A stretch of 64,000 bases of DNA from the NCBI GenBank assembly GCA_902805735.1, contig CADCTW010000161.1, forward strand, positions 1 to 64,000, in the 5' to 3' direction. Under the pieces are notes generated by a model. It was not told the DNA's origin, did no database searches, and saw nothing but the letters and a program-made list of their open reading frames with translations. Positions 1-64,000 of this stretch are shown one piece after another (positions within the stretch are counted from its first letter, which is position 1; the number at the start of each line of letters is the position of its first letter). This DNA is from an uncultured Gemmatimonadota bacterium. Lineage in GTDB: Bacteria > Gemmatimonadota > Gemmatimonadetes > Longimicrobiales > Longimicrobiaceae. The position numbers were made by a program, and so were the translations under genes.

Positions 1-79
1 TTTTTGCCCTGCTGAGAGCCTCCAGAGCGCCGCGGAGGCTCCTCCTAGCACAAACCCGCTCGGCCAAGCGCGGTCCTGA

Positions 80-331
80 CGGGCGGAGACCGGAACCGCG
101 CTCGCCGCAAACGATCCTCTACAGGTTGGTCAGACAGGTTCAGAGGGGACTACTTCGAAGGCGCTGGGTGTGGATCTCGCTAGCGTTGGCGGAGGCGTAG
201 GGATAGTTCGAGACCTTTCCGCGGGACAAACGCTGAGGATCGATATGTCGCTTGCTCCAGTAAACCGCGAGGTTGAGAATTCCTGGAAGCCGCGTGGTTG
301 CCCTTTATGGGTTCGCCTTCCAGACGAGTGA
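80..331 (+). other. possible C-terminal remnant of a coding region
   Basis: An open frame of 83 codons runs from just after a TGA at 77-79 to a TGA at 329-331. It has no ATG near its beginning; the first internal GTG is at 174. The translation is mixed in composition (ending in ...PLWVRLPDE) and is less GC-rich than the genes downstream. It could be the tail of a decayed gene, or chance. I do not recognise it. Positions 332-446 hold nothing I can name. Confidence 0.25.
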
Positions 332-446
332 TAGCGGCAACACCATCGGCGAGCTGGTGCCGGTCACTTCAAGGACGTGATCGGTCGCTCCTATGACGGG
401 ACGTACCCGCGCGGGAGGGTGCCCGCAGGCGTATTGAGGCCCTCAA

Positions 447-510
447 GGCGCGCCGACACAGAAGATGCGCCCCCTCTCCCGCGCTGTTTGCGGGGGAGGG
501 GGTCGGGAGG
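447..510. repeat. CTCTCCC-type hairpin element, copy A
   Basis: It begins with GGCGCGCCGACACAGAAG and continues into a C-rich arm, a GCGCTGTTT loop region and a G-rich arm, ending GGTCGGGAGG. The same start and end occur at 33073-33133 around a different stem sequence, so this is a dispersed element. It sits about 30 bases upstream of the HicB-DinB gene. Confidence 0.7.
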
Positions 511-537
511 AGGGGGGGTCCGTTCATAGGGGGTGAG

Positions 538-1230
538 ATGGAAGGGCGTTTCGCGGTGGGGATCGAGGAAGGGGAGGACGGCGGATTCCTGGCGCACGGG
601 CTGAACCTGCCCGGGTGCGCGGCGCCGGGGCGGTCGGCGGAGGAGGCGGTGGAGAACTTCGCGGCGGCGCTGCAGCATTGGCTGCAGTTCCTGGCCTTCA
701 TCGGCGAGCCGGTGCCGGCGGACGAGGCGGAGCTGGAGGTGGCGGTGGACGAGTGGCTGGAGACCGGCGCGCGCGTGGCCGAGGGGGAGACCGTGGCCTG
801 CTTCGCCGCGGACCTGCCCGCGCTGGACGGGGAGGAGCTGCAGGCCGGGGTGCACCGGCTGGGCGAGCTGCGCGGCCTGCTCCTCGCCCGCATCCGCCGC
901 CGGCCGGACGCGGAGCTGGACGCGCCCGCGGAGGGCGGGTGGACGGTGAGGAACATCCTGGACGAGCTGGCGCGCGCCCAGTGGTGGCTGCTCAGCCGCC
1001 TGGGCGCCACGCCCATGGCCGAGACCCCCGAGCGCACCGTGGCGCGGCTGGACACGGCGATGGCCCTGGTCGTACAGCACCTGGGCAACCTGCCGCCCGA
1101 GCGGCGCGGCACCCGCCTGGAGCTGGACGGCGAGGAGTGGACTCCCCGCAAGGTGCTGCGGCGCCTGCTGTGGCTTGAATGGAGCCTGGGGCGCGCGGCG
1201 CTCTGGGCGCTCGAACCGGCATCGCGATGA
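538..1230 (+). CDS. HicB-like / DinB-like fusion protein
   Basis: A 230-residue protein of unknown specific role. Residues 1-75 resemble the HicB antitoxin-type partial RNase H fold, with the signature GGFLAHGLNLPGCAAPG followed by the EEAVENFAAAL helix. Residues 95-225 resemble a DinB-like four-helix bundle, with WTVRNILDEL and a tryptophan-rich C-terminal helix. The ATG follows a purine-rich GGGGGTGAG. The stop overlaps the start of the next gene as ATGA, so the two are probably translationally coupled. The domain names come from motif recognition. No HicA toxin lies next to it, so a toxin-antitoxin role is not supported. Confidence 0.7.
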   Translation: MEGRFAVGIEEGEDGGFLAHGLNLPGCAAPGRSAEEAVENFAAALQHWLQFLAFIGEPVPADEAELEVAVDEWLETGARVAEGETVACFAADLPALDGEELQAGVHRLGELRGLLLARIRRRPDAELDAPAEGGWTVRNILDELARAQWWLLSRLGATPMAETPERTVARLDTAMALVVQHLGNLPPERRGTRLELDGEEWTPRKVLRRLLWLEWSLGRAALWALEPASR

Positions 1231-1796
1231 CCCTGAAGATCTACACCAAGACCGGCGACCGCGGCGAGACCGGCCTCTTTGGCGGCGCGCGCGTGCCCAA
1301 GGACGACGCCCGCGTGGAAGCGTACGGCGACGTGGACGAGCTCAACTCCGTGCTCGGCCTCGCCGTGGCGCAGCTCGCCGACGAAGAGCTGCGGGCCGGC
1401 CTGCGCGCGGTGCAGACGGACCTGTTCACCCTGGGCGCGCGCCTCGCCACGCCCGCCCCGGAGGACGGCGGGCGCGACAACCCGTGGATCCCGCGGCTGG
1501 ACGAGGGGCGCGTGGCGGAGCTGGAGGGATGGATCGACCGGGCGGAGGAGGAGCTGGAGCCGCTGCAGAACTTCGTGCTCCCCGGCGGCTCGGGGGGCGC
1601 GGCGGCGCTGCACCTGGCGCGCACCGTCTGCCGGCGCGCGGAGCGGCGCGTGGTGTCGCTGGCCCGCACGGCGGCCATCGACGAGGGCGTCGTCGTGTAC
1701 CTCAACCGCCTCTCCGACCTCCTCTTCACCCTCGCCCGCCTCGCCAACCGCCGCGCGGGGGTGACCGACGTGCCCTGGGTTCCCAACGCGCGCTGA
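1227..1796 (+). CDS. cob(I)alamin adenosyltransferase (PduO/MMAB type)
   Basis: A 189-residue enzyme expected to transfer the adenosyl group of ATP to cob(I)alamin in the cytoplasm, giving adenosylcobalamin. The N-terminal KIYTKTGDRGETGLFGG is the conserved ATP-binding loop of the PduO-type family. GDVDELNSVLG follows at about residues 37-47, and the C-terminal half has NRLSDLLFTLAR, typical of the trimeric helical fold. I chose the ATG at 1227, which overlaps the upstream stop. A reading frame extends further upstream, but only through the preceding gene. No other cobalamin gene is visible nearby. Confidence 0.92.
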   Translation: MTLKIYTKTGDRGETGLFGGARVPKDDARVEAYGDVDELNSVLGLAVAQLADEELRAGLRAVQTDLFTLGARLATPAPEDGGRDNPWIPRLDEGRVAELEGWIDRAEEELEPLQNFVLPGGSGGAAALHLARTVCRRAERRVVSLARTAAIDEGVVVYLNRLSDLLFTLARLANRRAGVTDVPWVPNAR

Positions 1797-1860
1797 GACC
1801 CGCCTCCCGCGGGGGAGCGGCCAGGTGTACACTCGCACGCCCGGCCGTGTCGGCGGCACC

Positions 1861-1980
1861 GCACAATGCGTCCGGCGCGACGCTCGGGATCACGAAAATC
1901 GGCGCCGTCATACGGGCTCCGGACAGGGCGTCCGGCGCGTCGCTCGGGGTGGCGGAATCCGCGCCGGCACCCGGGGTTCG
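1861..1980. repeat. two-copy 60-nt tandem repeat
   Basis: Two adjacent 60-base blocks (1861-1920 and 1921-1980) share the core GCGTCCGGCGCG followed by CGCTCGGG at the same offset; a third partial block may start at 1981. The repeat fills most of the 357-base gap between the adenosyltransferase and the membrane protein. The rest of the gap holds the palindromic element at 2001-2070 and no gene. Confidence 0.6.
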
Positions 1981-2000
1981 GACGGGGCGGCTGGCCCCGC

Positions 2001-2070
2001 GAGCGGGGGGATTCATCCCCCGGGCTTCCCGTAGTTGCAGCCGGGGGATTCATCCCCCGCGCTCCCCGCG
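2001..2070. repeat. GGGGGATTCATCCCCC palindrome element
   Basis: The palindrome GGGGGATTCATCCCCC occurs twice (about 2005-2020 and 2043-2058), separated by CTTCCCGTAGTTGCAG. Related sequences built on CTTCCCGTGGTTCCAGCGG occur at 20548-20668 and 60184-60320, so it belongs to a dispersed intergenic family. Confidence 0.6.
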
Positions 2071-2153
2071 CGTATGTCGACGCCCGGCGATGCCGCGCCC
2101 GCACCCCCGCCGTACCTCACCCGCGTCCGAGCACCTCTTCGGGAGCTGACGGA

Positions 2154-2714
2154 ATGACGCCGTTCGAGCACCTGTCCGTTCTGATCTCCATCGTGCTGGG
2201 GCTGGGGCTCACGCACCTGCTGGCGAGCCTGCACCGGCTGATCCAGGCGCGCGGGCGGGTGCGGCTCTACTGGCTGCCGCTGCTTTGGACGGCGCTGATC
2301 TTCGTGAGCCTGATCGAGTGGTGGTGGGCCGCGTTCGGGCTGCGCCAGGAGACGGTCTGGAACTTCTTCTACTTCCTCTTCATCCTGCTCAGCCCCGTCT
2401 CGCTGTACCTGGCGGCGGCCTTCGTGCTCCCGGACGTGGAGACCGGCGAGTCGTACGACCTGCGCGAGTACTACTACGACTCGCGCTTCTGGTTCTTTCT
2501 CTTCCTGTCGCTGAGCCCCGCGCTGGATGCCGTGCGGCGCGGCGTGCAGGCCGGCTCCGTGACCGACTTCGGCGCGGCCTCCAACGCCGTCGCCGCCGTG
2601 CTGGTGGGTTCGCTGGCCCTCACGCGAAACGAGCGCTACCACATGGGGGTGACGCTGTTCGTGGGCGCGCTGTTCCTGTACTTCATCGTCTCGTCCGCCA
2701 TCCAGCTTGCGTGA
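2154..2714 (+). CDS. small integral membrane protein, unknown function
   Basis: A 186-residue hydrophobic protein with about five or six membrane segments: residues 8-25, 36-58, 66-86, 108-122, 140-152 and 163-183. The loop between the third and fourth segments is tyrosine- and aspartate-rich (YDLREYYYDSRFW). The start is the ATG at 2154; the frame extends upstream, but only through repeat sequence with no protein character. I do not recognise the family. It resembles uncharacterised membrane proteins of similar size. There is no close operon partner. Confidence 0.75.
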   Translation: MTPFEHLSVLISIVLGLGLTHLLASLHRLIQARGRVRLYWLPLLWTALIFVSLIEWWWAAFGLRQETVWNFFYFLFILLSPVSLYLAAAFVLPDVETGESYDLREYYYDSRFWFFLFLSLSPALDAVRRGVQAGSVTDFGAASNAVAAVLVGSLALTRNERYHMGVTLFVGALFLYFIVSSAIQLA

Positions 2715-2784
2715 GCACTGGCGCGGGCGCTGGAAAGTGGCGATATTAGTTCAGATGTGAACGATCTTTCCGAGGAGCGAGCTG

Positions 2785-3201
2785 ATGCCATATCCCGAGA
2801 TGCTGCTGGCGCCGATGCGCGCCGAGCTCACCCGCCTGGGTGTGCAGGAGATGAAGACGCCGGAGGAGGTGGAGCAGACGCTGGGCGACGCCACGGAGCC
2901 CACCCTGCTGGTGGTGAACTCGGTGTGCGGATGCGCCGCGCGCAACGCCCGCCCCGCCGTGGCCATGGCGCTGCAGAGCGACAAGAAGCCGGCGAAGCTG
3001 ACCACGGTGTTCGCCGGCCAGGACGTGCAGGCCACGCAGATGGCCCGCAGCTACCTGCACGGCTACGCCCCCTCGTCGCCCGCCATCGCCCTGCTCAAGG
3101 ACGGCGACGTGGCCTTCATGCTGGAGCGTCACCAGATCGAGGGCCGCACCGCCGACCAGATCGCGGCCGACCTCAGGAACGCGTTCGAGCAGCACTGCTG
3201 A
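2785..3201 (+). CDS. bacilliredoxin (BrxA/BrxB, YphP/YqiW family)
   Basis: A 138-residue thiol-disulfide protein expected to reduce protein mixed disulfides with bacillithiol or a related low-molecular-weight thiol in the cytoplasm. The family CGC motif is present in LLVVNSVCGCAARNARPA at about residues 42-59. The length matches the family, and the protein ends in a lone cysteine (FEQHC). A GAGGAG sequence precedes the ATG. The gene stands alone and is followed by a full CACAGAG hairpin that separates it from the convergent gene. Confidence 0.92.
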   Translation: MPYPEMLLAPMRAELTRLGVQEMKTPEEVEQTLGDATEPTLLVVNSVCGCAARNARPAVAMALQSDKKPAKLTTVFAGQDVQATQMARSYLHGYAPSSPAIALLKDGDVAFMLERHQIEGRTADQIAADLRNAFEQHC

Positions 3202-3209
3202 AAAGAAGG

Positions 3210-3275
3210 CTCACACAGAGGCACAGAGGCACAGAGAAAAGCATCTTTCTCTGTGCCTCTGTGTCTCTGTGTGAG
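3210..3275. repeat. CACAGAG hairpin, full (copy 1)
   Basis: Two arms of about 27 bases (CTCACACAGAG... and ...CTCTGTGTGAG) are near-perfect reverse complements around an A-rich loop. It lies between two convergent genes, so it could end transcription from both sides. Confidence 0.9.
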
Positions 3276-3279
3276 ATTC

Positions 3280-3687
3280 TTATCTCGCCGCCTGGATCCG
3301 CGACAGGATGTTCTGCGCTTCGGTCTTGCTGTAGTCCACCCGGCCGCGGCGGTACGAGACGGCGGTCTGGGTGCTGTTGCCGCCGCGCGACACGAGCTTG
3401 ATGTGGACCACGTTGTCGCCGGAGCGTGCCTCGTACTCGCGCTCCATGGCGTTGTCTTCGTAGTTCGCGTCGGTCAGCGTCATCGCCATGCCGCGCAGCA
3501 CGGTGCGGGCGCGGCGGTCCACCTCGGAGATGGAGGCGTTGATGGTGGCTTCCGCGTTCTGGTTGACCGTGGTGGCCGCGGCGGCCCCGGCGGCGGCGCC
3601 CGCGCCCACGGTGGCGGCGGTGCGGCAGCCGAACGTGGCCGGCACGATCGCCAGGACGAGCGCGAGGGTGCGCATCTGCTTCTTCAT
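3280..3687 (-). CDS. DUF3568-like lipoprotein
   Basis: A 135-residue protein with a lipoprotein signal peptide (MKKQMRTLALVLAIVPATFG, then Cys21). A glycine/alanine-rich stretch follows, then a small alpha-beta domain from about residue 45 to the end. The pattern of short lipoproteins of this kind (helix, then strands carrying REYEARSGDNVVHIKL and STQTAVSYRRG) matches DUF3568. Its function is unknown; it is expected on the outer face of a membrane. A GGAGGA sequence precedes the start. It converges on the bacilliredoxin gene across a hairpin repeat. Confidence 0.7.
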   Translation of the reverse strand: MKKQMRTLALVLAIVPATFGCRTAATVGAGAAAGAAAATTVNQNAEATINASISEVDRRARTVLRGMAMTLTDANYEDNAMEREYEARSGDNVVHIKLVSRGGNSTQTAVSYRRGRVDYSKTEAQNILSRIQAAR

Positions 3688-3858
3688 GGTGTCCTCCTCC
3701 TGAGCTGCGTGAAAGTCTCGTAGCCGGCCTTCGAGGCGGCGGCGCCCCGTCTGGCAGGAAGTGCGCCATCCGCTTTTCCCCGCCCCGCGCGCGGCGTACA
3801 TTGCCGCGCAGCACCGGCGCCCGCCCGCGCGCACCGCAACCATACTCCCCGCCCCGCC

Positions 3859-6627
3859 GTGGACAAGCCCGAAAAGACCCGCCCGCGCCTTTTCCTGATC
3901 GACGGCTATGCGCTGATCTACCGTGCCTTCTTCGCCCTGATCTCGCGCCCGCTCATCTCGTCCAGGGGGGAGAACACCTCGGCGGCGTGGGGGGTCACCA
4001 AGTTCCTCATCAAGGTGATCGAGCAGCACGAGCCCGACTACCTGGGGATGGTGTTCGACGCCGGGACCTCGGACCGCCACGTCATCTTCCCCGCGTACAA
4101 GGCCACGCGCGAGAAGATGCCCAGCGAGCTGGAGAGCTCGCTGGCGCGCATCCGCCAGGTGGTCGAGGCGTTCCGCATCCCCGTGGTGGAGCTGGCCGGC
4201 TACGAGGCGGACGACGTGATCGGCACGCTGGCGGACCAGGCCACCGAGGCGGGGCTGGAAACGGTGATCGTGTCCGGCGACAAGGACTTCTACCAGCTCA
4301 TCCGCCCCCACGTGTGCCTGCTGAACCCGGGGCGCGGCGGCCCGCAGGCGGTGGACGAGGAGTGGGTGGACACCCGCAACGCCAACGAGCGGCTGGGGGT
4401 GCCCCCCGAGCACGTGACGGACTACCTGGGGCTGATCGGCGACACGTCGGACAACGTGCCCGGGGTGCAGGGGATCGGGCCCAAGACGGCGATCCAGCTC
4501 ATCGAGCAGTTCGGCCCCATCGAGGCGATCCTGGAGCACGCCGAGGAGGTGAAGGCCAAGCGTCCCCGAGAGGCGCTGCTGGCTTCGCGCGACGTGGCGC
4601 TCCTTTCCAAGCAGCTCGTCACCATCCGCCGCGACCTGCCGGTGGAGCTGGACCTGGAGGCGCTGCGCCGCAAGGAGCCCGACCGGCCCGCCCTGAAAGA
4701 GCTGATGCTGGCGCTGGAGTTCCACTCGCTGGTGCGCGACTGGGCCGGCCCGGCGCCCGAGGCGGCGGCGGAGCCCCGCCCCGTGGCCGACTACCAGCTC
4801 GTGCAGGACGTGACCGAGCTTCACACGCTGGTGGCGGCCGTCCGCGCCGCGGGGCGCGTGGCGGTGGACACGGAAACGAGCAGCACCGACCCGATGCGCG
4901 CGGAGCTGGCGGGGATCTCGATCTCGATCGTCCCGGGCGAGGGCTTCTACCTCCCCTTCGGCCACCGCGGCCGCTCGCAGGGGGAGCTGGAGGTGGATGC
5001 GCCCGCGGAGGAGGTGAGGAACCTGCCGCCGCTCCACTCGGACGAGTGCGCGCCGCTGGTGGCGATGCTGGAGGACCCGGCCGTCACCAAGGTGGGGCAG
5101 AACCTGAAGTACGACTTCCTGGTGTTCCGCCGGGCGGGGGTCACGCTGCGGGGGATCGCCTTCGACACCATGATCGCCAGCTACCTGCTGGAGCCGGGGC
5201 GGCGCGAGCACGGGCTGGACTCGCTGGCGCTGCAGCACCTGGACTACAAGACGACCACCTACGAGGAGGTCGCCGGCAAGGGCAAGGCGCAGATCCCCTT
5301 CGCCGAGGTGGAGCTGGAGGCGGCGCGTGACTACGCCTGCGAAGACACGGACATCGCCCTGCAGCTCACGGAGCGCTTCGCGCCGGAGCTGGAGCGGCTG
5401 CACCTGGAGCCCCTCTTCCGCGACATCGAGATGCCGCTGGTGGAGGTGCTGGCGGACATGGAGTGGGCCGGGATCCGCATCGACGAGCCCTTCTTCGCGC
5501 GGATGAACGAGGACCTGGTGGGGAAGCTGCGCGACGTGGAGCGCGAGATCTACGCCGAGGCGGGAACGGAGTTCAACATCGGCTCCAACCCGCAGCTCCG
5601 CGAGATCCTCTTCACGCGCCTGGGGCTGCCCATCATCAAGCGCACCAAGACGGGCGCCTCCACGGACGTGGACGTGCTGCAGGCGCTGGCGGCGCAGGGG
5701 CACGCCCTTCCCACGCTGCTGATGAAGTACCGCCAGCTCGAAAAGCTGCGCGGCACCTACGTGGAAGCGCTGCCGCACATGGTGAACCCCGAGACGGGGC
5801 GCATCCACACCTCGTTCAACCAGACGGTGGCCGCCACGGGGCGCCTTTCCTCCACCGACCCCAACCTGCAGAACATCCCCATCCGCACGGAGATGGGGGC
5901 GGAGATCCGGCGCGGCTTCATCCCGGCCGAGGGCAACGTCTTCGTGTCCGCGGACTACTCGCAGATCGAGCTGCGCATCCTGGCCCACTACTCCGCGGAC
6001 CCGGCGTTCGTGGAGGCGTTCCGCGCGGGCGTGGACATCCACCGCCAGACGGCGGCGCTCATCTTCGGCGTGCCGCCGGAGGAGGTGACGCGCGAGATGC
6101 GCGACCGGGCCAAGACCACCAACTTCGCCATCATCTACGGCATCGGCCCCTTCTCGCTGGCGGGCCGCCTGGGGATCAGCCAGTCGGAGGCCAAGACCTT
6201 CATCGAGCAGTACTTCGAGCGCTTCCCCGGCGTGCGCCGCTACCTGGACGAGCAGATCGAGTTCGGGCGCACGCACGGCTACGTGGAGACGATCACGGGC
6301 CGCCGCCGCTACATCCCGGAGATCACCTCCCGGAACTTCAACGTGCGGGCCTTCGGCGAGCGCGCGGCGACCAACGCCCCTATCCAGGGGTCGTCCGCGG
6401 ACCTCATCAAGATCGCCATGATCCGCATCCACCAGGACCTCAAGCGCGACTCCGGCGGTGCCCGCATGCTCCTGCAGGTGCACGACGAACTGCTCTTCGA
6501 GGTCCCCCGCGACGGGGCCGACGCGCTGCTGGAGCGCGTGCGCGAGCGCATGGAAAACGCGATGGAGCTGAACGTGCCGCTGCGGGTGGAGAGCGGGACG
6601 GGAATGAACTGGCTGGAAACGAAATGA
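3859..6627 (+). CDS. polA: DNA polymerase I
   Basis: A 922-residue polymerase of full family length that fills repair gaps and removes primers. The N-terminal 5' nuclease (about residues 9-300) starts LFLIDGYALIYRAFFA. The 3'-5' exonuclease domain (about 325-505) keeps its acidic residues: D337 and E339 in VDTET, the NLKYD motif, and D498 in YACEDTD, so proofreading is probably active. The polymerase domain carries motif A (DYSQIELR, D699), motif B (RAKTTNFAIIYGIG) and motif C (HDE, 875-877). The start is GTG at 3859. Nothing adjacent suggests an operon. Confidence 0.97.
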   Translation: MDKPEKTRPRLFLIDGYALIYRAFFALISRPLISSRGENTSAAWGVTKFLIKVIEQHEPDYLGMVFDAGTSDRHVIFPAYKATREKMPSELESSLARIRQVVEAFRIPVVELAGYEADDVIGTLADQATEAGLETVIVSGDKDFYQLIRPHVCLLNPGRGGPQAVDEEWVDTRNANERLGVPPEHVTDYLGLIGDTSDNVPGVQGIGPKTAIQLIEQFGPIEAILEHAEEVKAKRPREALLASRDVALLSKQLVTIRRDLPVELDLEALRRKEPDRPALKELMLALEFHSLVRDWAGPAPEAAAEPRPVADYQLVQDVTELHTLVAAVRAAGRVAVDTETSSTDPMRAELAGISISIVPGEGFYLPFGHRGRSQGELEVDAPAEEVRNLPPLHSDECAPLVAMLEDPAVTKVGQNLKYDFLVFRRAGVTLRGIAFDTMIASYLLEPGRREHGLDSLALQHLDYKTTTYEEVAGKGKAQIPFAEVELEAARDYACEDTDIALQLTERFAPELERLHLEPLFRDIEMPLVEVLADMEWAGIRIDEPFFARMNEDLVGKLRDVEREIYAEAGTEFNIGSNPQLREILFTRLGLPIIKRTKTGASTDVDVLQALAAQGHALPTLLMKYRQLEKLRGTYVEALPHMVNPETGRIHTSFNQTVAATGRLSSTDPNLQNIPIRTEMGAEIRRGFIPAEGNVFVSADYSQIELRILAHYSADPAFVEAFRAGVDIHRQTAALIFGVPPEEVTREMRDRAKTTNFAIIYGIGPFSLAGRLGISQSEAKTFIEQYFERFPGVRRYLDEQIEFGRTHGYVETITGRRRYIPEITSRNFNVRAFGERAATNAPIQGSSADLIKIAMIRIHQDLKRDSGGARMLLQVHDELLFEVPRDGADALLERVRERMENAMELNVPLRVESGTGMNWLETK

Positions 6628-6628
6628 T

Positions 6629-6691
6629 CTCACACGGAGGCACAGAGACACGGAGGAGTCATTCACTCCGTGTATCCGTGCCTCTATGTGA
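6629..6691. repeat. CACAGAG hairpin, diverged (copy 2)
   Basis: The arms CTCACACGGAGGCACAGAG and CCGTGCCTCTATGTGA pair imperfectly. It starts just after the polA stop and precedes the next same-strand gene by about 75 bases. Confidence 0.75.
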
Positions 6692-6766
6692 TTCCCTATT
6701 CCCTGTTCCCCGCCGCATCGCTATCCTGTAACGACTTTCCCACACACCAGCACGAGGTCCGTCTCC

Positions 6767-7726
6767 ATGGCCCGCAATCCCGGCACCCCGGCGGACGACG
6801 CGCCGCGCCCCTTCCTGCTGGGCATCAGCGGCGATTCGGGGAGCGGCAAGAACACCGTGGCGCAGGGGGTGCGCGCCCTGCTGGGGGCCGAGCGGGTGGC
6901 CACCCTGGAGCTGGACGACTACCACCGCTTCACCCGTGCCGAGCGCGAGGACCGGGGGATCACGGCGCTGGAGCCCTCGGCCCACAACCTGGGGCTGGTG
7001 CAGGAGCACCTGGGGCTCTTCCGCCGCGGCCGCCCCATCCGCAACCGCGCGTACGACCACAGCGACGGCACCTTTGGCCCCATCCGCATGGTGGAGCCCA
7101 ACGAGGTGGTGATCGTGCGCGGCCTCCTCGCCTTCCCCACCGACGACCTGCGCGCGGCGTACGACCTGGCCGTCTTCCTCTGCCCCGAGCCCGAGCTCCT
7201 CTTCCGCTGGAAGCTGCGGCGCGACGTGCGGACGCGCGGCTACACCGAGGCGCAGGTGCTCAAGCACATCGTGCAGCACCTGCTGGACAGCAAGGAGTAC
7301 GTCCTCCCGCAGGCCGAGCGCGCGGACGTGGTGGTACGGTACACGGTGCCGGAGTGGGACGCGCCCGATTCCGAGGTGCGCGCTTCCCTCCTCCTCCGTC
7401 GCCGCGCCGCCGAGGTGCTGCGCGGCGAGGAGCAGAAGCTGGCGCGCTTCGGCGGGCACGTACGCGTGGAGGAGGAGGGCGACGCCGTGGCCGTGCACGT
7501 GGAGAGCGGCCTGGGCGACGCCGAGCTGGACGCGTGGGCCGGAGAGCGCTTCCCCGGCACCTACCGCCCCGAGCTCGTGGGCCAGCACGTGAGCGACGAC
7601 GGCCAGCCCACGCGCCTCCTCCCCCTCGCTTTCTCGCAGCTGCTGGTCGCGGCCCTCGCCGAGCACCTTCGCCACCCGGGCGCGTCCGCGAACCCGGCCG
7701 TCCAGCGCGACTCGGCGGCGGCGTAA
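6767..7726 (+). CDS. phosphoribulokinase/uridine kinase-like protein with altered active-site residues
   Basis: A 319-residue P-loop protein. The N-terminal 210 residues follow the phosphoribulokinase pattern: P-loop GDSGSGKN at 22-29, LDDYHRFTRAEREDRGITAL, then RAYDHSDGTFGP and EPNEVVIVRGLLAF. Two usual residues differ: the Ser/Thr after the P-loop lysine is Asn29, and the glutamate of the EGL motif is Arg118. Residues 230-319 form an extension I cannot name. No RuBisCO or other Calvin-cycle gene is visible, so a carbon-fixation role is not supported. It may phosphorylate another substrate or have lost activity. Confidence 0.75.
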   Translation: MARNPGTPADDAPRPFLLGISGDSGSGKNTVAQGVRALLGAERVATLELDDYHRFTRAEREDRGITALEPSAHNLGLVQEHLGLFRRGRPIRNRAYDHSDGTFGPIRMVEPNEVVIVRGLLAFPTDDLRAAYDLAVFLCPEPELLFRWKLRRDVRTRGYTEAQVLKHIVQHLLDSKEYVLPQAERADVVVRYTVPEWDAPDSEVRASLLLRRRAAEVLRGEEQKLARFGGHVRVEEEGDAVAVHVESGLGDAELDAWAGERFPGTYRPELVGQHVSDDGQPTRLLPLAFSQLLVAALAEHLRHPGASANPAVQRDSAAA

Positions 7727-7733
7727 CAGGGGG

Positions 7734-7798
7734 CTCACACAGAGACACAGAGGCACAGAGATAGAGCTTTTCTCTGTGCCTCTGTGTCTCTGTGTGAG
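7734..7798. repeat. CACAGAG hairpin, full (copy 3)
   Basis: A complete pair of arms around the loop ATAGAGCTTT, between two convergent genes. It could serve as a terminator for both. Confidence 0.9.
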
Positions 7799-7806
7799 CC
7801 TCCTTT

Positions 7807-8265
7807 TCAGCGCATCAGCTTCGACTCGGTCTGCGCGTGCCCCCGTATGTACTGCAGCCAGCCACGCGCCGTGAGCGGTCCGAACTGGTTGTGCGGGACC
7901 GTGCGCGGCAGGTCCGTCGTGGTGAGCTGGCCGGCGAGCGCGATCGTATCCGCCCGCGCGGAGGCGAACTCGGTCTGCAGTGTGTCCCAGTCGGTGCTGG
8001 TCGGCTTGTAGGGGTGGTGGCCGTCCATCACCAGCGGTTCGCCCAGGAAGACGCGCAGGCGCGCCTGCCCCCAGCGCTCGATGCCGATGATGTGGCGCAG
8101 CCTCGCCACGTTCTTTGGCGTCGGGCGCTTGCCGTTGATGCGCACGCGGACCTCGTCGCCGGCCTTGCTCAGCGCCGCCGCATGATCCACCACGGAGCGC
8201 CGCGCCGCCGGCCGCTCGAAGAAAGTCCGCCCCGCCCAGTGGAAGATCGACTCTTTGAATCCCAT
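7807..8265 (-). CDS. DinB-like (DUF1569-type) protein
   Basis: A 152-residue cytoplasmic protein. The length and the pattern of a histidine within HHPYKPTSTDWDTLQTEF, followed by the C-terminal helix FGPLTARGWLQYIRGHAQTE, match the DUF1569 branch of the DinB/YfiT helical-bundle superfamily, whose members often bind a metal through histidines. The substrate is unknown. The start is the ATG at 8265. It converges on the kinase-like gene. Confidence 0.6.
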   Translation of the reverse strand: MGFKESIFHWAGRTFFERPAARRSVVDHAAALSKAGDEVRVRINGKRPTPKNVARLRHIIGIERWGQARLRVFLGEPLVMDGHHPYKPTSTDWDTLQTEFASARADTIALAGQLTTTDLPRTVPHNQFGPLTARGWLQYIRGHAQTESKLMR

Positions 8266-8339
8266 GTGATGCGCTCCGGCACGAGGTGGTTTCGCCGGAT
8301 GATAGGACGCGTGCGGTGGGGGCGCCAGAACTGATTGGG

Positions 8340-8406
8340 CTCACACAGAGGCACAGAGGCACAGAGGCACAGAGGCACAGAGGCACAGAGGCACAGAGGC
8401 ACAGAG
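8340..8406. repeat. CACAGAG single arm with expanded tandem units (copy 4)
   Basis: After CTCACACAGAG the 8-nt unit GCACAGAG is repeated seven times in a row. No opposite arm is present. It lies between two minus-strand genes and is the longest run of this unit in the window, which suggests replication slippage. Confidence 0.9.
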
Positions 8407-8423
8407 AAAAGCTATGTACGCGT

Positions 8424-8598
8424 GAACAGTTCAGCGAGATACCCGCTCGACCGCCGTCAGGGTGTGGAAGCCGATGGGGTACTCACCGTACTTGTCGAAG
8501 GGCCAGTTGGGAACGTACTTGCCCAGGTCCCCCGCTTCCCGGTTGGACACGTACCGGGTGGAGATCCGGATCGTGTCCCCCACCTGCAGGCCGAGTTC
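8424..8598. repeat. 175-bp direct repeat, copy 1 (with 10506-10680)
   Basis: These bases match 10506-10680 with no difference that I could see by eye. They encode the C-terminal third of each of two paralogous lipoproteins, plus a few bases past the stop. The rest of the two genes has diverged, so the match points to recent duplication or gene conversion limited to this segment. Confidence 0.85.
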
Positions 8599-8889
8599 CC
8601 TGACCCGTGGCTGCACCTCGCCGGGAATCACTTCTACCACACGATTGATGTCGTGCGGCTCGCTCTCCAGCAGGCGGACTCGATCTACGTAGTAATACTG
8701 CGTTCCCCCTTCGACCGGCCGGCTCACGAACCGGACGATCACCCTTTCCGCAGTTATGTCAGCTTGGTCAGGGTTTGGGCCGGGGTATGCTCCAATGAGC
8801 GTCAGCAAAGCCGACTCGCAGCCGGCGATCGACAGCGCGCATGCGACCATCAGCGTTGTCCGAGCCAGGTGCTTTAGCCATCGAGTCAT
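8431..8889 (-). CDS. lipoprotein A, paralogue of the 10513-10968 product
   Basis: A 152-residue lipoprotein of unknown function. The signal peptide ends in ALSIAG before Cys24, followed by ESALLTLIGAYPGP. The C-terminal part (from GLQVGDTIRISTRYV to the end) is identical to that of the paralogue at 10513-10968, while the middle has diverged. The start at 8889 is five bases after the stop of the DUF6973-like gene, so they are probably one transcript. The domain looks all-beta; I do not recognise its family. An accessory or immunity role to the neighbouring protein is possible but unproven. Confidence 0.7.
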   Translation of the reverse strand: MTRWLKHLARTTLMVACALSIAGCESALLTLIGAYPGPNPDQADITAERVIVRFVSRPVEGGTQYYYVDRVRLLESEPHDINRVVEVIPGEVQPRVRELGLQVGDTIRISTRYVSNREAGDLGKYVPNWPFDKYGEYPIGFHTLTAVERVSR

Positions 8890-8894
8890 CGGAT

Positions 8895-10190
8895 TCACGG
8901 TTTGAAGTAGATGTACTTCCAATCCGGCACGAGTTGCTCTCGCGCCTGCGCGGCCTCGATCGTTTGCGCGCTCTTCCACTCGGGGATGTACTCAGCGTTC
9001 TCGGAGCGGTTCATGTAGTTGCGCACCTTCTCTCCCCACTCTTTCCAGTCCCACCGATCCCAGACCAGGTGGCCACGGAAGTTCCTGTACCGCACCTCGC
9101 GGCCGATGTCGTTGTTGTGCAGATCCATCACCCGGTCCGTGGGCTCATTGTTCCCTCTAGCTTCGTACGTGTCCGCGATCACCTTAGCGGTGAATGAGCC
9201 CGCGTAGCGATGCATCTGCATGTTCCAGAAGATGTGACGGTAGGCGTCCTGGTGCGTGCTGCTGTACTCCCCTGGGAAGTACTGCGCGGATTTGGCTCTC
9301 GCCCGGTCAGCCGCTTGCGACACCCGCCAGGCCTTGTACCCGACATACGCATGGACCAACACCGCGGCGACGGTGACGGGGTCGACCTGGATCGTCACCG
9401 CTCCACCTTCCCGGCCACTCTGGCGTCCGAGTGGCGTCCACCCGTTGCCGGTCGCAACGATCAGGTCGTCGATCGTAGCGCGCTTGCCGGTCGTGGTGAC
9501 TATGACCTCGTCCCACCTGCTGAAAAACGAACCATCCGCCAGGGACTCCTGGTAGTATAGCTTCTCAATCTCCGGTTGCTCCATCTGGAGAGAGTCGATC
9601 TCCATTTGCAATGTGGGGACCGCGTCGTCGCTAGGCGGCAGGTACTCCTCCTGGCCCTCCCAGCTCGGATCCACCGCAGGGTCGGATGTCGTGCCCGATC
9701 CGTCGTCTGCTGGGGGAGAGCAGCTCTCGCCCGTATCCGGGTCGATGATGCTTGTCTCGGTACACGCCATCACTCCGATCGTTTTCTTCCAATCATGCAG
9801 ATCCCTCTGGTACGCCGCCCACGCAAGCCGCTGCTGACGGTTTTCCTCCAGGGCGTCCCTCATCATCCCGGCGTACCCCTTGTGCGGGTACAGTTGGCGC
9901 AGGCGGCGCTCCAGATACCGCTGGTATTCCTCGTTTTCGGGACTGAGGGTGGTGAGGCCCGGATTTTTATGCAGGTACTCCCGGTACAGGATGTAGACGA
10001 CTGAGGCGGGGTACACCGGGGCACGCGACACGAACTCCGGAGTTTCCGGCCGCGCCATCGACGCATTCGACGCGGAGGTGCCGCGCAGAGGCTGCTTCTG
10101 TCCCGAATCCACCACGGATTCGCAACCTGGTGCAGACAGCACACCAAGCGAGACGACGACCAGAGCCAACCGGCGGAGAGGATGGCGCAT
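8895..10190 (-). CDS. lipoprotein with DUF6973-like C-terminal domain
   Basis: A 431-residue protein with a lipoprotein signal (SLGVLSAPG then Cys). It has a long charged middle region and a C-terminal domain containing HQDAYRHIFWNMQMHRY, about 25 residues and then MDLHNNDIGREV. The histidine/aspartate pattern around DAxRHxxWN and MDLHNNxxGR matches DUF6973, a domain of unknown function that I recall in some large secreted proteins. I preferred the ATG at 10190 over an upstream one at 10214 because the signal peptide fits better. It is followed within five bases by lipoprotein A, and lipoprotein B lies upstream. Confidence 0.6.
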   Translation of the reverse strand: MRHPLRRLALVVVSLGVLSAPGCESVVDSGQKQPLRGTSASNASMARPETPEFVSRAPVYPASVVYILYREYLHKNPGLTTLSPENEEYQRYLERRLRQLYPHKGYAGMMRDALEENRQQRLAWAAYQRDLHDWKKTIGVMACTETSIIDPDTGESCSPPADDGSGTTSDPAVDPSWEGQEEYLPPSDDAVPTLQMEIDSLQMEQPEIEKLYYQESLADGSFFSRWDEVIVTTTGKRATIDDLIVATGNGWTPLGRQSGREGGAVTIQVDPVTVAAVLVHAYVGYKAWRVSQAADRARAKSAQYFPGEYSSTHQDAYRHIFWNMQMHRYAGSFTAKVIADTYEARGNNEPTDRVMDLHNNDIGREVRYRNFRGHLVWDRWDWKEWGEKVRNYMNRSENAEYIPEWKSAQTIEAAQAREQLVPDWKYIYFKP

Positions 10191-10450
10191 GCGCGAGGGG
10201 GTGCAGCGTGGCATGATGCTTTACGTAAAAAGAGGGGGGGCATTCTTGCCCGCAACCTGCTTGACTGGCCAGCTCGCGAAGAAGCGCAAAAGATCCCAAA
10301 GGGTGCGGTTCAACTTACTTTGAGAGATCTGGGTCTGCAAGGGTGTGCGGAAAACGTGCGCGCGTTAGATGTATGCCGCCACAGAAAAGCGCACGCGGCT
10401 CTTCACGCGAAGGGCGGAGATGCGCGAGTAACGCGCGCGGTAGCGTTGAG
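10191..10450. other. intergenic region, no gene seen
   Basis: Together with the hairpin at 10451-10490 this fills the 322 bases between lipoprotein B and the DUF6973-like gene. It should contain the promoter of the latter, reading on the minus strand. I could not identify convincing promoter boxes, and no open frame looks coding. Confidence 0.5.
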
Positions 10451-10490
10451 CAAGACACCCCGGCGGCCACACGGCCGCCGGGGTGTCTTG
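10451..10490 (-). terminator. perfect hairpin after lipoprotein B
   Basis: An 18-bp perfect stem (CAAGACACCCCGGCGGCC pairing with 10473-10490) closes a four-base loop ACAC. It begins 22 bases after the stop of lipoprotein B on the minus strand. No clear T-run follows, so it could be a terminator that relies on the stem or on Rho, or it could be an RNA-stabilising structure. Confidence 0.75.
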
Positions 10491-10505
10491 CCTTCGTGCA
10501 CGCTC

Positions 10506-10680
10506 GAACAGTTCAGCGAGATACCCGCTCGACCGCCGTCAGGGTGTGGAAGCCGATGGGGTACTCACCGTACTTGTCGAAGGGCCAGTTGGGAACGTAC
10601 TTGCCCAGGTCCCCCGCTTCCCGGTTGGACACGTACCGGGTGGAGATCCGGATCGTGTCCCCCACCTGCAGGCCGAGTTC
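10506..10680. repeat. 175-bp direct repeat, copy 2 (with 8424-8598)
   Basis: The second copy of the segment, covering the C-terminal coding part of lipoprotein B. The identity stops sharply at 10681, where the two genes begin to differ. Confidence 0.85.
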
Positions 10681-10968
10681 GCTGACCTCCGCCTGGACAT
10701 CGCGGGACATCACCTCCACGACGCGGTTGATGTCGTGCGGCCTGGTCTTCAACAGGTGAACCCGGTCGACCAGAAAGAACTCGATCCCGGTCTCCGCCTG
10801 CTCACTTGCCGTCCGCACGATCACCGTTTCCGCTGCGATGTCGGTCTGGTCAGGGCCTGGGCCCGGGTATGCTCCGATGAGCGTCAGCAAAGCCGACTCG
10901 CACCCGGCGATCGACACCATCGATGCAAGCAGCGCCGCCGCCACCGCACGTCTGTACACCCGCATCAT
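10513..10968 (-). CDS. lipoprotein B, paralogue of the 8431-8889 product
   Basis: A 151-residue lipoprotein with the signal peptide ending VSIAG before Cys, followed by the same ESALLTLIGAYPGP stretch as lipoprotein A. The central part differs (ASEQAETGIEFFLVDRVHLL here), and the C-terminus is identical. It is the first gene of the three-gene minus-strand group lipoprotein B, DUF6973-like protein, lipoprotein A, but a strong hairpin separates it from the second. I chose the ATG at 10968; two methionines are adjacent. Confidence 0.7.
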   Translation of the reverse strand: MMRVYRRAVAAALLASMVSIAGCESALLTLIGAYPGPGPDQTDIAAETVIVRTASEQAETGIEFFLVDRVHLLKTRPHDINRVVEVMSRDVQAEVSELGLQVGDTIRISTRYVSNREAGDLGKYVPNWPFDKYGEYPIGFHTLTAVERVSR

Positions 10969-11085
10969 AGGATTCCTGGGATATCTCTGCGTGCCGCCCG
11001 CGTGTGCTGCATTGCGGAGATGCTTGAAGATGCCCTCATAGTAGCTGGGCGACAAGCCGACGTGCGAAAGTTGACTCAACTGCAG

Positions 11086-11150
11086 CTCACACAGAGACAC
11101 AGAGGCACAGAGATGAAGTTCATCTCTGTGCCTCTGTGTCTCTGTGTGAG
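11086..11150. repeat. CACAGAG hairpin, full (copy 5)
   Basis: Complete arms around ATGAAGTTCAT, itself palindromic, so the stem extends almost to the tip. It follows the stop of the M23-like gene on the minus strand by eight bases. Confidence 0.9.
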
Positions 11151-11158
11151 TCCTGTTG

Positions 11159-12562
11159 TCAGCCGCGCATCCAGCGCCCGTGATAGAAGCGGGTGTAGAA
11201 CTTGGCGCCGGAGGAGTCCTTGACGTCGTACTGGCCGTCGCCGTTGCCGTAGATGTCGCCGGAGTCGGTGGCGCGGCAGGAGACGCAGCGCATGCGCGTG
11301 GGCCACACGGTGTTGCCGCCGTACGGCTGGCCGTTGTAGGTGAGCGACTCGCCGTAGGCCACGCGCGCGTGCACGTGCTCGTCCCAGGGGCCGCCCGTCT
11401 TGCCGGCGTAGCCGATGATGGTGTTCATCCCCACGCTGGCGCCGCGCCCCACGGCCAGGCTCGTCATGTGCGCCATCAGGGCGCGGTAGGCGCCGTTCCT
11501 CACCACCACGTAGTTGCCCAGCGTGTAGTAGCCCTCGCTGTCGTAGTAGTCCCACCCCGCCCACTCCACGGTGCCCTGGATGGCGGAGTAGACGTTGGCG
11601 TTCTTGTGGGCGGGCCAGTCGTTGGCGTAGAACTGGTTGAGGCGGTCCGAGTAGCACTTGTAGATGTGGTAGTTCTGCCCCCACCAGCTCCCGTAGTTGC
11701 CGCTCATGGCGCTCCAGCCCGGGTCGCCGGGGCGCAGGTTGTAGTAGGTGCCGGAGTACGTCGTGGTATAGCCGCTGTAGAACTTGTTGGTGGCGTCCCA
11801 CACCGTCTGCCAGAAGAAGCCGGAAGGCTGCCCGAACTCGCACGCCTGCGCGGTCGCGCTGCGCAGCGGGGGGGCGGAGTACAGGGCCGGCGCGGCGACG
11901 GTCTCGCCGCCCTCGGCGGCGGTGGCGGCCACGCGGGCCGCATGGGCGCGGCTGCTCGCCCGCAGCTCCTCGGGCGCGGGCAGGGCGACCATGGCTTCGC
12001 GTACGGGCGTGAGGTCCAGCGAGCGCACGGAGCGGGTGGGCTTCTCCAGCCGCAGGTTCTGCAGGAGCATGCGGGCGCGCGCGTCCAGCCCGCGCTCGGC
12101 CGTCCACATCCCGATGCGGTACACGCGGCCGCCATCCGCCACGTAGATCAGCGAATACGAATCGGTGCCGGGGAGGCCGCTGACCGCAATCCCCCTGCGC
12201 CCGCCCACGATCACCTCGGAGCGGACGGGGGCAAGCTCGCGGTTGCGCTCCATGAGCGTCGCCACGAGCCCCTCGATCTGCTCGGGGCGCGTCTCGTAGG
12301 CGAGGGCCACGCGCATCACGGGGGAGCGCTCGTGCCCCCCCGTCTGCTCGCCCTCGGGGTTGAAGAGGGCGAAGCCATAGGTGTTGAAGAGCACGGGGTC
12401 GGGCTGCACGCGCCACTCGGCGGGCACGTCGATGGCCACGCCGGCCACCGGGTCGCGCACGGTCTGGGTGTTCGGCGCGGCCGGCTCGGGCGCGGTGGGC
12501 TGGTCGGCGCAGGCCGCCAGCAGGGCGGCGGCGGCAAGCGCGAGGGGGAGAGATCGGGGCAC
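11159..12562 (-). CDS. lipoprotein with M23-like peptidase domain, probably impaired
   Basis: A 467-residue protein with a lipoprotein signal (LAAAALLAA then Cys18). Residues about 35-175 form a domain I do not recognise. The C-terminal region (about 315-410) has the M23 lysostaphin-type pattern: TVEWAGW, YVVVRNGAYRALMAHM, GYAGKTGGPWDEHVHARV. The H365 and HxH (396-398) positions are kept. The first zinc motif, normally HxxxD, reads H319-K-N-A-N323, so the aspartate is asparagine. It may be a cell-wall-binding protein or a weak peptidase. It is followed by a full hairpin repeat. Confidence 0.7.
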   Translation of the reverse strand: MPRSLPLALAAAALLAACADQPTAPEPAAPNTQTVRDPVAGVAIDVPAEWRVQPDPVLFNTYGFALFNPEGEQTGGHERSPVMRVALAYETRPEQIEGLVATLMERNRELAPVRSEVIVGGRRGIAVSGLPGTDSYSLIYVADGGRVYRIGMWTAERGLDARARMLLQNLRLEKPTRSVRSLDLTPVREAMVALPAPEELRASSRAHAARVAATAAEGGETVAAPALYSAPPLRSATAQACEFGQPSGFFWQTVWDATNKFYSGYTTTYSGTYYNLRPGDPGWSAMSGNYGSWWGQNYHIYKCYSDRLNQFYANDWPAHKNANVYSAIQGTVEWAGWDYYDSEGYYTLGNYVVVRNGAYRALMAHMTSLAVGRGASVGMNTIIGYAGKTGGPWDEHVHARVAYGESLTYNGQPYGGNTVWPTRMRCVSCRATDSGDIYGNGDGQYDVKDSSGAKFYTRFYHGRWMRG

Positions 12563-12639
12563 GGGCGTCCTCCGGCAGCGGGCGAGGGGTGCGGCCGGCC
12601 GGGGCCGGCGCGCGGGGACGCCCTCACACTACGGCGGGA

Positions 12640-13413
12640 TCAGCGCGGGCTCTTCAACGTTCTTGCGCGGGCGGCGTACTGGCCCGGCGTCACGCCCAGC
12701 ACCCGCTTGAAGTGGCGGTGCAGGTGGCTCTGCGCCGCGAACCCCGTGGCGAAGGCCGCGCGCGAGATGCTCCACCCGCGGCGCAGCATCCTCATGGCGT
12801 GCGCCACGCGCAGCTGCGTCTGGTAGGCGTGCGGGGGGAGCCCGACCTCGCGCTTGAAGGCCCGCGCCAGGTGGAACCGGCTCACCCCGGCCACGCGCGC
12901 CAGGTGCTCCAGCGGCACCGGCTCGGCCCAGTGGGCTTCCAGGAAGGCTACCGCCTCGCGCACCGCCGCCGGCTCGCGCCCCGCGGCCGGGGTGCGTCCC
13001 CCGTGGCACACCAGCGCGGCCATGGCCTCCCAGGCCAGCGAGTCCGCTTCCAGCCCGCCCTCGCCGGCGGCGGCCCAGCGCGCGAAGGCGGCGGCGAGGG
13101 AGGCGTCGCGGCAGGTGACCCAGGCGAACTCGGCGCGGGGGCGGCCGGGGAGCTCGGCCGCGATCTCCTGCAGCTGCGCGGCGTCCAGGATCCGGTAGCC
13201 CCAGCCGTCCGCGCCCACCGAGTGACCGTGGTGCATCTCGCCGGGCGGCACCACCACCACGGAGCCGGCCGCCGCGTCGTGCGCCGCACCACGGCAGTAC
13301 ACGCGCCCCATTCCGGTGCACACCCACGCCAGCTGGAGGGTGTCGTGCGCATGGCGCCCGGTGGACTCCACCACGGCGTCAAGTGGCGTGCTGGCAGAGA
13401 GATGCGTCTGCAT
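12640..13413 (-). CDS. AraC-family transcription regulator
   Basis: A 257-residue DNA-binding regulator. The N-terminal half (about 10-130) is a cupin-like sensing domain with VVVVPPGEMHHGHS. The C-terminal 100 residues carry two helix-turn-helix motifs: LEHLARVAGVSRFHLARAFK, and the second around FATGFAAQSHLHRHFKRVLG, followed by TPGQYAARAR as is usual for the family. The effector and target are unknown. It stands between the M23-like lipoprotein on the same strand and a divergent secreted protein gene, either of which it could control. Confidence 0.92.
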   Translation of the reverse strand: MQTHLSASTPLDAVVESTGRHAHDTLQLAWVCTGMGRVYCRGAAHDAAAGSVVVVPPGEMHHGHSVGADGWGYRILDAAQLQEIAAELPGRPRAEFAWVTCRDASLAAAFARWAAAGEGGLEADSLAWEAMAALVCHGGRTPAAGREPAAVREAVAFLEAHWAEPVPLEHLARVAGVSRFHLARAFKREVGLPPHAYQTQLRVAHAMRMLRRGWSISRAAFATGFAAQSHLHRHFKRVLGVTPGQYAARARTLKSPR

Positions 13414-13556
13414 GGGGGCGGCGAGGTGCGGGCGGATCGTGCGCGGGAGAGCGTACAGGTGCGGGCACGTCGCGGGCCAGGCGCGGGGTTGATGCGGCCG
13501 CAGCGGAAAGGTACTATTGGGCCATCCGTTTCCCCTTCCTCGAACTTTGTCCCGAC

Positions 13557-14204
13557 ATGCGCTTCGCTCTCGTGCTGGGCACCGTCATCTCCCTCGCGGC
13601 GGCCGGCGACGCCGCCGCGCAGCGCTCCGTCGCCTCCACGCCCGTGGGGTCGCGCGTCCGCATCACCGTTCCCGAGGTGGCCGACGGCAGGGACGTCAAG
13701 GGAGGCTCCCGCTGGACCACCGGGACCCTCCTTTCGGCCAACTGGACCCGCGTCTCCATCAAAGTGGACGGCCAGGGCGAAGACAGCGAGTACACGGTCC
13801 CCTTCAGCGCCATCAACGATATCCAGGTGAGCAGGGGCATCGCGCGCAGCGGCGTGGCGGCGCGCCGGGGGCTGGTCCGCGGCGGGGCCGTGGGAACGGG
13901 GATCGCGCTGCTCCCCCTCGGCTTCGCGCGCATGATCATGAGCGGCGGGGGCGACAACAACAACGATCGCGAGCAGTTCGAGGGCGAGCCGCGGTGCAAC
14001 CGCGCCGAGACCGCGTGCAAAGTCTTTGAGCCGACCGCGTCCAACGCGCTGCGCAATGGCGCGATCGGGGCCCTGGTGGGCGGTGTGGTGGGGTACGTGG
14101 TGGGCTCCCGCCACCGCGAGACGTGGGAGCCGCTGCGCAACCCGCGCTTCGGGGTGATCGTGGCGCCGGGCGGGGTGGCGGTGCGCGTGGCGGCGGGGCG
14201 CTGA
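13557..14204 (+). CDS. secreted protein of unknown function
   Basis: A 215-residue protein with a signal peptide (MRFALVLGTVISLAAAGDAAAQ) followed by a small beta-rich region (about 30-95). A glycine-rich hydrophobic stretch near 110-128 and another at about 165-185 (GAIGALVGGVVGYVVG) could span or insert in a membrane. It keeps a pair of cysteines (RCNRAETACKVF). I do not recognise the family. The start at 13557 was chosen because the signal peptide begins there; the frame extends upstream without protein character. Confidence 0.6.
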   Translation: MRFALVLGTVISLAAAGDAAAQRSVASTPVGSRVRITVPEVADGRDVKGGSRWTTGTLLSANWTRVSIKVDGQGEDSEYTVPFSAINDIQVSRGIARSGVAARRGLVRGGAVGTGIALLPLGFARMIMSGGGDNNNDREQFEGEPRCNRAETACKVFEPTASNALRNGAIGALVGGVVGYVVGSRHRETWEPLRNPRFGVIVAPGGVAVRVAAGR

Positions 14205-14213
14205 AAGAGGGGC

Positions 14214-14233
14214 TCCCACAGAGGCACGGAGAA
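14214..14233. repeat. CACAGAG single arm, diverged (copy 6)
   Basis: A short left arm (CTCCCACAGAGGCACGGAGA) without a partner, between two convergent genes. Confidence 0.6.
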
Positions 14234-14241
14234 GTGCTCTG

Positions 14242-15168
14242 CTAGCTGCGGTCGGAGCGAACCACCATCACGCCGGTGAGGGTCATGGCGGCGCCGAGGA
14301 CGGCCCAGCCGGTGGGGCGCTCGCCGAGCATGGCGGCGGCGGCGATCATGGCCACCACGGGGGTCAGGTTGGAGAAGATGGCCGTGCGCGTGTTGCCGAT
14401 CCGCTCTACGCCCCGGTACCAGATCAGGTACGCGAGGCCGATGGCGAAGAGGGCGGAGAAGAGGAGGCCGCCCCAGGCGCGCGCATCCACCGCCTCCCAG
14501 CGCTGGCGGAGGATCGCGGGGGCACCAAGCACGAGCAGGCCGGCGGTGCCCACCCAGAGCGTCCACGCGGTGGTCGGAACGGAGCCGTAGCGGTCCACGA
14601 TGGGACGCGCGCCCACGGTGTAGACGGCCCACACCACGGCGGCGAGCGCCAGGATCAGGTCGCCGGCCAGGGCGTCGCTCCCTTCCAGGAGCGCGCCGGC
14701 CCCCGTCACCAGGCCGATGCCGAAGACGGAGAGGAGGGCGCCGGCCCAGGTGCGCCATCCCGGGCGCTCGTGGCCGGTGAGCATCGACAGGAAGGCGGTG
14801 AAGATGGGGGTGAGCGCCAGGATCAGCGCGGCGCTCCCCGCGCGGGTCAGCGACAGGCCCAGGATGAAGCAGAGCTGGTAGGCCACGTTGCCCAGCAACC
14901 CCAGCCAAACGATGCGCGGGAGGTGGCGCCGCTCCGGCATCACCAGCGCGCCCTGGGCGCGCAGCACCGCGCCCACGAACACGGAGGCCACCGCGAAGCG
15001 AAGCGCGTTGAAGGCCAGCGGCTCGAACACGGCCAGCGCGCTCTTCACCACGGCGAAGTTCACGCCCCACACCAGCACCATCATCGCCAGCGCGCTCTCC
15101 GTCCATCCCCACCCCGGCACCGGCCCCGTGGCCTCCGCGCCGATGCCCGCCTCCTCGACCTCGTCCAT
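14242..15168 (-). CDS. EamA/DMT-family transporter
   Basis: A 308-residue inner-membrane protein with about ten transmembrane segments in two EamA repeats (about residues 25-155 and 165-300). These are marked by VWGVNFAVVKSAL with FNALRFAVAS in the first half and the matching VVWAVYTVGARPI in the second. Members export metabolites or amino acids; the substrate cannot be told. The start is the ATG at 15168. An upstream methionine would be encoded inside a CACAGAG repeat arm and is unlikely. Confidence 0.88.
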   Translation of the reverse strand: MDEVEEAGIGAEATGPVPGWGWTESALAMMVLVWGVNFAVVKSALAVFEPLAFNALRFAVASVFVGAVLRAQGALVMPERRHLPRIVWLGLLGNVAYQLCFILGLSLTRAGSAALILALTPIFTAFLSMLTGHERPGWRTWAGALLSVFGIGLVTGAGALLEGSDALAGDLILALAAVVWAVYTVGARPIVDRYGSVPTTAWTLWVGTAGLLVLGAPAILRQRWEAVDARAWGGLLFSALFAIGLAYLIWYRGVERIGNTRTAIFSNLTPVVAMIAAAAMLGERPTGWAVLGAAMTLTGVMVVRSDRS

Positions 15169-15219
15169 CCGCTCGCTCCCCCTGGTTCGTCGTGCACGGC
15201 GGGGAATGTAACTCGCTGG

Positions 15220-15239
15220 CTCACACGGAGACACGGAGG
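15220..15239. repeat. CACAGAG single arm (copy 7)
   Basis: One arm (CTCACACGGAGACACGGAGG) in the divergent interval between the EamA transporter and the small membrane protein, oriented towards the latter. Confidence 0.7.
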
Positions 15240-15311
15240 CGAGCTTGAAAGGGGGCCGGCGCGGAGCTACTTTCGTGCTCCGCGGTACATGGATTTCCTG
15301 ACTTGCTGACG

Positions 15312-15644
15312 ATGAAGAACAAACTGAGAGACGAGGGCGGGTTCATCATCTTCGGGGCCCTGATCCTGATCGTCGTGCTGCTGGTGGTGGGCGTGCTGCT
15401 GGGGAAGGTGCTCCGCAAGCAGTACCCGGACTCGTACATCGAAGCCACGGCCGCGCGCCACTGGCTGGTCACCGACGCGGAGATGGAGATGGGCGGGCGC
15501 ACCGTGGGCCGGCTGCGCCAGGGCGACTCCGTGTGGGCCACGCGCCTGGAGAACGGCGACGTGGCCATCACCACCGACCGCGCCGGGCGGAAGGTGGTCG
15601 GCTTCGTGGGCTCCGCCGCGCTCTCGGCCGTGCGCGGGAACTGA
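15312..15644 (+). CDS. small single-pass membrane protein
   Basis: A 110-residue protein with one membrane helix at about residues 12-33 (FIIFGALILIVVLLVVGVLL). A basic stretch follows, then a soluble C-terminal domain of about 70 residues that looks like a small beta-barrel (TVGRLRQGDSVWATRLENGD, SH3-like in rhythm). The function is unknown. The start is the ATG at 15312. The stop lies next to the likely start of the SLC13-type transporter, which suggests co-translation and a possible link to that transporter. Confidence 0.65.
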   Translation: MKNKLRDEGGFIIFGALILIVVLLVVGVLLGKVLRKQYPDSYIEATAARHWLVTDAEMEMGGRTVGRLRQGDSVWATRLENGDVAITTDRAGRKVVGFVGSAALSAVRGN

Positions 15645-15646
15645 AG

Positions 15647-17134
15647 CTGAACACCCCGCCCGAAGTCATCTCCGCCGGCGAGCAGCGCTTCGAGCGGCTG
15701 CGCAACCGGGCGGGCTTCGTGCTGGCGCCGCTGGTGTTCGCGGCGCTGCTGATGGCGCCATTCGGGGGGCTGAAGCCGGAGGCGCACCGGCTGGCGGCGG
15801 TGATGGCCGCGGTGATCGTGCTGTGGATCACGGAAGCGCTGCCCATGCCCGTGACGGCGCTGCTGGGGGCGGCGGCGTGCGTGGCGCTGCGGGTGGCGCC
15901 GGCCAAGGAGGTGTTCGCGCCCTTCGCCGATCCGCTGATCTTCCTCTTCATCGGCTCGTTCATCCTGGCGCGGGCCATCTTCCTCCACGGGCTGGACCGG
16001 CGCGTCGCCTACGGCGTGCTCACCCTGCCCTGGATCGGCGGGCGGCCGGCGCGCGTGCTGCTGGCCTTCGGCGCGGTGACGGCGGCGCTCAGCGGGTGGC
16101 TGTCGAACACGGCCACCACCGCCATGATGTTCGGGATCGGCATGTCCATCCTGGGGGTGATGCGCAGCGGGGAGGGGCACGGGATCGACCCGCGCTACGC
16201 CACGGGGCTGATGCTGATGACCAGCTTCGCCGCCTCCATCGGCGGGCTGGCCACGCCCATCGGCACGCCGCCCAACGTGATCGGCATCGGCTTCATCCGC
16301 ACCATCCTGAGGGAGGAGATCACCTTCTTCGAGTGGATGGCGATCGGCGTGCCCGTCGTCGTGGTCCTCTTCGCCGCGCTCTACCTGTACCTCAACTGGC
16401 TCTCCCCCGCGGGCGTGGCGACGCTGGGCGCGGGCACGGAGCTGATCCGCCGCGAGCGCGCCGCGCTGGGCCCATGGACGCGCGGCCAGCGCTCCGTGGC
16501 CATCGCCTTCGGCGTGACGGCGGCGCTCTGGGTGATCCCCGGCATCGTGGCCCTGGCGGCAGGCGAGACGAGCCCGCTGTATCGCGAGATGAACGCGCGC
16601 ATCCCCGAGGCCGCGGCGGCGCTCCTGGGCGCGCTCCTCCTCTTCCTCCTTCCCGGCAGCGCTCCCGGCGAGCGGGCCATCGCGTGGGACGAGGCGGTGC
16701 GCATCGACTGGGGGGTGATCCTGCTGTACGGCGGCGGCTTCGCGCTGGGCGTGCTCTCCTTCAACACGGGCCTGGCGGAGGCGGTGGGCCGCGGCCTGAC
16801 CGGCCTCCTCCCGCTGCACGGCGAGTTCGGTCTGCTGGTGGCGTCGGTGATCGTGGCCGTGCTGGTGAGCGAGACGACCAGCAACACCGCCTCCGCCAAC
16901 ATGGTGGTCCCCGTCGTCATCTCCATCGCCACCGCCGCCGGCGTGGACCCGCTCCCCCCCGCCCTGGGCGCGACGATGGCGGCGAGCCTGGGCTTCATGC
17001 TCCCCGTCTCCACCCCCTGCAACGCCATCGTCTACGGCTCCGGCTACGTCCCTTTGATGCAGATGATCCGCTACGGGCTCATCCTGGACGTCATCGGCAT
17101 CGTCGTCATCGTCGCCGCCATGTCACTTCTTTGA
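15647..17134 (+). CDS. SLC13/DASS-family anion transporter
   Basis: A roughly 495-residue inner-membrane carrier expected to import dicarboxylates, sulfate or similar anions with sodium. It has about 11-12 hydrophobic segments, the SNTATTAMM motif near residue 160, GGLATPIGTPPNVIG, and the second-half counterpart SETTSNTASANMVVP. The family signature ending MLPVSTPCNAIVYGSG is present. The start is uncertain. No ATG, GTG or TTG lies in frame between a GTG at 15533 (inside the upstream gene) and one at 15718 (inside the first helix). CTG at 15641 or 15647 is the most likely. Confidence 0.88.
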   Translation: MNTPPEVISAGEQRFERLRNRAGFVLAPLVFAALLMAPFGGLKPEAHRLAAVMAAVIVLWITEALPMPVTALLGAAACVALRVAPAKEVFAPFADPLIFLFIGSFILARAIFLHGLDRRVAYGVLTLPWIGGRPARVLLAFGAVTAALSGWLSNTATTAMMFGIGMSILGVMRSGEGHGIDPRYATGLMLMTSFAASIGGLATPIGTPPNVIGIGFIRTILREEITFFEWMAIGVPVVVVLFAALYLYLNWLSPAGVATLGAGTELIRRERAALGPWTRGQRSVAIAFGVTAALWVIPGIVALAAGETSPLYREMNARIPEAAAALLGALLLFLLPGSAPGERAIAWDEAVRIDWGVILLYGGGFALGVLSFNTGLAEAVGRGLTGLLPLHGEFGLLVASVIVAVLVSETTSNTASANMVVPVVISIATAAGVDPLPPALGATMAASLGFMLPVSTPCNAIVYGSGYVPLMQMIRYGLILDVIGIVVIVAAMSLL

Positions 17135-17189
17135 CTCACACAGAGACACAGAGAAGAACTTCCTCTGTGCCTCTGTGTCTCTGTGTGAG
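17135..17189. repeat. CACAGAG hairpin, full (copy 8)
   Basis: The arms are unequal: the left one lacks one 8-nt unit found in the right. It begins directly after the transporter stop, between convergent genes. Confidence 0.88.
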
Positions 17190-17190
17190 A

Positions 17191-17733
17191 TTATCGTACT
17201 TCGACGTACCGCTCCAGCCTCGCCACCTCCGTCTCATCGACGTACTTGCCGATCTCGCGCCGGAAGCGCTCGATGTTGTTGTACGGGCGGTACTCCTCGA
17301 ACTCGTGCTGCATGCGCGGGCCCACGCCGGGGATCAGGAGGACCTCCTCCTTGGAAGCCTTGTTCAGGTCGATCTTCTTCCACATCGTCGCGTACGCCGC
17401 CTTGCGCTGCGGCTCGGCCATGTTGCGCCCCGCCAGCACCTTGTCCACCGCCAGCATGTCCGCGTAGGGACGCCCCTGGAGGAGCGCGTCCGCCGTCGCC
17501 GCGTCCATCCCCGGGACGGCGAGGAGCTGCTCGCGCGTGGCCGTGTTGGGATCCACGAGCGCGCCATCCGTAGCGGGGGCGGGTGCCGCCGCGGGCGCGG
17601 GCGCCGGCGCGGCGGTCGCCGTGGCGGGGGCGGCGGTTTCCGCGGTGGCGGTGGCCTGCTCCCCCTCGGCGTCGCCGCCACCGCAGGCGGCGAGGAGGGT
17701 GGCGAGCGCGGCGGCGGTGAGAAGTCGGGTCAT
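17191..17733 (-). CDS. lipoprotein with helix-hairpin-helix (ComEA-like) domains
   Basis: A 180-residue protein. It has a lipoprotein signal (MTRLLTAAALATLLAA then Cys17) and an alanine/proline linker (about 25-57). Two helix-hairpin-helix units follow: DPNTATREQLLAVPGMDAAT at 61-80 and IDLNKASKEEVLLIPGVGP at 121-139. Such units bind DNA in ComEA-like uptake proteins, but they also occur in secreted proteins of unknown role. Its start overlaps the stop of the upstream membrane protein gene as ATGA, so they form one operon. Confidence 0.85.
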   Translation of the reverse strand: MTRLLTAAALATLLAACGGGDAEGEQATATAETAAPATATAAPAPAPAAAPAPATDGALVDPNTATREQLLAVPGMDAATADALLQGRPYADMLAVDKVLAGRNMAEPQRKAAYATMWKKIDLNKASKEEVLLIPGVGPRMQHEFEEYRPYNNIERFRREIGKYVDETEVARLERYVEVR

Positions 17734-18170
17734 CGGTTTCCTGTGTTGGATGGATTGAGTGCGGGGTGGCGGTAGGCGAGCGCCAGGCCCACCAGCCCAA
17801 GCTGCGCCAGCGCGCCGGGGGCCAGCGCGGGCGTGGCGCCCTGCAGCGCCTCCCACAGCAGCGCGGCGCCGCGCAGCGTGGGGTCGGACTCCAGCTCGAA
17901 CTCCACGTTGCCGCGCAGATGTAGATACGCGCCCACGGCCCCCGCGGCAACGAATGCCGCCATCACCGCGCGGAACGCCAGGACCACCGCGCGCCCCGGG
18001 CGCAGCGCCAGGGCGAGGCCGGCAAGGAGCCCCGCGGCCAGCAGCCCCAGCGGCACCCACTGCCACACGTCGCCGAAGTGCTCCAGCAGGAACAGCTCTG
18101 CCGCGAGCCCCGCGAGCCCGATGAAGTAGATGGTGAGGAGGATGCGGCGCAGCGCCGAGTCTGTTGCCAT
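17730..18170 (-). CDS. four-helix membrane protein, unknown function
   Basis: A 146-residue protein with four hydrophobic segments at about residues 12-30, 38-55, 62-82 and 113-130. A short soluble loop between the third and fourth (GNVEFELESDPTLRG) may face the outside. It resembles small uncharacterised membrane proteins. It overlaps the HhH lipoprotein gene by four bases. The ATG at 18170 is preferred to one seven codons upstream. Confidence 0.65.
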   Translation of the reverse strand: MATDSALRRILLTIYFIGLAGLAAELFLLEHFGDVWQWVPLGLLAAGLLAGLALALRPGRAVVLAFRAVMAAFVAAGAVGAYLHLRGNVEFELESDPTLRGAALLWEALQGATPALAPGALAQLGLVGLALAYRHPALNPSNTGNR

Positions 18171-18184
18171 GGGTAAGCATTCGG

Positions 18185-18232
18185 GAGGCACCGAGATGAA
18201 CTCATCTCTGTGCCTCCGTGTCTCCGTGTGAG
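18185..18232. repeat. CACAGAG hairpin, left arm shortened (copy 9)
   Basis: The right arm (CTCTGTGCCTCCGTGTCTCC...) is full and the left arm reduced to GAGGCACCGAG. It lies between two minus-strand genes, after the HAD phosphatase stop. Confidence 0.75.
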
Positions 18233-18261
18233 TCCCGCTGTTCCTATACCGCCGGCCCCGC

Positions 18262-18924
18262 TCAGCCGTTGGCGAACGGGGAGCGATCGTAGTTGGCCAG
18301 CAGGTCGGCGGGATCGTCGTAGATGGCCACGGCGTCGCCCAGGTCCTCGTCGCCCCAGCCGCCGCAGCGGAGGGCCACGCAGGGGACGCCCGCCCGGCGC
18401 GACGCTTCCACGTCGTAGGGCGTGTCGCCCAGCATCACGGCCTCGGCGGGCTTGCACCCGGCCTTCTCCACCGCGGCCTCCACCACGTCCGGGTCCGGCT
18501 TGGAGGCTTCCACGTCGGACTGCGAGGTCTTCGCCTCGATCAGGTCCTTGATCCCCGCCTTTTCCAGCAGCTTCCCCATGTCGTCCTTGCTGGCCGAGGT
18601 GGCCACCACCAGCGCCAGCCCGTCCGCCTGGAAGCGCTCCAGCAGCTCGCGCGCCTGCGGGAAGGGCTTCAGCGTGGGGAGATACTGCTCCTGGAAGATC
18701 TCGCCGCGGCGCTTCTTGACCCGCTTCGCCTCGTCCGAGTCGTCGTCCAGCCCCGTGATCTCGGGGACCACCTTGTCGCCCCCCTTGCCGATCAGGCTGC
18801 GCACGTGCGCGAAACTGATATCGTAGCCCATCTCCTTCCCCACGTCCACCCATGCGTGGGCGTGCGCGTCGTTGCTGTCGATCAGGGTGCCGTCGATGTC
18901 GAGTACCGCCGCGCGTACCTTCAT
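18262..18924 (-). CDS. HAD-superfamily phosphatase
   Basis: A 220-residue hydrolase of the beta-phosphoglucomutase/phosphoglycolate type. All four motifs are visible: LDIDGTLIDSN (nucleophile D9, D11), ATSAS at 108-112, the conserved lysine in SKPDPD at 141-146, and MLGDTPYDVEAS at 164-175. The substrate is a small phosphate ester that I cannot name. The start overlaps the stop of the FAD/Rieske gene as ATGA, so the two are co-translated. Confidence 0.9.
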   Translation of the reverse strand: MKVRAAVLDIDGTLIDSNDAHAHAWVDVGKEMGYDISFAHVRSLIGKGGDKVVPEITGLDDDSDEAKRVKKRRGEIFQEQYLPTLKPFPQARELLERFQADGLALVVATSASKDDMGKLLEKAGIKDLIEAKTSQSDVEASKPDPDVVEAAVEKAGCKPAEAVMLGDTPYDVEASRRAGVPCVALRCGGWGDEDLGDAVAIYDDPADLLANYDRSPFANG

Positions 18925-20453
18925 GCGTCTTCCAGCTTCTTGAGGGGATGGGGAGCAGGCCCGTTCAGAACCGCGCCGTCGGTAGCGAAGCGCGAGCCGT
19001 GGCAGGGACAGTCCCACGAGCGCTCCAGCCCGTTCCACGCCACCACGCACCCCAGGTGGGTGCAGATGGCCGAAAGCTCGTGCAGCGTTCCGCCCTCGTC
19101 GCGGTAGGCGGCCACCTTGAGCATCCCCCTCTGCAGCACCGCGCCCGTGCCCGGCGCGATCTCCTCGGCCGACTTCACGTCGCCGCCCAGCGGCAGCAGG
19201 TCCTTGTACTGCACCGCCACGTCCACGTTCTCCATCACGAACTCCTTCACCGAGTCCGTGGAGACCGACTTCCGCTTGGGATCGTACAGCTGCTCCCAGG
19301 GGTTGGGGCGGCCCAGGACGAGGTCCGCGATGAGGATGCCGCCCAGCGTGGCGTGGGTCATCCCCTGCCCGCTGTCGCCGGTGGCGATGTACACGTTCTC
19401 CTGCCCGCCGGGATCGCGGCCGATGAAGCCGATGAAGTCCATGGGCTCCATCACCTGCCCGCTCCACCGGAGCTGCACGCCCTGGATGGGGAAGCGCTCG
19501 CGCGTCCACTCTTCCAGGCTGGCGAAGCGCTCGCCCATGTCGTTGGCGTGCCCCGTCTTGTGGTCCTCGCCGCCCACGATGAGCATCTCGTGCGCCGGGT
19601 CGCCGGGGATGCGCGAGAGGCGCACGTAGTGGTAGTGCTCCAGCGTGTCCCAGTACAGCCCGTGCGGCACGGAGCCCGTGGGCACGCGCGCGCCGATCAC
19701 GTAGGTGCGGTAGGGCGCCTGCTTGGTGTGGATGGCGAAGCGGTCGTTGATGGGCGAGTTGGTGGCGACCACCACGGCCCCCGCGCGCACCTCGAAGCCC
19801 TCGCCGCGCGCCACGGCCGGGGTGCCGCCCTCCACCTCCAGCACGTGGTTGGCCGTGTAGATCCTGCCGCCGTCCCGCTGGATGCAGCGCGCCAGCCCTT
19901 CGATGTACTTCAGCGGATGGAACTGCCCCTGCCGCGCGAAGCGGAGCCCCGGCCCGCTGTCGAAGGTGGGGATGGGGAGGCGGTCCACGATCTCCACGGT
20001 GGCCCCGGCGCGGCGCGCGGCCTCCATCTCCTTCCGCAGGAAGTCCGCCGTCTCGTTGGGCGCCAGCCAGAAGTAGCCGTCCAGGTGCTCGTAGTCGCAG
20101 TCGATCCCCTCGGCCGCGGAGATCTCGCCGATGCGGTCCACGGCGGCCTGGTGGCTCTGGTAGATGAGCTTGGCGCCCTCCTCGCCGTGCACCTTTTCCA
20201 GGACATGGTAATAGTCGTCCTGGGCGCTGGCCAGGTGCGCCGTCGTCTGCCCCGTCTCGCCCCCGCCGATGCCGTTGTCGTCCAGCACGATCACCTTCTT
20301 CCCTTCGCGGGCCAGCAGGTACGCGGTGGTCATCCCCGCCAGCCCCGCCCCCACCACGCACACGTCCGCCTCCGCCGCGCCGCTCAGCGCGCCGTACTCG
20401 GGCTGCGGATTCGTGGTCTCCCAGACCGACACGGACCTCTCCGAAGATTTCAT
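18921..20453 (-). CDS. FAD-dependent oxidoreductase with C-terminal Rieske domain
   Basis: A 510-residue protein. Residues 28-400 form a DAO-type FAD domain, with the dinucleotide loop VCVVGAGLAGMTTAYLL at 31-47 and the C-terminal FAD contact YIATGDSGQGMTHATLGG. The last 80 residues are a Rieske 2Fe-2S domain with CTHLGC and CPCHGSRF as ligand motifs. This is the arrangement of YhfW-like proteins, whose electron donor and substrate are not established. The start is the ATG at 20453. It overlaps the HAD phosphatase gene. Confidence 0.92.
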   Translation of the reverse strand: MKSSERSVSVWETTNPQPEYGALSGAAEADVCVVGAGLAGMTTAYLLAREGKKVIVLDDNGIGGGETGQTTAHLASAQDDYYHVLEKVHGEEGAKLIYQSHQAAVDRIGEISAAEGIDCDYEHLDGYFWLAPNETADFLRKEMEAARRAGATVEIVDRLPIPTFDSGPGLRFARQGQFHPLKYIEGLARCIQRDGGRIYTANHVLEVEGGTPAVARGEGFEVRAGAVVVATNSPINDRFAIHTKQAPYRTYVIGARVPTGSVPHGLYWDTLEHYHYVRLSRIPGDPAHEMLIVGGEDHKTGHANDMGERFASLEEWTRERFPIQGVQLRWSGQVMEPMDFIGFIGRDPGGQENVYIATGDSGQGMTHATLGGILIADLVLGRPNPWEQLYDPKRKSVSTDSVKEFVMENVDVAVQYKDLLPLGGDVKSAEEIAPGTGAVLQRGMLKVAAYRDEGGTLHELSAICTHLGCVVAWNGLERSWDCPCHGSRFATDGAVLNGPAPHPLKKLEDA

Positions 20454-20524
20454 CGACCGTCTCCTTTAGACGTTGAAAGAGCGGGCCGGGGGCCTTGCAA
20501 GTGCCGTGACAGAGAACTGCAGGG

Positions 20525-20544
20525 CTCACACAGAGACACAGAGA
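20525..20544. repeat. CACAGAG single arm (copy 10)
   Basis: One left arm directly followed by the inverted-pair element at 20548-20668, upstream of the FAD/Rieske gene. Confidence 0.75.
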
Positions 20545-20547
20545 CGC

Positions 20548-20668
20548 CGGAGGATGAATCCCCCGGCTGGATGGGCAGGAAGCCCGCTGAAGCGGGCTCG
20601 GTAGCCGGACCCATGCGAGCCCGCTTCAGCGGGCTTCCCGTGGTTCCAGCGGGGGGTTTCAACCCCTC
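20548..20668. repeat. inverted pair of GGTTCCAGCGGGG-type elements
   Basis: Two copies of a roughly 53-base sequence face each other (20548-20601 and 20615-20667). Each contains the palindrome AGCCCGCTGAAGCGGGCT or its complement and ends GGTTTCAACCCC or its variant. The pair could form one long hairpin. It fills the gap between the convergent ends of this repeat region and SelO. Confidence 0.75.
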
Positions 20669-20678
20669 GCGCGGGGGC

Positions 20679-22136
20679 CTACGTTCCGCAGAAGGTGGCG
20701 TGCACGCGTTCGTGGGCGGCGGGGGGGTCCTGGTAGTGCTCGAAGCCGGGTTGGGAGTCGAACGGCCTCGACAGGACGGCCAGCAGCTCTTCGAAAGGCG
20801 CGAAGTCGTCGCGGTCGACGGCGGCGCGGATGACGGCTTCCACGCGGTGGTTGCGGGGGATGAAGGCGGGGTTGGCGGCGAGCATGGCCGCGCGGCGGGC
20901 CGCCGGGTCGCTCTGCTCCTCCTCCAGGCGCTGGCGCCAGCGCGCGGCCCATTCGTCGAAGGCGGCGGGGTCCGTGAAGAGGCTTCGCACGGACGGATCG
21001 TCTTCGCTGAGGCGGCGGAAGGTGTTGGTGAAATCGGCCATGTTCGTCGCCATGGCCAGCAGCAGGCCCTGGGCGAGCTCGATGTCGCCGTCGCGCTCCG
21101 TGAGCAGGCCCAGCTTGCGCCGGAGCCCCGCCTGGTACGCGCGCTCGAACGCCGGCGCGAACAGGTCCAGCGCCTCGTTGGCCTCGGCGGCTCCCGCTTT
21201 CGTGTCGTCCGCGAGGAGGGGGAGGAGGCACTCCGCAAGGCGGACCAGGTTCCACTCGGCGATGGCCGGCTGGTTGGAGTAGGCGTAGCGCCCGTAGCTG
21301 TCGATGGAGCTGAAGACCGCCTGGGGATCGTACTCGTCCATGAAAGCGCACGGGCCGTAGTCGATCGTCTCGCCGGCGACCGAGCTGTTGTCCGTGTTCA
21401 TCACGCCGTGGATGAACCCGACGAGGAGCCACTGGGCGATCAGCTCGGCCTGCGCGCGGATCACGGATTCCAGGAGGGCGCGGTAGGGACGCTCGGCCTG
21501 CGCCGCGTCCGGGTAGTGCCGGGCGATCACGTGGTCCGCCAGCGTCCGCACGCCCTCCACGTCGCCGCGGCTCGCGAAGAACTGGAAGGTGCCCACGCGG
21601 ATGTGGCTGGAGGCGACGCGCGCCAGCACCGCGCCGGGAAGCATCGTATCGCGCCGCACCTGGTCGCCGGTGGTCACGGCGGCGAGGGCCCGCGTGGTGG
21701 GGATGCCCAGCGCGTGCATCGTCTCGCTGACCAGGTACTCGCGCAGCACGGGGCCCACGGCCGCCCTCCCGTCCCCGCCGCGCGAGTAGGGGGTGCGGCC
21801 GGCGCCCTTGAGCTGCACGTCGCGACGTATGCCGCGGCGGTCGACGAGCTCGCCCAGCAGGATCGCGCGCCCGTCCCCGAGCTGCGGCACGAAGTTGCCG
21901 AACTGGTGTCCGGCGTACGCGGTCGCGATGGGCTCCGACGTCTCCAGCACGCGGTTCCCCGCCAGCACCTGCACGCCTTCCTCGCCGGCGAGCCACTCCG
22001 GATCGAGGCCCAGGTCGGCGGCGAGGGGCGCGTTCACCCTGATCAGCCGCGGGGCCGGCACGGGCGTGGGCACGACACGCGCGAAGAACCGGTCCGGAAG
22101 CCGCGCGTAGCTGTTGTCGAAGGGGGGCCGAACCAT
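20679..22136 (-). CDS. selO: protein adenylyltransferase SelO (YdiU family)
   Basis: A 485-residue pseudokinase-fold enzyme that transfers AMP from ATP to protein hydroxyl groups. The family stretches are present: YAGHQFGNFVPQLGDGRA, VQLKGAGRTPYSRGGDGRA at about 108-126, RVGTFQFFASRGDVEGVRTL, and FIHGVMNTDNSSVAGETIDY with the metal-binding DYGP. The C-terminus ends FCGT, keeping the cysteine where some relatives have selenocysteine. The start is the ATG at 22136, giving the usual family length. It is divergent from the next gene. Confidence 0.95.
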   Translation of the reverse strand: MVRPPFDNSYARLPDRFFARVVPTPVPAPRLIRVNAPLAADLGLDPEWLAGEEGVQVLAGNRVLETSEPIATAYAGHQFGNFVPQLGDGRAILLGELVDRRGIRRDVQLKGAGRTPYSRGGDGRAAVGPVLREYLVSETMHALGIPTTRALAAVTTGDQVRRDTMLPGAVLARVASSHIRVGTFQFFASRGDVEGVRTLADHVIARHYPDAAQAERPYRALLESVIRAQAELIAQWLLVGFIHGVMNTDNSSVAGETIDYGPCAFMDEYDPQAVFSSIDSYGRYAYSNQPAIAEWNLVRLAECLLPLLADDTKAGAAEANEALDLFAPAFERAYQAGLRRKLGLLTERDGDIELAQGLLLAMATNMADFTNTFRRLSEDDPSVRSLFTDPAAFDEWAARWRQRLEEEQSDPAARRAAMLAANPAFIPRNHRVEAVIRAAVDRDDFAPFEELLAVLSRPFDSQPGFEHYQDPPAAHERVHATFCGT

Positions 22137-22199
22137 AGTTTCTGACTCCGTTGGATGCGAAACATCCGCATCTCCCTCGCACATCCCACGCCTTCGATC

Positions 22200-22219
22200 C
22201 CACACGGAGTCACAGAGAG
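22200..22219. repeat. CACAGAG single arm supplying a ribosome-binding site (copy 11)
   Basis: One diverged arm (CACACGGAGTCACAGAGAGA) ends four bases before the ATG at 22223. Its purine-rich end AGAGAGAAG is the only plausible Shine-Dalgarno sequence for that gene. Confidence 0.7.
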
Positions 22220-22222
22220 AAG

Positions 22223-23581
22223 ATGATCCACGTACTTCGGCTTCTCGGTGCCCTGGCGCTGGCGTGCGTTCCGGCGGCGGGCGTCGCGCAGACGCTGGCA
22301 GATGAGTTCGCGCGCATCCAGGTGGCGTACCGGGCGGGCGACCTCCCGGCGCTGCTGGCCGCGCTGCGCGGCGCGGACCGGCTGGCGCCGGGCCATCCCG
22401 TGCTCCTCTTCCACCTGGCGCGCACCTCGGCCCAGCTAGGCGACACGGCGCAGGCGCTGGCCGCGCTGGAGCGCCTCGCGCCCCTGGGCCGCGCCACGCC
22501 GCTGGAGGCGGACAGCGCGTTCGCGGGGCTGCGGGGGTCCGCGCGCGTCCGGGCACTGGCGGCGCGCCTGGCCGCACAGGCGGCGCCGCGGGTGCGCAGC
22601 GACACGCTGCTGGTGGCGCGCGGCGAGGAGATCTATCCCGAGAGCGTGGCGTGGGACCCGCGCACGCGCACCTTCTTCCTGGGCTCGCTGGTCGCCAACA
22701 AGGTGGTGCGCGTCCTCCCCGACGGGACGATGCGCGACTTCGCGGTGGCGGGGCCGCCCGGCCGCGTCATCGGCATCCGCGCGGACGCGGCGCGGCGGCG
22801 CCTCTGGGTCACCACCACCCCCGTCGACTCCGCCGCCCCCCGAACACCCGTGGGACTCGGCGGATGGACGGAGCTGCACGCGTACCACCTGGACAGCGGC
22901 CGCCTGCTGCGCCGCCTCGCCCTGCCGGACCGCCGCCATCCCCAGCAGCTCAACGACCTGGTGGTCACCGCGCGCGGCGAGGTGCTGGTGAACGACGGCA
23001 TCGGCAACGCCGTCTACCGCGTGCCGCCGCGCGGCGGCACGCTGGTGCGCGTCTTCGGCGGCGATGCGCGCTTCACCTGGCCCAACGGCATGGCGCTCTC
23101 GGCGGACGAGCGGCGGCTGTACGTGGCGCACGCGGAGGGCCTCAGCGCCATCGACCTGCGCACGGGCCGCCGCACCCTGCTCCCGCACCCGCCGGGCACC
23201 ACCCTGGCCACCCTCGACGGGATGTACCGCTGCGGCGGGAGCCTGGTGGCCATCCAGCGCCTCAGCGACTTCGAGCAGGTGATCCGCATCCACCTGGCCC
23301 CCACCCGCGACGCCGTCACCGCCGTGGAGGTTGTGGAGCGCCGCCACCCCGCCTACGAACAGCCCACCACCGGCGTGCTCGTGGGCGGCGAGCTGGTCTA
23401 CATCGCCAACAGCCGCTACGCCCGCCTCCGCCCCGACGGCACCGCCCCCGCGGGCCCCGGGGGCACCATCCTCCTGCGGCTTCAGTGCGCGCCCTCACCC
23501 GGCGGCCTGAGAGCCGCCACCCTCTCCCACAAACAGCGTGGGAGAGGGGACTACTTCGGGCGGGGCGAGCCGGGAATGTAG
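22223..23581 (+). CDS. secreted SMP-30/gluconolactonase-like beta-propeller
   Basis: A 452-residue protein with a signal peptide (MIHVLRLLGALALACVPAAGVAQ). A helical tetratricopeptide-like segment (about 25-120) and a six-bladed propeller (about 130-425) follow. Blade motifs include IYPESVAWDPRTRTFFLGSL, LNDLVVTARGEVLVNDG and TWPNGMALSADERRLYVA. It may be a lactonase or a binding protein; the substrate is unknown. The last 30 or so residues are encoded inside a CTCTCCC-type repeat element and look added rather than conserved. The start follows a repeat arm. Confidence 0.75.
   Translation: MIHVLRLLGALALACVPAAGVAQTLADEFARIQVAYRAGDLPALLAALRGADRLAPGHPVLLFHLARTSAQLGDTAQALAALERLAPLGRATPLEADSAFAGLRGSARVRALAARLAAQAAPRVRSDTLLVARGEEIYPESVAWDPRTRTFFLGSLVANKVVRVLPDGTMRDFAVAGPPGRVIGIRADAARRRLWVTTTPVDSAAPRTPVGLGGWTELHAYHLDSGRLLRRLALPDRRHPQQLNDLVVTARGEVLVNDGIGNAVYRVPPRGGTLVRVFGGDARFTWPNGMALSADERRLYVAHAEGLSAIDLRTGRRTLLPHPPGTTLATLDGMYRCGGSLVAIQRLSDFEQVIRIHLAPTRDAVTAVEVVERRHPAYEQPTTGVLVGGELVYIANSRYARLRPDGTAPAGPGGTILLRLQCAPSPGGLRAATLSHKQRGRGDYFGRGEPGM
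23491..23553. repeat. CTCTCCC-type element, copy C (inside the propeller gene end)
   Basis: It begins GCCCTCACCCGGC and contains the hairpin CCTCTCCCAC / GTGGGAGAGG, then ACTA. An inverted copy lies at 23654-23718. It overlaps the 3' end of the propeller reading frame. Confidence 0.75.
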
Positions 23582-23653
23582 CGCGCTCAAAGGGCGGGCG
23601 TGATGAATCACGCCCCTACGACGGACGACGTGGCCCTGCTCGCCGCACGCGAC

Positions 23654-23718
23654 GTAGTCCCCTCTCCCAGGGCAGTTGCTGGGAGAGGGTGGCAGCTGTA
23701 AGCTGCCGGGTGAGGGCC
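23654..23718. repeat. CTCTCCC-type element, inverted copy C'
   Basis: The reverse complement starts GCCCTCACCCGGC and ends GGGAGAGGGGACTA, matching copy C at both ends. The two copies face each other across about 100 bases that contain a small palindrome (GCGTGATGAATCACGC). Confidence 0.75.
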
Positions 23719-23728
23719 CCCAAACGAC

Positions 23729-23776
23729 GAGGCACAGAGGTAACTTCACCTCTGTGCCTCTGTGTCTCTGTGTGAG
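23729..23776. repeat. CACAGAG hairpin, shortened (copy 12)
   Basis: The right arm is complete and the left shortened to GAGGCACAGAGG. It lies next to the 3' end of the DUF5916 gene. Confidence 0.8.
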
Positions 23777-23788
23777 CCCCCGGTCAGT

Positions 23789-26395
23789 TCACAGGCTGAC
23801 CCACCAGTTCGCCTTCAGCATCACCACGTTGGATGCCTGCGTGTCCAGCAGCGCGTCGAAGCTGCGGCGGAAGCGGAACTGGCCGTCCGTGATGTCGTCC
23901 GAGCCGCCGCGCGAGTGCGACCAGGCTGCGAAGAAGGTGGAGCCCAGGCGGTACTCCCAGCGCAGCACCGCGTTCAGGTTGAAGTCGCGGACGCTGAAGT
24001 TGGGATCGCCGAAGGCGAGGTCGCCCGCGCGGTAGACGCCGGCGGTGTCGCGCTCGGCGGCCAGCGGGGTGAAGCGGTCCGCGAAGCTGCGGGCGCGGGG
24101 GGCGGTCGCCTCGCGGAAGCCCGCGTACGAGCCCGCGCTCATGAAGGGCTGCGCGTAGAGCTGCAGCGAGAGCGTGGGGGTGAAGGTCTTGTTCACCCGC
24201 GCGGACATCCCGAAGGTGCGCTGGTCCAGCTCCGCGAACACGTAGCGCCGCGCGTCGCCCACCTTCCTGTCCGTCACGTACTGCCACGCCGTGTTGTAGC
24301 GCGAGTAGAAGGGCGAGGCCGAGAAGCGCAGGCTGGGCGTGGGGCGCCAGCCGAGGCCCGTGGAGACGCTGTAGCGCCAGCCGGAGTCCTCGTCGCGCAC
24401 GCCCCAGTTGAAGTTGGCGTGGCCGGTGAGGCGCTTGCGGTCGTCGGAGCTGGTGCCCATCCACCCGCCGGTGCCGCCCGGCTCCAGGATGGCGGCGCCG
24501 CCGCGCAGGGCGCGCGTGTCCCATCCGCCGAACGCGCGCTCCACCCCGCCCCACACGTTCCAGTAGTTGAGGAAGCGGCCGGAGCCGTTCACGTTCAGCG
24601 CCCGCCCCGCGCGCTCCCACCCGAAGTTGCGCGCTTCCCAGGCGTTGCCGCTCAGGTTCCAGTCGCGGAACACCTTGCCCGGCGTGCGCTGGATGTGCTG
24701 CATCCAGAACACGTTGACGATCTCGTCCGCGGCGCGCTGGAAGCCCAGGTCGTTGGTCTCGAAGCCGGGGGAGCGGAACGAGCCCAGGAAGCCGCCCTGC
24801 CACTTCCCCTTCACCTTGGCCAGGTCGTAGCTGGCCGCCCACCCGGCGAGCGAGGTGGCGGACGAGTCCACGCGCAGGTAGCTCTGGCCGGGGCGCTGGA
24901 AGTAGCGCGCGCTGGACTCCTGCGCGCCCAGGATGGCGTCGGTGCTCCCCTCCACGCTGCTCCCCAGCACCCACACGCGCGCCGAGTAGGCGTCGTTCCC
25001 CCAGCGGTGGCGCGCGTCCACGCCGCCGGCGAAGGCGCGCGAGCGCATCCAGTCCATCCCCGTGCCGTCCAGCCGCCGGAACACCCCCGTGGTGACCGCG
25101 CCGAGCTGCGTCTTGCCGCCGTTCAGCTCGCGGCGGGCGCGGAGGACCGTGTAGTTGGTCATCGGCTCCACCACCTGCTCGCTGCGCACGCCGTTGGCGT
25201 CGATGATGGAGGCCTGCTCCTGGGCCGTGAGGGCGTTCATCACGCCGACGGACCAGCCGCGCCCCACCTGCCCGCTCAGCTTGGCGGCGCCCAGGATGTT
25301 GGTCTGCCCCGGCTTGTCCGAGTACCCGTTCTCCGGCACGTCCACGCCGCCGCGGGGGGAGCGGCCGATGCGGCGCGAGTAGAAGAGCGACTCGTTGCCC
25401 CCGTCGCCGTCGCCCAGGCCGATGCCGAAGCGGAAGATGTCCGCGCCCTCGGTGAAGAAGGGGCGCCGCTCGGAAAGGAAGGTCTCGAAGGCCGAAAGGT
25501 TCACCTCCGACGGATCGGCGTCCACCTGCCCGAAGTCGGGGTTGAAGGTGGCGTCCAGCGTGAGGTTGGAGGTGACGCCGTACTTCACGTCCAGCCCCGC
25601 CGAGCCGCGCAGCTCGTTGGACGAGTAGAAGGGGTTCGCCCGGTCGCCCGGCGCGCGGGCCACGCCGGACACGCTGTACGGAAGCAGCTCCAGCCGCCGC
25701 GGCGCGGGGAGGCCGTTCATCCCGTGCAGCTCGCCGAAGCGGGCCACCTGGCGGGGCTCGTCGCGCTTGACGGGCGCCCAGTACGACTGCTCGTTCTCGC
25801 GCTGCACCACGCGCAGCGCCTGGAAGCCCCACACCCCGTCGCCGCCCGTGGCGAAGCGCAGCGCCGACAGGGGGATGCGGTATTCCGCCGTCCACCCCAG
25901 CGAGTCGCGCGTCACGGCCACGGACCACACCGCGTCCCACCCCTCGTCGTCGCCGCCGCCGTCGCTGGTGGTGAAGTCGCGCTTCACCCCGGCCGGGTTC
26001 ACCCCGAAGACGTACGCCGTGCGCCGGTCGTGGCGCGAGTCGAAGCCCACGTACATCCAGTCCGAGGGCGAGTCCTCGTCGCGGCGGCTGAGCTGCGCGG
26101 CGATCTTGCCAGGATCGGGATCGTAGGCGCGGGCGGCGACGTAGACGGCGTCGTTGTCGAACGCCACGCGCATCATGGTGCGGAAGCGGGAGGGCTCCCC
26201 CTCCTTGGGCTCGCGCTGCGTGAAACTGCCGATGGAGTCGGCGGCGCCCCACACCGCGTCGTCCAGGCGGCCGTCCACCGCGGGCGCGCCGGTGGTGGAG
26301 GTCACCCGGTACGCCTTCACCTGTCGCGTGCTCGTGCTGTCGCCGGGAAGGGCCGCCAGCGCGAGCGCGCCGGCGACGAGAAGGGTTTCCAGCAT
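23789..26395 (-). CDS. DUF5916 outer-membrane-type protein with CBM9-like N-terminal domain
   Basis: An 868-residue exported protein. After a short signal sequence, residues about 30-220 form a carbohydrate-binding-module-9-like beta sandwich (APAVDGRLDDAVWGAADSIG, VYVAARAYDPDP, WDAVWSVAVTRDSLGWTAEY). The remainder is the DUF5916 region, starting with LELLPYSVSGVARAPG. It is rich in alternating strands with aromatic ends, such as LRFSASPFYSRYNTAWQYV, suggesting an outer-membrane barrel. The ligand is unknown. It is the last gene of the same-strand series headed by a sigma factor. Confidence 0.88.
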   Translation of the reverse strand: MLETLLVAGALALAALPGDSTSTRQVKAYRVTSTTGAPAVDGRLDDAVWGAADSIGSFTQREPKEGEPSRFRTMMRVAFDNDAVYVAARAYDPDPGKIAAQLSRRDEDSPSDWMYVGFDSRHDRRTAYVFGVNPAGVKRDFTTSDGGGDDEGWDAVWSVAVTRDSLGWTAEYRIPLSALRFATGGDGVWGFQALRVVQRENEQSYWAPVKRDEPRQVARFGELHGMNGLPAPRRLELLPYSVSGVARAPGDRANPFYSSNELRGSAGLDVKYGVTSNLTLDATFNPDFGQVDADPSEVNLSAFETFLSERRPFFTEGADIFRFGIGLGDGDGGNESLFYSRRIGRSPRGGVDVPENGYSDKPGQTNILGAAKLSGQVGRGWSVGVMNALTAQEQASIIDANGVRSEQVVEPMTNYTVLRARRELNGGKTQLGAVTTGVFRRLDGTGMDWMRSRAFAGGVDARHRWGNDAYSARVWVLGSSVEGSTDAILGAQESSARYFQRPGQSYLRVDSSATSLAGWAASYDLAKVKGKWQGGFLGSFRSPGFETNDLGFQRAADEIVNVFWMQHIQRTPGKVFRDWNLSGNAWEARNFGWERAGRALNVNGSGRFLNYWNVWGGVERAFGGWDTRALRGGAAILEPGGTGGWMGTSSDDRKRLTGHANFNWGVRDEDSGWRYSVSTGLGWRPTPSLRFSASPFYSRYNTAWQYVTDRKVGDARRYVFAELDQRTFGMSARVNKTFTPTLSLQLYAQPFMSAGSYAGFREATAPRARSFADRFTPLAAERDTAGVYRAGDLAFGDPNFSVRDFNLNAVLRWEYRLGSTFFAAWSHSRGGSDDITDGQFRFRRSFDALLDTQASNVVMLKANWWVSL

Positions 26396-26438
26396 TGGAG
26401 ATGTCTCCGAGAGAGCTATCGTTGGGTGGAGAAACGGA

Positions 26439-26452
26439 GGGCGCTCGCGCCC
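26439..26452 (-). terminator. short GC hairpin between DUF4097 and DUF5916 genes
   Basis: A six-base GGGCGC/GCGCCC stem with a TC loop. On the minus strand it follows the DUF4097 stop by about 20 bases, and a moderately T-rich stretch comes next. It may end or attenuate transcription before the DUF5916 gene. Confidence 0.4.
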
Positions 26453-26473
26453 CCCGCCAGCTCTGCTACGGGA

Positions 26474-27454
26474 TCAGCGGTCCGCCAGTTTCACGTCGCC
26501 GCTGAAGGTGCGAACCTCCACCCGCGCCCCTCCCCGCCCCACCAGCACCTCCTGTTCGCGGCGCGAGGTGCGGGTGACCCGCGCGCCCGAGATCGCCATC
26601 TCCATGTCGCCGCTGAAGGTGGTGAACTCCACCTCCGCCCCGCTGCCGCGCGCCAGCCGCAGCTCCACGTCGCCGCTGTGGCTGTTGAGAGTGGTCGTCC
26701 CCCCGCGCTCCAGCGCGCCGGACACCAGCACGCCCCCCGACACGGACGCGAACGACCCGCGCAGCCGCGACCCTTCCACCCGCACGTCGCCGCTCACCGT
26801 CTGCACCTCGGCCCGCCCGCCGACCTGCGGCGCCGTCACGCCGCCGCTCACGCTCTGGGCGCGCAGGCTGCCGGCGCGCGCGGGCACGGAGATCTCGCCG
26901 CTCACCGTCTGCGCCTCCACCTCGGTGCGGATGGCGCCGCGCACGGCCAGGTCGCCGCTCACGGACTGCACGCGCACGCGGTCGGTGGCCACGTCCACCT
27001 CCACCCCCCCGGAGCGCGTGCTGACTTCCAGGGAAGCGGGCCGCCCGGACACCTGCACGTCGCCGCTGACGGTGGTCACGGAGGTCTCCCCCATCACCCC
27101 CTGCACCTCCGCGTCGGCCGAGGTGGTGCGCACCACGAGCGTCTTGCGCGCGGGGATGCGCACCTCCAGCTCCGAGCTCCCGGCGTTGCGATTGCCGCGG
27201 GGCACCACCACCTGCACGTAGGTGCGGTCCCCCTCGCTGCGGATCTCCAGCCGGTCTGCGCCGCGCCCGAGCTCGCCCGTCACCTGCACCTCGTTCCTCC
27301 CCCACGCCACCACCCGCACGCTCCCCGAGAGAAGGGTCACGTCCACCGTGCCGCCGGCCCCCGTGGGCCGCCGCTCGTCCACGCGCTGCTGCGCGCACGC
27401 GGGAACGGTAATGAGAGCCGCCACCGCGGCGATATAGAAAAGTCCGGGCTTCAT
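26474..27454 (-). CDS. DUF4097-family beta-strand repeat protein
   Basis: A 326-residue exported protein, possibly a lipoprotein (signal ending VPA before Cys20). Nearly all the remainder is a right-handed beta-solenoid made of about ten repeats of the form VxVxTVSGDVxVxG, for example VTTVSGDVQVSG, VQSVSGDLAVRG, AQTVSGEISVP and VQTVSGDVRVEG. The family is often encoded beside sigma/anti-sigma pairs, as here, and is thought to act at the cell surface; its role is not established. Confidence 0.9.
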   Translation of the reverse strand: MKPGLFYIAAVAALITVPACAQQRVDERRPTGAGGTVDVTLLSGSVRVVAWGRNEVQVTGELGRGADRLEIRSEGDRTYVQVVVPRGNRNAGSSELEVRIPARKTLVVRTTSADAEVQGVMGETSVTTVSGDVQVSGRPASLEVSTRSGGVEVDVATDRVRVQSVSGDLAVRGAIRTEVEAQTVSGEISVPARAGSLRAQSVSGGVTAPQVGGRAEVQTVSGDVRVEGSRLRGSFASVSGGVLVSGALERGGTTTLNSHSGDVELRLARGSGAEVEFTTFSGDMEMAISGARVTRTSRREQEVLVGRGGARVEVRTFSGDVKLADR

Positions 27455-27475
27455 GGTCTGGATGAGTGAGAAGAA

Positions 27476-27618
27476 AGTGCCTAGTGCCTAGTGCCGAGTG
27501 CCTAGTGAAAATGTGCTGAGTCGCGAGTGCCGGGTGCGAATCAACAGCAATCCAGGACCCAGGACTTCTGTTACCTAGGCACTCGGCACTAGGCACTCGG
27601 CACTAGGCACCAGGCACT
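27476..27618. repeat. TGCCTAG-unit inverted repeat, copy 1
   Basis: The left arm (27476-27507) is four tandem copies of a 7-nt unit TGCCTAG or TGCCGAG. The right arm (27574-27618) is six copies of the complement, such as GCACTCG and GCACTAG. The arms can pair around a 65-base loop. It lies between the anti-sigma and DUF4097 genes. A shorter relative is at 50275-50353. Confidence 0.85.
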
Positions 27619-27624
27619 GCAGTC

Positions 27625-28293
27625 CTACAACTCCACTGCCTGCTGCAACACGTTCAGCTTCTTGCCGTACGCGTCCGAGAGCATGTCGGTCAGCTCGCGG
27701 CTGTTGGGGTCCTTTTCCAGGGCCGCGCGCGACTGGCGGATGGCTTCGTCGATGATGCGCAGGTTGGTTTCCAGCGTCTGTACCGTCTCCGGGGCCAGGG
27801 CCGCGCGGCGGGCGGTGAGAACGCGCTGCAGGTCGTCGATGGCGCGCTGGTAGTCGTGCTCGGCGGGCTGGAAGGCGACCAGCGCCGTCTGCGGTGCGCC
27901 CACGCGAACCTCGCTCCCCACGGCCAGCGGGGTCCCGGCGCGCTGGTCCTCCGTCACCTTGAGGGTGATCAGCGAAGACGAGATCACCAGGCCCACGGCG
28001 GCGGCGGCCATGGTCAGCCACCGCGGCGGGCTCCAGCGGCGCGCGGCGGAGATCGGCGTGACCTGGGCCGGGGCCTCGATGCGCGCGGCGATCCCCGCCC
28101 ACAGGTCGCGCGACGGCGCCGCCTCCAGGGGGAGGGACGCCACGTCGTTGAGGAGCTCGCGCAGCGCCTCGGCCTCCGCGCGGCACGCGGGGCACACCTC
28201 CAGGTGGAACTCGACGGCCTGGCGCTCGGCGTCCGGAAGCTCGTTCCCGGCCCAGTCGTCCAGCCTCTCGATCACGTCGTCGTGGCTCATCAT
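27625..28293 (-). CDS. anti-sigma factor with zinc-finger domain
   Basis: A 222-residue membrane protein expected to bind and hold the ECF sigma factor encoded just upstream. Residues 5-45 form a zf-HC2 domain, with H30 and the CPAC pair at 34-37 in HLEVCPACRAEAE. One membrane helix spans about 95-113 (TMAAAAVGLVISSSLITLKV). The C-terminal periplasmic part (about 140-220) is helical and coiled-coil-like. The start overlaps the sigma gene stop as ATGA. Confidence 0.9.
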   Translation of the reverse strand: MMSHDDVIERLDDWAGNELPDAERQAVEFHLEVCPACRAEAEALRELLNDVASLPLEAAPSRDLWAGIAARIEAPAQVTPISAARRWSPPRWLTMAAAAVGLVISSSLITLKVTEDQRAGTPLAVGSEVRVGAPQTALVAFQPAEHDYQRAIDDLQRVLTARRAALAPETVQTLETNLRIIDEAIRQSRAALEKDPNSRELTDMLSDAYGKKLNVLQQAVEL

Positions 28294-28847
28294 CGTCCAA
28301 GCATCTCCCGCAGAAGCTTTCTCGCGCGGTGGAGCTGCGCCTTGCAGGTGCCCACCGCCGTCCCCTGCATCTCCGCGATCTCTTCGTGCTTGTAGCCCTC
28401 CACGTCGTGGAGGATCAGCACCGCCCTGGCCCCGGCGGGGAGCGCCGCGATGGCGCGCTCCAGGTCGATCCCGATCCCCGGGTCGTGGGGGCGCGAAGGC
28501 GATTCGTACGCCTCCAGGTCGTCGGTCACCAGCACCTTCCCCACCCGCACCTTTTCCGAGCGGCGCTCGCCCAGCACCACGTTCACCGCCAGCCGGTGGA
28601 GCCAGGTGGAGAAGGCGCTCTTCCCCTGGAAGCTGCCGATCTTCTCCCACGCGCGGACGAACACGTCCTGCGTGAGCTCTTCGGCCCGGCCGGCGTCGCC
28701 GGACAGGCGCAGGCAAAGGGCGTACACCCGCCCCAGGTTCTCGCGGTACAGCTGCTCGAACGCGGCGACGTCACCCTGCTGTGCGCGCCGCACGGCGAGG
28801 CTCGCCGTGGGAGCGAGTACCGTGGGCTCAGCCTGCATCGCGATCAT
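28290..28847 (-). CDS. ECF-type RNA polymerase sigma factor
   Basis: A 185-residue sigma-70-family regulator. Region 2 (about 20-90) includes FEQLYRENLGRVYALCLRL and ELTQDVFVRAWEKIGSF. Region 4 (about 130-182) includes AIAALPAGARAVLILHDVEG and YKHEEIAEMQGTAVGTCKAQ. It is co-translated with a zinc-finger anti-sigma factor. The DUF4097 and DUF5916 genes that follow on the same strand are candidate regulon members. The ATG at 28847 was chosen; one at 28838 is also possible. Confidence 0.93.
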   Translation of the reverse strand: MIAMQAEPTVLAPTASLAVRRAQQGDVAAFEQLYRENLGRVYALCLRLSGDAGRAEELTQDVFVRAWEKIGSFQGKSAFSTWLHRLAVNVVLGERRSEKVRVGKVLVTDDLEAYESPSRPHDPGIGIDLERAIAALPAGARAVLILHDVEGYKHEEIAEMQGTAVGTCKAQLHRARKLLREMLGR

Positions 28848-28886
28848 CCAATCGCACCGTGGAGGGGTGTAGCATCCCGCTTTCGT

Positions 28887-28917
28887 GGATAGGATGCGCC
28901 CCGGCGCGAAAAGGTTT
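28887..28917 (-). promoter_or_regulatory. possible ECF-type promoter of the sigma operon
   Basis: On the minus strand, AAACCTTTT (28909-28917) and CCTATCC (28887-28893) are 15 bases apart and about 40 bases upstream of the sigma gene. AACC-containing -35 boxes are usual for ECF sigma factors, so autoregulation is plausible. This is inference from pattern only. Confidence 0.35.
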
Positions 28918-29013
28918 GAATGCCTGCATGGGAGGGGATACTTCGATGGGAGGAACCGCAAGAGGGGATGCCCAATGTGCTTGCAGCCTGGCCTGACGGC
29001 AAGTGTTTCTAAT

Positions 29014-29056
29014 CTTACACAGAGGCACAGAGGCACGGAGAAGAACCGGTTTCCGT
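29014..29056. repeat. CACAGAG hairpin, decayed (copy 13)
   Basis: The left arm is recognisable (CTTACACAGAGGCACAGAGG). The right arm is reduced to CCGTGCCCCGAGAGG. It lies after the PIN-domain gene on the minus strand. Confidence 0.6.
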
Positions 29057-29068
29057 GCCCCGAGAGGC

Positions 29069-29479
29069 TTACAACATGGCCAGGATCTCGCCCGGGGAGC
29101 GCGGGGGGAGCGGACTTCCGCGGAAGTGCTTCTCGTCGCGGGTGGCGACGCACTCCGCGCCGACCTCGAGGCCGGCGGCTACCTGCACGGCGTCCTCGAA
29201 ATCGCCCAGCGCGAGGACGAGCGCCTGGTGGAAATCGGCCGCCTCCAGGGGAACCACCTTCACGATGCGCAGCAGGTCGGTCACGGCGACAGCCGCGGTC
29301 TGGCGGTCCCTGGCCTTCGCGATCAGGTAGTAGAGCGTGGTGATGGTGTGTCCCGCGACGTACCCCTCGGCCTCACCTCGGTCGATGGCGGCCAGCAGCC
29401 GCGCGGCGTCCGTGACCCACGGCGGCCGGTTGAGAAACACGTCCAGGAGGACGTCGATGTCGAGCAGGACCCTCTTCAT
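29069..29479 (-). CDS. VapC-type PIN-domain toxin
   Basis: A 136-residue putative ribonuclease. The PIN acidic residues are visible: D7 and D9 in LLDIDVLLD, a glutamate near residue 36, D93 and D97 in LGDFEDAVQ, and D115 in VATRDEKHF. Such toxins cleave tRNA or rRNA when freed from their antitoxin. The gene overlaps the upstream antitoxin gene as ATGA, the standard VapBC arrangement. It resembles the PIN proteins paired with DUF6364-type antitoxins. Confidence 0.88.
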   Translation of the reverse strand: MKRVLLDIDVLLDVFLNRPPWVTDAARLLAAIDRGEAEGYVAGHTITTLYYLIAKARDRQTAAVAVTDLLRIVKVVPLEAADFHQALVLALGDFEDAVQVAAGLEVGAECVATRDEKHFRGSPLPPRSPGEILAML

Positions 29480-29709
29480 CCATACTTCTCGCGAAGGTGC
29501 CGGCGATAATCCTCCGGGTCCGCCCCTTCCGCGATCCCGACCAGGCGGCGGACCGCCGGCGTGAGATCCGGCTCCTCCTCGTCCAGCGGCAGCCGCAGCA
29601 GGAAGTCGCTCACGACCTGCGAGAGACTCTTCGCGTGCCGCTCGCTGTAGCGCTCCCCCCGCTCCACCGCCGCCGGATCCAGCGACAGGTTCTTCGTCAC
29701 ACGTGGCAT
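29476..29709 (-). CDS. VapB-type antitoxin (DUF6364-like)
   Basis: A 77-residue protein. The N-terminal strand and helix (MPRVTKNLSLDPAAVERGERYSER in outline) fit a ribbon-helix-helix DNA-binding fold. VVSDFLLRLP follows, and the acidic C-terminus would block the toxin. The ATG at 29709 has a GAGGGG sequence at good spacing; a GTG two codons upstream is less likely. It overlaps the toxin gene. Two ATGCGCAT palindromes upstream are likely operator half-sites. Confidence 0.8.
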   Translation of the reverse strand: MPRVTKNLSLDPAAVERGERYSERHAKSLSQVVSDFLLRLPLDEEEPDLTPAVRRLVGIAEGADPEDYRRHLREKYG

Positions 29710-29723
29710 CGTCACCCCTCTTC

Positions 29724-29754
29724 ATGCGCATGCGTTTCCCCGAACAATGCGCAT
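29724..29754. promoter_or_regulatory. paired ATGCGCAT palindromes upstream of the VapBC module
   Basis: The perfect 8-base palindrome ATGCGCAT occurs at 29724-29731 and 29747-29754, centred 23 bases apart (about two helical turns). It lies 15-45 bases before the antitoxin start. VapB proteins usually repress their own operon by binding paired palindromes, so this is a candidate operator. Confidence 0.55.
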
Positions 29755-29779
29755 TCACCCGGAGTGCGTCAACCCCAAA

Positions 29780-29830
29780 GACATAGAGGCACAGAGATGA
29801 AGTCTCTGTGCCTCTGTGCCTCTGTGTGAG
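29780..29830. repeat. CACAGAG hairpin, left arm shortened (copy 14)
   Basis: The right arm is complete; the left arm starts GACATAGAGGCACAGAG. It directly follows the stop of the YbjQ-like gene on the minus strand and precedes the antitoxin promoter. Confidence 0.8.
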
Positions 29831-29831
29831 G

Positions 29832-30944
29832 CTACTGTGCCGCCTGCTCCTCCCCGAACCTCACTCGGAGCACGCCGATGCGCGCCTGGATCTGGGCGAG
29901 GACCTGGTCGCGGTCGGCCTGGCTGATCTTGAGGCCGTAGGTGTCCGTCTGGCAGGCGGCGCAGTGCCGGTCCTCGCGCCGCGGCTGGCTGCCGCACGGA
30001 CACTGCCAGGCGTCGCGGCCGGCCGTCCCCAGGAATCCCGCCTTGTGGATGGACGTCCACCGGGGCGGGAACGCCTCCTGGATCTGCCGGTGGAGGGCCG
30101 TGAGGGCGGCGATCTCGGCGGGGCCGTACGACTGCGGGTTCGCCGTGGCTACCTGCAGCGCCATCTGCCGCTCGATGGGCACGCCGCTGCGGAGGAGCGC
30201 GGCGACGCGGCCGAAGTCCAGCAGGTTGAGCGTGTGGATGGTGCGCGCGCAGAAGCCGCGCAGGCTGTGGTCGGGGCCGTCCCCCTTGTCCCGGACGAGT
30301 CCCAGGTACAGCCAGGGGATCGCGTCCTCCGGCTCGATGGCGGCAAAGAACTGCGCGGCCGTGCTCTCGATCGTGCGGCGCGCCGTCGCGTCGGGGGTGA
30401 GGACGAGCAGGCTTCCGAGCGCCGCGTCGCCGAAGGCCGCGATGCGGTGCTCCATCGCGAAGAGCCAGGTGTCAGGGGTAAGCCGCACCTTTCCGCTCGC
30501 CAGCTCCTCGAGGAGCGAATGGCGCTTCATCATCACGTTCATCTCGTCCGCCGGGACGTCCGCGCGCGCGTCGGCGTGCGCCCCCGCCGCCACCGTGCGG
30601 CGCACGCGGACGGCGGTCCCCACCGCGTTGAGCATGAACATCGACCGCCCTCCGCCTGAGATCTCGTCGAAGTCCAGTCGGAGCCCCACCACCGCGTTGG
30701 CGCCCAGGAGCTTGGCCTTGCGCGCCAGCATCTCCGCCGCCTCGCTGTACAGCCGCGCCAGCTCCCCCCCGTACGCCCCCGACCGCCCGCCGAACACGTC
30801 CGAGAACGAGGCGAAGAAGTCGCTGAACAGCCCCACGCCGGCCACCAGGTGCACCGAGACGGGGCCGAGATAGCTGTCCACCTCCCACCCTTCCAGCGAG
30901 CTGGTGGTGGTCACCTGCATGCCGAGAAAGTGCTGGATGCTCAC
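29832..30944 (-). CDS. YbjQ/UPF0145-like protein with C-terminal zinc ribbon
   Basis: A 370-residue protein. Residues 8-115 match the YbjQ heavy-metal-binding fold: VTTTSSLEGWEVDSYLGPVS, then ARKAKLLGANAVVGLRLDFD. A helical region of unknown type follows (about 135-300). Near the C-terminus the four cysteines in CPCGSQPRREDRHCAAC make a zinc ribbon at about 317-333. Its function is unknown; it may be a membrane- or metal-related scaffold. The start is the ATG at 30944. It lies after the acyl-CoA ligase gene on the same strand. Confidence 0.75.
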   Translation of the reverse strand: MSIQHFLGMQVTTTSSLEGWEVDSYLGPVSVHLVAGVGLFSDFFASFSDVFGGRSGAYGGELARLYSEAAEMLARKAKLLGANAVVGLRLDFDEISGGGRSMFMLNAVGTAVRVRRTVAAGAHADARADVPADEMNVMMKRHSLLEELASGKVRLTPDTWLFAMEHRIAAFGDAALGSLLVLTPDATARRTIESTAAQFFAAIEPEDAIPWLYLGLVRDKGDGPDHSLRGFCARTIHTLNLLDFGRVAALLRSGVPIERQMALQVATANPQSYGPAEIAALTALHRQIQEAFPPRWTSIHKAGFLGTAGRDAWQCPCGSQPRREDRHCAACQTDTYGLKISQADRDQVLAQIQARIGVLRVRFGEEQAAQ

Positions 30945-30955
30945 GAAGACCCTCT

Positions 30956-30983
30956 CCTCTGTGCCTCTGTGTCTCTGTGTGAG
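30956..30983. repeat. CACAGAG single arm (copy 15)
   Basis: On the minus strand this single arm fills the gap between the ligase stop and the YbjQ-like start and ends AGAGGAGAGGG, about 12 bases before the ATG. Confidence 0.85.
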
Positions 30984-30992
30984 CCCCGTTTT

Positions 30993-32825
30993 CTAGCCCT
31001 GGTAGAGCTCCTCGATCCGCTCCTGGTAGCGCTGCTCCACGGCTTTGCGCTTGATGCTCAGCTTGGGGGTGAGGAGGCCGGCGTCGATGGTGAACTCATC
31101 CGGGATGACCAGGATGCGCTTGGGGACCTCGTAGTGCGCGAACCCGGCGAGGCGGCCCACCGTCTCGCGGGTGAGGTGCTCCACCACGCGCGGCTCGGCG
31201 GCGAGGACGGCGCGGTCCGTGGCGGCGAGGCCCTGCTGGCGGCACCAGGTCTCCAGGTTCTCCCACTCCGGCACCACCAGGAAGGTGGTGAAGGGGCGCC
31301 GGTCGCCCAGCATCACGATCTGCGCGACGTAGGGGGAGAGGAGCGCGGCGTTCTCCATGGGCGCGGGCGCCACGTTCTTGCCGCCCGCCGTCACGATGAT
31401 GTTCTTGAGGCGGTCGGTGATGCGCAGGAAGCCGCCGTCCGTCACCTCGCCGATGTCGCCGGTGTGGAACCAGCCGTTGGGGCCGATGGCCTGGGCGGTG
31501 GCGTCGGGGCGGTTCCAGTAGCCCTTCATCACGTGCGGCCCGCGGGTGAGGATCTCGCCCGTCTCGCCGTCGATCCCCACCTCCACGCCGGGGATGATGG
31601 CGCCCACCGTGCCCAGCCGCACCTTCCCCGGCTTGTTCACGGCGATGACGGGCGACGTCTCCGTTAGCCCGTACCCCTCGTACACAGGGAGCCCCGCCGC
31701 GAAGAAGAAGCGCGCCACGTCCGCCGACAGCGGCGCGCCACCGGAGACGAAGTTCCTCATCCGCCCGCCCGTGCGCGCACGCAGCTTGGAGAACACCAGC
31801 CGGTCCGCCAGGCGGTACTGGAGCGCCAGCGCGCCGCCCGGCTCGCTCCCCGCGAGGCGCAGGTCGGCCACCCGCGTGCCCACGCCCAGCGCCCACCCCA
31901 CGAGCGCTTTCTTCACCCCGGTGGCGCCGGTGACGCGGGTGTAGATCTTTTCGAACAGGCGGGGTACCGCGACGGCGATGTTGGGCCCCACCTCGCCCAT
32001 GTTGTCCACCACCTTTTCGAAGCTCTCGGCGTACGAGATGCACGCCCCCACGTCCCAGTACAGGTAGTCCACCATCCGCTCGAACACGTGGCTGAGCGGG
32101 AGAAAGGAGAGCGTGCGGTCGCCCGTGAGGATGACGTCCGAAAGGCCGTGCTGCTGCGAGCCGGCCACGTTGGAGCAGAGGTTGAAGTGGGTGAGCATCA
32201 CTCCCTTGGGGTCGCCCGTGGTCCCCGAGGTGTAGATCAGCGTCGCCACGTCGTCGCGCTTCACCCCCAGCGCCCGCTCGCGGAAGCTCCCCACGCGACC
32301 CTCCTCGATGGCGCGCCGCCCCTCCTCCTGCACCTCCGCCCACGACGCCACGCCGGCCGCCTCGTCGAACACCACCACCCGCTCCAGCGCGGGAAGCTCG
32401 CCGCGGATCTCCTGGATCTTGGCGAGCTGCGCGCGCGTGGACACCAGGATCACCCGCGCCCCGCAGTCGTCCAGGATGTACTGGATCTGGCCCGCCGGGA
32501 GCGTGGGGTAGATGGGAACGTCGATGGCGCCCATCCCGGTGACGGCGTAGTCCGTGATCGCCCACTCCGGCCGGTTCTCGGAAAGGAGCGCCACCCGGTC
32601 CCCGGCGCGCACGCCCCACCCCTCCAGCGCCGCGGCCAGCCTCGCCGCCTGCTCCTCCACCTCGCGATGGGACCACTCCTTCCACGCGCCGCCCACCTTG
32701 TAGCGCAGGGCGGCGGGGCGGTCGTAGCGGTCCACGCCGCGCAGGAAGAGCTTGGGGATGGTGTCGCGCTCCACCGGCTGCAGCGGGATGGCGGGGTACG
32801 CGCGGAACGAGGGGGCGGCTGGCAT
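30993..32825 (-). CDS. long-chain acyl-CoA ligase (AMP-forming)
   Basis: A 610-residue enzyme of the AMP-binding superfamily, COG1022 type. It activates fatty acids to acyl-CoA at the cytoplasmic membrane. Key motifs: LIYTSGTTGDPKGVMLTH (P-loop), GYGLTETSPV, WFHTGDIGEVTDGGFLRITD, and RLKNIIVTAGGKNVAP with the hinge. The start at 32825 (MPAAPSFRAYPAIPLQPVER) gives the usual length. The frame continues upstream, but only into repeat sequence. The enoyl-CoA hydratase at 50866-51651 may act in the same pathway. Confidence 0.93.
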   Translation of the reverse strand: MPAAPSFRAYPAIPLQPVERDTIPKLFLRGVDRYDRPAALRYKVGGAWKEWSHREVEEQAARLAAALEGWGVRAGDRVALLSENRPEWAITDYAVTGMGAIDVPIYPTLPAGQIQYILDDCGARVILVSTRAQLAKIQEIRGELPALERVVVFDEAAGVASWAEVQEEGRRAIEEGRVGSFRERALGVKRDDVATLIYTSGTTGDPKGVMLTHFNLCSNVAGSQQHGLSDVILTGDRTLSFLPLSHVFERMVDYLYWDVGACISYAESFEKVVDNMGEVGPNIAVAVPRLFEKIYTRVTGATGVKKALVGWALGVGTRVADLRLAGSEPGGALALQYRLADRLVFSKLRARTGGRMRNFVSGGAPLSADVARFFFAAGLPVYEGYGLTETSPVIAVNKPGKVRLGTVGAIIPGVEVGIDGETGEILTRGPHVMKGYWNRPDATAQAIGPNGWFHTGDIGEVTDGGFLRITDRLKNIIVTAGGKNVAPAPMENAALLSPYVAQIVMLGDRRPFTTFLVVPEWENLETWCRQQGLAATDRAVLAAEPRVVEHLTRETVGRLAGFAHYEVPKRILVIPDEFTIDAGLLTPKLSIKRKAVEQRYQERIEELYQG

Positions 32826-32962
32826 CGGGGTGGCTCCGGTGGGGGTACGAGCGGGCGAATATGCCCGCGCGTCCGGCGGCGCACAAGAAGGGGTGCGGAC
32901 GCGTTGGAGGACGTACAGAAGTGCGTGAGTGCGGGGGCGGAGACCTCGCTGGCGTCCGCGGC

Positions 32963-33008
32963 GGCCCTCACCCCCCAACCCCGCTCTCCCAATAATGGGA
33001 GAGGGGGG
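32963..33008. repeat. CTCTCCC-type hairpin element
   Basis: It starts GCCCTCACCC and contains CTCTCCCA and TGGGAGAG around a four-base loop. With copy B at 33073-33133 it fills most of the 450-base gap 32826-33275, where I see no gene. Confidence 0.7.
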
Positions 33009-33072
33009 CGCACTCCAACCTTTCAGCCGCGCCCAGGCATCACGGAGGCCGCGGCGCGCGAGGTGGCCGGCT

Positions 33073-33133
33073 GGCGCGCCGACACAGAAGATGCGCCTCC
33101 TCCCCCAGCTGTTTGGGGGAGGAGGTCGGGAGG
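33073..33133. repeat. CTCTCCC-type hairpin element, copy B
   Basis: It starts GGCGCGCCGACACAGAAG and ends GGTCGGGAGG like copy A at 447-510, but has the perfect stem CCTCCTCCCCCA / TGGGGGAGGAGG instead. The stem sequence changed while pairing was kept. Confidence 0.75.
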
Positions 33134-33275
33134 TGAGGGCCCTTCCTTCAGCGTGCACCGGCCCCTCGCACCCGGTCACGCACTGCTTCCCGCTTGCTGC
33201 GCGAGCCTCGGGGCACGATCTTGGGGGATGCTAACAAATCCGCACCCCCACGCCCTTTCCGAGGCTGGAACGCGT

Positions 33276-35735
33276 ATGCACCTCCGTACCCCCCTGCTCC
33301 GCTCCGCCGCGGCGCTCCTGGCGCTGGCGATGCCCGCCGCCGCGCAGCAGCCCGCGAGCGGCGGCTACCTGACGCCCCCGGCGCCCATCCCGCAGATCCT
33401 GAACGCGCCGCCCACCCCCTCCGTGATGGTGGGGCGCGACGGGCGCACGCTGGCGCTGCTGGAGCGCGAGAACCTTCCCGGGATCGCGGAGCTGGCCGAG
33501 CCCGAGCTGCGGCTGGCCGGCTACCGCATCTCGCCGCGCATCAACGGCCCGGCCAGCGGGCGCACGAGCTGGGTGACCGGCATCGTCTTCCAGGACCTGG
33601 AGTCCAGCGCGCGCCGCACCGTGCGCCTCCCGGCCGGGACGCGCGTCGCCTTCCCGCAGTGGTCGCCGGACGGGGCGCGCATGGCCTTCGCCACGGCGGC
33701 GCAGGGCGGGATGGAGCTGTGGGTGGCGGACGTGGCCACGGGCGCGGCGCGGCGCGTGCTCCCCGCCTCGCTCAACGCCACGCTGGGCGAGCCCTTCGAG
33801 TGGCTCCCCGACGGCTCGGGGTTCCTGGTGCGGCAGGTGGTGGCCACGCGCGGCGCCGCCCCGCGTGACAACGGCGTGCCCTCCGGGCCGCTGATCCAGG
33901 AGAACCTGGGGCGCACCTCGCCGGGGCGCACCTACCAGGACCTGCTGCAGACGCCGCACGACGAGCGCCTGTTCGACTACTACTTCACCTCGCAGCTCGT
34001 GCGCGTGCCGCTGGCCGGGGGCGCGCCGCGACGCCTGGGCGAGCCGGGCGTCATCGAAGAGGCGCAGCCTTCGCCGGACGGCCGCTTCGTGCTGGTGTCG
34101 CGCATCACGAAACCGTACAGCTACGTGGCGCCCGCCGGCCGCTTCCCCAACCGCGTGCAGGTGCTGGACATGACCGGCCGCGAGGTGAAGCGCGTGGCCG
34201 ACATCCCCCTCACCGACAACCTCCCCACGGCCTTCGACGCCGTGGCCACGGGCCCGCGCGCGGTGCGCTGGCGCTCGGACGCGCCGGCCACGCTCTTCTG
34301 GGTGGAGGCGCAGGACGGCGGCGACCCGCGCCGGCAGTCCGCCGTGCGCGACCGCCTCTTCCTGCTGGACGCGCCCTTCACCGCGCAGCCGCGCCGGTGG
34401 ATGGACCTGGACCAGCGCTTCTCCGGCGTGAGCTGGGCGCGCGACGACTTCGCGCAGGTGACCTCGCGCTGGTGGACGACGCGCTGGGAACGCCGCTACG
34501 CCGCCAACCCGTCCGACCCGTCGGCGGCGCCGCGCAAGATCTCCGACCGCACCTACGACGACCGCTACGGCGATCCGGGCACGCCCATCCTGACCTTCAC
34601 CCGCAGCGGCCACCCCGTGATGATGCTCACGGAAGACGGGCGCGGGATCTACCTGGCCGGCCAGGGCGCGTCGCCCAAGGGGCTCTACCCCTTCCTGGAC
34701 CGCATGGACGTCGCCACCGGCGAGACCCGGCGCCTGTGGCGCGCGGAGGACCCGCACTTCGAGAGTGTGGCCACGGTGCTGAGCCGCGACGGGTCCAGGA
34801 TCCTCACCCGCCGCGAGTCGCTGACGGAGGTGCCCAACTACTACGTGCGCACCCTGCCCGGCGGCGCGCCGCGGGCCGTCACCCGCTTCACGGACCCGGC
34901 GCCGCAGCTCGCGGGGGTGCAGCGCCAGCTCATCAGCTACAAGCGCGCGGACGGGGTGGAGCTGAGCGGCACCCTGTACACCCCCGCCGGCTACGACGCG
35001 CGCCGCGACGGCCCGCTTCCCCTGCTGATGTGGGCGTATCCCACGGAGTTCCGTGACGCGGCCAGCGCCGGGCAGGTGAGCGACTCGCCCAACCGCTTCG
35101 CGCGGCCGGGCGGCACCTCGCACCTCTTCCTGCTCACGCAGGGGTACGCGGTGCTGGACAACCCCGCCATGCCCATCGTCGGCGCCGGCGGGGCCGAGCC
35201 CAACGACACCTACATCGACCAGCTGGTGGCCAGCGCGCGCGCCGCCGTGGACAAGGTGGTGGAGATGGGCGTGGCCGACCGCAACCGCATCGGCGTGGGC
35301 GGCCACTCGTACGGCGCCTTCATGACGGCCAACCTGCTGGCGCACAGCGACCTGTTCCGTGCCGGCATCGCCCGCTCCGGCGCCTACAACCGCACCCTGA
35401 CCCCCTTCGGCTTCCAGGCCGAGGAGCGCAGCTACTGGGACGCCACGGAAACGTACACGCGGATGAGCCCCTTCACCTACGCCAACAAGGTGAACGAGCC
35501 CATCCTGCTGATCCACGGCGAGGCCGACGACAACTCGGGCACCTTCCCCATCCAGAGCGAACGCTTCTACGCGGCCCTCAAAGGCCACGGCGCGACCGTC
35601 CGCTACGTCGTCCTCCCCCACGAGTCCCACGGCTACCGCGGCCGCGAGTCCGTGATGCACACGCTGGCCGAGATGGTCCGCTGGATGGACCGCTACGTCA
35701 AGAACGCCGGCGCCCGGCCCACCGCCGCCCGGTAG
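33276..35735 (+). CDS. S9-family peptidase, glutamyl-endopeptidase-like
   Basis: An 819-residue secreted serine peptidase. A signal peptide (MHLRTPLLRSAAALLALAMP, cut near AAAQ) is followed by a beta-propeller (about 60-540) and an alpha/beta hydrolase domain (about 560-815). The triad motifs are GVGGHSYGAFM (Ser), LLIHGEADDNSGTFP (Asp) and VLPHESHGYRGRES (His). The AVLDNPAMPIVGAGG segment fits the S9D glutamyl-endopeptidase subgroup. The start at 33276 begins the signal peptide. Confidence 0.93.
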   Translation: MHLRTPLLRSAAALLALAMPAAAQQPASGGYLTPPAPIPQILNAPPTPSVMVGRDGRTLALLERENLPGIAELAEPELRLAGYRISPRINGPASGRTSWVTGIVFQDLESSARRTVRLPAGTRVAFPQWSPDGARMAFATAAQGGMELWVADVATGAARRVLPASLNATLGEPFEWLPDGSGFLVRQVVATRGAAPRDNGVPSGPLIQENLGRTSPGRTYQDLLQTPHDERLFDYYFTSQLVRVPLAGGAPRRLGEPGVIEEAQPSPDGRFVLVSRITKPYSYVAPAGRFPNRVQVLDMTGREVKRVADIPLTDNLPTAFDAVATGPRAVRWRSDAPATLFWVEAQDGGDPRRQSAVRDRLFLLDAPFTAQPRRWMDLDQRFSGVSWARDDFAQVTSRWWTTRWERRYAANPSDPSAAPRKISDRTYDDRYGDPGTPILTFTRSGHPVMMLTEDGRGIYLAGQGASPKGLYPFLDRMDVATGETRRLWRAEDPHFESVATVLSRDGSRILTRRESLTEVPNYYVRTLPGGAPRAVTRFTDPAPQLAGVQRQLISYKRADGVELSGTLYTPAGYDARRDGPLPLLMWAYPTEFRDAASAGQVSDSPNRFARPGGTSHLFLLTQGYAVLDNPAMPIVGAGGAEPNDTYIDQLVASARAAVDKVVEMGVADRNRIGVGGHSYGAFMTANLLAHSDLFRAGIARSGAYNRTLTPFGFQAEERSYWDATETYTRMSPFTYANKVNEPILLIHGEADDNSGTFPIQSERFYAALKGHGATVRYVVLPHESHGYRGRESVMHTLAEMVRWMDRYVKNAGARPTAAR

Positions 35736-35736
35736 T

Positions 35737-35800
35737 CTCACACGGAGACACAGAGCCACAGAGGAGTGCTTTTCTCTGTGGCTCCGTGTCTCCGTGTGAG
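35737..35800. repeat. CACAGAG hairpin with paired substitutions (copy 16)
   Basis: Both arms differ from the common form, yet they still pair almost throughout (CTCACACGGAG with CTCCGTGTGAG, GAGCCACAGAG with CTCTGTGGCTC). It lies just after the S9 peptidase stop. Confidence 0.9.
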
Positions 35801-35867
35801 GACCGTTTTCCCAGCTTTCGTGTAGCACCCTGAGCTTGAACGTATGTTTCCCCCTCTCCAAACTCGA

Positions 35868-37886
35868 ATGACTCCTTCCAAGCAGCTCCTGGCGCTCGCG
35901 CTGGCCGCCACCTTCGCCGGCACCGCCTCCGCGCAGACGCCGGGCGTGGACACCACCAACTTCGACCGCAGCGTCCGCCCGCAGGACGACTTCTTCCGCT
36001 ACGTCAACGGCGGATGGCTGAAGCGCACGGAGATCCCCGCGGACCGCTCGTCGTACGGCTCGTTCGTGCAGCTTCGCGACCGCAGCGAGGAGGCGGTGCG
36101 CGCCATCGTGGAGGAAGCCGCCGCCGCGCGGGGCGCGCAGCCGGGCTCCGAGACGCAGAAGGTGGGCGACCTGTACGCGAGCTACATGGACTCGGCCCGC
36201 GTGGAGGCGGCCGGCATCGCCCCGCTGCGGCCGGAGCTGGCCCGCATCGCCGCCCTGCGCGACCGCGCGGCGCTCCCGGAGCTGTACGCGCGCCTGATGC
36301 GCATGGGCGTGCAGACGCCCATGGGCTTCGGCGTGGGGCAGGACGCGCGGCAGGCCACGCGCTACATCGCGTCCGTGGGCCAGAGCGGTCTGGGGCTTCC
36401 GGACCGTGACTACTACCTGAAGCAGGACCCCAAGCTGGCTGCCGCCCGCGCCGCCTACCAGACGTACCTGGAGACGGTGCTGCGCCTGGCCGGCGACCGC
36501 GACCCCGCCGCCGGGGCCCGCGCGGTGCTCGCCTTCGAGACCGCGCTGGCCGAGAAGCACTGGGACCGCGCCCGCAGCCGCGACCGCGAGGCCACGTACA
36601 ACCTGCGCACGGTCGCGCAGCTCGACTCCATCATGCCGGGCTTCTCCTGGGGCCGCTTCCTGCGGGCCGCCAACGCCGCGAGCACGCCCGGCGTGGTGGT
36701 GCGCCAGCCGGATTACCTCACGGCGATGAACCAGGTGATGGCGTCCACCCCGCTCCCCGTGCTGAAGCAGTACCTCACCGTGAAGCTGGTGGACAGCTAC
36801 GCGTCGGCGCTCAGCTCGCCCTTCGTGAACGCGCAGTTCGCCTACCGCGGCAAGGCGCTGCAGGGGCTGGAGACGAACCGTCCGCGCTGGAAGCGGGCCG
36901 TGGGCGCCGTAGAAGGGACGCTGGGCGAGGCGGCCGGCCGCCTGTACGTGCAGCGCAGCTTCCGCCCGGAGTCGCGCGAGCGGATGCAGCAGCTGGTGGG
37001 CAACCTGCGCGAGGCCTTCCGCGAGGCCATCGACTCGCTGGAGTGGATGAGCCCGGCCACCAAGGTGCAGGCGCAGGCCAAGCTGTCGAAGTTCAACGTC
37101 AAGATCGGCTACCCCGACCAGTGGCGTGACTACTCGGCGCTGGAGGTCCGCCGGGGTGACCTGGCCGGCAACATGATGCGCGCGGCCGAGTTCGGCTACA
37201 ACCGCATGGTGCGCCGCCTGGGTCAGCCCATCGACCGCGGCGAGTGGGGGATGACGCCGCAGACGGTGAACGCGTACTACTCGTCCACCATGAACGAGAT
37301 CGTGTTCCCGGCCGCCATCCTGCAGCCCCCCTTCTTCGACCCGAGCGCGGACGACGCGGTCAACTACGGCGGCATCGGCGCCGTGATCGGCCACGAGATC
37401 AGCCACGGCTTCGACGACCAGGGCCGCCGCTCCGACGGCGAGGGCAACCTGCGCGACTGGTGGACCGAGGCGGACAACGCCGCCTTCAAGACGCGCGCGG
37501 ACGCGCTGGTGGAGCAGTACGGCGCCTTCTCCCCGCTGGAGGGCCTCAACGTCAACGGCCGCCTCACGCTGGGCGAGAACATCGGTGACGTGAGCGGCCT
37601 GGCGATGGCGTACCGCGCCTACCGCAAGTCGCTGAACGGCCGCGAGGCGCCGGTCATCAACGGCCTCACGGGCGACCAGCGCTTCTTCATGGGCTGGGCC
37701 CAGGTGTGGCGCTCCCTGCAGCGCCCCGACGCCCTCCGCCAGCAGATCATGACCGACACGCACTCGCCCGGCGAGTACCGCGTGAACGGCGTGCTCCGCA
37801 ACATCCCGGAGTTCTACCGCGCCTACAACGTGCAGCCGGGCGACAAGATGTACCTGCCGCCTGAGAAGCGCGTGAAGATCTGGTAA
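35868..37886 (+). CDS. M13-family (neprilysin/PepO-like) metallopeptidase
   Basis: A 672-residue secreted zinc peptidase. A signal peptide (TPSKQLLALALAATFAGTAS) leads to the N-terminal M13 domain, starting NFDRSVRPQDDFFRYVNGGW. The catalytic domain carries VIGHEISHGFDDQG (HExxH) and LGENIGDVSGL, with the third zinc ligand glutamate. It ends EKRVKIW as is usual for M13. An ATG 24 bases upstream is also in frame. The 3' end of this gene occurs again twice in the next 1.6 kb. Confidence 0.95.
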   Translation: MTPSKQLLALALAATFAGTASAQTPGVDTTNFDRSVRPQDDFFRYVNGGWLKRTEIPADRSSYGSFVQLRDRSEEAVRAIVEEAAAARGAQPGSETQKVGDLYASYMDSARVEAAGIAPLRPELARIAALRDRAALPELYARLMRMGVQTPMGFGVGQDARQATRYIASVGQSGLGLPDRDYYLKQDPKLAAARAAYQTYLETVLRLAGDRDPAAGARAVLAFETALAEKHWDRARSRDREATYNLRTVAQLDSIMPGFSWGRFLRAANAASTPGVVVRQPDYLTAMNQVMASTPLPVLKQYLTVKLVDSYASALSSPFVNAQFAYRGKALQGLETNRPRWKRAVGAVEGTLGEAAGRLYVQRSFRPESRERMQQLVGNLREAFREAIDSLEWMSPATKVQAQAKLSKFNVKIGYPDQWRDYSALEVRRGDLAGNMMRAAEFGYNRMVRRLGQPIDRGEWGMTPQTVNAYYSSTMNEIVFPAAILQPPFFDPSADDAVNYGGIGAVIGHEISHGFDDQGRRSDGEGNLRDWWTEADNAAFKTRADALVEQYGAFSPLEGLNVNGRLTLGENIGDVSGLAMAYRAYRKSLNGREAPVINGLTGDQRFFMGWAQVWRSLQRPDALRQQIMTDTHSPGEYRVNGVLRNIPEFYRAYNVQPGDKMYLPPEKRVKIW

Positions 37887-37889
37887 ACT

Positions 37890-37967
37890 GCGGGGCTCAC
37901 ACAGAGACACAGAGGCACAGAGAAGACGGTTTTTCTCTGTGCCTCTGTGTCTCTGTGTGAGCCCCGC
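37890..37967. repeat. CACAGAG hairpin, extended (copy 17)
   Basis: The stem is extended by GCGGGG/CCCCGC outside the usual arms, so it is the longest perfect hairpin of the family. It lies three bases after the M13 stop. Confidence 0.92.
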
Positions 37968-38013
37968 TGTTTCACCGTAGCGTACACCTGGGGTCCTGCC
38001 TACATTCTTCTAC

Positions 38014-38331
38014 ATGAACGCTCCTGCCTCTACCCGCTCCGACGTTGTCGACCGCCTCCTGGCAGCCGAAGTGGAGATCCTCGGCCTGGGCGTGCGCAGG
38101 CTCGCGCTTTTCGGCTCGTTCGCGCGCTCGGAACCGCGCCCCGACAGTGACGTGGACGTGCTCGTGGAGTTCTCTCCGGGGCAGAAGAGCTTCGACCGCT
38201 TCATGCGCTTGTGCGACCTGCTGGAGGAGACTCTTGCGCGGCGCGTGGAAGTCGTGACGACGGAGGCGCTCAGCCCCCACATCGGACCTCACATCTTGGC
38301 CGAGGCGCAGGATGTCGTTCGAGCCGCGTGA
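38014..38331 (+). CDS. MntA-like nucleotidyltransferase antitoxin
   Basis: A 105-residue minimal nucleotidyltransferase. LFGSFARSEPRPDSDVDVLV has the GSx10DxD motif that binds Mg-ATP. In HepT/MntA modules this protein silences the HepT RNase by adding AMP units to it. The next gene, overlapping by 20 bases, is the HepT partner. The pair sits at the start of the accessory island. Confidence 0.9.
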   Translation: MNAPASTRSDVVDRLLAAEVEILGLGVRRLALFGSFARSEPRPDSDVDVLVEFSPGQKSFDRFMRLCDLLEETLARRVEVVTTEALSPHIGPHILAEAQDVVRAA

Positions 38332-38647
38332 TTACCTTCGGCACATCCTGACCGAGACCACTTACTTGCTGCGCGCCAGCGAGGCTGTTTCCGCCGAGGC
38401 CTTTCTGGCCGATGAAACACTCCGGCGAGCGTTCGTCCGCAGCTTGGAGGTGATCGGCGAAGCCACCAAAAACTTGCCCGAGAGCTTCCGTGCTGCCCAC
38501 CCGGAGATCGAGTGGCGCCCCATGGCACGGATGCGCGACCGCCTGATCCATGGCTACTTCGGAGTGGACCACGAACTCGTCTGGGAGGTCGTCCGGACGA
38601 AAGTGCCAGCGCTTCACGAGCGGCTGGAGCAAATCCTGACTGATTAG
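38312..38647 (+). CDS. HepT-like ribonuclease toxin (DUF86)
   Basis: A 111-residue HEPN-domain protein. The RX4HXY RNase motif is present as RDRLIHGY at about residues 71-78, after helices carrying RAFVRSLEVIGEATKNLP. It is expected to cut RNA and to be neutralised by the nucleotidyltransferase encoded upstream. The overlap of the two genes supports a coupled module. A fragment of the M13 gene end lies 46 bases after its stop. Confidence 0.9.
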   Translation: MSFEPRDYLRHILTETTYLLRASEAVSAEAFLADETLRRAFVRSLEVIGEATKNLPESFRAAHPEIEWRPMARMRDRLIHGYFGVDHELVWEVVRTKVPALHERLEQILTD

Positions 38648-38693
38648 CCCGGCCTCGACGTCAAACAAGCGCTGCACGCGATGTCCGTCCGTA

Positions 38694-38715
38694 GCAGCGC
38701 GTGAAGACCTGGTAA
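38694..38715 (+). repeat. fragment matching the 3' end of the M13 peptidase gene (second copy)
   Basis: The sequence GCGCGTGAAGACCTGGTAA matches the last codons and stop of the M13 gene (GCGCGTGAAGATCTGGTAA, ending 37886) with one difference. It stands between the two toxin-antitoxin modules. Confidence 0.7.
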
Positions 38716-38776
38716 CGACGGGTTTCGCTTTCGTATGCGTTATCTTGATCGCAGGCGTTCACCAGGGAGAGCAACG

Positions 38777-39031
38777 ATGCTGCGCACCTACAAGGCAGTG
38801 CTTCGCGGAGACCGCGTCGAATGGATCGACACTCCTCCGGAGCCCGCTCGGCCCACGCCCGTGCACATCACTCTCCTTGAGGATGGTCCGGAGCCCGTCG
38901 CATCGCGCGGCGCCGAGATGGGGCGCATCCTGGAGCAGCTCGCGCAGAGCGGTGGGCTCGCCGGAATCGACCCGCTGGAGTGGCAACGCGAAGTGCGTCA
39001 GGACCGCACGCTCCCTGGCCGCGAAGAGTGA
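38777..39031 (+). CDS. VapB-like antitoxin
   Basis: An 84-residue protein. The N-terminal part (MLRTYKAVLRGDRVEWIDTP) is a short beta region and the C-terminal part is acidic/helical (EWQREVRQDRTLPGREE), typical of small antitoxins paired with PIN toxins. A GGGAGAG sequence precedes the ATG at 38777. The stop overlaps the next start as TGATG. Its toxin partner is frameshifted, so this antitoxin may now be solitary. Confidence 0.7.
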   Translation: MLRTYKAVLRGDRVEWIDTPPEPARPTPVHITLLEDGPEPVASRGAEMGRILEQLAQSGGLAGIDPLEWQREVRQDRTLPGREE

Positions 39032-39394
39032 TGCTGCTGGATAGTGACATCCTCATTTACGCGGCGCAGCCGGAGCAAGCGAGCCTTCGCGACCTGATCG
39101 TGGAGCACACCCCCGCAGTGTCAGCGATCAGCGTGACCGAGGTGCTCGGGTTCTACCGATTACAGCCGGGGACCGGGTCCTGCTGGAGCAATTCTTTGCA
39201 CTGACCGAAGTCCTCCCATTATCGGATGTGATCGTCCAGCACGCGGTCAGGCGCCGGCAGCAGCGGCGTATGGGGCGCGGCGACAACATCGTGGCGAGCA
39301 CGGCTCTCGCGCACGGACGCACACGCTGGTCACGCGCAACACGCGCGACTTCCAGTGGATTCCTGACCTCGCGCTTCTCGATCCGTTGGCTTGA
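39031..39394 (+). pseudogene. frameshifted VapC-type PIN toxin
   Basis: It begins MLLDSDILIYAAQPEQ with the first PIN aspartates. The frame is lost near 39170, by loss of one base in the run CCGGGGACCGGG. The second frame reads EQFFALTEVLPLSDVIVQHA and GRGDNIVASTALAHGRT. It is lost again near 39320 by two extra bases in CGCACACG, after which RNTRDFQWIPDLALLDPL completes the domain. Corrected, the product would be 120 residues, which is normal for VapC. As written only 57 codons are open, so the toxin should be inactive. Confidence 0.85.
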
Positions 39395-39480
39395 ACGTGC
39401 TCCGCACCAGTGCGTAGTTCTACTGCGCCTACAACGTGCAACCAGGCCCCGCCGGAGCGGCGCGTGAAGATCTGGTAAAA
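39393..39480 (+). pseudogene. decayed fragment of the M13 peptidase gene 3' end (third copy)
   Basis: TTCTACTGCGCCTACAACGT and GCGCGTGAAGATCTGGTAA match 37811-37830 and 37868-37886 nearly base for base, with an internal deletion of about 18 bases. Weaker similarity upstream begins at GTGCTCCGCA. The copy is followed, as in the original, by a CACAGAG hairpin. Confidence 0.85.
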
Positions 39481-39486
39481 ACAGGG

Positions 39487-39553
39487 CTCACACAGAGGCA
39501 CAGAGGACACAGAGAAGATGTTCTATCTCTGTGCCTCCGTGTCTCTGTATGAG
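39487..39553. repeat. CACAGAG hairpin (copy 18)
   Basis: Both arms are present, with small differences including CTCTGTATGAG at the outer end. It repeats the position of copy 17 relative to the M13 gene end. Confidence 0.85.
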
Positions 39554-39724
39554 TACATTGCCGCGACGACGCTCTCCGCCTTTCGACCAGATACCCGGCG
39601 AGTAAGCTCCGCTGCAAGTGTGGCTATTGCGTCGTAGACCGGACGGACTTCCTCCCGCACAAGGCGGAAGTTCTGACCGATCAAGACTCAGAAAAGCGTG
39701 ACCTGCTCCCCGTTGTTAGTCCAT

Positions 39725-40588
39725 TTATTCTCTGACAGCTGTTCCAGCGGGGGTGGCAAGCGGAGCGACGCAGCCCTTTTGCTGGTCGGCCCACGCTCGG
39801 GGGGTGCAGCCCTCCAGTGAACTGTGCGGCCGCACTGTGTTGTAGTCCTCCTTCCAGTTCTCGATCACACGTTTCGCATCCGCCAGGCTCTGGAACCAGT
39901 GCAGATTCAGGCACTCGTCGCGGAAGCTGCCGTTGAAGCTTTCGATGAAGGCGTTCTGCACCGGCTTACCTGGCTGAATGTACTCCAGCTTCAGCCCCCG
40001 CGCATACGCCCAAGCGTCGAAGGCTCGGCTGGTGAATTCGCTCCCATTGTCGCTGATCAAGACCTCAGGCAATCCCCGCTCCTCCCGCAGTCGCTCCAGC
40101 ACCTCGATCACCGCCACCGAGGGGATCGAGTGCGCCACATATGCGCCCAGGCACTCTCGCGTGAACTCGTCGACGACGTTGAGGCAGCGGAAGGTACGTC
40201 CATTCGACAGCGTGTCCGACACGAAGTCCAGGCACCACCGCCGGTTCGTGGCCGCGATCGGCTCGCGCACCAGGCGAGGCGTCGCGCTCCGCTTCCGCTT
40301 CCCCTTGCGGCGCACCGCCAGCCCTTCGTCGCGGTAGAGGCGGTACACCCGCTTCTCGTTGACCTGCCAGCCCTCGCGTTTCAGCAGCACGTGGATGCGC
40401 CGGTAGCCCCAGCGGGGTCGGTCCGCGGCGTGCGCCCGGATCCGCTCGCGCAGGAGCGCCTGTTTGGGACGGCGACTACGGTAGCGCACACTCGCCGGCG
40501 GAAAGCCGGTCCAGCGCAGCGCCCGGCGCTCGGAGATGCCATGTGCGGCTTGCAACTGCGTGACGACCGCGCGCCGCTCGGAGGCCAT
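39725..40588 (-). CDS. IS3-family transposase OrfB (DDE integrase)
   Basis: A 287-residue integrase-type protein. The rve catalytic domain has the DDE residues in CLDFVSDTL, VLISDNGSEF and NAFIESFNGSFRDECL. The HTH_21-like stretch RPRWGYRRIHVLLKREG precedes it. The ATG at 40588 overlaps the OrfA stop (TGATG). In this family the active product is often an OrfAB fusion made by -1 frameshifting, and a GGGAAAAGG sequence lies just before the OrfA stop. The stop codon lies inside the left inverted repeat. Confidence 0.93.
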   Translation of the reverse strand: MASERRAVVTQLQAAHGISERRALRWTGFPPASVRYRSRRPKQALLRERIRAHAADRPRWGYRRIHVLLKREGWQVNEKRVYRLYRDEGLAVRRKGKRKRSATPRLVREPIAATNRRWCLDFVSDTLSNGRTFRCLNVVDEFTRECLGAYVAHSIPSVAVIEVLERLREERGLPEVLISDNGSEFTSRAFDAWAYARGLKLEYIQPGKPVQNAFIESFNGSFRDECLNLHWFQSLADAKRVIENWKEDYNTVRPHSSLEGCTPRAWADQQKGCVAPLATPAGTAVRE

Positions 40589-40854
40589 CACGATCCTTTT
40601 CCCAGCAGCTCCTTCACCACCATCACATTCAGCGCCTGGTCCGCGACGATTCGCTTGAGCCGGGCGTTCTCCTCCTCGAGCTGCTTCAGGCGGCGCGCCT
40701 CCGAGACGCCCATCCCGCCGTACTTCTTCTTCCAGGCATAGTAGGTGTCGCGACTGATCCCATGCCTGCGGCACAGGTCGTCCACCTTGGCACCCGCCTC
40801 GCCCTCTTGGAGCACAGCGATGATCTGCTCTTCCGTGAACCGGCTCTTCCGCAT
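40588..40854 (-). CDS. IS3-family transposase OrfA
   Basis: An 88-residue DNA-binding protein. A helix-turn-helix (FTEEQIIAVLQEGEAG, DLCRRHGISRDTYYAWKKKY) is followed by a leucine-zipper-like helix (RRLKQLEEENARLKRIVADQ) as in the HTH_Tnp_1 family. It begins the transposase operon just inside the right inverted repeat. It ends in the frameshift window shared with OrfB. Confidence 0.95.
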   Translation of the reverse strand: MRKSRFTEEQIIAVLQEGEAGAKVDDLCRRHGISRDTYYAWKKKYGGMGVSEARRLKQLEEENARLKRIVADQALNVMVVKELLGKGS

Positions 40855-41255
40855 CTCTCCTCCTCTGGGTAGATCCCGCTGAGTCGGAGAATAACTGGAT
40901 CAACTTCGAGGGGGCAGGTCAAGCGGATTTGGGATGCTGCTGCGGAGGGTGTCGCTGACTTCATCGCCCCTCACGGCTGCACGCGACGAAGCTTTGAAGT
41001 TGGACTCGAGTATCCGGCAGAGGGAACTCTGATGCTCAACATCTTACGAGGCGGGCGCGGGTCGAGTTGAGTATCTCAGCCGTTCACAGCTTCCCCGTCC
41101 CACCAGCCACTCACAGCACCTGCGGGGTAGCGAAACGCGCGTTGCAACGGCGCCGAGGCGTTCTCGCTTCAGTGCCGTTTAGCTTCGAAGACGAAGCTTG
41201 CGGGTGTCGTGCCGTGTGTCTATTGTGGGGGTAGTATTGGGCGAATCCCTATCCT

Positions 41256-43535
41256 ATGAGCGATATGTTCACTGACGACAAACAGTTCGAAGATGAGGTT
41301 CGACGGATTGCACGCCTTCTCTGGCCTAGTGCTGAATACGGCGGAGCGGTAATGGAAGACGGCCGAGAACGGGACGGGATTTTCGAGAGCGAAGAATTTG
41401 TGAATCTCATTGAGTGTACCGTCTCGCCATCGAAAAAGAAGGCCGAGGAGGACTCCGAAAAACTCTCAAGATTGATTCGAAAATACGAGGTCAAGCACCC
41501 GACTAAACATGTAAAGGGATGGTTTATTACTCTCAAAGAACCTACTGCGGATCAGAAGACGTCTGTGGAGCGGAGGAAGGAGCGAATCGTAGCAATTTCA
41601 TACGATCAATTCCGATCAAAACTTGTCGACGCAAGAACGTACCTTACCCTTCGCGCCAAACACGCGTTTGGTAGCGTGCGAGACCCTGAAACAGGGGCCG
41701 CTGAACTTGTGCTAGATTATGTGCCGCTGGATATTCTCGACCGAGAAGGTGGTACGTACAGCGTCAAGGTGATATCCGAAGGGTTAAACCTCGGTGGCCG
41801 ATTTATGTTAATGGGCGACTATGGTGCTGGGAAAAGCTCAACAATGCGTGAGATCTTTCACGTTTCAGCCAAACGTTTCTGGGATCTGAAGACCCTTAGG
41901 TTCCCTGTTATGTTGAATCTGCGAGACCACCACGGGCAGACTGATCCTAGCGAAGCTCTGGAACGGCACGCGCGCAAAATTGGGTTTTCTTCGCCGACTC
42001 ATCTTGTTCGTGCTTGGCGCGCAGGGTACGCGGAGTTGATGCTTGACGGATTCGACGAGATCGCAACTGCGGGCTGGGCCGGACGTACCAAGAAATTGAA
42101 GGTACTGCGTTATCGCTCGATGGAGTTGATTCGTAGCTTTGTACGCGAGTCCCCCGCCACAACAGGCATAATCATCGCCGGCCGAGAGCACTTTTTCGAC
42201 AACGAGGTAGAGCTATCCGATGCTTTAGGAATTTCCAACGCATTCCGTAGGCTGACTCTCAGCGAGTTCTCTGCAGATCAGGTCACGACGTACCTCCGCC
42301 GTCGGGGGTGGAAAGACACTGTGCCCGAGTGGCTTCCTTCTCGGCCCTTGTTGCTGGGCTACTTGGCCTCGCGAGGTCTCCTTCAGGAAACGCTCTGGAC
42401 CGAGTTGGGTTCGAGTCCGGCAGTCGGGTGGGATGGCCTTCTACAGCGGGTTAGCGAGCGTGAGGCTGAGATCGAGGCCGGGATTGATGCCGACACCGTC
42501 CGAACGTTGATCGAAAGACTGGCTACGTTGGCTCGTAGCTCCGTTGATGGACTTGGGCCGTTGCTGCCGGACCAGATCATTGGTGCGTTCTCGGATGTAT
42601 GTGGTTACACCCCAGACGACCGGGGCGCGGTGCTCCTTCAACGTTTGCCAGGACTGGGTGGGCACAGTTCAGAGGATGGTGCCCGGGTGTTCATAGATCG
42701 AGATCTGGCCGCCGTGGCAAGTGCTGGCGACGTGCTCCGGTACATCGATAGCCCTTTCGTTGCTGAACTAGATAGTTCGAACTGGCAGGCTGCATTACCC
42801 CCGCTGGGGACTGAGTTAATTGCGCATCGTTGTGGGATACAGAGGAGCAGTCCTTCAAAGTTAGGCGCGGCTCTAAGGTATGTTGCTGAGCAACCTGATC
42901 AGGGAACTCTCGCGGCGGACGTAGCAATGGTGATCCAGCAAATGGGTTTCGCCTACTCAGACGCGAAGGTTTTCATTCGTGGAGCAATGGTACCGGAATT
43001 GATTCTCTCCAAGCATGCGGGAGACACGAGCCGCATCGAGTTTCAGGATTGCGTCGTGATCAGGCTAGATGTGGAACACGATGCTCCTGCGGCAGCCATG
43101 CCCGTTTTCGTCCGGTGCTACTTCACCCGAGTCGAAGGGCGGAGTGGGACCGATGACATGCCCCCCACGAAATTCGTGGACTGTGACTTCGAGAGCTTCG
43201 AAAACGCGGCTGAGACCACCAATGCACTCATGGAGCTTCCTCTTCCAACCGGGAGCAAAGTTCTCTTGACCGCTTTAAAGAAGCTATATGCGCAGAGCGG
43301 ATCCGGACGGCGAGAATCCGCGATGTACAGAGGATTGGATCACCGAGCCCGCGAGCATGTGACGGGTGTTCTGGAGTTGCTTAGGAAAGAAGGGTTCGCC
43401 GTGCGGGCTCGCATTGCAGATCGTACCATTTGGATGCCCAGCAGGGATACGGAGGTTAGGCGCCGTGCTTTGAAAATGCTCGCTGCTCCTAGTGCTGCCG
43501 CGGACCCTCTACTTCGCGAAGCGGCGACGCTGTAA
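41256..43535 (+). CDS. nuclease-like domain fused to NACHT ATPase (candidate anti-phage STAND protein)
   Basis: A 759-residue protein. Residues 10-125 look like a PD-(D/E)xK restriction-endonuclease fold: D40 in ERDGIF, E53 in LIECTV, then the lysine cluster SKKKAEED at 59-66. Residues about 175-400 are a NACHT/STAND ATPase, with Walker A GDYGAGKSS (187-195) and Walker B LMLDGFDE (261-268). Residues about 610-680 show pentapeptide-like strands (FQDCVV, FVRCYF, FVDCDF) and the C-terminus looks winged-helix. The base composition is clearly less GC-rich than that of its neighbours. No partner gene is evident. Similar architectures are known anti-phage sensors; function here is inferred. Confidence 0.78.
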   Translation: MSDMFTDDKQFEDEVRRIARLLWPSAEYGGAVMEDGRERDGIFESEEFVNLIECTVSPSKKKAEEDSEKLSRLIRKYEVKHPTKHVKGWFITLKEPTADQKTSVERRKERIVAISYDQFRSKLVDARTYLTLRAKHAFGSVRDPETGAAELVLDYVPLDILDREGGTYSVKVISEGLNLGGRFMLMGDYGAGKSSTMREIFHVSAKRFWDLKTLRFPVMLNLRDHHGQTDPSEALERHARKIGFSSPTHLVRAWRAGYAELMLDGFDEIATAGWAGRTKKLKVLRYRSMELIRSFVRESPATTGIIIAGREHFFDNEVELSDALGISNAFRRLTLSEFSADQVTTYLRRRGWKDTVPEWLPSRPLLLGYLASRGLLQETLWTELGSSPAVGWDGLLQRVSEREAEIEAGIDADTVRTLIERLATLARSSVDGLGPLLPDQIIGAFSDVCGYTPDDRGAVLLQRLPGLGGHSSEDGARVFIDRDLAAVASAGDVLRYIDSPFVAELDSSNWQAALPPLGTELIAHRCGIQRSSPSKLGAALRYVAEQPDQGTLAADVAMVIQQMGFAYSDAKVFIRGAMVPELILSKHAGDTSRIEFQDCVVIRLDVEHDAPAAAMPVFVRCYFTRVEGRSGTDDMPPTKFVDCDFESFENAAETTNALMELPLPTGSKVLLTALKKLYAQSGSGRRESAMYRGLDHRAREHVTGVLELLRKEGFAVRARIADRTIWMPSRDTEVRRRALKMLAAPSAAADPLLREAATL

Positions 43536-43545
43536 TCGAACCCAG

Positions 43546-43761
43546 GTGCAGGTGGCTATACAATTGCGGCGCACGCCGGAGCGACGGCTCGAGCACGCTG
43601 ACCTGCACGCCGACCACCTGTTCACGGACGGCATGCGCCTGACAGCTGTGATCGACTGGGCGGACGCCCTGGTATGCGGTCCGTACTACGAGCTGCCCGC
43701 GCTGCACCTGAGTACCTTTGGCGGCCGCACCGCGCGCCTGCGCGAGTTCCTGGCGGGCTAG
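43546..43761 (+). pseudogene. C-terminal fragment of an aminoglycoside-phosphotransferase-like gene
   Basis: About 70 codons encode the catalytic end of a kinase-fold protein: LEHADLHADHLFTDG (H-x-D-L-H Brenner loop) and LTAVIDWADALVCGPYYELP (DFG-like metal site). The N-terminal two thirds are missing. The frame begins within ten bases of the NACHT gene stop, so the gene appears truncated by whatever brought in that gene. Confidence 0.7.
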
Positions 43762-44112
43762 GGTGGGCGGTGGGCCCCGAATCTGAGTGGCGAGCCATGA
43801 CTATGGCGCTGCGGCACCATTCGACTTAGGGAGGCACTACCCCCCAGCGTACTGGGCAGCGCCGCTACACTCGAGGGTCTTGCCGCCCAGATCTGGCAGC
43901 TCTGAGCGCAAACGACGTCCGTGGACAGGCAACGCGCCGAGAACCCCAACCGTGCGCTGCAAGCAAGGCGGGGCCGGTCTGGGTGCGGGATGGTAGATCC
44001 AGCGCCGCGGTGGGAAAAAATCACCCGGAGTCCGACAGAGTGCTCGTAGGAGCGTTCGCGGATGCAGCTCACAGGTCGATGGCTGCATCAACACCACTAC
44101 GAGCGAGGAGAA
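43762..44112. other. intergenic region, no gene seen
   Basis: A stretch of 351 bases between the kinase fragment and the small CxxC protein. No frame looks coding and no strong palindrome was found. It could be decayed sequence of the island edge. Confidence 0.5.
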
Positions 44113-44340
44113 ATGGCTCTGTACAACAACAGCGCGTATATTACGATGTCTGACAGCGCTGAGTTCGACAAGCTGCATTCGCCTGGTGCCACCACGCCGC
44201 ACTCCGGTATCTACCGGTGCGAAGGCTGTGCGAAGGAGATCGCCGCGAACCAGGGCAATCCCCTGCCGCCGCAGAACAATCACCAGCACACCTCGGCGCA
44301 GGGTACCATCCGTTGGCGGATGATCGTCTACGCGCAGTAG
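44113..44340 (+). CDS. small CxxC protein of unknown function
   Basis: A 75-residue protein with a conserved-looking core SGIYRCEGCAKEIAANQGNP followed by LPPQNNHQHT and RWRMIVYAQ at the end. One CxxC pair and three histidines or more could bind a metal. I recall similar short proteins annotated only as hypothetical. A GAGGAG sequence stands five bases before the ATG at 44113. It is the last gene of the accessory island. Confidence 0.65.
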   Translation: MALYNNSAYITMSDSAEFDKLHSPGATTPHSGIYRCEGCAKEIAANQGNPLPPQNNHQHTSAQGTIRWRMIVYAQ

Positions 44341-44437
44341 ATTTATCAAGGAGGGGCGGGTGCAGTAAGCCATTCTTAAGGGCCGCCATCCTGATCCAGT
44401 TAGCGACGGCGCGCGGCTGAGCAACGGCGGTAGATAC

Positions 44438-44523
44438 CACATAGAGGCACAGAGGCACGGGGATTCCTCTATCTCTGTGCCTCTGTGCCTCTGTGCCTCT
44501 GTGCCTCTGTGTCTCTGTGTGAG
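44438..44523. repeat. CACAGAG hairpin with expanded right arm (copy 19)
   Basis: The right arm contains four successive CTCTGTGC units before CTCTGTGTCTC; the left arm is shorter and diverged (CACATAGAGGCACAGAGG). It lies beside the 3' end of the permease gene. Confidence 0.88.
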
Positions 44524-44536
44524 CTTCTTTGCCGGG

Positions 44537-47248
44537 CTACACGCCGCGCAGGACGACGGCGGGGTCGACGGAGGCGGCGCGGCGGGCCGGGAGCCAGGCG
44601 GCGGCTATGGCGACTAGCGCCACTCCGAGCGCCGCGATGGCGGTGACCGTCGGCAGCGCCACGGTCGAGAATGCGTCGTCGGAGGCGATCAGGGAGCGCA
44701 GGCCGAGCAGGCTGACGGGAAGGCCCAGCGCGAGCCCGACCGCGCTCAGCCGGACTCCATCGGCGACGAAGCGCCGCGCGATCTGGCGGCCGTGCGCGCC
44801 CACGGCGATGCGCACGGCGATCTCCCCGGTGCGCTGGCTGACGGAGAACGCCACCACGGCATACAGGCCGATGGCGGAAAGAAGGAGCGCCGTCAGCCCC
44901 GCCCAGAGGAGGCCGCCCGCCATGGGCGCCATCTCCCTTCTCTGCTCTTCCTTGACGCCGGCGAGCGTCTGGACACCGATCACCATCCCCGGCGCCTCCC
45001 TCTGCGCCACGCTCCGCAGGGTGGCGGCGAGCGATTCCGCGCGCCCGGCGGTGCGGACGAGCACCGCGCCCGGCAGGCCGGCGGTGTCGGCCGGAAGGAA
45101 GATCCGCCTTTGCTCGCCCGGCTTCGGCGGCACGAACCCCGGGTCGTCGACCACGCCCACGATGACCAGCGTGCCCGCGCCCGCCGCGCCCGTCTCCGCC
45201 GCGCGGAGACGGCGGCCCACGGGATCGGCGCCGGGCCACAGCGCGCGCGCCAGGTCGGCGTCGATCAGGGCGGCGGACTCCCGGGCGCCGGGTCCCGCCG
45301 CGAGGTCGTCCGGCCGGAAGCCGCGGCCGCGGACGACGGGAATCGCCATCGTTGCGAGGTACCCGGCCTCCACCCGCTTGCCCCACAGCTCCACCGGGCC
45401 CGGAGCCGCGCCACCCCGGCCGGCGGGGTCCACGGAGTAGGCGCCCATCCCCTCCAGCGGCGCCCACTCCGTCACCACCGCCTCCACGCCGGGGGTGTCC
45501 CGCACCCGCTCCGCCACCCGCAGCACGGAGGCGCGCAGGCGCCGCGTCTCCTCCGCCACGACCTCCGGCGGCCCCGAGCGGGGGATGTGCGTGCGGACGG
45601 AGAGCGTCGCCAGCCGGTCGTCGAGCGCGGTGGCGCCGCCCTCGCGAAGCTCTGTGCGAAGGATCAGGAGCATCGCGGTGAGGAGGACCACCAGCGGCAT
45701 GGTGAAGGCGATCTGCGCCACCACCAGGGCGCGCTGCGGCCGGCCACGCGCCGCCGCGATGTGGGAGGAGGCATCGCGCAGCACCCCCGCCAGACCCAGG
45801 CGGGTGGCGTGGAGCGCGGGCGAGAGCCCGAAGAGGAGGCCGGCGGTGAGGGCGACGCCGAAGGTGAAAGCCACCGCCGGGGCCGTGATCTCCGGATTCA
45901 TCGGGAGCGGGGGGAGGAAGCGGACCACGGCCCAGATGGCCAGCTCGGCCAGCCCGAGCGCCGCGGCCCCGGCCGCGCAGGCGAGCACGGCGTTCTCCGT
46001 GAGGAGCTGGCGGAGGATCCGCCCGCGGCCGGCGCCCAGCGACAGGCGCACGGCGATCTCCTGGCGCCTCGCCACCGCCAGGCCGGTGAGGAGCGCGCTC
46101 ACGTTGGTGCAGGTGACCAGGAGCACCAGCATCGCCAGCAGCCCCACCCCGGCCGACATGCCCCAGACCTCCCCCTCGAAGGTGGGGCTTCCGTTCTTGT
46201 CGAGGAGCGGGACCACCTCGGCGGAGGGGCGCACGGGGAGCTGCTCGGGGATGGTCGCGCTTGGCGCCTGGGCCGCGGCGGCGCGGGCGGCGACCACCCG
46301 CACGGCCCCCGACGCCGCCTCGGCGGTTACGCCGGGGCGGAGGCGGGCAGCCGCCCAAAAGGACGCCGGGACGCCCCGCATCACCGCTGCGCGGGCCGCG
46401 AGGGGCATCCAGAGCTGCCACGCGTCGCTCCCGTCGTCCACCCCATTGAACTCCTCCGGCGCCACCCCCACCACGGTGACGGGAACGCCGTTGATCGCGA
46501 CGGCGCGGCCGATCACCCCCGGGTCCGCCTCGAAGAGCTGCTTCCAGGCCGCGTGCCCGATCACCGCCACGAGGGCGGCGGCGGGGTCGCCCGCGGGCCG
46601 CAGGCCGGAGCCCAGCGCCGGGCGCACGCCCAGCACGGGGAAGTAGTCGTCCGTGACGAAGGTGACCATCGCGTCCAGGCCGCGGCGCTCCACCTCGCTG
46701 CCCGCGTCCAGCGCCGCCATCGCGCTGGACCATCCGGCCACCGCCGCGAAGGGGCCGCTCAGCTTGCGGTACTCGAGGAACTCGTCCTCGGAGAATCCGC
46801 GCGCGACGGGCCCGGAGGCTCGCCCCTCCTGGCTGCCGCGGATGCGCACCAGGTCGTCCGCGCGCGCGATGCCGGGGGGCGGCCGCACGGCGAACCCTTG
46901 CACGAAGGAGAACATGATCGTGCTGAGGCAGAGCCCCACCGCCAGCACGCCGAACATGGTGAGCGTCGTTCCCGGCCTGCGCGCGAACTGGCGAAGCGCG
47001 AAGCGCGCGTCGGCCACCAGCGCGTCCAGGGCGCCCGTCCCCCGCGCCAGCCGCCCCTCCTCCTGCAGGTACGTCACGTTGCCGAACTCGCGCCGCGCCT
47101 CGCGCGCCGCCTGTTCGGCGGAGAGGCCGCGCGCCATGAGGCGCTCGGCGGCGCGCTCCAGGTGCTGCGCCATCTCTTCCTGCATCTCGCGCTCGATGCG
47201 GCGGCGCAGCACGACGGAGCGGATCCAGAGGCGGACGCGGTTCAGCAT
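44537..47248 (-). CDS. ADOP-type ABC permease (FtsX/MacB-like)
   Basis: A 903-residue inner-membrane protein. An N-terminal helical prefix (about 1-75, with QEEMAQHLERAAERLMARG and AREARREFGNVTYLQEE) precedes two copies of a MacB periplasmic domain plus a three-helix FtsX domain (helices near 105, 365-460 and 790-890). This is the layout of the acidobacterial duplicated orphan permease family. No ABC ATPase gene is adjacent, as is usual for these orphans. It may drive export or signal transmission across the envelope. The start is the ATG at 47248. Confidence 0.9.
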   Translation of the reverse strand: MLNRVRLWIRSVVLRRRIEREMQEEMAQHLERAAERLMARGLSAEQAAREARREFGNVTYLQEEGRLARGTGALDALVADARFALRQFARRPGTTLTMFGVLAVGLCLSTIMFSFVQGFAVRPPPGIARADDLVRIRGSQEGRASGPVARGFSEDEFLEYRKLSGPFAAVAGWSSAMAALDAGSEVERRGLDAMVTFVTDDYFPVLGVRPALGSGLRPAGDPAAALVAVIGHAAWKQLFEADPGVIGRAVAINGVPVTVVGVAPEEFNGVDDGSDAWQLWMPLAARAAVMRGVPASFWAAARLRPGVTAEAASGAVRVVAARAAAAQAPSATIPEQLPVRPSAEVVPLLDKNGSPTFEGEVWGMSAGVGLLAMLVLLVTCTNVSALLTGLAVARRQEIAVRLSLGAGRGRILRQLLTENAVLACAAGAAALGLAELAIWAVVRFLPPLPMNPEITAPAVAFTFGVALTAGLLFGLSPALHATRLGLAGVLRDASSHIAAARGRPQRALVVAQIAFTMPLVVLLTAMLLILRTELREGGATALDDRLATLSVRTHIPRSGPPEVVAEETRRLRASVLRVAERVRDTPGVEAVVTEWAPLEGMGAYSVDPAGRGGAAPGPVELWGKRVEAGYLATMAIPVVRGRGFRPDDLAAGPGARESAALIDADLARALWPGADPVGRRLRAAETGAAGAGTLVIVGVVDDPGFVPPKPGEQRRIFLPADTAGLPGAVLVRTAGRAESLAATLRSVAQREAPGMVIGVQTLAGVKEEQRREMAPMAGGLLWAGLTALLLSAIGLYAVVAFSVSQRTGEIAVRIAVGAHGRQIARRFVADGVRLSAVGLALGLPVSLLGLRSLIASDDAFSTVALPTVTAIAALGVALVAIAAAWLPARRAASVDPAVVLRGV

Positions 47249-47323
47249 TCTCTTTTACCCTTGCACTAGACAGTCGAGTGGTCACCTACAGGATGAACGT
47301 TCACCACTAGGCTGTCAAGTGAT

Positions 47324-47395
47324 CTCACACAGAGACACAGAGGCACAGAGGAAAGATCGTCATCTCTGTGCCTCTGTGCCTCGGTGCTCCGGTGA
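47324..47395. repeat. CACAGAG hairpin (copy 20)
   Basis: A full left arm and a right arm that decays at its outer end (GCCTCGGTGCTCCGGTGA). It lies in the divergent interval between the permease and the secreted protein gene. Confidence 0.8.
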
Positions 47396-47409
47396 TTACA
47401 TTATGCGGG

Positions 47410-47988
47410 ATGCGTACTCTAATCATCCTCCTCGCCCTCTTCGCGGCGCCCGCCGCGGCGCAGGAGTTCGACTGCCGCGCCACCGGCTCGCTTCCCGCGG
47501 CCGTGCAGCCGTTCGTGGAGCGCGGAAGCTGCGCGATCGCCCTGGAGCGCGGCGACCTGGACCGCGATGGGCGCTCCGACTACCTGCTCGTGCTGGAGCG
47601 CCCGGCGCCCGATCCGGAAGAAGGCCGTCTCCGCTCGCTCCTGGTGATCACCGCGTCCGGACGCCTCGCCGCGAAGGGCGATGGAGTCGTGCTCTGCTCG
47701 CGCTGCGGCGGTCTCTGGGGAGACCCGCTCGAAGGGGTCGAAGTGCGCCCGGGGCAGTTCACGGTCAGCCACTACGCGGGCTCCGCGTGGCGCTGGCGCC
47801 TGGACTTCACCTTCGCCTACTCCCGCCGCGATCGTGCCTGGCAGCTCGTGCGGATCTACGAGGTGAGCTTCCACACCGGCGACCCGGAGAAGACCATGAA
47901 AATCCGCGTGTCGCGCCCTCCCCGCCATTTCGGCAAGATCGACCTGCGGAGGTTCGACGCGGAGAAGTGGATGCAGAGAGGTAGTTGA
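47410..47988 (+). CDS. secreted protein with calcium-loop-like motif
   Basis: A 192-residue protein with a signal peptide (MRTLIILLALFAAPAAAQ). The segment ERGDLDRDGRSDYLLVLERP resembles the calcium-binding DxDxDG loop of FG-GAP/VCBS-type repeats. Two cysteines in LCSRCGG and a long C-terminal basic stretch follow. The function is unknown. The ATG at 47410 begins the signal peptide; an upstream start would read through a repeat element. Confidence 0.65.
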   Translation: MRTLIILLALFAAPAAAQEFDCRATGSLPAAVQPFVERGSCAIALERGDLDRDGRSDYLLVLERPAPDPEEGRLRSLLVITASGRLAAKGDGVVLCSRCGGLWGDPLEGVEVRPGQFTVSHYAGSAWRWRLDFTFAYSRRDRAWQLVRIYEVSFHTGDPEKTMKIRVSRPPRHFGKIDLRRFDAEKWMQRGS

Positions 47989-47989
47989 T

Positions 47990-48054
47990 CTCACACAGAG
48001 GCACAGAGGCACAGAGATGAAGTTCTTTCTCTGTGCCTCTGTGCCTCTGTGTGA
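47990..48054. repeat. CACAGAG hairpin, full (copy 21)
   Basis: Complete arms between two convergent genes, starting two bases after the stop of the secreted protein gene. Confidence 0.9.
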
Positions 48055-48064
48055 CCCCCGCTTT

Positions 48065-49093
48065 TCAGAGCCTGTCCGCGATCGCCGCGATCGCCTCGGC
48101 GTCGCGCCAGGCGGCTTCCAGGGCCCGGAGCTCGCCCTGCATGGCCAGGCGCTCGGACTCCTCGTGGAGCGCCATCTCCAGGGCGAGGGCGCCGCGGCCA
48201 TCCAGCTTCGGCGGGGTGAACGCCTTGTCGCGCCGCTCGCCGCGCACCCAGCCCGCCATCTCGCGCCAGCCGCGCGGGTTGAAGCCGAGGTCGGGGACGT
48301 CCAGGCGCACCACTTTGGATGCGGTGGCGCGCAGGTAGTCTTCGGAGGAGCCGCTCTGAGTCAGGCGCGACAGCGCGTCCGACACCTTGTCCGCGGACGC
48401 GCCAGACGAGTTGGCGTCGAGGATGGCGCGGGAGAGCACGCGGCGCGCGGTCTCGCCGCGCAGGAGGAGCGAGGGTACGTGCCAGTGCGCGCCGTCCCGC
48501 TCGGCGGGGAGGATGCCGGGGATGTGGAGGGCGAGGTCGCCCTGGTCGTCGGGCTGCAGCCAGGAGCGGGTGAGATGGCCGCGGCGGATGACGATGGGCT
48601 GACCGGCCGGCGAGCGCTCCCCCGGGATGTGGTGGACCACGCGGAGCCCCTGCGCCACGCGCGCCGCCCGGACGCCCAGGATCGAGAACGGATAGAACTG
48701 GACGTGCGCCGCGGTGTGCAGCACGAAGCTGGCGGCCATGGCCGGCGCGTTCCTCCACCGCCGCCGCTGGAGCTCCCGCCCGTACCGCCACGCCGCCAGC
48801 TCGCCGGGCACCGCCTGACCCACCCGGATGAGCTGCGTCCCGTCCGGCAGCCGCGCCAGCCCCACGTTCTCCGACTGCACGCGCAGCCGCGCATCCACGA
48901 AGGAACGCTCCGCCGCCTCCACCGGCTCCCAGCGCTCCTCCAGCGGCCCCAGGTTCCAGCGCGCGCAGTGCGGGCACACGGCCCACAGCCGCCCCCGCCC
49001 CGCGTCGAACGCCACCGTGCGCCCCACCGCGAACCCTTCGATGGCCTCGTTGGTCCCCAGATCGGCCGTGCAGTAGATGCAGGTGCGGTACAC
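48065..49093 (-). CDS. conserved protein with N-terminal zinc ribbon, unknown function
   Basis: A 342-residue protein. Two CxxC pairs (CIYC at 5-8 and CPHC at 40-43) make a zinc ribbon. The remainder is mixed, with QRRRWRNAPAMAASFVLHTA near residue 110 and a histidine-containing HHIPGERSPAGQPIVI. I do not recognise the family. The start is GTG at 49093, with GGAGGAG seven bases upstream; that purine run is the end of a CACAGAG repeat arm. It follows recF on the same strand. Confidence 0.65.
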   Translation of the reverse strand: MYRTCIYCTADLGTNEAIEGFAVGRTVAFDAGRGRLWAVCPHCARWNLGPLEERWEPVEAAERSFVDARLRVQSENVGLARLPDGTQLIRVGQAVPGELAAWRYGRELQRRRWRNAPAMAASFVLHTAAHVQFYPFSILGVRAARVAQGLRVVHHIPGERSPAGQPIVIRRGHLTRSWLQPDDQGDLALHIPGILPAERDGAHWHVPSLLLRGETARRVLSRAILDANSSGASADKVSDALSRLTQSGSSEDYLRATASKVVRLDVPDLGFNPRGWREMAGWVRGERRDKAFTPPKLDGRGALALEMALHEESERLAMQGELRALEAAWRDAEAIAAIADRL

Positions 49094-49101
49094 GGCACTC
49101 C

Positions 49102-49130
49102 TCCTCTGTGTCTCCGTGCCTCTGTGTGAG
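49102..49130. repeat. CACAGAG single arm supplying a ribosome-binding site (copy 22)
   Basis: On the minus strand this arm follows the recF stop and ends CAGAGGAGGAG, a strong Shine-Dalgarno sequence for the GTG start at 49093. Confidence 0.85.
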
Positions 49131-49139
49131 CCCGCCGTT

Positions 49140-50267
49140 TCAGAGCGGCGAGACCACCCCGTCGCGGATCGTCCAGCGCGGGAGGGTGTCGCCGTGGACC
49201 TGGAAATCGGTGGGCTTGGGGGAGGTGAGGATCACCTGGCCGCCCTCCTCGCCCTCGATCCACTCCACGATGCGCTGCGAGCGGCCGGGGTCCAGCTCGG
49301 CGAAGACGTCGTCCAGCAGGATCACCGACTCGCGGCCGCGCGTCTGGCGGATGGTCTCCGCCTCCACCATGCGCAGGGCGATGGCGGCGGTGCGCTGCTG
49401 CCCGCCCGAGCCGTACGTGCGCAGCTCCAGCGCAGTTCCATCCGGCGCATGCGTGGCGAAGCGGAGGTCGTCGCGATGGGGGCCGGCCAGCGTCATCCCG
49501 CGGCGCTGCTCGCGTTCGGCCACGCGCGCCAGCTTGTCGCGAAAGGCCGCGGCGATGGCGGCCACGGAGGGCGCGTCGCCGCCGATCTCCACGGAGGGAG
49601 CCAGGGCCAGGGTGCCGGGCTGCCCTCCGGCCACGCGGGCGTAGTGCGCCGCGAAGCTCGCCGCGCGGTCGGCCACCCAGCGGGCGCGCGCCTCCAGCAC
49701 GCGGCTCCCCGCCGCCACCAGCGGGTCGTTCCACAGCTCCACCAGGGGGGCGGGGCTGCCCTGGCGCAGCAGCGTGTTGCGCTGGAAGAGCGCCTGCCGG
49801 TAGCGCTGCAGCGCGCCCAGGTACCCCGGCTCCGCCAGCGAAAGCACGATGTCCAGGAAGCGCCGCCGCTCCCCCGGCCCGCCGGCCACGATCTCCACGT
49901 CGGAGGGCGAGAAGATGACCGCGCCCACCTTGCCCAGGGCGTCGCCCAGCCGCTCGGGCTCGGCGCCGCCCACCGTCACCTTCTTCTTCTTGCGGCGACG
50001 CTCGAAGGCGGCGGCCAGCTTCCGCTCGGCGCCGTCGTCGCCGCGCAGGGTGCCCTCCACGCGGAACACCTCTTCGCCGAAGCGCACCAGCTGCTCGTCC
50101 GGCGCGCCGCGGAAGGAGCGAAAGATCTCCAGGTAATAGATGGACTCCAGCAGGTTCGTCTTCCCCTGGCCGTTGTCGCCCACGATGGCGACGCCCTGCG
50201 GCGGGATTTCGAGCTCCTGCTCCGCGAAGTTGCGGTAGTTGCGGAGGTGGAGGCGAGCGAGGTGCAA
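49140..50267 (-). CDS. recF: DNA replication and repair protein RecF
   Basis: A 375-residue SMC-like ATPase that loads RecA at gaps with RecO and RecR. It has Walker A GDNGQGKTNLLESIYYL near residue 30, the ABC-type signature YGSGGQQRTAAIAL, and Walker B VILLDDVFAELD. The best start is TTG at 50267 (HLARLHLRNYRNFAEQEL follows), with no obvious Shine-Dalgarno sequence. Unlike in many bacteria it is not next to dnaN or gyrB here; ogt is upstream. Confidence 0.93.
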   Translation of the reverse strand: MHLARLHLRNYRNFAEQELEIPPQGVAIVGDNGQGKTNLLESIYYLEIFRSFRGAPDEQLVRFGEEVFRVEGTLRGDDGAERKLAAAFERRRKKKKVTVGGAEPERLGDALGKVGAVIFSPSDVEIVAGGPGERRRFLDIVLSLAEPGYLGALQRYRQALFQRNTLLRQGSPAPLVELWNDPLVAAGSRVLEARARWVADRAASFAAHYARVAGGQPGTLALAPSVEIGGDAPSVAAIAAAFRDKLARVAEREQRRGMTLAGPHRDDLRFATHAPDGTALELRTYGSGGQQRTAAIALRMVEAETIRQTRGRESVILLDDVFAELDPGRSQRIVEWIEGEEGGQVILTSPKPTDFQVHGDTLPRWTIRDGVVSPL

Positions 50268-50274
50268 AGGGAGA

Positions 50275-50353
50275 AGTGCCTGGTGCCTGGTGCCGAGTGC
50301 CAAGTGGGCGTGCCTGAAGTTACTGGGCACTAGGGACTGGGCACTAGGCACTG
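50275..50353. repeat. TGCCTAG-unit inverted repeat, copy 2
   Basis: The left arm (50275-50306) has four 7-nt units like TGCCTGG and TGCCGAG. The right arm (50322-50353) has the complementary units GGCACTA and similar. It lies between ogt and recF, and its right arm encodes the last residues and the stop codon of ogt. Confidence 0.8.
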
Positions 50354-50863
50354 CCGTTCGTGCTCCAGGAGCCAGCGTTTGATGGAGATGCCCTCTTGAC
50401 CCGAACCCATGTAGCCGCCGATGCCGCCCTTTCCATCCAGGACGCGGTGGCAGGGGACGATGAGGGGGATGGGGTTGCGGCGGTTGGCCTGGCCGACGGC
50501 CTGTGAGCCGCGCGGCACACCGATGCGGCGGGCCACGTCGCCGTACGAGCAGGTTTCGCCGAAGGGGATGGCGCACAGGGCGTCCCACACGCGGCGCTGG
50601 AAGTCGGTGCCGGCGGGGGCCAGGGGGAGGTCGAAGCCGCGGCGGGCGCCCGCGAAGTACTCGCGGAGCTGCTTCGCGATCTCCCAGCCCAGCGCGTCGT
50701 CGCGGGTGGGCTCCACGCGCGTGCCGGCCGGGGGGTGCTTCCCCTGCTCCCAGAAGTGCACCCGCTGCACCGCCCGGCCGTCGTGCTCCACCAGCAGCGG
50801 CCCCACCGAGGACGCCAGCAGCAGCCGGTGGAGCGTGTCCGACGGGCGGAGCGGAGCGGCCAC
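50330..50863 (-). CDS. ogt: methylated-DNA--protein-cysteine methyltransferase
   Basis: A 177-residue suicide repair protein that removes alkyl groups from O6 of guanine. The active-site segment IPLIVPCHRVLDGKGGIGGY is present, preceded by the DNA-binding helix QAVGQANRRNP and the SYGDVARRIGVP stretch. The final residues (QCLVPSP) and the TAG stop are encoded by a TGCCTAG-type repeat and are probably not conserved. The gene starts two bases after the enoyl-CoA hydratase stop, so the two share a transcript. Confidence 0.94.
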   Translation of the reverse strand: MAAPLRPSDTLHRLLLASSVGPLLVEHDGRAVQRVHFWEQGKHPPAGTRVEPTRDDALGWEIAKQLREYFAGARRGFDLPLAPAGTDFQRRVWDALCAIPFGETCSYGDVARRIGVPRGSQAVGQANRRNPIPLIVPCHRVLDGKGGIGGYMGSGQEGISIKRWLLEHERQCLVPSP

Positions 50864-50865
50864 GG

Positions 50866-51651
50866 TCAGCGGCCGGTGAAGGCGGCGCGGCGCTTCTCCA
50901 GGAACGCCGTCATCCCCTCGCGCATGTCGGAGGTGGCGGCGAGGAGGCCGAACAGGTTGGACTCCAGCGCCAGGCCGTCATCCACCGACATCTCCATGCC
51001 ACGCGTGGTGCACTCGATGGCGAGGCCCAGCGCCACCGGTCCGTTGGCCAGGATGGTGCCCATCATCTTGCGCGTCGTGTCCATCAGCTCCGCCTGCGGC
51101 ACGACCTTGTTGGCCAGGCCGATGCGGTACGCCTCGTCCGCCTTGATGAACTGCGCGGTCAGCATCAGCTCCAGCGCGCGGCCCTTCCCCACGATGCGCG
51201 GCAGGCGCAGCGTGCCGCCGTACCCCGGGATGATCCCCAGCTTGACTTCGGGGAGGCCGAACTGCGCGTTCTCGGAGGCGATGCGGAGGTGGCAGGCCAG
51301 CGCCAGCTCGCACCCGCCGCCCAGCGCGAAGCCGTTGACGGCCGCGATCACCGGCTTGCGCGAGAGCTCGATGGAGCGGAACACGCGCTGCCCCAGGCGG
51401 CTCACGTCGATGCCGTCCACGGGCCCCATCTTCGCCAGCTCGGCGATGTCGGCGCCGGCCACGAACGCCTTCTCGCCCACGCCGGTCAGGATGATGCCGC
51501 CCACGTCCTCGCGCTCCGTCACCTCCTCCATGGCGCGGCCCAGCTCGCGGATGATCCCCTCGTTGAGGGCGTTCATCTTGTCGGGGCGGTTGATGGAGAT
51601 CACCGCGATGCGGTCCTGCACTTCCACGAGGAGCGTCGTGTATTCGGCCAT
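50866..51651 (-). CDS. enoyl-CoA hydratase/isomerase family protein
   Basis: A 261-residue crotonase-fold enzyme expected to hydrate trans-2-enoyl-CoA in fatty acid oxidation. Oxyanion-hole segments are GEKAFVAGADIAELAK and NGFALGGGCELALAC. The catalytic glutamates lie in CELALAC and GLPEVKLGIIPGYGGT. The length is normal. The acyl-CoA ligase elsewhere in the window could supply the pathway. It is followed closely by ogt. Confidence 0.93.
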   Translation of the reverse strand: MAEYTTLLVEVQDRIAVISINRPDKMNALNEGIIRELGRAMEEVTEREDVGGIILTGVGEKAFVAGADIAELAKMGPVDGIDVSRLGQRVFRSIELSRKPVIAAVNGFALGGGCELALACHLRIASENAQFGLPEVKLGIIPGYGGTLRLPRIVGKGRALELMLTAQFIKADEAYRIGLANKVVPQAELMDTTRKMMGTILANGPVALGLAIECTTRGMEMSVDDGLALESNLFGLLAATSDMREGMTAFLEKRRAAFTGR

Positions 51652-51858
51652 GGGGCGGATGCGGGTGTGTGGGTTGGGTGTGCCGGCTGAGCGGGCGGTA
51701 AGCTACGGAGGGGAGCGCCGGGTGCCAAGTGGCGTGCGGCCTTGCGACGCGGCGGGCCAGGCCCGACAATGCTGCTCGCCCCGGTGCCCGGTTCTCTTGG
51801 AGGATGGCAGATGCGGAGACGTCCCGAGCGGCGCCGGGGTCCGCGCGCTCCCGCTCTT

Positions 51859-53202
51859 TTAGCTCTCGTCGATACGCTCCACGCCCAGCCCCGCCGCGGG
51901 GCGCTGCGTGCGCCGGCCGTAGAGCGTCATCAGCGGAGTCACCGAGACGCCGTGCGCGATGGCGGAGACGGCGACCGTGGCGAGGACCAGGGCGGCCAGC
52001 AGGCGGCTGAGCTCCTCCGGGAGGCCGTGCTGCATGGCGTAGGTCAGGTAGTACACGGAGCCGATCCCCCGGATGCCGAACCAGGCGATCATCCCCCGCT
52101 GCAGCCCGGTGGAGCGCGACCCCAGCAGGCCGACGTATACGGAGACGGGGCGGATGACGAGGAAGAGGAGGGGGATGAACCAGATGGCCTCGCGCGGGAC
52201 GAAATTCCAGGAGATCATCCCGCCCAGCAGGAGGACGACGGTGACCTCGCCCATGCGCTCCAGCTGCTCCGTGAAGCCGAGCGCGGCCTGCGCCATGTAG
52301 GCGGGTGCCTTCTCCTGGTCCGTCGCGACCTCGTCCGCCTCGCTGGACTGGGCGGCGGCCGCCACGTCCTCCGGCGGGGCCTCGCCGCCGGACTCGGTGC
52401 GCTCGATGCGGCGCAGGGCCAGCCCCGCGGCGAAAACGGCCAGGAAGCCGTACCCCTTCAGCAGCAGCGCCGCCCCGTAGGCCAGCGCGATCAGCCCCAG
52501 CGCCAGGAAGTCGTCCAGCCCCACGGCCTCGCGGTGCACCCGCCGCAGGTGCAGGACGAGCCGCCCCACCAGCGTCCCCAGCAGCGCGCCCACCCCCAGC
52601 CCGCACACCACCGCCCACACCAGGTCCACCGCGAGCCACTTCCACCCGATCTCGCCCAGCTCGTGCAGCCCCAGCAGCCCCAGCCCCAGCATCACGAAGG
52701 GGAAGGCGCTCCCGTCGTTGAGCCCGGCCTCGCCCGTGAGGCCGAAGCGCAGCCGGTCGCGGTCGCTGGCGTGCGTCACCTGCACGTCCGAGGCGAGCAC
52801 CGGGTCGGTGGGGGCCAGGATGGCGCCCAGGAGGACCGCCGCGCCCAGGGGCAGCCCGAGCGCGAACACCCCCACCAGCGTCACCAGTCCCACGGTGATG
52901 CTCATGGAGAGCGTGGCCAGGCGCAGGGGGAGGAGCCACTGCCCGTCGCGGATCGGCGCCCGCAGCTTGAGCCCGGCCGCGAAAAGCGAGACCAGCACCG
53001 CGATCTCCGTGACCCGCTCCCACACCCCGGACTGCTCGTACACGTCCAGGTCGACGAGCCCCGCCCCGTGCGGCCCCAGGGCAAACCCGGCCGCCAGGTA
53101 GAGCATGGCCGTGGAAAGGGGCAGCCGCGCCAGCACCGAGCGCGAAAGCGCCATGGCGACGAGCAGAACCCCCACGACCAGGAACCAGATTGCCCCTTTC
53201 AT
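51859..53202 (-). CDS. CPA1-family sodium/proton antiporter
   Basis: A 447-residue inner-membrane protein with about 12 hydrophobic segments. The ion-path motifs of CPA1 exchangers are present: GAILAPTDPVLASDV (unwound TDP) and GLTGEAGLNDGSAFPFV (ND motif). A charged loop at about 285-320 separates two halves, and RGIGSVYYLTYA near 400 is also typical. The start is the ATG at 53202. No regulator is adjacent. Confidence 0.92.
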   Translation of the reverse strand: MKGAIWFLVVGVLLVAMALSRSVLARLPLSTAMLYLAAGFALGPHGAGLVDLDVYEQSGVWERVTEIAVLVSLFAAGLKLRAPIRDGQWLLPLRLATLSMSITVGLVTLVGVFALGLPLGAAVLLGAILAPTDPVLASDVQVTHASDRDRLRFGLTGEAGLNDGSAFPFVMLGLGLLGLHELGEIGWKWLAVDLVWAVVCGLGVGALLGTLVGRLVLHLRRVHREAVGLDDFLALGLIALAYGAALLLKGYGFLAVFAAGLALRRIERTESGGEAPPEDVAAAAQSSEADEVATDQEKAPAYMAQAALGFTEQLERMGEVTVVLLLGGMISWNFVPREAIWFIPLLFLVIRPVSVYVGLLGSRSTGLQRGMIAWFGIRGIGSVYYLTYAMQHGLPEELSRLLAALVLATVAVSAIAHGVSVTPLMTLYGRRTQRPAAGLGVERIDES

Positions 53203-53235
53203 GCTGCGCGGCGCATGGCAGGAAACAGGCCGGGA

Positions 53236-53290
53236 AGGCACAGAGGCACAGAGATGAAGTCGTCTCCGTGCCTCTGTGCCTCTGTGTGAG
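53236..53290. repeat. CACAGAG hairpin, left arm shortened (copy 23)
   Basis: The left arm lacks the outer CTCACAC. It lies after the stop of the DHDPS-family gene and before the antiporter gene, both on the minus strand. Confidence 0.85.
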
Positions 53291-53298
53291 ATCGCCGT

Positions 53299-54207
53299 TT
53301 ACGCCAGCGCCGCCGCCGTGAGCCCCGCCGCCCGCAGCGCGTCGCGCACGCGCTCCACGTCTTTGGCGCGCAGCGGCTTGAGGGGGGCGCGCAGGGGGCC
53401 GCCGCGCAGCCCCAGCATCTCCAGCGCGGCCTTGACGCCGGGCACGCTCAGCTCGGCCACAACCGAGCGGTGCAGCGGAGTGATGCGCTCCTGCAGGCGG
53501 CCCGCGTCGCCCAGGCGCCCCTCGCGGAAGGCGGTGACGATCTCCGCGCACTCGGCGGGGGCCAGCAGCGACACGCCCAGGATGCCGCCCACGGCGCCCA
53601 TCTCCAGCGCGGCGTAGAGGATGGCGCCACTCCCGGCCAGCACCTGGCAGCGCCGCCCGCACGCCTCCACCAGCGCGCCCAGCGTGCGCAGGTCGCCGTG
53701 CGAGTCCTTGATCCCCACGATGTTGGGGTGCTTGGCCAGCTCCCCCACCAGCCCCGCGGGGAGCTCGGGGCCGCTGAAGCGCGGCGGCACCTGGTACAGG
53801 ATCACGGGGACGGGCGACCCCTCCGCCACCGCCAGGTAGTGGTCGCGGAGGGCCTCGGGGGTCAGCATCGGCATGTAGTAGCCGGGCGGCTGCACCAGCA
53901 CGGCGTCCGCGCCCTCGGCGGCGACGGCGCGCGTCATCCGCAGCGTGGCGCGGGTGGACTCGGCGCCGGTGCCGGCCAGCAGGAGGCGCCCGCCCAGCAC
54001 CCCGCGCACCCCGGCGGTGAGGCGCGCGCGCTCGTCCTCGTCCAGCAGCGGCCCCTCGCCCGTGGAGCCGAAGAGCACCACCCCCGCCAGCGGCGACTCC
54101 ATCCACGCGCGGACGTTGGCGCGCAGCGAGACCAGGTCCGGTTCGCCGGTGACCGGATCGAACGGCGTGGTGGCCGGCGCGAACACCCCGTGAAGATCGA
54201 TTTCCAT
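53299..54207 (-). CDS. dihydrodipicolinate synthase-family lyase
   Basis: A 302-residue class I aldolase of the DapA/NanA superfamily. The substrate loop VVLFGSTGEGPLLDEDE, the tyrosine in ILYQVPPRFSG and the Schiff-base lysine in NIVGIKDSHGDL are present, and the length fits. Members include dihydrodipicolinate synthase, N-acetylneuraminate lyase and hydroxyproline-pathway enzymes; I cannot tell the substrate. Without dapB or dapC nearby I do not assign dapA. Confidence 0.88.
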   Translation of the reverse strand: MEIDLHGVFAPATTPFDPVTGEPDLVSLRANVRAWMESPLAGVVLFGSTGEGPLLDEDERARLTAGVRGVLGGRLLLAGTGAESTRATLRMTRAVAAEGADAVLVQPPGYYMPMLTPEALRDHYLAVAEGSPVPVILYQVPPRFSGPELPAGLVGELAKHPNIVGIKDSHGDLRTLGALVEACGRRCQVLAGSGAILYAALEMGAVGGILGVSLLAPAECAEIVTAFREGRLGDAGRLQERITPLHRSVVAELSVPGVKAALEMLGLRGGPLRAPLKPLRAKDVERVRDALRAAGLTAAALA

Positions 54208-54230
54208 CCCATTCCTCCGCGGAAACAGAA

Positions 54231-54282
54231 GCACCCCCGCCCAGCGCGGACGGGGGTGCAAGATAGCCGCCCGCGGCTATCT
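54231..54282 (-). terminator. tandem hairpins after the plug-domain gene
   Basis: Two stems follow each other: AGATAGCCGC/GCGGCTATCT (54261-54282, including the stop codon of the gene) and GCACCCCCG/CGGGGGTGC (54231-54259). On the minus strand the next bases are TTCTGTTTCC, a weak T-run. This fits a transcription terminator. Confidence 0.65.
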
Positions 54283-55005
54283 TCGCAGCCACACGAGCAC
54301 CAGCCCGCAGGTGGTGTCCATCTCCCCGTACTCGCCGGGGACGGTGCCGGCGCTCGTATACACCTCGATCGCCTGCACCGCCGAGGGCGGCAGCGCTTCG
54401 AGCTGCTCCGAGTCCGCGCGGACGCCGTCGATGCGGATGGCGGGCGTGCAGGACCCCTGCAGGCCCGCGCCGCGGCTGGAGCGGAGGACGAATCCCCCGG
54501 AAGCCCCCCGGTCCACCCGGAAGCCGGCCACCCCGTCGAACACGGGCGCCAGGTCGGGGGAGGCGCGGTGCGTCACTTCCAGCGTCTCGGGCCCGATGAA
54601 CCGCCCCAGCCCCTCCCGCTCGCGCCGGTAGAAGCCGTTCTGGTGGAGCGCCACGCTGAAGCGCCGCCCCTGCACCGTCAGCGTGTCCAGCGCGATGGGC
54701 GCGGGCGTCAGGGTGACCCGCAGCCGGAAGTTGTTGGGGGACGGGAACTGCACCAGCGCGTCCTCGTGCCGGTACCCGGGGTGGTCGATGCTCACCATCC
54801 GCGACCCCAGCGGAATCCCCGCGATCCGCACCACCCCCGTGCTGTCCGACGGCTCCGACAACCCCAGCCCGTTCACCCCCACCCGCACCCCCGCCACTGG
54901 CCGCGCCATCGTGTCCGTCAGGAACACGGTGAGCTGCGCCCGCCCCTGCGCGTGAACCGGCACGGCGACCATCATCGCTACCACGAGGAGTACCAGACGG
55001 CGCAT
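54277..55005 (-). CDS. exported carboxypeptidase-regulatory/plug-domain protein
   Basis: A 242-residue protein with a signal peptide (MRRLVLLVVAMMVAVPVHAQ). Residues 24-110 form a carboxypeptidase-regulatory-like beta domain (VFLTDTMARPVAGVRVGVNG, VRIAGIPLGSRMVSI). Residues about 130-240 resemble a TonB-receptor plug (GGFVLRSSRGAG, CTPAIRIDGVRAD, VQAIEVYTSAGTVPGEYG) without a barrel. Such barrel-less proteins are frequent in this phylum; their role is unknown. A repeat arm lies before its start. Confidence 0.8.
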   Translation of the reverse strand: MRRLVLLVVAMMVAVPVHAQGRAQLTVFLTDTMARPVAGVRVGVNGLGLSEPSDSTGVVRIAGIPLGSRMVSIDHPGYRHEDALVQFPSPNNFRLRVTLTPAPIALDTLTVQGRRFSVALHQNGFYRREREGLGRFIGPETLEVTHRASPDLAPVFDGVAGFRVDRGASGGFVLRSSRGAGLQGSCTPAIRIDGVRADSEQLEALPPSAVQAIEVYTSAGTVPGEYGEMDTTCGLVLVWLRR

Positions 55006-55036
55006 GGGGAGATCGGTCCGAGGGAGGAGGGGTCCT

Positions 55037-55064
55037 TCTCTGTGCCTCTGTGTCTCTGTGTGAG
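55037..55064. repeat. CACAGAG single arm (copy 24)
   Basis: One arm in the divergent gap, oriented towards the plug-domain gene on the minus strand and about 30 bases before its start. Confidence 0.85.
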
Positions 55065-55137
55065 CCCGCCGTTTGGATGCCGCTGGCGCGGAGGGTGCTA
55101 CATTCGCGCCGCACCACGTTACCCCGGAGACTCGCAC

Positions 55138-57126
55138 GTGCACAAGATTCTCGCATCCACGGCCCTGGCCGTCCTCATGGCCGCGGCCTGCGCCCCGGCC
55201 GGCCGTACGGTGGCCGAGCCGGCGCCGCGCGACACCATCACCCGCCCGCTCCTGCGGCCCGTGCCCATGACGCAGGGGTACCGCCGCGCGCTGGAGGCGG
55301 GCACCCGCGCCGCCACCGGGCAGCCCGGCCCGCGCTACTGGCAGCAGGCCGTATCGTACCGCATCCAGGCGCAACTGGACCCGGAGAGCGCCGTGCTGCG
55401 CGGCAGCGAGCGCATCGTCTACCGCAACCGCTCGCCCCAGGCGCTGAACAGCGTGGTGCTGAACCTGTACCAGAACATCTTCACCGAGACGGCCCGCCGC
55501 AACCGGGTGATCGTGGCGCCCACCGGCGGCGTCACGCTGGGCCGCGTGGCCGTGGAAGGGCGCGAGCTGCGCCCCGTAGCCGCGGGCCGCATCGGGGTGG
55601 TGACGCCCGTGCGCACGCCGGAGGCGGGGTACGAGGTGCAGGGGACGCTCGCGCGCCTCACCCTCCCCCGCCCCGTGGCGCCCGGCGACAGCACGATCTT
55701 AGAAATCGAGTGGAGCCACCGCATCCCGCCGGCGGGTACCTTTCGCACGGCGTACGAGGACGCGCTGGGCGGGCGCGCGTTCAACGTGGCGCAGTGGTAC
55801 CCGCAGGTGGCGGTGCTGGACGACGTCGTCGGCTGGGACGCCACGCCGTACCTGGGCGACGGCGAGTTCTACCTGGAGTACGGCGACTTCGACGTCGCCA
55901 TCACCCTCCCCGCCGGGCACCTGGTGGGCGCCACCGGCATCCTGCAGAACCCGGGCGACGTGCTGACCCCCGAGGCCACCGCCCGCCTGGCCCGCGCCGC
56001 CACCACGGACAGCACCGTGCGCGTAGTGACCGAGGCGGAGCGCGCCGCTGGGCGTGCCACGCGCAGCGGAGGCCGCCTCACCTGGCGCTTCCGGGCCGAG
56101 AACGTGCGCGACTTCGCCTTCGCCGCGTCGGACCGCTACCTGTGGGACGCCACCCGCGCCACCGTCCCCGGCGAGGGCGGGGAGCGCACGGTGCTGATCC
56201 ACTCGCTCTACCGCGCGGGCGCTCCGCACTGGCAGGAGGCGGCGCGCTTCGGGCAGCACTCCATCGGCTTCTTCAGCGACCGGCTGGTTCCCTACGCGTA
56301 CCCGCAGGCCACCATCGCCGAGGGGCCCATCTCGGGGATGGAGTACCCGATGCTGGTCTTCATCCACCGCGCCGCCCAGCGCGAGGACCTGTACAGCGTG
56401 ATCGCGCACGAGCTGGGGCACGAGTGGTTCCCCATGATGATCGGGCAGGACGAGGCGTCGTTCGCGTGGATGGACGAGGGGCTCACCACCTTTTTGGAGG
56501 ACGAGGCGCGCGAGGACTTCTTTCCCGGCGCGCGGGCGCACGAGGAGACGCGCGCGGCGTACCTGCGCGTGGCGGGGCGCGACAACGAGGTGCCGCTGAT
56601 GCGCCACACGGACCTGGTGTCGCCGTACGGGGCGCGCACGGTGGCGGCGTACAGCAAGCCGGGGACGATGCTCTTTACGCTGCGCGGCATCCTGGGCGCG
56701 GAAACCTTTGACCGCGCCATGCGCACGTACGCGCGGGAGTGGATGTTCAAGCACCCGTACCCCTGGGACTTCTTCAACACCTTCGAGCGCGTGGCCGGGC
56801 GCGACCTGGACTGGTTCTTCTACCCCTGGTGGTTCGAGACCGGGACGCTGGACTTCGCCGTGGGCCCCGTGCGCGCGGTGAGCGGCGGGGTGGAGGTGAC
56901 GCTCACGGACCTGGGCGACATCCCGGCCCCGGTGCGCGTCACGGCCACGGGCGAGGGCGGCGCCTCGGCCAGCGTCGACATCCCGCTGGAAAGCTGGACG
57001 GGCGCGCGCACCCGCACGGCCACCTTCACCCTCCCCCTCTCCGGCGCCCCCACCCGCGTGGAAGCCGACCCGCAGGGTATATTGCCGGACGTGAACCGGG
57101 CCAACAACGTGTGGACGGCCCGCTGA
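55138..57126 (+). CDS. M1-family metallopeptidase, lipoprotein
   Basis: A 662-residue zinc peptidase with a lipoprotein signal (HKILASTALAVLMAAACAP). The N-terminal beta domain (about 60-290) is followed by the catalytic domain: GPISGMEYPMLVF near 400, then VIAHELGHEWFPMMIGQDEA with HExxH, and the third ligand glutamate in WMDEGLTTFLED. It is expected to trim peptides outside the cytoplasm. The start is GTG at 55138, after CGGAGA. A second M1 gene lies at the window end. Confidence 0.92.
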   Translation: MHKILASTALAVLMAAACAPAGRTVAEPAPRDTITRPLLRPVPMTQGYRRALEAGTRAATGQPGPRYWQQAVSYRIQAQLDPESAVLRGSERIVYRNRSPQALNSVVLNLYQNIFTETARRNRVIVAPTGGVTLGRVAVEGRELRPVAAGRIGVVTPVRTPEAGYEVQGTLARLTLPRPVAPGDSTILEIEWSHRIPPAGTFRTAYEDALGGRAFNVAQWYPQVAVLDDVVGWDATPYLGDGEFYLEYGDFDVAITLPAGHLVGATGILQNPGDVLTPEATARLARAATTDSTVRVVTEAERAAGRATRSGGRLTWRFRAENVRDFAFAASDRYLWDATRATVPGEGGERTVLIHSLYRAGAPHWQEAARFGQHSIGFFSDRLVPYAYPQATIAEGPISGMEYPMLVFIHRAAQREDLYSVIAHELGHEWFPMMIGQDEASFAWMDEGLTTFLEDEAREDFFPGARAHEETRAAYLRVAGRDNEVPLMRHTDLVSPYGARTVAAYSKPGTMLFTLRGILGAETFDRAMRTYAREWMFKHPYPWDFFNTFERVAGRDLDWFFYPWWFETGTLDFAVGPVRAVSGGVEVTLTDLGDIPAPVRVTATGEGGASASVDIPLESWTGARTRTATFTLPLSGAPTRVEADPQGILPDVNRANNVWTAR

Positions 57127-57134
57127 ACGGCGGG

Positions 57135-57162
57135 CTCACACAGAGACACAGAGGCACAGAGG
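57135..57162. repeat. CACAGAG single arm supplying a ribosome-binding site (copy 25)
   Basis: One left arm whose end AGAGG lies directly before AAAAG and the ATG at 57168. This purine run is the only Shine-Dalgarno-like sequence of the downstream gene. Confidence 0.85.
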
Positions 57163-57167
57163 AAAAG

Positions 57168-58544
57168 ATGAGAAATTCGATCAAGATCCTTCCGCTCGCG
57201 CTGCTGGGCGTGCTCGCGTGCGGGGATGCGGGGGCGAAGGCGGGCGACGCGGCCGCCAAGGGCGACGCCGCCGCCGCGCCCAAGGACACCACGCGGAAGG
57301 CCGCCGCGGCGCCGGGGGACGACCGCAGCACGGTGGGGAACGAGGCGATCCGTGCCAAGGCGCCGGCCGTGATCCGCGGGCTCTACATCAACGCCTACGC
57401 GGCGGGGTCGCGCACGCGGCTCCCCAAGCTGCTGAAGATGGCGGACGATACGGAGATCAACACCTTCGTGGTCGACGTCAAGGACGAGCTGGGGATCCGC
57501 TACCAGACGTCGCTGGAGCTTCCCAAGCAGCTCGCGCAGCCGGGCGAGGTGGCCATCCGCAACCTTCCCGCGCTGATGGACACGCTCAGGGCGCACCGGA
57601 TCTGGACGATCGCGCGCATCGTCGTCTTCAAGGACCCCATCCTCTCCAAGGCCCGGCCGGAGTGGTCGGTGCGGCGGCCCGGAGGCGGGCTTTGGGTGGA
57701 CAAGGCGGGGAACACCTGGGTGAGCCCCTGGGAAGAGGCCGTGTGGGACTACAATCTGGACATCGCGGAAGAGGTGGCGCGCGCCGGCTTCAACGAGATC
57801 CAGTTCGACTACGTGCGCTTCGCCGAGCCGTACAAGAGCCTGCCGCCGCAGGTGCACCCCAAGGCGCGCGGCGCCCGCCCGGACGCCATCGCGGCGTTCC
57901 TCAACGAGGCCAAGCGGCGCCTGCACCCGCTGGGCGTCACGGTGACGGCCGACGTCTTCGGCCTGGTGCCGAACGAGGCGGGCGACGTCAACATCGGCCA
58001 GCAGTGGGAGACGGTGGCGGCCACGGCGGACCACATCCTCCCCATGATGTACCCGTCGCACTACTTCCCCACGCACCTGCCGGGGGTGCGCCGGCCGGAC
58101 CACATGCCGTACGAGACGCTCTTCAAGAGCGCTGGGATGGCGCGGCTGCGCAACGACCGCCTGCAGGAGGCGGGGGTGCGGCCGGCGCGCGTGATCCCCT
58201 GGCTGCAGGCGTTCTCGGCCACCTGGCTGGGCCGCAACCACCAGCCGTACGGCCCGGAGCAGCTTCGCCAGCAGAAGCAGGGCGTGTACGATGTGGGATT
58301 CGACGACTGGGTGCTGTGGAGCGCGGGCTCCAAGTACGAGGCCGTGCTCCCCGGCCTGGAGCGCGGCGAGGCCCAGTCGCGCAAGAAGCCCCAGTACAAC
58401 CCGCCCGCCGACGTCCTGCAGTGGGTCAACCGCTTCGAGCGCGAGGGCGTGCGCGCCGCCCGTGAAAAGGCCGTCCAGCAGGCCCGCGGCGACGTCACCG
58501 ACCCCGCCGCCGCCCAGGCCGCCCGCACCGGCACAAAACAGTAG
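57168..58544 (+). CDS. putative glycoside hydrolase (DUF4015-like), lipoprotein
   Basis: A 458-residue protein. The lipoprotein signal (MRNSIKILPLALLGVLA then Cys18) is followed by an alanine/lysine linker. A TIM-barrel-like domain (about 65-400) has VIRGLYINAYAAGSRTRLPK, TFVVDVKDELGIRYQT, NEIQFDYVRFAE and LPMMYPSHYF in order, matching the DUF4015 putative glycosyl hydrolase family. The substrate is unknown. The C-terminus is a basic alanine-rich helix. It follows the M1 peptidase gene by 41 bases, so they may be co-transcribed. Confidence 0.87.
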   Translation: MRNSIKILPLALLGVLACGDAGAKAGDAAAKGDAAAAPKDTTRKAAAAPGDDRSTVGNEAIRAKAPAVIRGLYINAYAAGSRTRLPKLLKMADDTEINTFVVDVKDELGIRYQTSLELPKQLAQPGEVAIRNLPALMDTLRAHRIWTIARIVVFKDPILSKARPEWSVRRPGGGLWVDKAGNTWVSPWEEAVWDYNLDIAEEVARAGFNEIQFDYVRFAEPYKSLPPQVHPKARGARPDAIAAFLNEAKRRLHPLGVTVTADVFGLVPNEAGDVNIGQQWETVAATADHILPMMYPSHYFPTHLPGVRRPDHMPYETLFKSAGMARLRNDRLQEAGVRPARVIPWLQAFSATWLGRNHQPYGPEQLRQQKQGVYDVGFDDWVLWSAGSKYEAVLPGLERGEAQSRKKPQYNPPADVLQWVNRFEREGVRAAREKAVQQARGDVTDPAAAQAARTGTKQ

Positions 58545-58608
58545 CTCACACAGAGACACAGAGGCACAGAGATGAACATGTCTCTGTGCCTCTGTGTCTC
58601 TGTGTGAG
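58545..58608. repeat. CACAGAG hairpin, full (copy 26)
   Basis: Complete arms around the palindromic loop ATGAACATGT, between two convergent genes. Confidence 0.92.
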
Positions 58609-58617
58609 CCCAGCTTT

Positions 58618-59808
58618 TCAGTGGCTCGTCGCCTCGGCCACCCGGTCGTGCACGGTACGGCGAAGGGTCTGCATCCGGTTGTTCTGGTCGGTGTCGTAGG
58701 TGCGGTTGGTCAGGAGCACCACCCAGGTGCCGCGCTCCGGGTCGATCCAGAGGGAGGTGCCGGTGTAGCCGGTGTGGCCGAAGGCGATGGTGGAGATGCG
58801 CGTGCCCGCCGCGCCGCCGCCGCCGGGAGGGGGCGTGTCCCACCCCAGAGCGCGCGTGCCGGCGCCCGGCTGGCGCATGGAGAACTGGCGGATGGTGGAG
58901 GCGCGGAAGATCCGGGTGCCGTCCAGCTCGCCGCCGTTGGCCAGCATCGCCGCGAAGCGCGCCAGGTCGTGCCCCGTGGAGAACAGCCCCGCGTTCCCCG
59001 CGATGCCGCCCATGCGCCGCGCGATGGGGTCGTGCACCCGCCCGCGGAAGGCGTCGCCCAGGGCGCGCGAGGTGCCGGCGCAGCGCGCGCAACCCTCGGT
59101 GCCGAAGACGTACGAGGTGGAGGTCATCCCCAGGGGCCCGTACACGCGGCGGTCCAGCAGGTGGTAGAGCGGCTCCCCCGCGGCGCGCTCGGCCGCGGCG
59201 TACAGCACCACCGCGCTCACGTCCGAGTACTCCATCCGCCCGCCCGGGTACGTGGCCAGCGGCGCGCGCAGCACGTAGCGCAGCGCCTCGGCCCGCGACA
59301 GTCCGGAGGGAACGTCGATCCCCGCCCGCAGCCCGGCCGTGTGGGTGAGGAGGTGGCGGATGGTGACGAACTCCTTGCCGTTCCCCGTGAACTCCGGGAG
59401 GTACGACGACACGCGGTCGTCCAGCCCCAGCTTGCCGTCTTCCACCAGCACCATCACCGCCGTCGTCGTCCCCACCACCTTGGTGAGCGACGCCAGGTCG
59501 AACACCGTGTGGTCCGGGTCCACCGGGCTGGAGTCCCACCCGCGCCCCGTGTTGCCGAAGCCCTCCTCCAGCACGATCTCCCCGCGGCGCCCCACGGCCA
59601 GCGCCGCGCCGGGGAAGGCCCCGCGCTGCAGCTCTTCGTAGATGGCGTCCTCGGCGCGGATCAGCCGCGTGGCGCTCATCCCCACGGACGAGGGCGCGGC
59701 CAGCGCGTGGCGCGCCGCCGGGAGGCGGAGAGAGTCCGACGCGGGGGCAGGCGCGCCCGGCGCAGAGACGCCGAGAGACGCCGCCAGGGTAAGGACGGCG
59801 GAAAGCAT
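58618..59808 (-). CDS. serine hydrolase, beta-lactamase/class C (AmpC/EstB) family
   Basis: A 396-residue exported enzyme. The SxxK motif is in DLASLTKVVGT, the tyrosine motif in MEYSDVSAVV, and the KTG-like box is FGHTGYTG. This is the pattern of esterases, D-aminopeptidases and penicillin-binding-like hydrolases of the family; antibiotic resistance is not implied. A hydrophobic N-terminus (MLSAVLTLAASLGVSAPG) may be a signal peptide. Confidence 0.9.
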   Translation of the reverse strand: MLSAVLTLAASLGVSAPGAPAPASDSLRLPAARHALAAPSSVGMSATRLIRAEDAIYEELQRGAFPGAALAVGRRGEIVLEEGFGNTGRGWDSSPVDPDHTVFDLASLTKVVGTTTAVMVLVEDGKLGLDDRVSSYLPEFTGNGKEFVTIRHLLTHTAGLRAGIDVPSGLSRAEALRYVLRAPLATYPGGRMEYSDVSAVVLYAAAERAAGEPLYHLLDRRVYGPLGMTSTSYVFGTEGCARCAGTSRALGDAFRGRVHDPIARRMGGIAGNAGLFSTGHDLARFAAMLANGGELDGTRIFRASTIRQFSMRQPGAGTRALGWDTPPPGGGGAAGTRISTIAFGHTGYTGTSLWIDPERGTWVVLLTNRTYDTDQNNRMQTLRRTVHDRVAEATSH

Positions 59809-60131
59809 CTGGGGATGTCGGTTGGGAGGTGATGCCGGGGATGTCGCGGGGTGTGTGCTTGCACTCTAAAGCACCTTTCCCCCAATGTCAACGACCCCGC
59901 TTTACAACCGTCATGTTCGGAGTTGATTCGGTCGCCGGGCCCTGTGGTGGCGCGGAAATCCAAGCGCCACAACACCTTGCAATGCGCAGCGGATCAATGT
60001 CGCCACATTGCGCCCCCTTTGCCTTAACCCGATGCGCCGCAGCGGGTTGTCTCCGGCCCCGCGGCGCAGATTAGGATTTTGGCTTCCCTGGTTGAACCCG
60101 GGGGCGGGCGGCAGAGTTCCGTGACAGATGG
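59809..60131. other. intergenic region, no gene seen
   Basis: The 682-base gap 59809-60490 begins with 323 bases that hold no repeat or gene that I can name, presumably including the promoter of the hydrolase. The rest holds two CACAGAG copies and the inverted-pair element. Confidence 0.5.
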
Positions 60132-60167
60132 CTCACACAGAGACACAGAGACACAGAGGCACGGAGG
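60132..60167. repeat. CACAGAG single arm (copy 27)
   Basis: One left arm with four units, followed directly by the inverted-pair element, the same order as at 20525-20668. Confidence 0.8.
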
Positions 60168-60183
60168 AGGAACCCAGGAGGCG

Positions 60184-60320
60184 GAACCCAGGAGCGAATG
60201 AATTCGCCGCTGGACCTACGCGAAGACCGCCGTCGCGGTCTGTCCTCCCCGCCAACGGTGGACCGTACAGTCCCAGACAGGGGACTTCGCGTGGTTCCAG
60301 CGGCGAATACATTCGCTCGT
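60184..60320. repeat. inverted pair of GGTTCCAGCGG-type elements
   Basis: Two copies face each other (about 60184-60228 and 60279-60320). The right one reads GACTTCGCGTGGTTCCAGCG then GCGAATACATTCGC; the left is its complement with GCGAATGAATTCGC. The family is shared with 20548-20668 and 2001-2070. Confidence 0.7.
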
Positions 60321-60425
60321 GGACGACGCCAGACGACGCTCCGGACGACGCTTGGACGATGCCGTGGACGACCCACCGTCGCGGATCTAACCGGAGGACG
60401 GTGCAGCCGCCGGGCTGCACCATGC

Positions 60426-60480
60426 CTCACACAGAGGCACGGAGAAGAACTCATCTCCGTGCCTCTGTGTCTCTGTCTTA
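60426..60480. repeat. CACAGAG hairpin (copy 28)
   Basis: Both arms are present, the right one ending CTCTGTCTTAG. It lies next to the 3' end of the DUF6968 gene. Confidence 0.82.
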
Positions 60481-60490
60481 GCCAAGCCGT

Positions 60491-60781
60491 TCAAAAGCCC
60501 AGATCGTCTTCGCCCAGCCAGGTGAGCCCGTATGATCGTTGGAGAGCACCGAGGTCGGCACTGATCATCTCCAAACAGAGCTTCAGGGCCTGGACGGCAT
60601 CGAGCCCATACGCGGTTCGCACCACCTCGTCTCCCACCCCCTGAATCTGGAAGGAGCACATCCAATCCACGTCTGGAGCGGGCGTGGGCTTGCCGATCCG
60701 CACCACGACGGGTGCTGCATCTTTTCCGTTCCGCTCCAGCTCGCGCTCGGCGATCACGTCCGTCAGCAGATTCGCGCTCAT
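60491..60781 (-). CDS. DUF6968-family small protein
   Basis: A 96-residue cytoplasmic protein. The pattern PVVVRIGKPTPAPDVDWMCS, then FQIQGVGDEVVRTAYGLDAV and QALKLCLEMISADL, fits the DUF6968 family of short immunity-like or accessory proteins of unknown function. The start is the ATG at 60781. It is divergent from a C39-like protease gene 210 bases away, which has similarly modest GC content. Confidence 0.72.
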   Translation of the reverse strand: MSANLLTDVIAERELERNGKDAAPVVVRIGKPTPAPDVDWMCSFQIQGVGDEVVRTAYGLDAVQALKLCLEMISADLGALQRSYGLTWLGEDDLGF

Positions 60782-60991
60782 CTCATCTCACCTGTTGGCC
60801 CGGCAGATCGCATACGCAGCCATGCAGGCTATCCAGCCCGCTGCCCGCTTCGGATTTCCCGCTCCGCCGGGAGCGGTTTGATCCGGGTGTGCCCGGATCG
60901 CTGCTGCATCCTTCTTGCGGAACAAAGTTTTCCGCTCTTCGGCACTCGGCTTTAGCACCGCGAAGTGCCTTTTTCAACAATGGGAGGAATT

Positions 60992-61621
60992 GTGTACCCG
61001 CCAGACATCCCTTACAACCCCAGCACGGGAGGACGGAGCTACCTCCAATCGATCATTGATCTTCAGCAAGGTCCCACCTGCGGATTGGAGGCCGTAGAAA
61101 ATGTGGTGCAGATGTTCTTCAGCGCACGCAACAATCTCCAGGACACGCACCTGATTCCATTCGCGAAGCAACATGGGACGCTGGTGCCAGACTCCGGGGG
61201 GTCGTGGCTTCATCCAAGCGGATACCAGCCGCTCCTCGCGGAGTTCGGGATTGGAACGAACTGGTACGACTTCGACCACAAAGTCCTTGTCACGGCACTT
61301 CGTGCGAATCGCGTCGTAATCGCGGTGGTCGACGCGCATCAAATCGACCGCGAATCTTACCCGCCGGAGAGCGGGCACGCAGTCGTGATCACTAACTACG
61401 TCCTTGACCCAACGCGCAAACGGGTTGTTGGATATGTCGGGATGGACTCGAACCACTCCGGGGAGGAGCGCGCCTGGAGTGCTTCGGCTCTGAAGCGGGC
61501 AGCTTTGTTCCCGGACCATGCTCCGCTGCTGATCACGGACGCTCCCGGCCGAGTGCCCAAGAACGCTGATTTTTACATACTTTGGAACGGAGCGTTGCTC
61601 CCGGTAAATCGTGGAACGTGA
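60992..61621 (+). CDS. C39-like cysteine protease
   Basis: A 209-residue protein with the features of a papain-fold peptidase of the C39-like group: QQGPTCGLEAVENVVQMF (nucleophile Cys near residue 30), SGHAVVITNYV (His near 139) and the following MDSNHSG (Asp). No signal peptide is visible, so it may act inside the cell or leave by another route. The start is best placed at GTG 60992 after GGGAGG; in-frame GTG 60965 and ATG 60980 lie upstream. The target is unknown. Confidence 0.68.
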   Translation: MYPPDIPYNPSTGGRSYLQSIIDLQQGPTCGLEAVENVVQMFFSARNNLQDTHLIPFAKQHGTLVPDSGGSWLHPSGYQPLLAEFGIGTNWYDFDHKVLVTALRANRVVIAVVDAHQIDRESYPPESGHAVVITNYVLDPTRKRVVGYVGMDSNHSGEERAWSASALKRAALFPDHAPLLITDAPGRVPKNADFYILWNGALLPVNRGT

Positions 61622-61685
61622 TCGCCTGCGTGTCACCCAAGTCGGCTCGTCACCAGATCGCACCGGACCCACCGCAGGTGGTTTG

Positions 61686-61749
61686 CTCACAGCGAGGCAC
61701 AGAGGTACAGAGAAGAACCAATCTCTGTGCCTCTGTGTCTCTGTGTGAG
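61686..61749. repeat. CACAGAG hairpin (copy 29)
   Basis: The left arm is diverged (CTCACAGCGAGGCACAGAGG), the right arm complete. It lies between two same-strand genes. Confidence 0.85.
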
Positions 61750-61787
61750 CCCGTCCGTCTGGCTCGGAACGTGAAGTGACCCGCCGC

Positions 61788-62567
61788 ATGAAGAAGATCC
61801 TTGCACTCTGCCTCGTGCTCGCGGGATGCGCGGGGAGCATCGGGCCGGAGGAGGAGGCGCAGCTCGGCGCCCAGTACGCGGCGGAGATCCGCGGCAAGGT
61901 GCCGCTGGTGCGCGACGCCGCGGCGGTGGAGGCGCTCAACCGCATGGGGCGCGGGCTGGCCTCGCGCGCGGACTCCACGGGGCGGCGCTACACCTTCTAC
62001 CTGGTCAACTCGCCGGAGGTGAACGCGTTCGCCATCCCCGGCGGGCACGTGTTCGTGAACCGGGGGCTGATCGAGCACGCGGACGTGGTGTCGGAGCTGG
62101 CGGGGGTGCTGGGGCACGAGATCGCGCACGTCACCGAGCGGCACGGGCTGGAGGCACTGGAGAAGCAGCAGCGCGCAAACATCCTGGTACAACTGGTGTA
62201 CTGGGTGCTCGACCGCGAGCCGGGGGCGCTGGAGCAGGTGGTGATCCAGGGCGGCGGCGCGGCCGTATTCGCCAAGTACGGCCGCGACGCCGAGCGCGAG
62301 GCCGACCAGCACGCCGTGCATACGCTGGCCGTGGCCGGGTACGACCCGGAGGGGATCGCCACCTTCTTCGAAGAGCTCCTCCGCGAGCGGCCGGACTCGC
62401 CGGCCAGCTTCGACCAGTGGTTCGCGTCGCACCCCACCAGCGCCGAGCGCGTGCAGAACACGCGCGCGCTCATCGGCATGCTGGGGCCGCTGGACCGCGA
62501 GCGCCTGATCCGCGACACGCCGGAGTACCAGCGCTTCCGGGCACGGGTGCAGGCGCTTCCCCGCTGA
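61788..62567 (+). CDS. M48-family metallopeptidase, lipoprotein (BepA/LoiP-like)
   Basis: A 259-residue zinc peptidase. A lipoprotein signal (MKKILALCLVLAG then Cys14) is followed by the M48 domain: FVNRGLIEHADVVSELAGVL, then LGHEIAHVTERHG with HExxH near residue 112, and the third ligand in READQHAVHTL. Relatives act in outer-membrane protein quality control. The C-terminal part ends SHPTSAERVQNTRAL, usual for the group. The ATG at 61788 begins the signal peptide. Confidence 0.92.
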   Translation: MKKILALCLVLAGCAGSIGPEEEAQLGAQYAAEIRGKVPLVRDAAAVEALNRMGRGLASRADSTGRRYTFYLVNSPEVNAFAIPGGHVFVNRGLIEHADVVSELAGVLGHEIAHVTERHGLEALEKQQRANILVQLVYWVLDREPGALEQVVIQGGGAAVFAKYGRDAEREADQHAVHTLAVAGYDPEGIATFFEELLRERPDSPASFDQWFASHPTSAERVQNTRALIGMLGPLDRERLIRDTPEYQRFRARVQALPR

Positions 62568-62575
62568 ACCGCGGC

Positions 62576-62602
62576 CTCACACCGAGGCACAGAGACACAG
62601 AG
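62576..62602. repeat. CACAGAG single arm (copy 30)
   Basis: One diverged left arm (CTCACACCGAGGCACAGAGA) between the M48 and M1 genes, ending about 15 bases before the M1 start. Confidence 0.8.
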
Positions 62603-62620
62603 AAGGAACTTCCCCTGGTG

Positions 62621-64000
62621 ATGCGAATCCTTGCCGTTCTCGCGCTGCTGGCCGCGGCGCCATCGTACGCACAGATGAGCCCCGATCCCATGCAGGCCGG
62701 CGTGTCGCTGGAGCTGGCACGGAGCCGCGCGGCCACGCTGTCCGACGTCCGCTACTCCCTGGCGCTGGACGTCACCGGGCGCGATTCGGCGCGGGGGAGC
62801 GTGGAGGTGGATGTGAAGCGGGCGGCCGGCGCGGGCGACCTGGTGCTGGACTTCCGCGGGCCGGGGCTGCGCGCGGTGCGGGCCAACGGCGCGGCGGTGC
62901 GTGACTTCGAGTGGCGCGGCGGGCACCTGCGCATCCCCGCGCGGCACCTGCGCGCGGGCGACAACCGGGTGGAGGCGGAGTTCACCACGCGCATCGCGGC
63001 GGCGGGCGCGCCCATCATCCGCGCCGACGACGCAAAGGACGGCTCCAGCTACCTCTATACCCTGCTGGTGCCGGCGGACGCCAACGCGCTCTTCCCCTGC
63101 TTCGACCAGCCGGACCTCAAGGCCCGCGTGCGCACCCGCATCACCGCGCCCGCCGCCTGGAAGGTGCTCGCCAACGGTGCGCTGGAGGGGCGCGACTCCG
63201 CGGCCGCCCGCGTCACGTGGCGCTTCGGGGCGACGGAGCCGATCTCCACCTACCTGATCGCCTTCGCGGCCGGGCCGTGGGCGACGTGGGAGTCGGGCGG
63301 GCTTACGCTGTACGCCCGCGCCAGCCGCCGCGCGGAGGTGGACGCGGACTCGCTGATCCAGTCCAACCAGCGCGCCTCGGCCTGGCTGGCGAACTGGTTC
63401 GGCGTCCCCTTCCCCTTCGCCAAGATGGACGCGCTCCTGGCCCCCGCCTTCCCCTTCGGCGGGATGGAGCACGTGGGCGCCATCTTCTACAACGAGTCGC
63501 AGTTCGTCTTCCGCGAGCCGCCCACCCTTTCGCAGCGCCTGGGGCGGCAGCAGACCATCTACCACGAAGTCGCGCACCAGTGGTTCGGCGATCTGGTGAC
63601 GATGCGGTGGTTCGACGACCTGTGGCTCAAGGAAGGTTTCGCCACCTACATGGCCGCGCGCATGCAGAGCGAGCTGGACCCGGCCAGCGGCGCGTGGAAG
63701 AGCTTCTATCTCCGCAACAAGCCCCTCGCCTACTCCACCGACGCCACCTCCGGCACCACTCCGGTGTGGCAGGAGCTGGCGAACCTGGACCTGGCGAAGA
63801 GCAACTACGGCCCCATCGTCTACAACAAGGCGCCCTCCATCCTGAAGCAGCTCGACTTCCTGGTGGGCGACTCCGCGTTCCGCGCCGGCGTGCACCTCTT
63901 CCTCACCCGCCACGCCTACGGCAACGCGGGATGGCGCGACCTGCTGTCCGCCATCGAGGAAGCGTCGGGCACGCCGCTGAAGCAGTTCGGCGAGCAGTAC
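62621..64000 (+). CDS. M1-family aminopeptidase N-like, truncated by the window end
   Basis: The first 460 residues are visible, with the frame open to the last base. A signal peptide (MRILAVLALLAAAPSYAQ) is followed by the N-terminal beta domain with LYTLLVPADANALFPCFDQP. The catalytic domain has FPFGGMEHVGAIFY (GAMEN-like), YHEVAHQWFGDLVTMRWFDD (HExxH) and the ligand glutamate in LWLKEGFATYMA. It is closer to classical aminopeptidase N than the first M1 protein. It lies 53 bases after the M48 gene and may share its transcript. Confidence 0.93.
   Translation, partial: MRILAVLALLAAAPSYAQMSPDPMQAGVSLELARSRAATLSDVRYSLALDVTGRDSARGSVEVDVKRAAGAGDLVLDFRGPGLRAVRANGAAVRDFEWRGGHLRIPARHLRAGDNRVEAEFTTRIAAAGAPIIRADDAKDGSSYLYTLLVPADANALFPCFDQPDLKARVRTRITAPAAWKVLANGALEGRDSAAARVTWRFGATEPISTYLIAFAAGPWATWESGGLTLYARASRRAEVDADSLIQSNQRASAWLANWFGVPFPFAKMDALLAPAFPFGGMEHVGAIFYNESQFVFREPPTLSQRLGRQQTIYHEVAHQWFGDLVTMRWFDDLWLKEGFATYMAARMQSELDPASGAWKSFYLRNKPLAYSTDATSGTTPVWQELANLDLAKSNYGPIVYNKAPSILKQLDFLVGDSAFRAGVHLFLTRHAYGNAGWRDLLSAIEEASGTPLKQFGEQY

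Follow-up and report, generated by a model that had tools for sequence, protein, structure and literature searches.

A phosphoribulokinase (PRK)-like protein is encoded directly downstream of polA in the window, i.e., the whole stretch of 64,000 nucleotides analysed here, from an uncultured member of the Longimicrobiaceae (Gemmatimonadota). The positions of the gene and of its active-site residues are collected in Table 1. The overall pattern of a phosphoribulokinase, recognised in the first-pass annotation from the letters and their translation, has been borne out by the Pfam PRK profile (PF00485, E 3.6e-31) and by structural comparison. An AlphaFold2 model (pLDDT 88, pTM 0.86) predicts the PRK fold over the full length, with both the kinase core and the C-terminal domain. 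Its best structural match is a cyanobacterial PRK (9qkp_A, Z 36.4, 291 residues aligned), while Z scores of 29.6 and 21.9 were obtained with the PRKs of M. hungatei (MhPRK, 5b3f) and R. sphaeroides (1a7j), respectively. By sequence, the closest solved relatives are 9qko, described as 'cyanobacteria specific PRK' (E 3.8e-50), and 5b3f (E 6.8e-43).

Table 1. The PRK-like gene, its active-site positions and the upstream gene, in window coordinates
Feature	Position	Strand	Remarks
polA (DNA polymerase I)	3859..6627	+	by Pfam/NCBIfam; directly upstream of the PRK-like gene
PRK-like protein, 319 aa (Longimicrobiaceae R-type)	6767..7726	+	full-length PRK fold
P-loop GDSGSGKNT, residues 22-30	6830..6856	+	15 orthologues agree at K28 and T30 and vary at residue 29
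Asn29 codon, Ser/Thr position	6851..6853	+	MhPRK Ser31 by alignment
Asp50 in D50-D51-Y52-H53	6914..6916	+	catalytic base by alignment; invariant in every tabulated clade
Arg57...Arg60, sugar-phosphate anion site	6935..6946	+	MhPRK Arg59, Arg62 by alignment; invariant in 15/15
Tyr96...His98, sugar-phosphate anion site	7052..7060	+	MhPRK Tyr98, His100 by alignment; invariant in 15/15
Arg118 codon, replacing the EGL glutamate	7118..7120	+	gap-free alignment; Arg in 15/15 orthologues
Lid motif K149-x-x-R152-D153-xxx-R157	7211..7237	+	all four residues invariant in every tabulated clade

The glutamate of the EGL motif is a Mg2+ ligand of the PRK/uridine-kinase family and is usually taken to be an essential one. 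In R. sphaeroides PRK, its loss reportedly costs much activity. Walker B motifs usually coordinate Mg2+, as stated in the accessible portion of the MhPRK paper (PMC5241800). The window protein carries Arg118 in place of this acid, in a strand that reads VVIV-R118-GLLAF in the translation of 6767-7726, and its P-loop departs from GxxxxGK[ST] at Asn29. Both replacements had been pointed out in the first-pass annotation and both are real, as judged from the translation and a gap-free alignment. A shifted EGL glutamate was considered and rejected, as the alignment to PRKs and uridine kinases has no gap and no acid within the motif. The strand opens with an acidic residue, Glu/Asp113, five positions before Arg118; Glu is also frequent there in EGL proteins.

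Against NCBIfam NF005655 (PRK07429) the window protein scores 213.3 bits, below the cut-off of 236. This profile is matched by all 14 aligned orthologues (best E 3e-64 vs. 4.7e-63 for the window protein), and the eight other PRK-like proteins scanned, with or without the acid, exceed the cut-off with 276.6-349.5 bits. The scores with the uridine kinase profile TIGR00235 (68.4 bits, cut-off 220.3) and the class I PRK profile NF011997 (40.2 bits, cut-off 362) stay below the respective cut-offs.

In nine of the 15 loci that hold the gene in the family, polA immediately precedes it in the same orientation; in two more it is 3.2 and 5.5 kb off, again on the same strand. In the others polA is downstream (one), outside the sequence examined (two) or met by a contig end (one). 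With direct adjacency in 9/15 loci, the case for polA as an obligate partner is weak, and the arrangement may be old synteny only. A simple scan, which says little in this genome, found no terminator-like or promoter-like site between the two genes. Elsewhere in the window, a DUF6973 protein is encoded at 8895-10214 (-), and an FAD oxidoreductase fused to a Rieske domain at 18921-21998 (-), beside a SelO protein adenylyltransferase.

Orthologues in Longimicrobiaceae and the search for RuBisCO

Of 21 genomes in the family (the Longimicrobium group of Gemmatimonadota), 15 have an orthologue, counting the genome of the window. A search of another 40 genomes from the order yielded none; the matches there reach at most 86 bits and are uridine-kinase like. 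Among family genomes at least 90% complete, ten of 14 have the gene and four lack it; it is therefore not essential. The 14 aligned orthologues, from at least nine genera, keep long open frames with many invariant columns, and the NG86 dN/dS values lie between 0.07 and 0.56, below 1 in all nine orthologue pairs compared, although these are rough values because the genes are very G+C-rich. The open reading frame at 6767-7726 is a real, conserved gene.

The first-pass annotation had put the conservation of both replacements up for checking, and the two fared differently. Position 118 is Arg in every one of the 15 orthologues, but position 29 is Ser in nine, Asn in five (the window, L003, L004, L005 and L013) and His in one (L007), and the Asn29 rows occupy two separate places in the tree. 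Asn29 is a local trait and no family feature, the normal Ser being present in most orthologues. Invariant throughout are Lys28, Thr30, Asp50, Arg57, Arg60, Tyr96, His98, Lys149, Arg152, Asp153 and Arg157.

The RuBisCO large subunit (PF00016) was searched for in 61 genomes of the order. None of the 21 family genomes gave a match. Ten matches above the cut-off came from the rest of the order, including a full-length RuBisCO in another family (G054, 449.9 bits). The genome of the window is 86% complete, and several complete relatives are likewise without RuBisCO. The first-pass remark that no Calvin-cycle gene is present nearby thus holds, for RuBisCO, across the whole genome. Since RuBisCO was found neither in this genome nor in the family, a role of the window protein in the Calvin cycle is unlikely.

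The divergence of the Longimicrobiaceae proteins was gauged at the positions where all RuBisCO-linked clades share their majority residue, the clade under test being left out; the cyanobacterial pair entered this comparison as RuBisCO-linked, which we take to be the case from general knowledge. The Longimicrobiaceae differ at seven of 46 such positions (C48E, N73H, K93N, P94R, R171H, F192Y and L204V), while the RuBisCO-linked clades, each left out in turn, are changed at 0-4 of 46-50. The Arg-type protein of G136 is changed at 3/46, the Chloroflexota His group at 0/46, the other RuBisCO-less acid-type groups at one to four of 46 and a set of alphaproteobacterial fusions at 10/46. Lack of RuBisCO alone is no predictor of the Longimicrobiaceae changes, because the Chloroflexota His group is RuBisCO-less as well and shows none of them. 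Moreover, the orthologues have lost basic residues at 145 (Leu in 15/15) and 183 (Ala in 14, Ser in one), and the stem branch of the clade in the tree is long, with 0.84 changes per column.

The EGL position across Gemmatimonadota and Chloroflexota

The EGL position was followed in 395 genomes of Gemmatimonadota and 400 of Chloroflexota, the latter giving 62 PRK-like places of at least 200 bits, all of which were read. In Chloroflexota the residue is Glu in 28 places, Asp in three, Tyr in 18, His in seven, Gln in four and Arg in two. The EGL acid does not define the PRK family, because it is missing in 31 of these 62 places, some of them RuBisCO-linked. Ser/Thr at position 29 is kept in all 62, acid or not. 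Gemmatimonadota outside the family have Arg (L066/L089), His (six loci in five genomes, G119 having two) and Thr (G207) among the non-acid types, and Glu in three loci of genus g72. The order of G585 (126 genomes searched) added one further Arg (L195) and one further Gln (L196). In this census L039, a match of 58 residues, was left unread, and L197-L228 were read for motifs only. Four alphaproteobacterial relatives have Ser at the EGL position and Asp at position 29; in these (L037, L038, L174 and L175) a membrane domain is fused to the PRK-like domain, with P-loop GKD and the motif SGLH, and L174 and L175 sit amid GtrA, glycosyltransferase, phospholipase-like and HAD genes. The Tyr type (L210-L212 and L214-L228) reads AYGxLTL, with Arg or Glu in place of lid Lys149, and 11 of its 18 places are second copies beside an acid-type PRK in the same genome.

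Non-acid PRKs share a gene cluster with rbcL in 15 loci of 14 genomes of Gemmatimonadota and Chloroflexota. The residue is His in six (L090-L093, L096, L098), Thr in one (L095), Arg in three and Gln in five (L229-L232, L236). The His and Thr types of Gemmatimonadota adjoin rbcL in all seven loci, usually together with rbcS and cbbX; the exceptions are L090, which is divergent, L092, which has neither rbcS nor cbbX, and L093, where rbcL is cut by the contig end. In Chloroflexota, the Arg types start 11, 3 and 11 nucleotides past the rbcL stop (G585, G414 and G868, respectively), with no rbcS in between, and the five Gln types all immediately precede rbcL-rbcS, with cbbX also present at three. 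Among the linked large subunits, those read (G585, G414, G868, G867) retain the KDDE active-site motif. The non-acid PRK is the sole PF00485 protein found in G074, G256, G260, G287, G414 and G585, and both PF00485 members of G119 are of the His type. Several Gemmatimonadota genomes with RuBisCO form IC/ID, rbcS and phosphoribulokinase have been surveyed (PMC10581226), and the accessible portion of that text makes no comment on the EGL residue.

Not every cluster member looks intact. Thr-type L095 of G207 has position 29 of its P-loop broken (Arg), and this case proves nothing, because the genome also encodes a class I PRK whose EGL motif is ordinary (EGLHG). The second PRK of G119 (L091:6102-7118), in an rbcL-rbcS-cbbX cluster, has Arg in place of the P-loop Lys (GDSGAGRST). 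Both L095 and this second copy may be decaying.

The first-pass annotation had read the loss of the EGL glutamate as pointing to another substrate or to nucleotide binding without catalysis. The 15 rbcL-cluster loci, and the six genomes in which a non-acid PRK is the sole PF00485 member, speak against that step; judging from gene linkage, loss of the glutamate need not mean loss of PRK function. The earlier reading was right on the facts and gave the motif change too much weight as evidence. A different substrate for the window protein is possible, but the case for it rests better on the missing RuBisCO and the 7/46 changes than on the EGL change. Our literature search returned no paper on PRKs without the EGL glutamate, with the mutagenesis papers mostly beyond its reach, so that absence is unproven.

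Absence of the EGL acid does not track RuBisCO in either direction. Of the Chloroflexota genomes carrying an acid-type PRK, 22 were examined, and RuBisCO was found in 17 and absent in five; it was not found in the three acid-type genomes of genus g72, in the Arg-type G136 or in five Chloroflexota His-type genomes searched (five of nine His/Arg genomes), and no rbcL lies within about 9 kb of three of the 18 Tyr-type places. The His places of G465 and G522 and the other 15 Tyr places fall outside these linkage counts. The PRK-like gene of G136 (L089:3552-6249) is directly followed by P-II and ammonium-transporter genes. In the three RuBisCO-less g72 genomes, the acid-type genes (L094, L097, L099) adjoin a gene for a predicted secreted hydrolase-like protein.

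The trees were rooted on the long uridine-kinase branch, several rows being long, and were drawn without the Gln rows L203, L204, L208 and L209, all Tyr rows and L109, the class I PRK of G207. A single clade of all non-acid PRKs was not rejected (AU p 0.26, 34 non-acid rows, first tree), and a single clade of the Arg rows was not clearly rejected (AU p 0.061). Changes between acid and non-acid number at least two with 74 rows or at least three with 76 rows. An EGL carboxylate is present in each of the 40 acid rows, those of the uridine kinases among them. Ser/Thr at position 29 is lacking in 11 rows, all among the 34 non-acid and none among the 40 acid ones. That position 29 becomes free to change once the EGL acid is lost is not statistically shown, with only one well-supported independent pair (three on all branches).

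Candidate functions and comparison with known systems

In our judgement, the chances are about even that the window protein is a sugar-phosphate kinase, still active but re-purposed, in which the handling of metal and phosphate has changed. It would belong to a branch of the class-II-type (plant/cyanobacterial/archaeal-like) phosphoribulokinases confined to the Longimicrobiaceae, and most likely it still phosphorylates a sugar phosphate with ATP, because R57, R60, Y96, H98, Asp50, K149, R152, D153, R157 and Lys28 are all kept. Arg118 would put a positive charge near the ATP phosphates in place of the metal ligand, and the metal could be held by Ser or Asn of the P-loop and water, or be needed less. 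An active site with Arg, His, Gln or Thr can presumably work, since relatives in RuBisCO operons have these residues. As the family has no RuBisCO, the product would not feed CO2 fixation. A shift in substrate or regulation is suggested by the changes at 48, 73, 93, 94, 171, 192 and 204 and by the basic residues lost from 145 and 183. Two points count against an active kinase: the EGL carboxylate is conserved in all acid rows of the tree, and the Asn or His that six of the 15 orthologues have at position 29 adds a second damaged metal ligand. A wider scenario, in which a broad PRK branch gave up the metal-binding glutamate, its ribulose bisphosphate (RuBP)-making members use Arg, His or Gln, and the Longimicrobiaceae made of it a RuBisCO-independent sugar-bisphosphate kinase with Arg118 in place of the metal, is offered as an unlikely extension.

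The main rival is a pseudokinase or sensor that binds ATP and a sugar phosphate, transfers no phosphate and acts through binding. We consider this rather doubtful, though it is the most serious of the alternatives. It would account for the EGL acid being gone in all orthologues and the P-loop Ser/Thr in 6/15, for the lost basic residues and for the lack of RuBisCO. A protein that only binds, however, would have no need of Asp50, Lys28, Lys149, Arg152, Asp153, Arg157 and His98, each invariant in 15/15, and there are RuBisCO-bearing genomes whose only PRK candidate is a non-acid relative.

A true phosphoribulokinase, whose RuBP is used outside RuBisCO, e.g., as a signal, seems to us improbable, and more so than the pseudokinase. 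All the sugar-phosphate-binding residues of MhPRK are retained, PRK takes part as an intermediate in regulatory signalling in Rhodobacter sphaeroides according to the accessible portion of PMC4806589, and the nearest relative with Arg118 outside the family is the L089 protein, next to the P-II and ammonium-transporter genes. Against this stand the changes at 7/46 positions common to RuBisCO-linked clades and the missed curated PRK cut-off; besides the absent RuBisCO, for which alone a search was made, the genome has no known user of RuBP.

The dephospho-CoA kinase gene often neighbours polA in other bacteria. A nucleoside or coenzyme kinase, such as a uridine kinase or a stand-in for dephospho-CoA kinase, is very improbable here: PF00485 does take in uridine kinases and polA is adjacent in nine loci, but the genome has a separate, ordinary uridine kinase (C187) with an acid at the motif (VDGILLF), and a complete C-terminal PRK domain together with the sugar-phosphate residues speaks for a PRK and not a uridine kinase. 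Replacement of dephospho-CoA kinase was rejected, as CoaE was found in 20/21 family genomes; in the remaining G020 (61% complete), the CoaE search matches only its uridine kinase. A decaying gene on its way out is just as poor a prospect: the gene is missing in 6/21 family genomes, but the open frames, invariant columns and dN/dS values given above speak against decay.

If the PRKs of RuBisCO clusters work with His, Gln or Arg, calling a protein inactive from this motif is unsafe, and how such kinases hold Mg-ATP becomes a testable question. The use of PRK as a marker of carbon fixation needs care as well, as RuBisCO-less Longimicrobiaceae and other genomes carry PRK-like proteins with or without the acid.

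Among known systems, the class-II-type PRKs (NF005655), the cyanobacterial 9qko, 9qkp and 9qkn included, share with the window protein the fold, the sugar-phosphate site, the catalytic Asp, the lid and the P-loop Lys. The window protein differs from them by Arg118 for the EGL Glu, Asn29, a score below the cut-off, the 7/46 changes and a family without RuBisCO. In MhPRK, Arg59, Arg62, Tyr98 and His100 correspond to R57, R60, Y96 and H98, but MhPRK has Ser31 and the EGL Glu where the window protein has Asn29 and Arg118. According to the accessible portion of its description (PMC5241800), MhPRK binds one sulphate by these four residues and another by the P-loop including Ser31, accepted ribulose 5-phosphate alone among nine substrates tried, and works in a RuBisCO pathway. 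Asp58 of Arabidopsis PRK is named as catalytic in the accessible portion of PMC9978339, and Asp50 fits it by alignment offset. The PRKs of rbcL clusters with His, Thr, Gln or Arg have the same strand position without an acid and keep the tabulated catalytic and sugar-phosphate residues; unlike the window protein, they are RuBisCO-linked, and L187, L186, L096, L092 and Thr-type L095 pass the PRK cut-off that it fails. With the Rhodobacter-type class I PRK (1a7j, NF011997) the catalytic scheme is common, whereas the sequence match is weak and the C-terminal part different. With uridine kinase (PF00485, TIGR00235) the P-loop kinase core is common, and it is the C-terminal PRK domain that sets the window protein apart.

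What the first reader, a model, noticed from the sequence alone, without database searches (positions are those of the whole stretch)
41256..43535. Candidate defence gene: restriction-like nuclease domain fused to a NACHT ATPase with short beta-solenoid sensor
The order is a D...ECT...KKK nuclease-like domain, a complete NACHT module, pentapeptide-like strands and a winged-helix end. Its lower GC, nearby toxin-antitoxin modules, IS and gene fragments suggest a horizontally gained defence island. NACHT proteins with nuclease effectors are known phage sensors, but the C-terminal solenoid/winged-helix sensor is not one I can match to a described type.
Basis: partly seen in the sequence, partly recalled or inferred. 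Interest (0 to 1): 0.7.

Follow-up and report, generated by a model that had tools for sequence, protein, structure and literature searches.

The report
Phage-borne nuclease–NACHT immune switch protein
This gene most likely encodes a bacterial relative of our NOD-like immune receptors that, on sensing a phage, assembles and switches on a DNA-cutting domain; its relatives travel as single cargo genes in temperate phages, and its short sensor end matches no catalogued NACHT sensor type.

Summary
Window 41256-43535 is one intact 759-aa ORF of low GC (0.55 against 0.70 for the window). Its parts are an N-terminal nuclease-like domain, a NACHT module, a short pentapeptide-like beta-solenoid and a winged helix. 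The NACHT call is weak in Pfam, but secure from 12 full-length aligned homologues and an AlphaFold2 model whose best fold matches are NLRP2, Avs3 and NLRC4. The N domain alone folds as a PD-(D/E)XK nuclease (best hits R.BspD6I/Nt.BspD6I, Cdn1, Can2, Card1), and E12, D40, E53 and K62 are invariant. The solenoid matches pentapeptide-repeat proteins (E 7e-6).

Full-length homologues (23-39% identical) lie in a temperate Pseudomonas phage, an Erwinia plasmid and virus contigs, mostly beside phage structural genes. In one P2-like phage the gene sits between portal gpQ and gpA, a known anti-phage hotspot. It is absent from the nine other genomes searched in its genus; the surrounding 10 kb is a variable region.

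Best reading: a lone, horizontally acquired anti-phage receptor that activates its nuclease by NACHT oligomerisation. It works like Avs and bNACHT25, with a C-terminus that matches no Pfam NACHT-associated family. New variant of a known kind. Function, trigger and cleavage are untested. "Defence island" is only partly right.

The parts
41256..43535 (+). nuclease-NACHT-solenoid-wHTH gene, 759 aa, intact
   Evidence: full-length homologues
41256..41660 (+). N-terminal PD-(D/E)XK nuclease-fold domain, residues 1-135; invariant E12, D40, E53, K62
   Evidence: AF2 of the domain alone, pLDDT 82.6; Foldseek PDB hits R.BspD6I2/Nt.BspD6I, Cdn1, Can2, Card1, Avs3; conservation
41733..42365 (+). NACHT ATPase module, about residues 160-370
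   Evidence: Pfam NACHT in 12 of 12 members; fold matches NLRP2, Avs3, NLRC4, NLRP3
41814..41837 (+). Walker A GDYGAGKS, residues 187-194 (K193)
   Evidence: G187, G190, G192, K193, S194 invariant
42042..42059 (+). Walker B LDGFDE, residues 263-268
   Evidence: D264-E268 invariant
42378..42950 (+). helical extension after the NACHT module, residues 375-565
   Evidence: AF2 secondary structure
42963..43205 (+). short beta-solenoid (pentapeptide-like), about residues 570-650
   Evidence: AF2 strands 572-627; profile hits to pentapeptide-repeat proteins; Pentapeptide_4 in one homologue, E 0.002
43245..43445 (+). C-terminal winged-helix domain, residues 664-730, invariant Q680, G684, R685, G693, P728
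   Evidence: AF2; BlaI repressor weak hit; conservation
37887..48068 (.). variable interval: no DNA of 90 bases or more shared with the same position in relative G251
   Evidence: flanks M13 peptidase (85-87%) and 48069-49243 (78-84%) conserved, interval not
38014..38647 (+). MNT nucleotidyltransferase/HepT toxin-antitoxin pair in the same interval
   Evidence: Pfam NTP_transf_2 E 5e-12, HepT-like E 2e-27
39700..40915 (-). IS3-family element upstream (ends approximate)
   Evidence: rve_3, rve and HTH_21 in the transposase; imperfect terminal repeats read by eye
43492..43761 (+). C-terminal remnant of an APH-family phosphotransferase
   Evidence: Pfam APH E 1e-8, profile positions 160-217 of 239

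Best explanation
It is a single-protein anti-phage receptor of the bacterial NACHT (NLR-related) type. The C-terminal beta-solenoid plus winged helix detects something made by an infecting phage or by the damage it causes. This releases the NACHT ATPase, which binds ATP and oligomerises. The clustered N-terminal PD-(D/E)XK domains then become active and cut DNA, stopping phage growth and probably killing or arresting the cell. The gene spreads as lone cargo of temperate phages and plasmids and reached this genome horizontally. Shown here: architecture, conserved active-site-like and ATPase residues, predicted fold of the parts, mobility, phage-borne homologues. Inferred: DNA as substrate, oligomerisation, sensing by the C-terminus, and protection.
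For: Nuclease fold of the N domain with four invariant catalytic-type residues. NACHT identified by family, motifs and fold. Same architecture in 12 full-length sequences. Homologues in a temperate Pseudomonas phage, an Erwinia plasmid and virus contigs, beside terminase, portal, holin, spanin and tail genes. One (L017) lies between gpQ and gpA, the P2 hotspot holding old and tin (PMC9122126). Patchy distribution: of 395 genomes of its phylum only its own has a real match. The analogous nuclease-NACHT proteins bNACHT25/32 protect E. coli, degrade DNA on infection and need the nuclease aspartate (PMC12169576).
Against: No experiment on any family member was found. No PADLOC model matches meaningfully. 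The canonical ExK lysine is replaced by T/S (K62 lies nine residues after E53), and Pfam's nearest name for two homologues is an 'inactive' NACHT-associated REase (E 0.004). No other complete defence system lies beside it here.
Confidence: 0.78

Rival explanations
1. The N-terminal domain is a catalytically dead nuclease fold that binds DNA or a partner, and the protein protects by another route, for example by recruiting a separate effector or acting as a sequestering oligomer.
For: The position of the canonical lysine is T/S. Two members match the Pfam model NA-iREase1 (NACHT-associated inactive restriction endonuclease) at best E 0.004.
Against: E12, D40, E53 and K62 are invariant in all 13 N domains, down to about 21% identity, which a dead domain would not need. 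Nt.BspD6I, among the best fold matches, is an active nickase; PDB entries for its E418A and D456A mutants are among the hits.
Confidence: 0.12
2. It is a phage superinfection-exclusion or lysogeny-maintenance factor whose target is a regulatory step of related temperate phages, with the winged helix acting as a DNA-binding repressor-like part, rather than a broad receptor.
For: Most homologues are carried by temperate phages. A winged helix is conserved at the C-terminus.
Against: A NACHT ATPase plus nuclease fold is the architecture of triggered receptors. The gene sits at different sites in unrelated phages, on a plasmid and in a chromosomal variable region without phage genes, not with repressor genes.
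Confidence: 0.12
3. A decayed or non-functional leftover in this genome: real family, but no longer active here.
For: Neighbours include a frameshifted PIN gene, an APH remnant and an IS. The Solirubrobacteraceae copy has lost its C-terminus next to an IS256-type transposase.
Against: The window copy is full length with every invariant residue kept.
Confidence: 0.08

Closest known systems
bNACHT25 / bNACHT32 (clade 6 bacterial NACHT proteins; PMC12169576)
   Same: N-terminal PD-(D/E)XK nuclease, central NACHT, C-terminal sensor, single protein with anti-phage activity
   Different: those carry an NCH1 helical C-terminal domain; here the C-terminus is a pentapeptide-like solenoid plus winged helix and no NACHT-associated C-terminal Pfam family matches
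Avs3 and the Avs family (STAND NTPases; PDB 8dgc)
   Same: nuclease effector, STAND ATPase and C-terminal sensor in one chain; Avs3 is a top fold match for the whole model and also appears for the N domain
   Different: 8dgc chains are about 2000 residues against 759 here; the solenoid plus winged helix (about 160 residues) replaces the large Avs sensor; no Avs family match of note (E 0.05 in one member)
R.BspD6I / Nt.BspD6I and Pfam RE_AlwI
   Same: closest nuclease fold to the N domain (E 2e-4); RE_AlwI is the only Pfam hint for the window domain (E 0.045)
   Different: restriction enzymes with DNA-recognition domains, no NACHT
Card1, Can2, Cdn1 (type III CRISPR ancillary nucleases)
   Same: same nuclease fold in the effector
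   Different: activated by cyclic oligoadenylate through CARF domains; none here
DS-8 (PMC13092281) and bNACHT clade 14
   Same: single-protein NACHT defence
   Different: DS-8 has a metallophosphatase effector; clade 14 has SNaCT C-termini and no recognised effector

Membership tests
Bacterial NACHT (NLR-related, bNACHT) proteins | central NACHT module with Walker A and NACHT-type DGxDE Walker B | tested here: met
Bacterial NACHT (NLR-related, bNACHT) proteins | N-terminal effector domain | tested here: met
   PD-(D/E)XK fold; activity not tested
Bacterial NACHT (NLR-related, bNACHT) proteins | C-terminal sensor | tested here: inconclusive
   a distinct C-terminal solenoid plus winged helix exists; that it senses is inference
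Bacterial NACHT (NLR-related, bNACHT) proteins | protects against phage | not testable with these tools
   needs a phage challenge
bNACHT clade 6 (bNACHT25-like) | NCH1 C-terminal helical domain | tested here: inconclusive
   no NCH-type Pfam match; NCH2 and NCC-H are in the library, the presence of an NCH1 model was not checked, and bNACHT25 itself was not at hand for comparison
Avs (AVAST) | match to an Avs family model | tested here: not met
   no meaningful PADLOC or NCBIfam match
PD-(D/E)XK nucleases | core alpha-beta fold with conserved acidic residues | tested here: met
   fold hits; E12, D40, E53 invariant
PD-(D/E)XK nucleases | (D/E)xK lysine at its standard place (fold members exist that lack it) | tested here: not met
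   T or S at position 55; invariant K62 lies nine residues after E53. So the claim is 'nuclease fold with an altered motif', not 'canonical motif'
Pentapeptide-repeat beta-solenoid | profile match to solved pentapeptide-repeat proteins | tested here: met
   2w7z E 7e-6, 2xt2 2e-4, 6fls 1e-3; short, and below the Pfam cut-off in the one member hit

The most novel reading that the evidence does not exclude
The solenoid plus winged-helix end is a new class of NACHT sensor that reads a DNA-like phage signal: the pentapeptide solenoid could mimic or track a DNA-bound protein while the winged helix binds DNA or a DNA end. This family would then detect phage nucleoprotein rather than a coat, terminase or portal protein.
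Probability: 0.12. Interest if true: 0.65.

Novelty: new variant of a known kind. Interest (0 to 1): 0.5.

Why it matters
It adds a coherent, phage-carried family of nuclease-NACHT receptors with a compact sensor that matches no catalogued NACHT C-terminal family, found in at least a Pseudomonas phage, an Erwinia plasmid, an actinobacterial MAG and the genome of this window. Because the whole system is one gene of about 2.3 kb with clear active-site and ATPase residues, and homologues come from phages of tractable hosts, both protection and trigger are directly testable.

Tried and rejected
PDB sequence search with the single protein: no hit; with the N-domain profile: only chance hits to RNase P protein.

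PADLOC and NCBIfam hits (mad8, SspF, DS8_antiphage) are weak and, where coordinates are shown, lie on the P-loop region. DS-8 is a metallophosphatase-NACHT protein (PMC13092281) and was rejected as the same system.

Gifsy GiPD474 (PMC12724215) was checked as a prophage ATPase defence: ParA/MinD-like, rejected.

E. coli genomes searched with the P2-like homologue's DNA: no match, so no E. coli copy could be used.

Repeating the virus scan with the larger alignment gave the same loci. The genus search with the DNA just downstream found no shared insert.

Comparison with the bNACHT25 sequence was not possible: the founding 2023 paper is not held.

Full report
Observation. Window 41256-43535 (+) is a single 759-residue ORF. 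Its GC is 0.55 in a window of 0.70, essentially the lowest stretch of that length in the window, and the frame is not a chance event: 0 of 2000 Markov shuffles stayed open. Pfam sees only a NACHT domain at residues 184-349, E 6e-5 and just under the curated cut-off. A single-sequence PDB search finds nothing.

Family. Full-length homologues were found in Pseudomonas phage Haddon (37%), an Erwinia persicina plasmid (25%) and, through the four-sequence alignment, twelve IMG/VR contigs, some of them near-duplicates of each other. A Solirubrobacteraceae MAG holds a 47% identical copy that has lost its C-terminus; an IS256-type transposase ORF follows directly (the transposase family is my reading of its sequence). 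Twelve sequences align end to end with 46 invariant positions. Two subgroups are visible: one with RERDG...IEATT (window, Haddon, L008, L009, L005) and one with NFDxV...IExTK.

N domain. AlphaFold2 on the 13-row alignment of this domain gives pLDDT 82.6. The best solved-structure matches are nucleases of the PD-(D/E)XK fold: R.BspD6I small subunit (E 2e-4), Nt.BspD6I, Cdn1, Can2, Card1, the nuclease part of Avs3, BstEII and MspJI. E12, D40, E53 and K62 are invariant, D66 nearly so. The D40-E53 spacing of 13 equals that of D456-E469 in Nt.BspD6I. Residue numbers E418 and D456 come from the PDB titles, while E469 is from memory and the residue-level alignment was not available, so this correspondence is inference. 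Among weak Pfam hits, NA-iREase1, RE_AlwI and Card1 endonuclease point the same way. The lysine of the usual ExK motif is not at its place; K62 may stand in for it. I take the domain as an active nuclease, with DNA the likely substrate by analogy.

NACHT module. All 12 members match Pfam NACHT. The whole-chain model (pLDDT 82.2, pTM 0.67) best matches human NLRP2, Avs3 bound to phage terminase, NLRC4 and NLRP3.

C-terminus. The model shows paired short strands at 572-627, then a winged helix at 664-730. A profile of this region hits solved pentapeptide-repeat proteins (2w7z E 7e-6; MCBG-like 2e-4) and, for the last part, a penicillinase repressor at E 0.07. No NACHT-associated C-terminal family matches, though Pfam holds such families (NCH2, NCC-H). 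This part is also the least conserved (17-31% to the window protein, against 21-48% for the N domain), as expected of a part that meets changing ligands.

Where relatives live. Neighbours were listed and a selection annotated with PHROGs. L011 lies between terminase/portal and a holin. L012 lies beside a UmuC-like polymerase with a tail gene further on, and L014 beside ORFs that look like the same genes. L009 lies beside an Rz spanin and a tail collar gene, L019 beside a tail fibre gene with terminase further on, and L008 in a phage with a transposase. L017 lies between portal gpQ and the gpA-type replication protein; that cos-proximal interval is the P2 hotspot that holds old and tin and from which further anti-phage systems were validated (PMC9122126). 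In every virus locus the gene has lower GC than its surroundings. It is therefore usually a lone cargo gene of temperate phages.

Where this copy lives. The gene is absent from the nine other searched genomes of its genus and, apart from three short weak matches, from the 395 sampled genomes of its phylum. The flanks (M13-type peptidase ending 37886; gene from 48069) are conserved in G251 on one contig, about 16 kb apart, while nothing in the 10-kb interval between them is shared. The interval also holds an MNT/HepT pair, a PIN gene with two frameshifts, an IS3 element and an APH remnant. The 3' tail of the peptidase gene is repeated at 39396-39478, and a similar second tail occurs in relative G273, which suggests repeated insertion at that gene's end. 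This is a variable insertion region; 'defence island' overstates it.

Mechanism and verdict. By anatomy and by analogy with bNACHT25/32, whose nuclease residue is needed for protection and which degrade DNA on infection (PMC12169576), the likely working is: sensing by the C-terminus, ATP-dependent NACHT assembly, nuclease activation, arrest or death of the infected cell. Steps after the architecture are inferred. It belongs with NACHT receptors by the features that could be tested, differs from described clades in its C-terminus, and is best called a new variant of a known kind.

Noticed in passing
37885-37972, 39477-39553, 44433-44524, 47320-47386, 47991-48054 (and many other contigs of the genome): A short palindromic element, CTCTGTGCCTCTGTGTCTCTGTGTGAG with its reverse complement, recurs at gene ends in the window, at dozens of places in this genome and in relatives. 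It looks like a dispersed intergenic hairpin, possibly a terminator or small mobile repeat.
   Followed up: partly
39396-39479: A second copy of the 3' tail of the M13 peptidase gene (35844-37886), 73-90% identical, with the hairpin after it; relative G273 also has a second tail copy at 88%. Suggests repeated insertion at this gene end.
   Followed up: partly
38980-39430: A VapC-like PIN toxin gene broken by two frameshifts (pieces in three frames); possibly a pseudogene, possibly assembly errors.
   Followed up: no
L005:8001-10721: The 47% identical homologue in a Solirubrobacteraceae MAG has lost its sensor end next to an IS256-type transposase.
   Followed up: partly
L017:10389-11636: Unknown 415-aa low-GC gene (GC 0.33) beside the NACHT homologue in the P2-like hotspot; only PHROG 9605 of unknown function matches. 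Another candidate defence gene.
   Followed up: no
L012:2892-4238: Low-GC (0.39) 448-aa gene about 1.2 kb upstream of the NACHT homologue, with no PHROG match.
   Followed up: no
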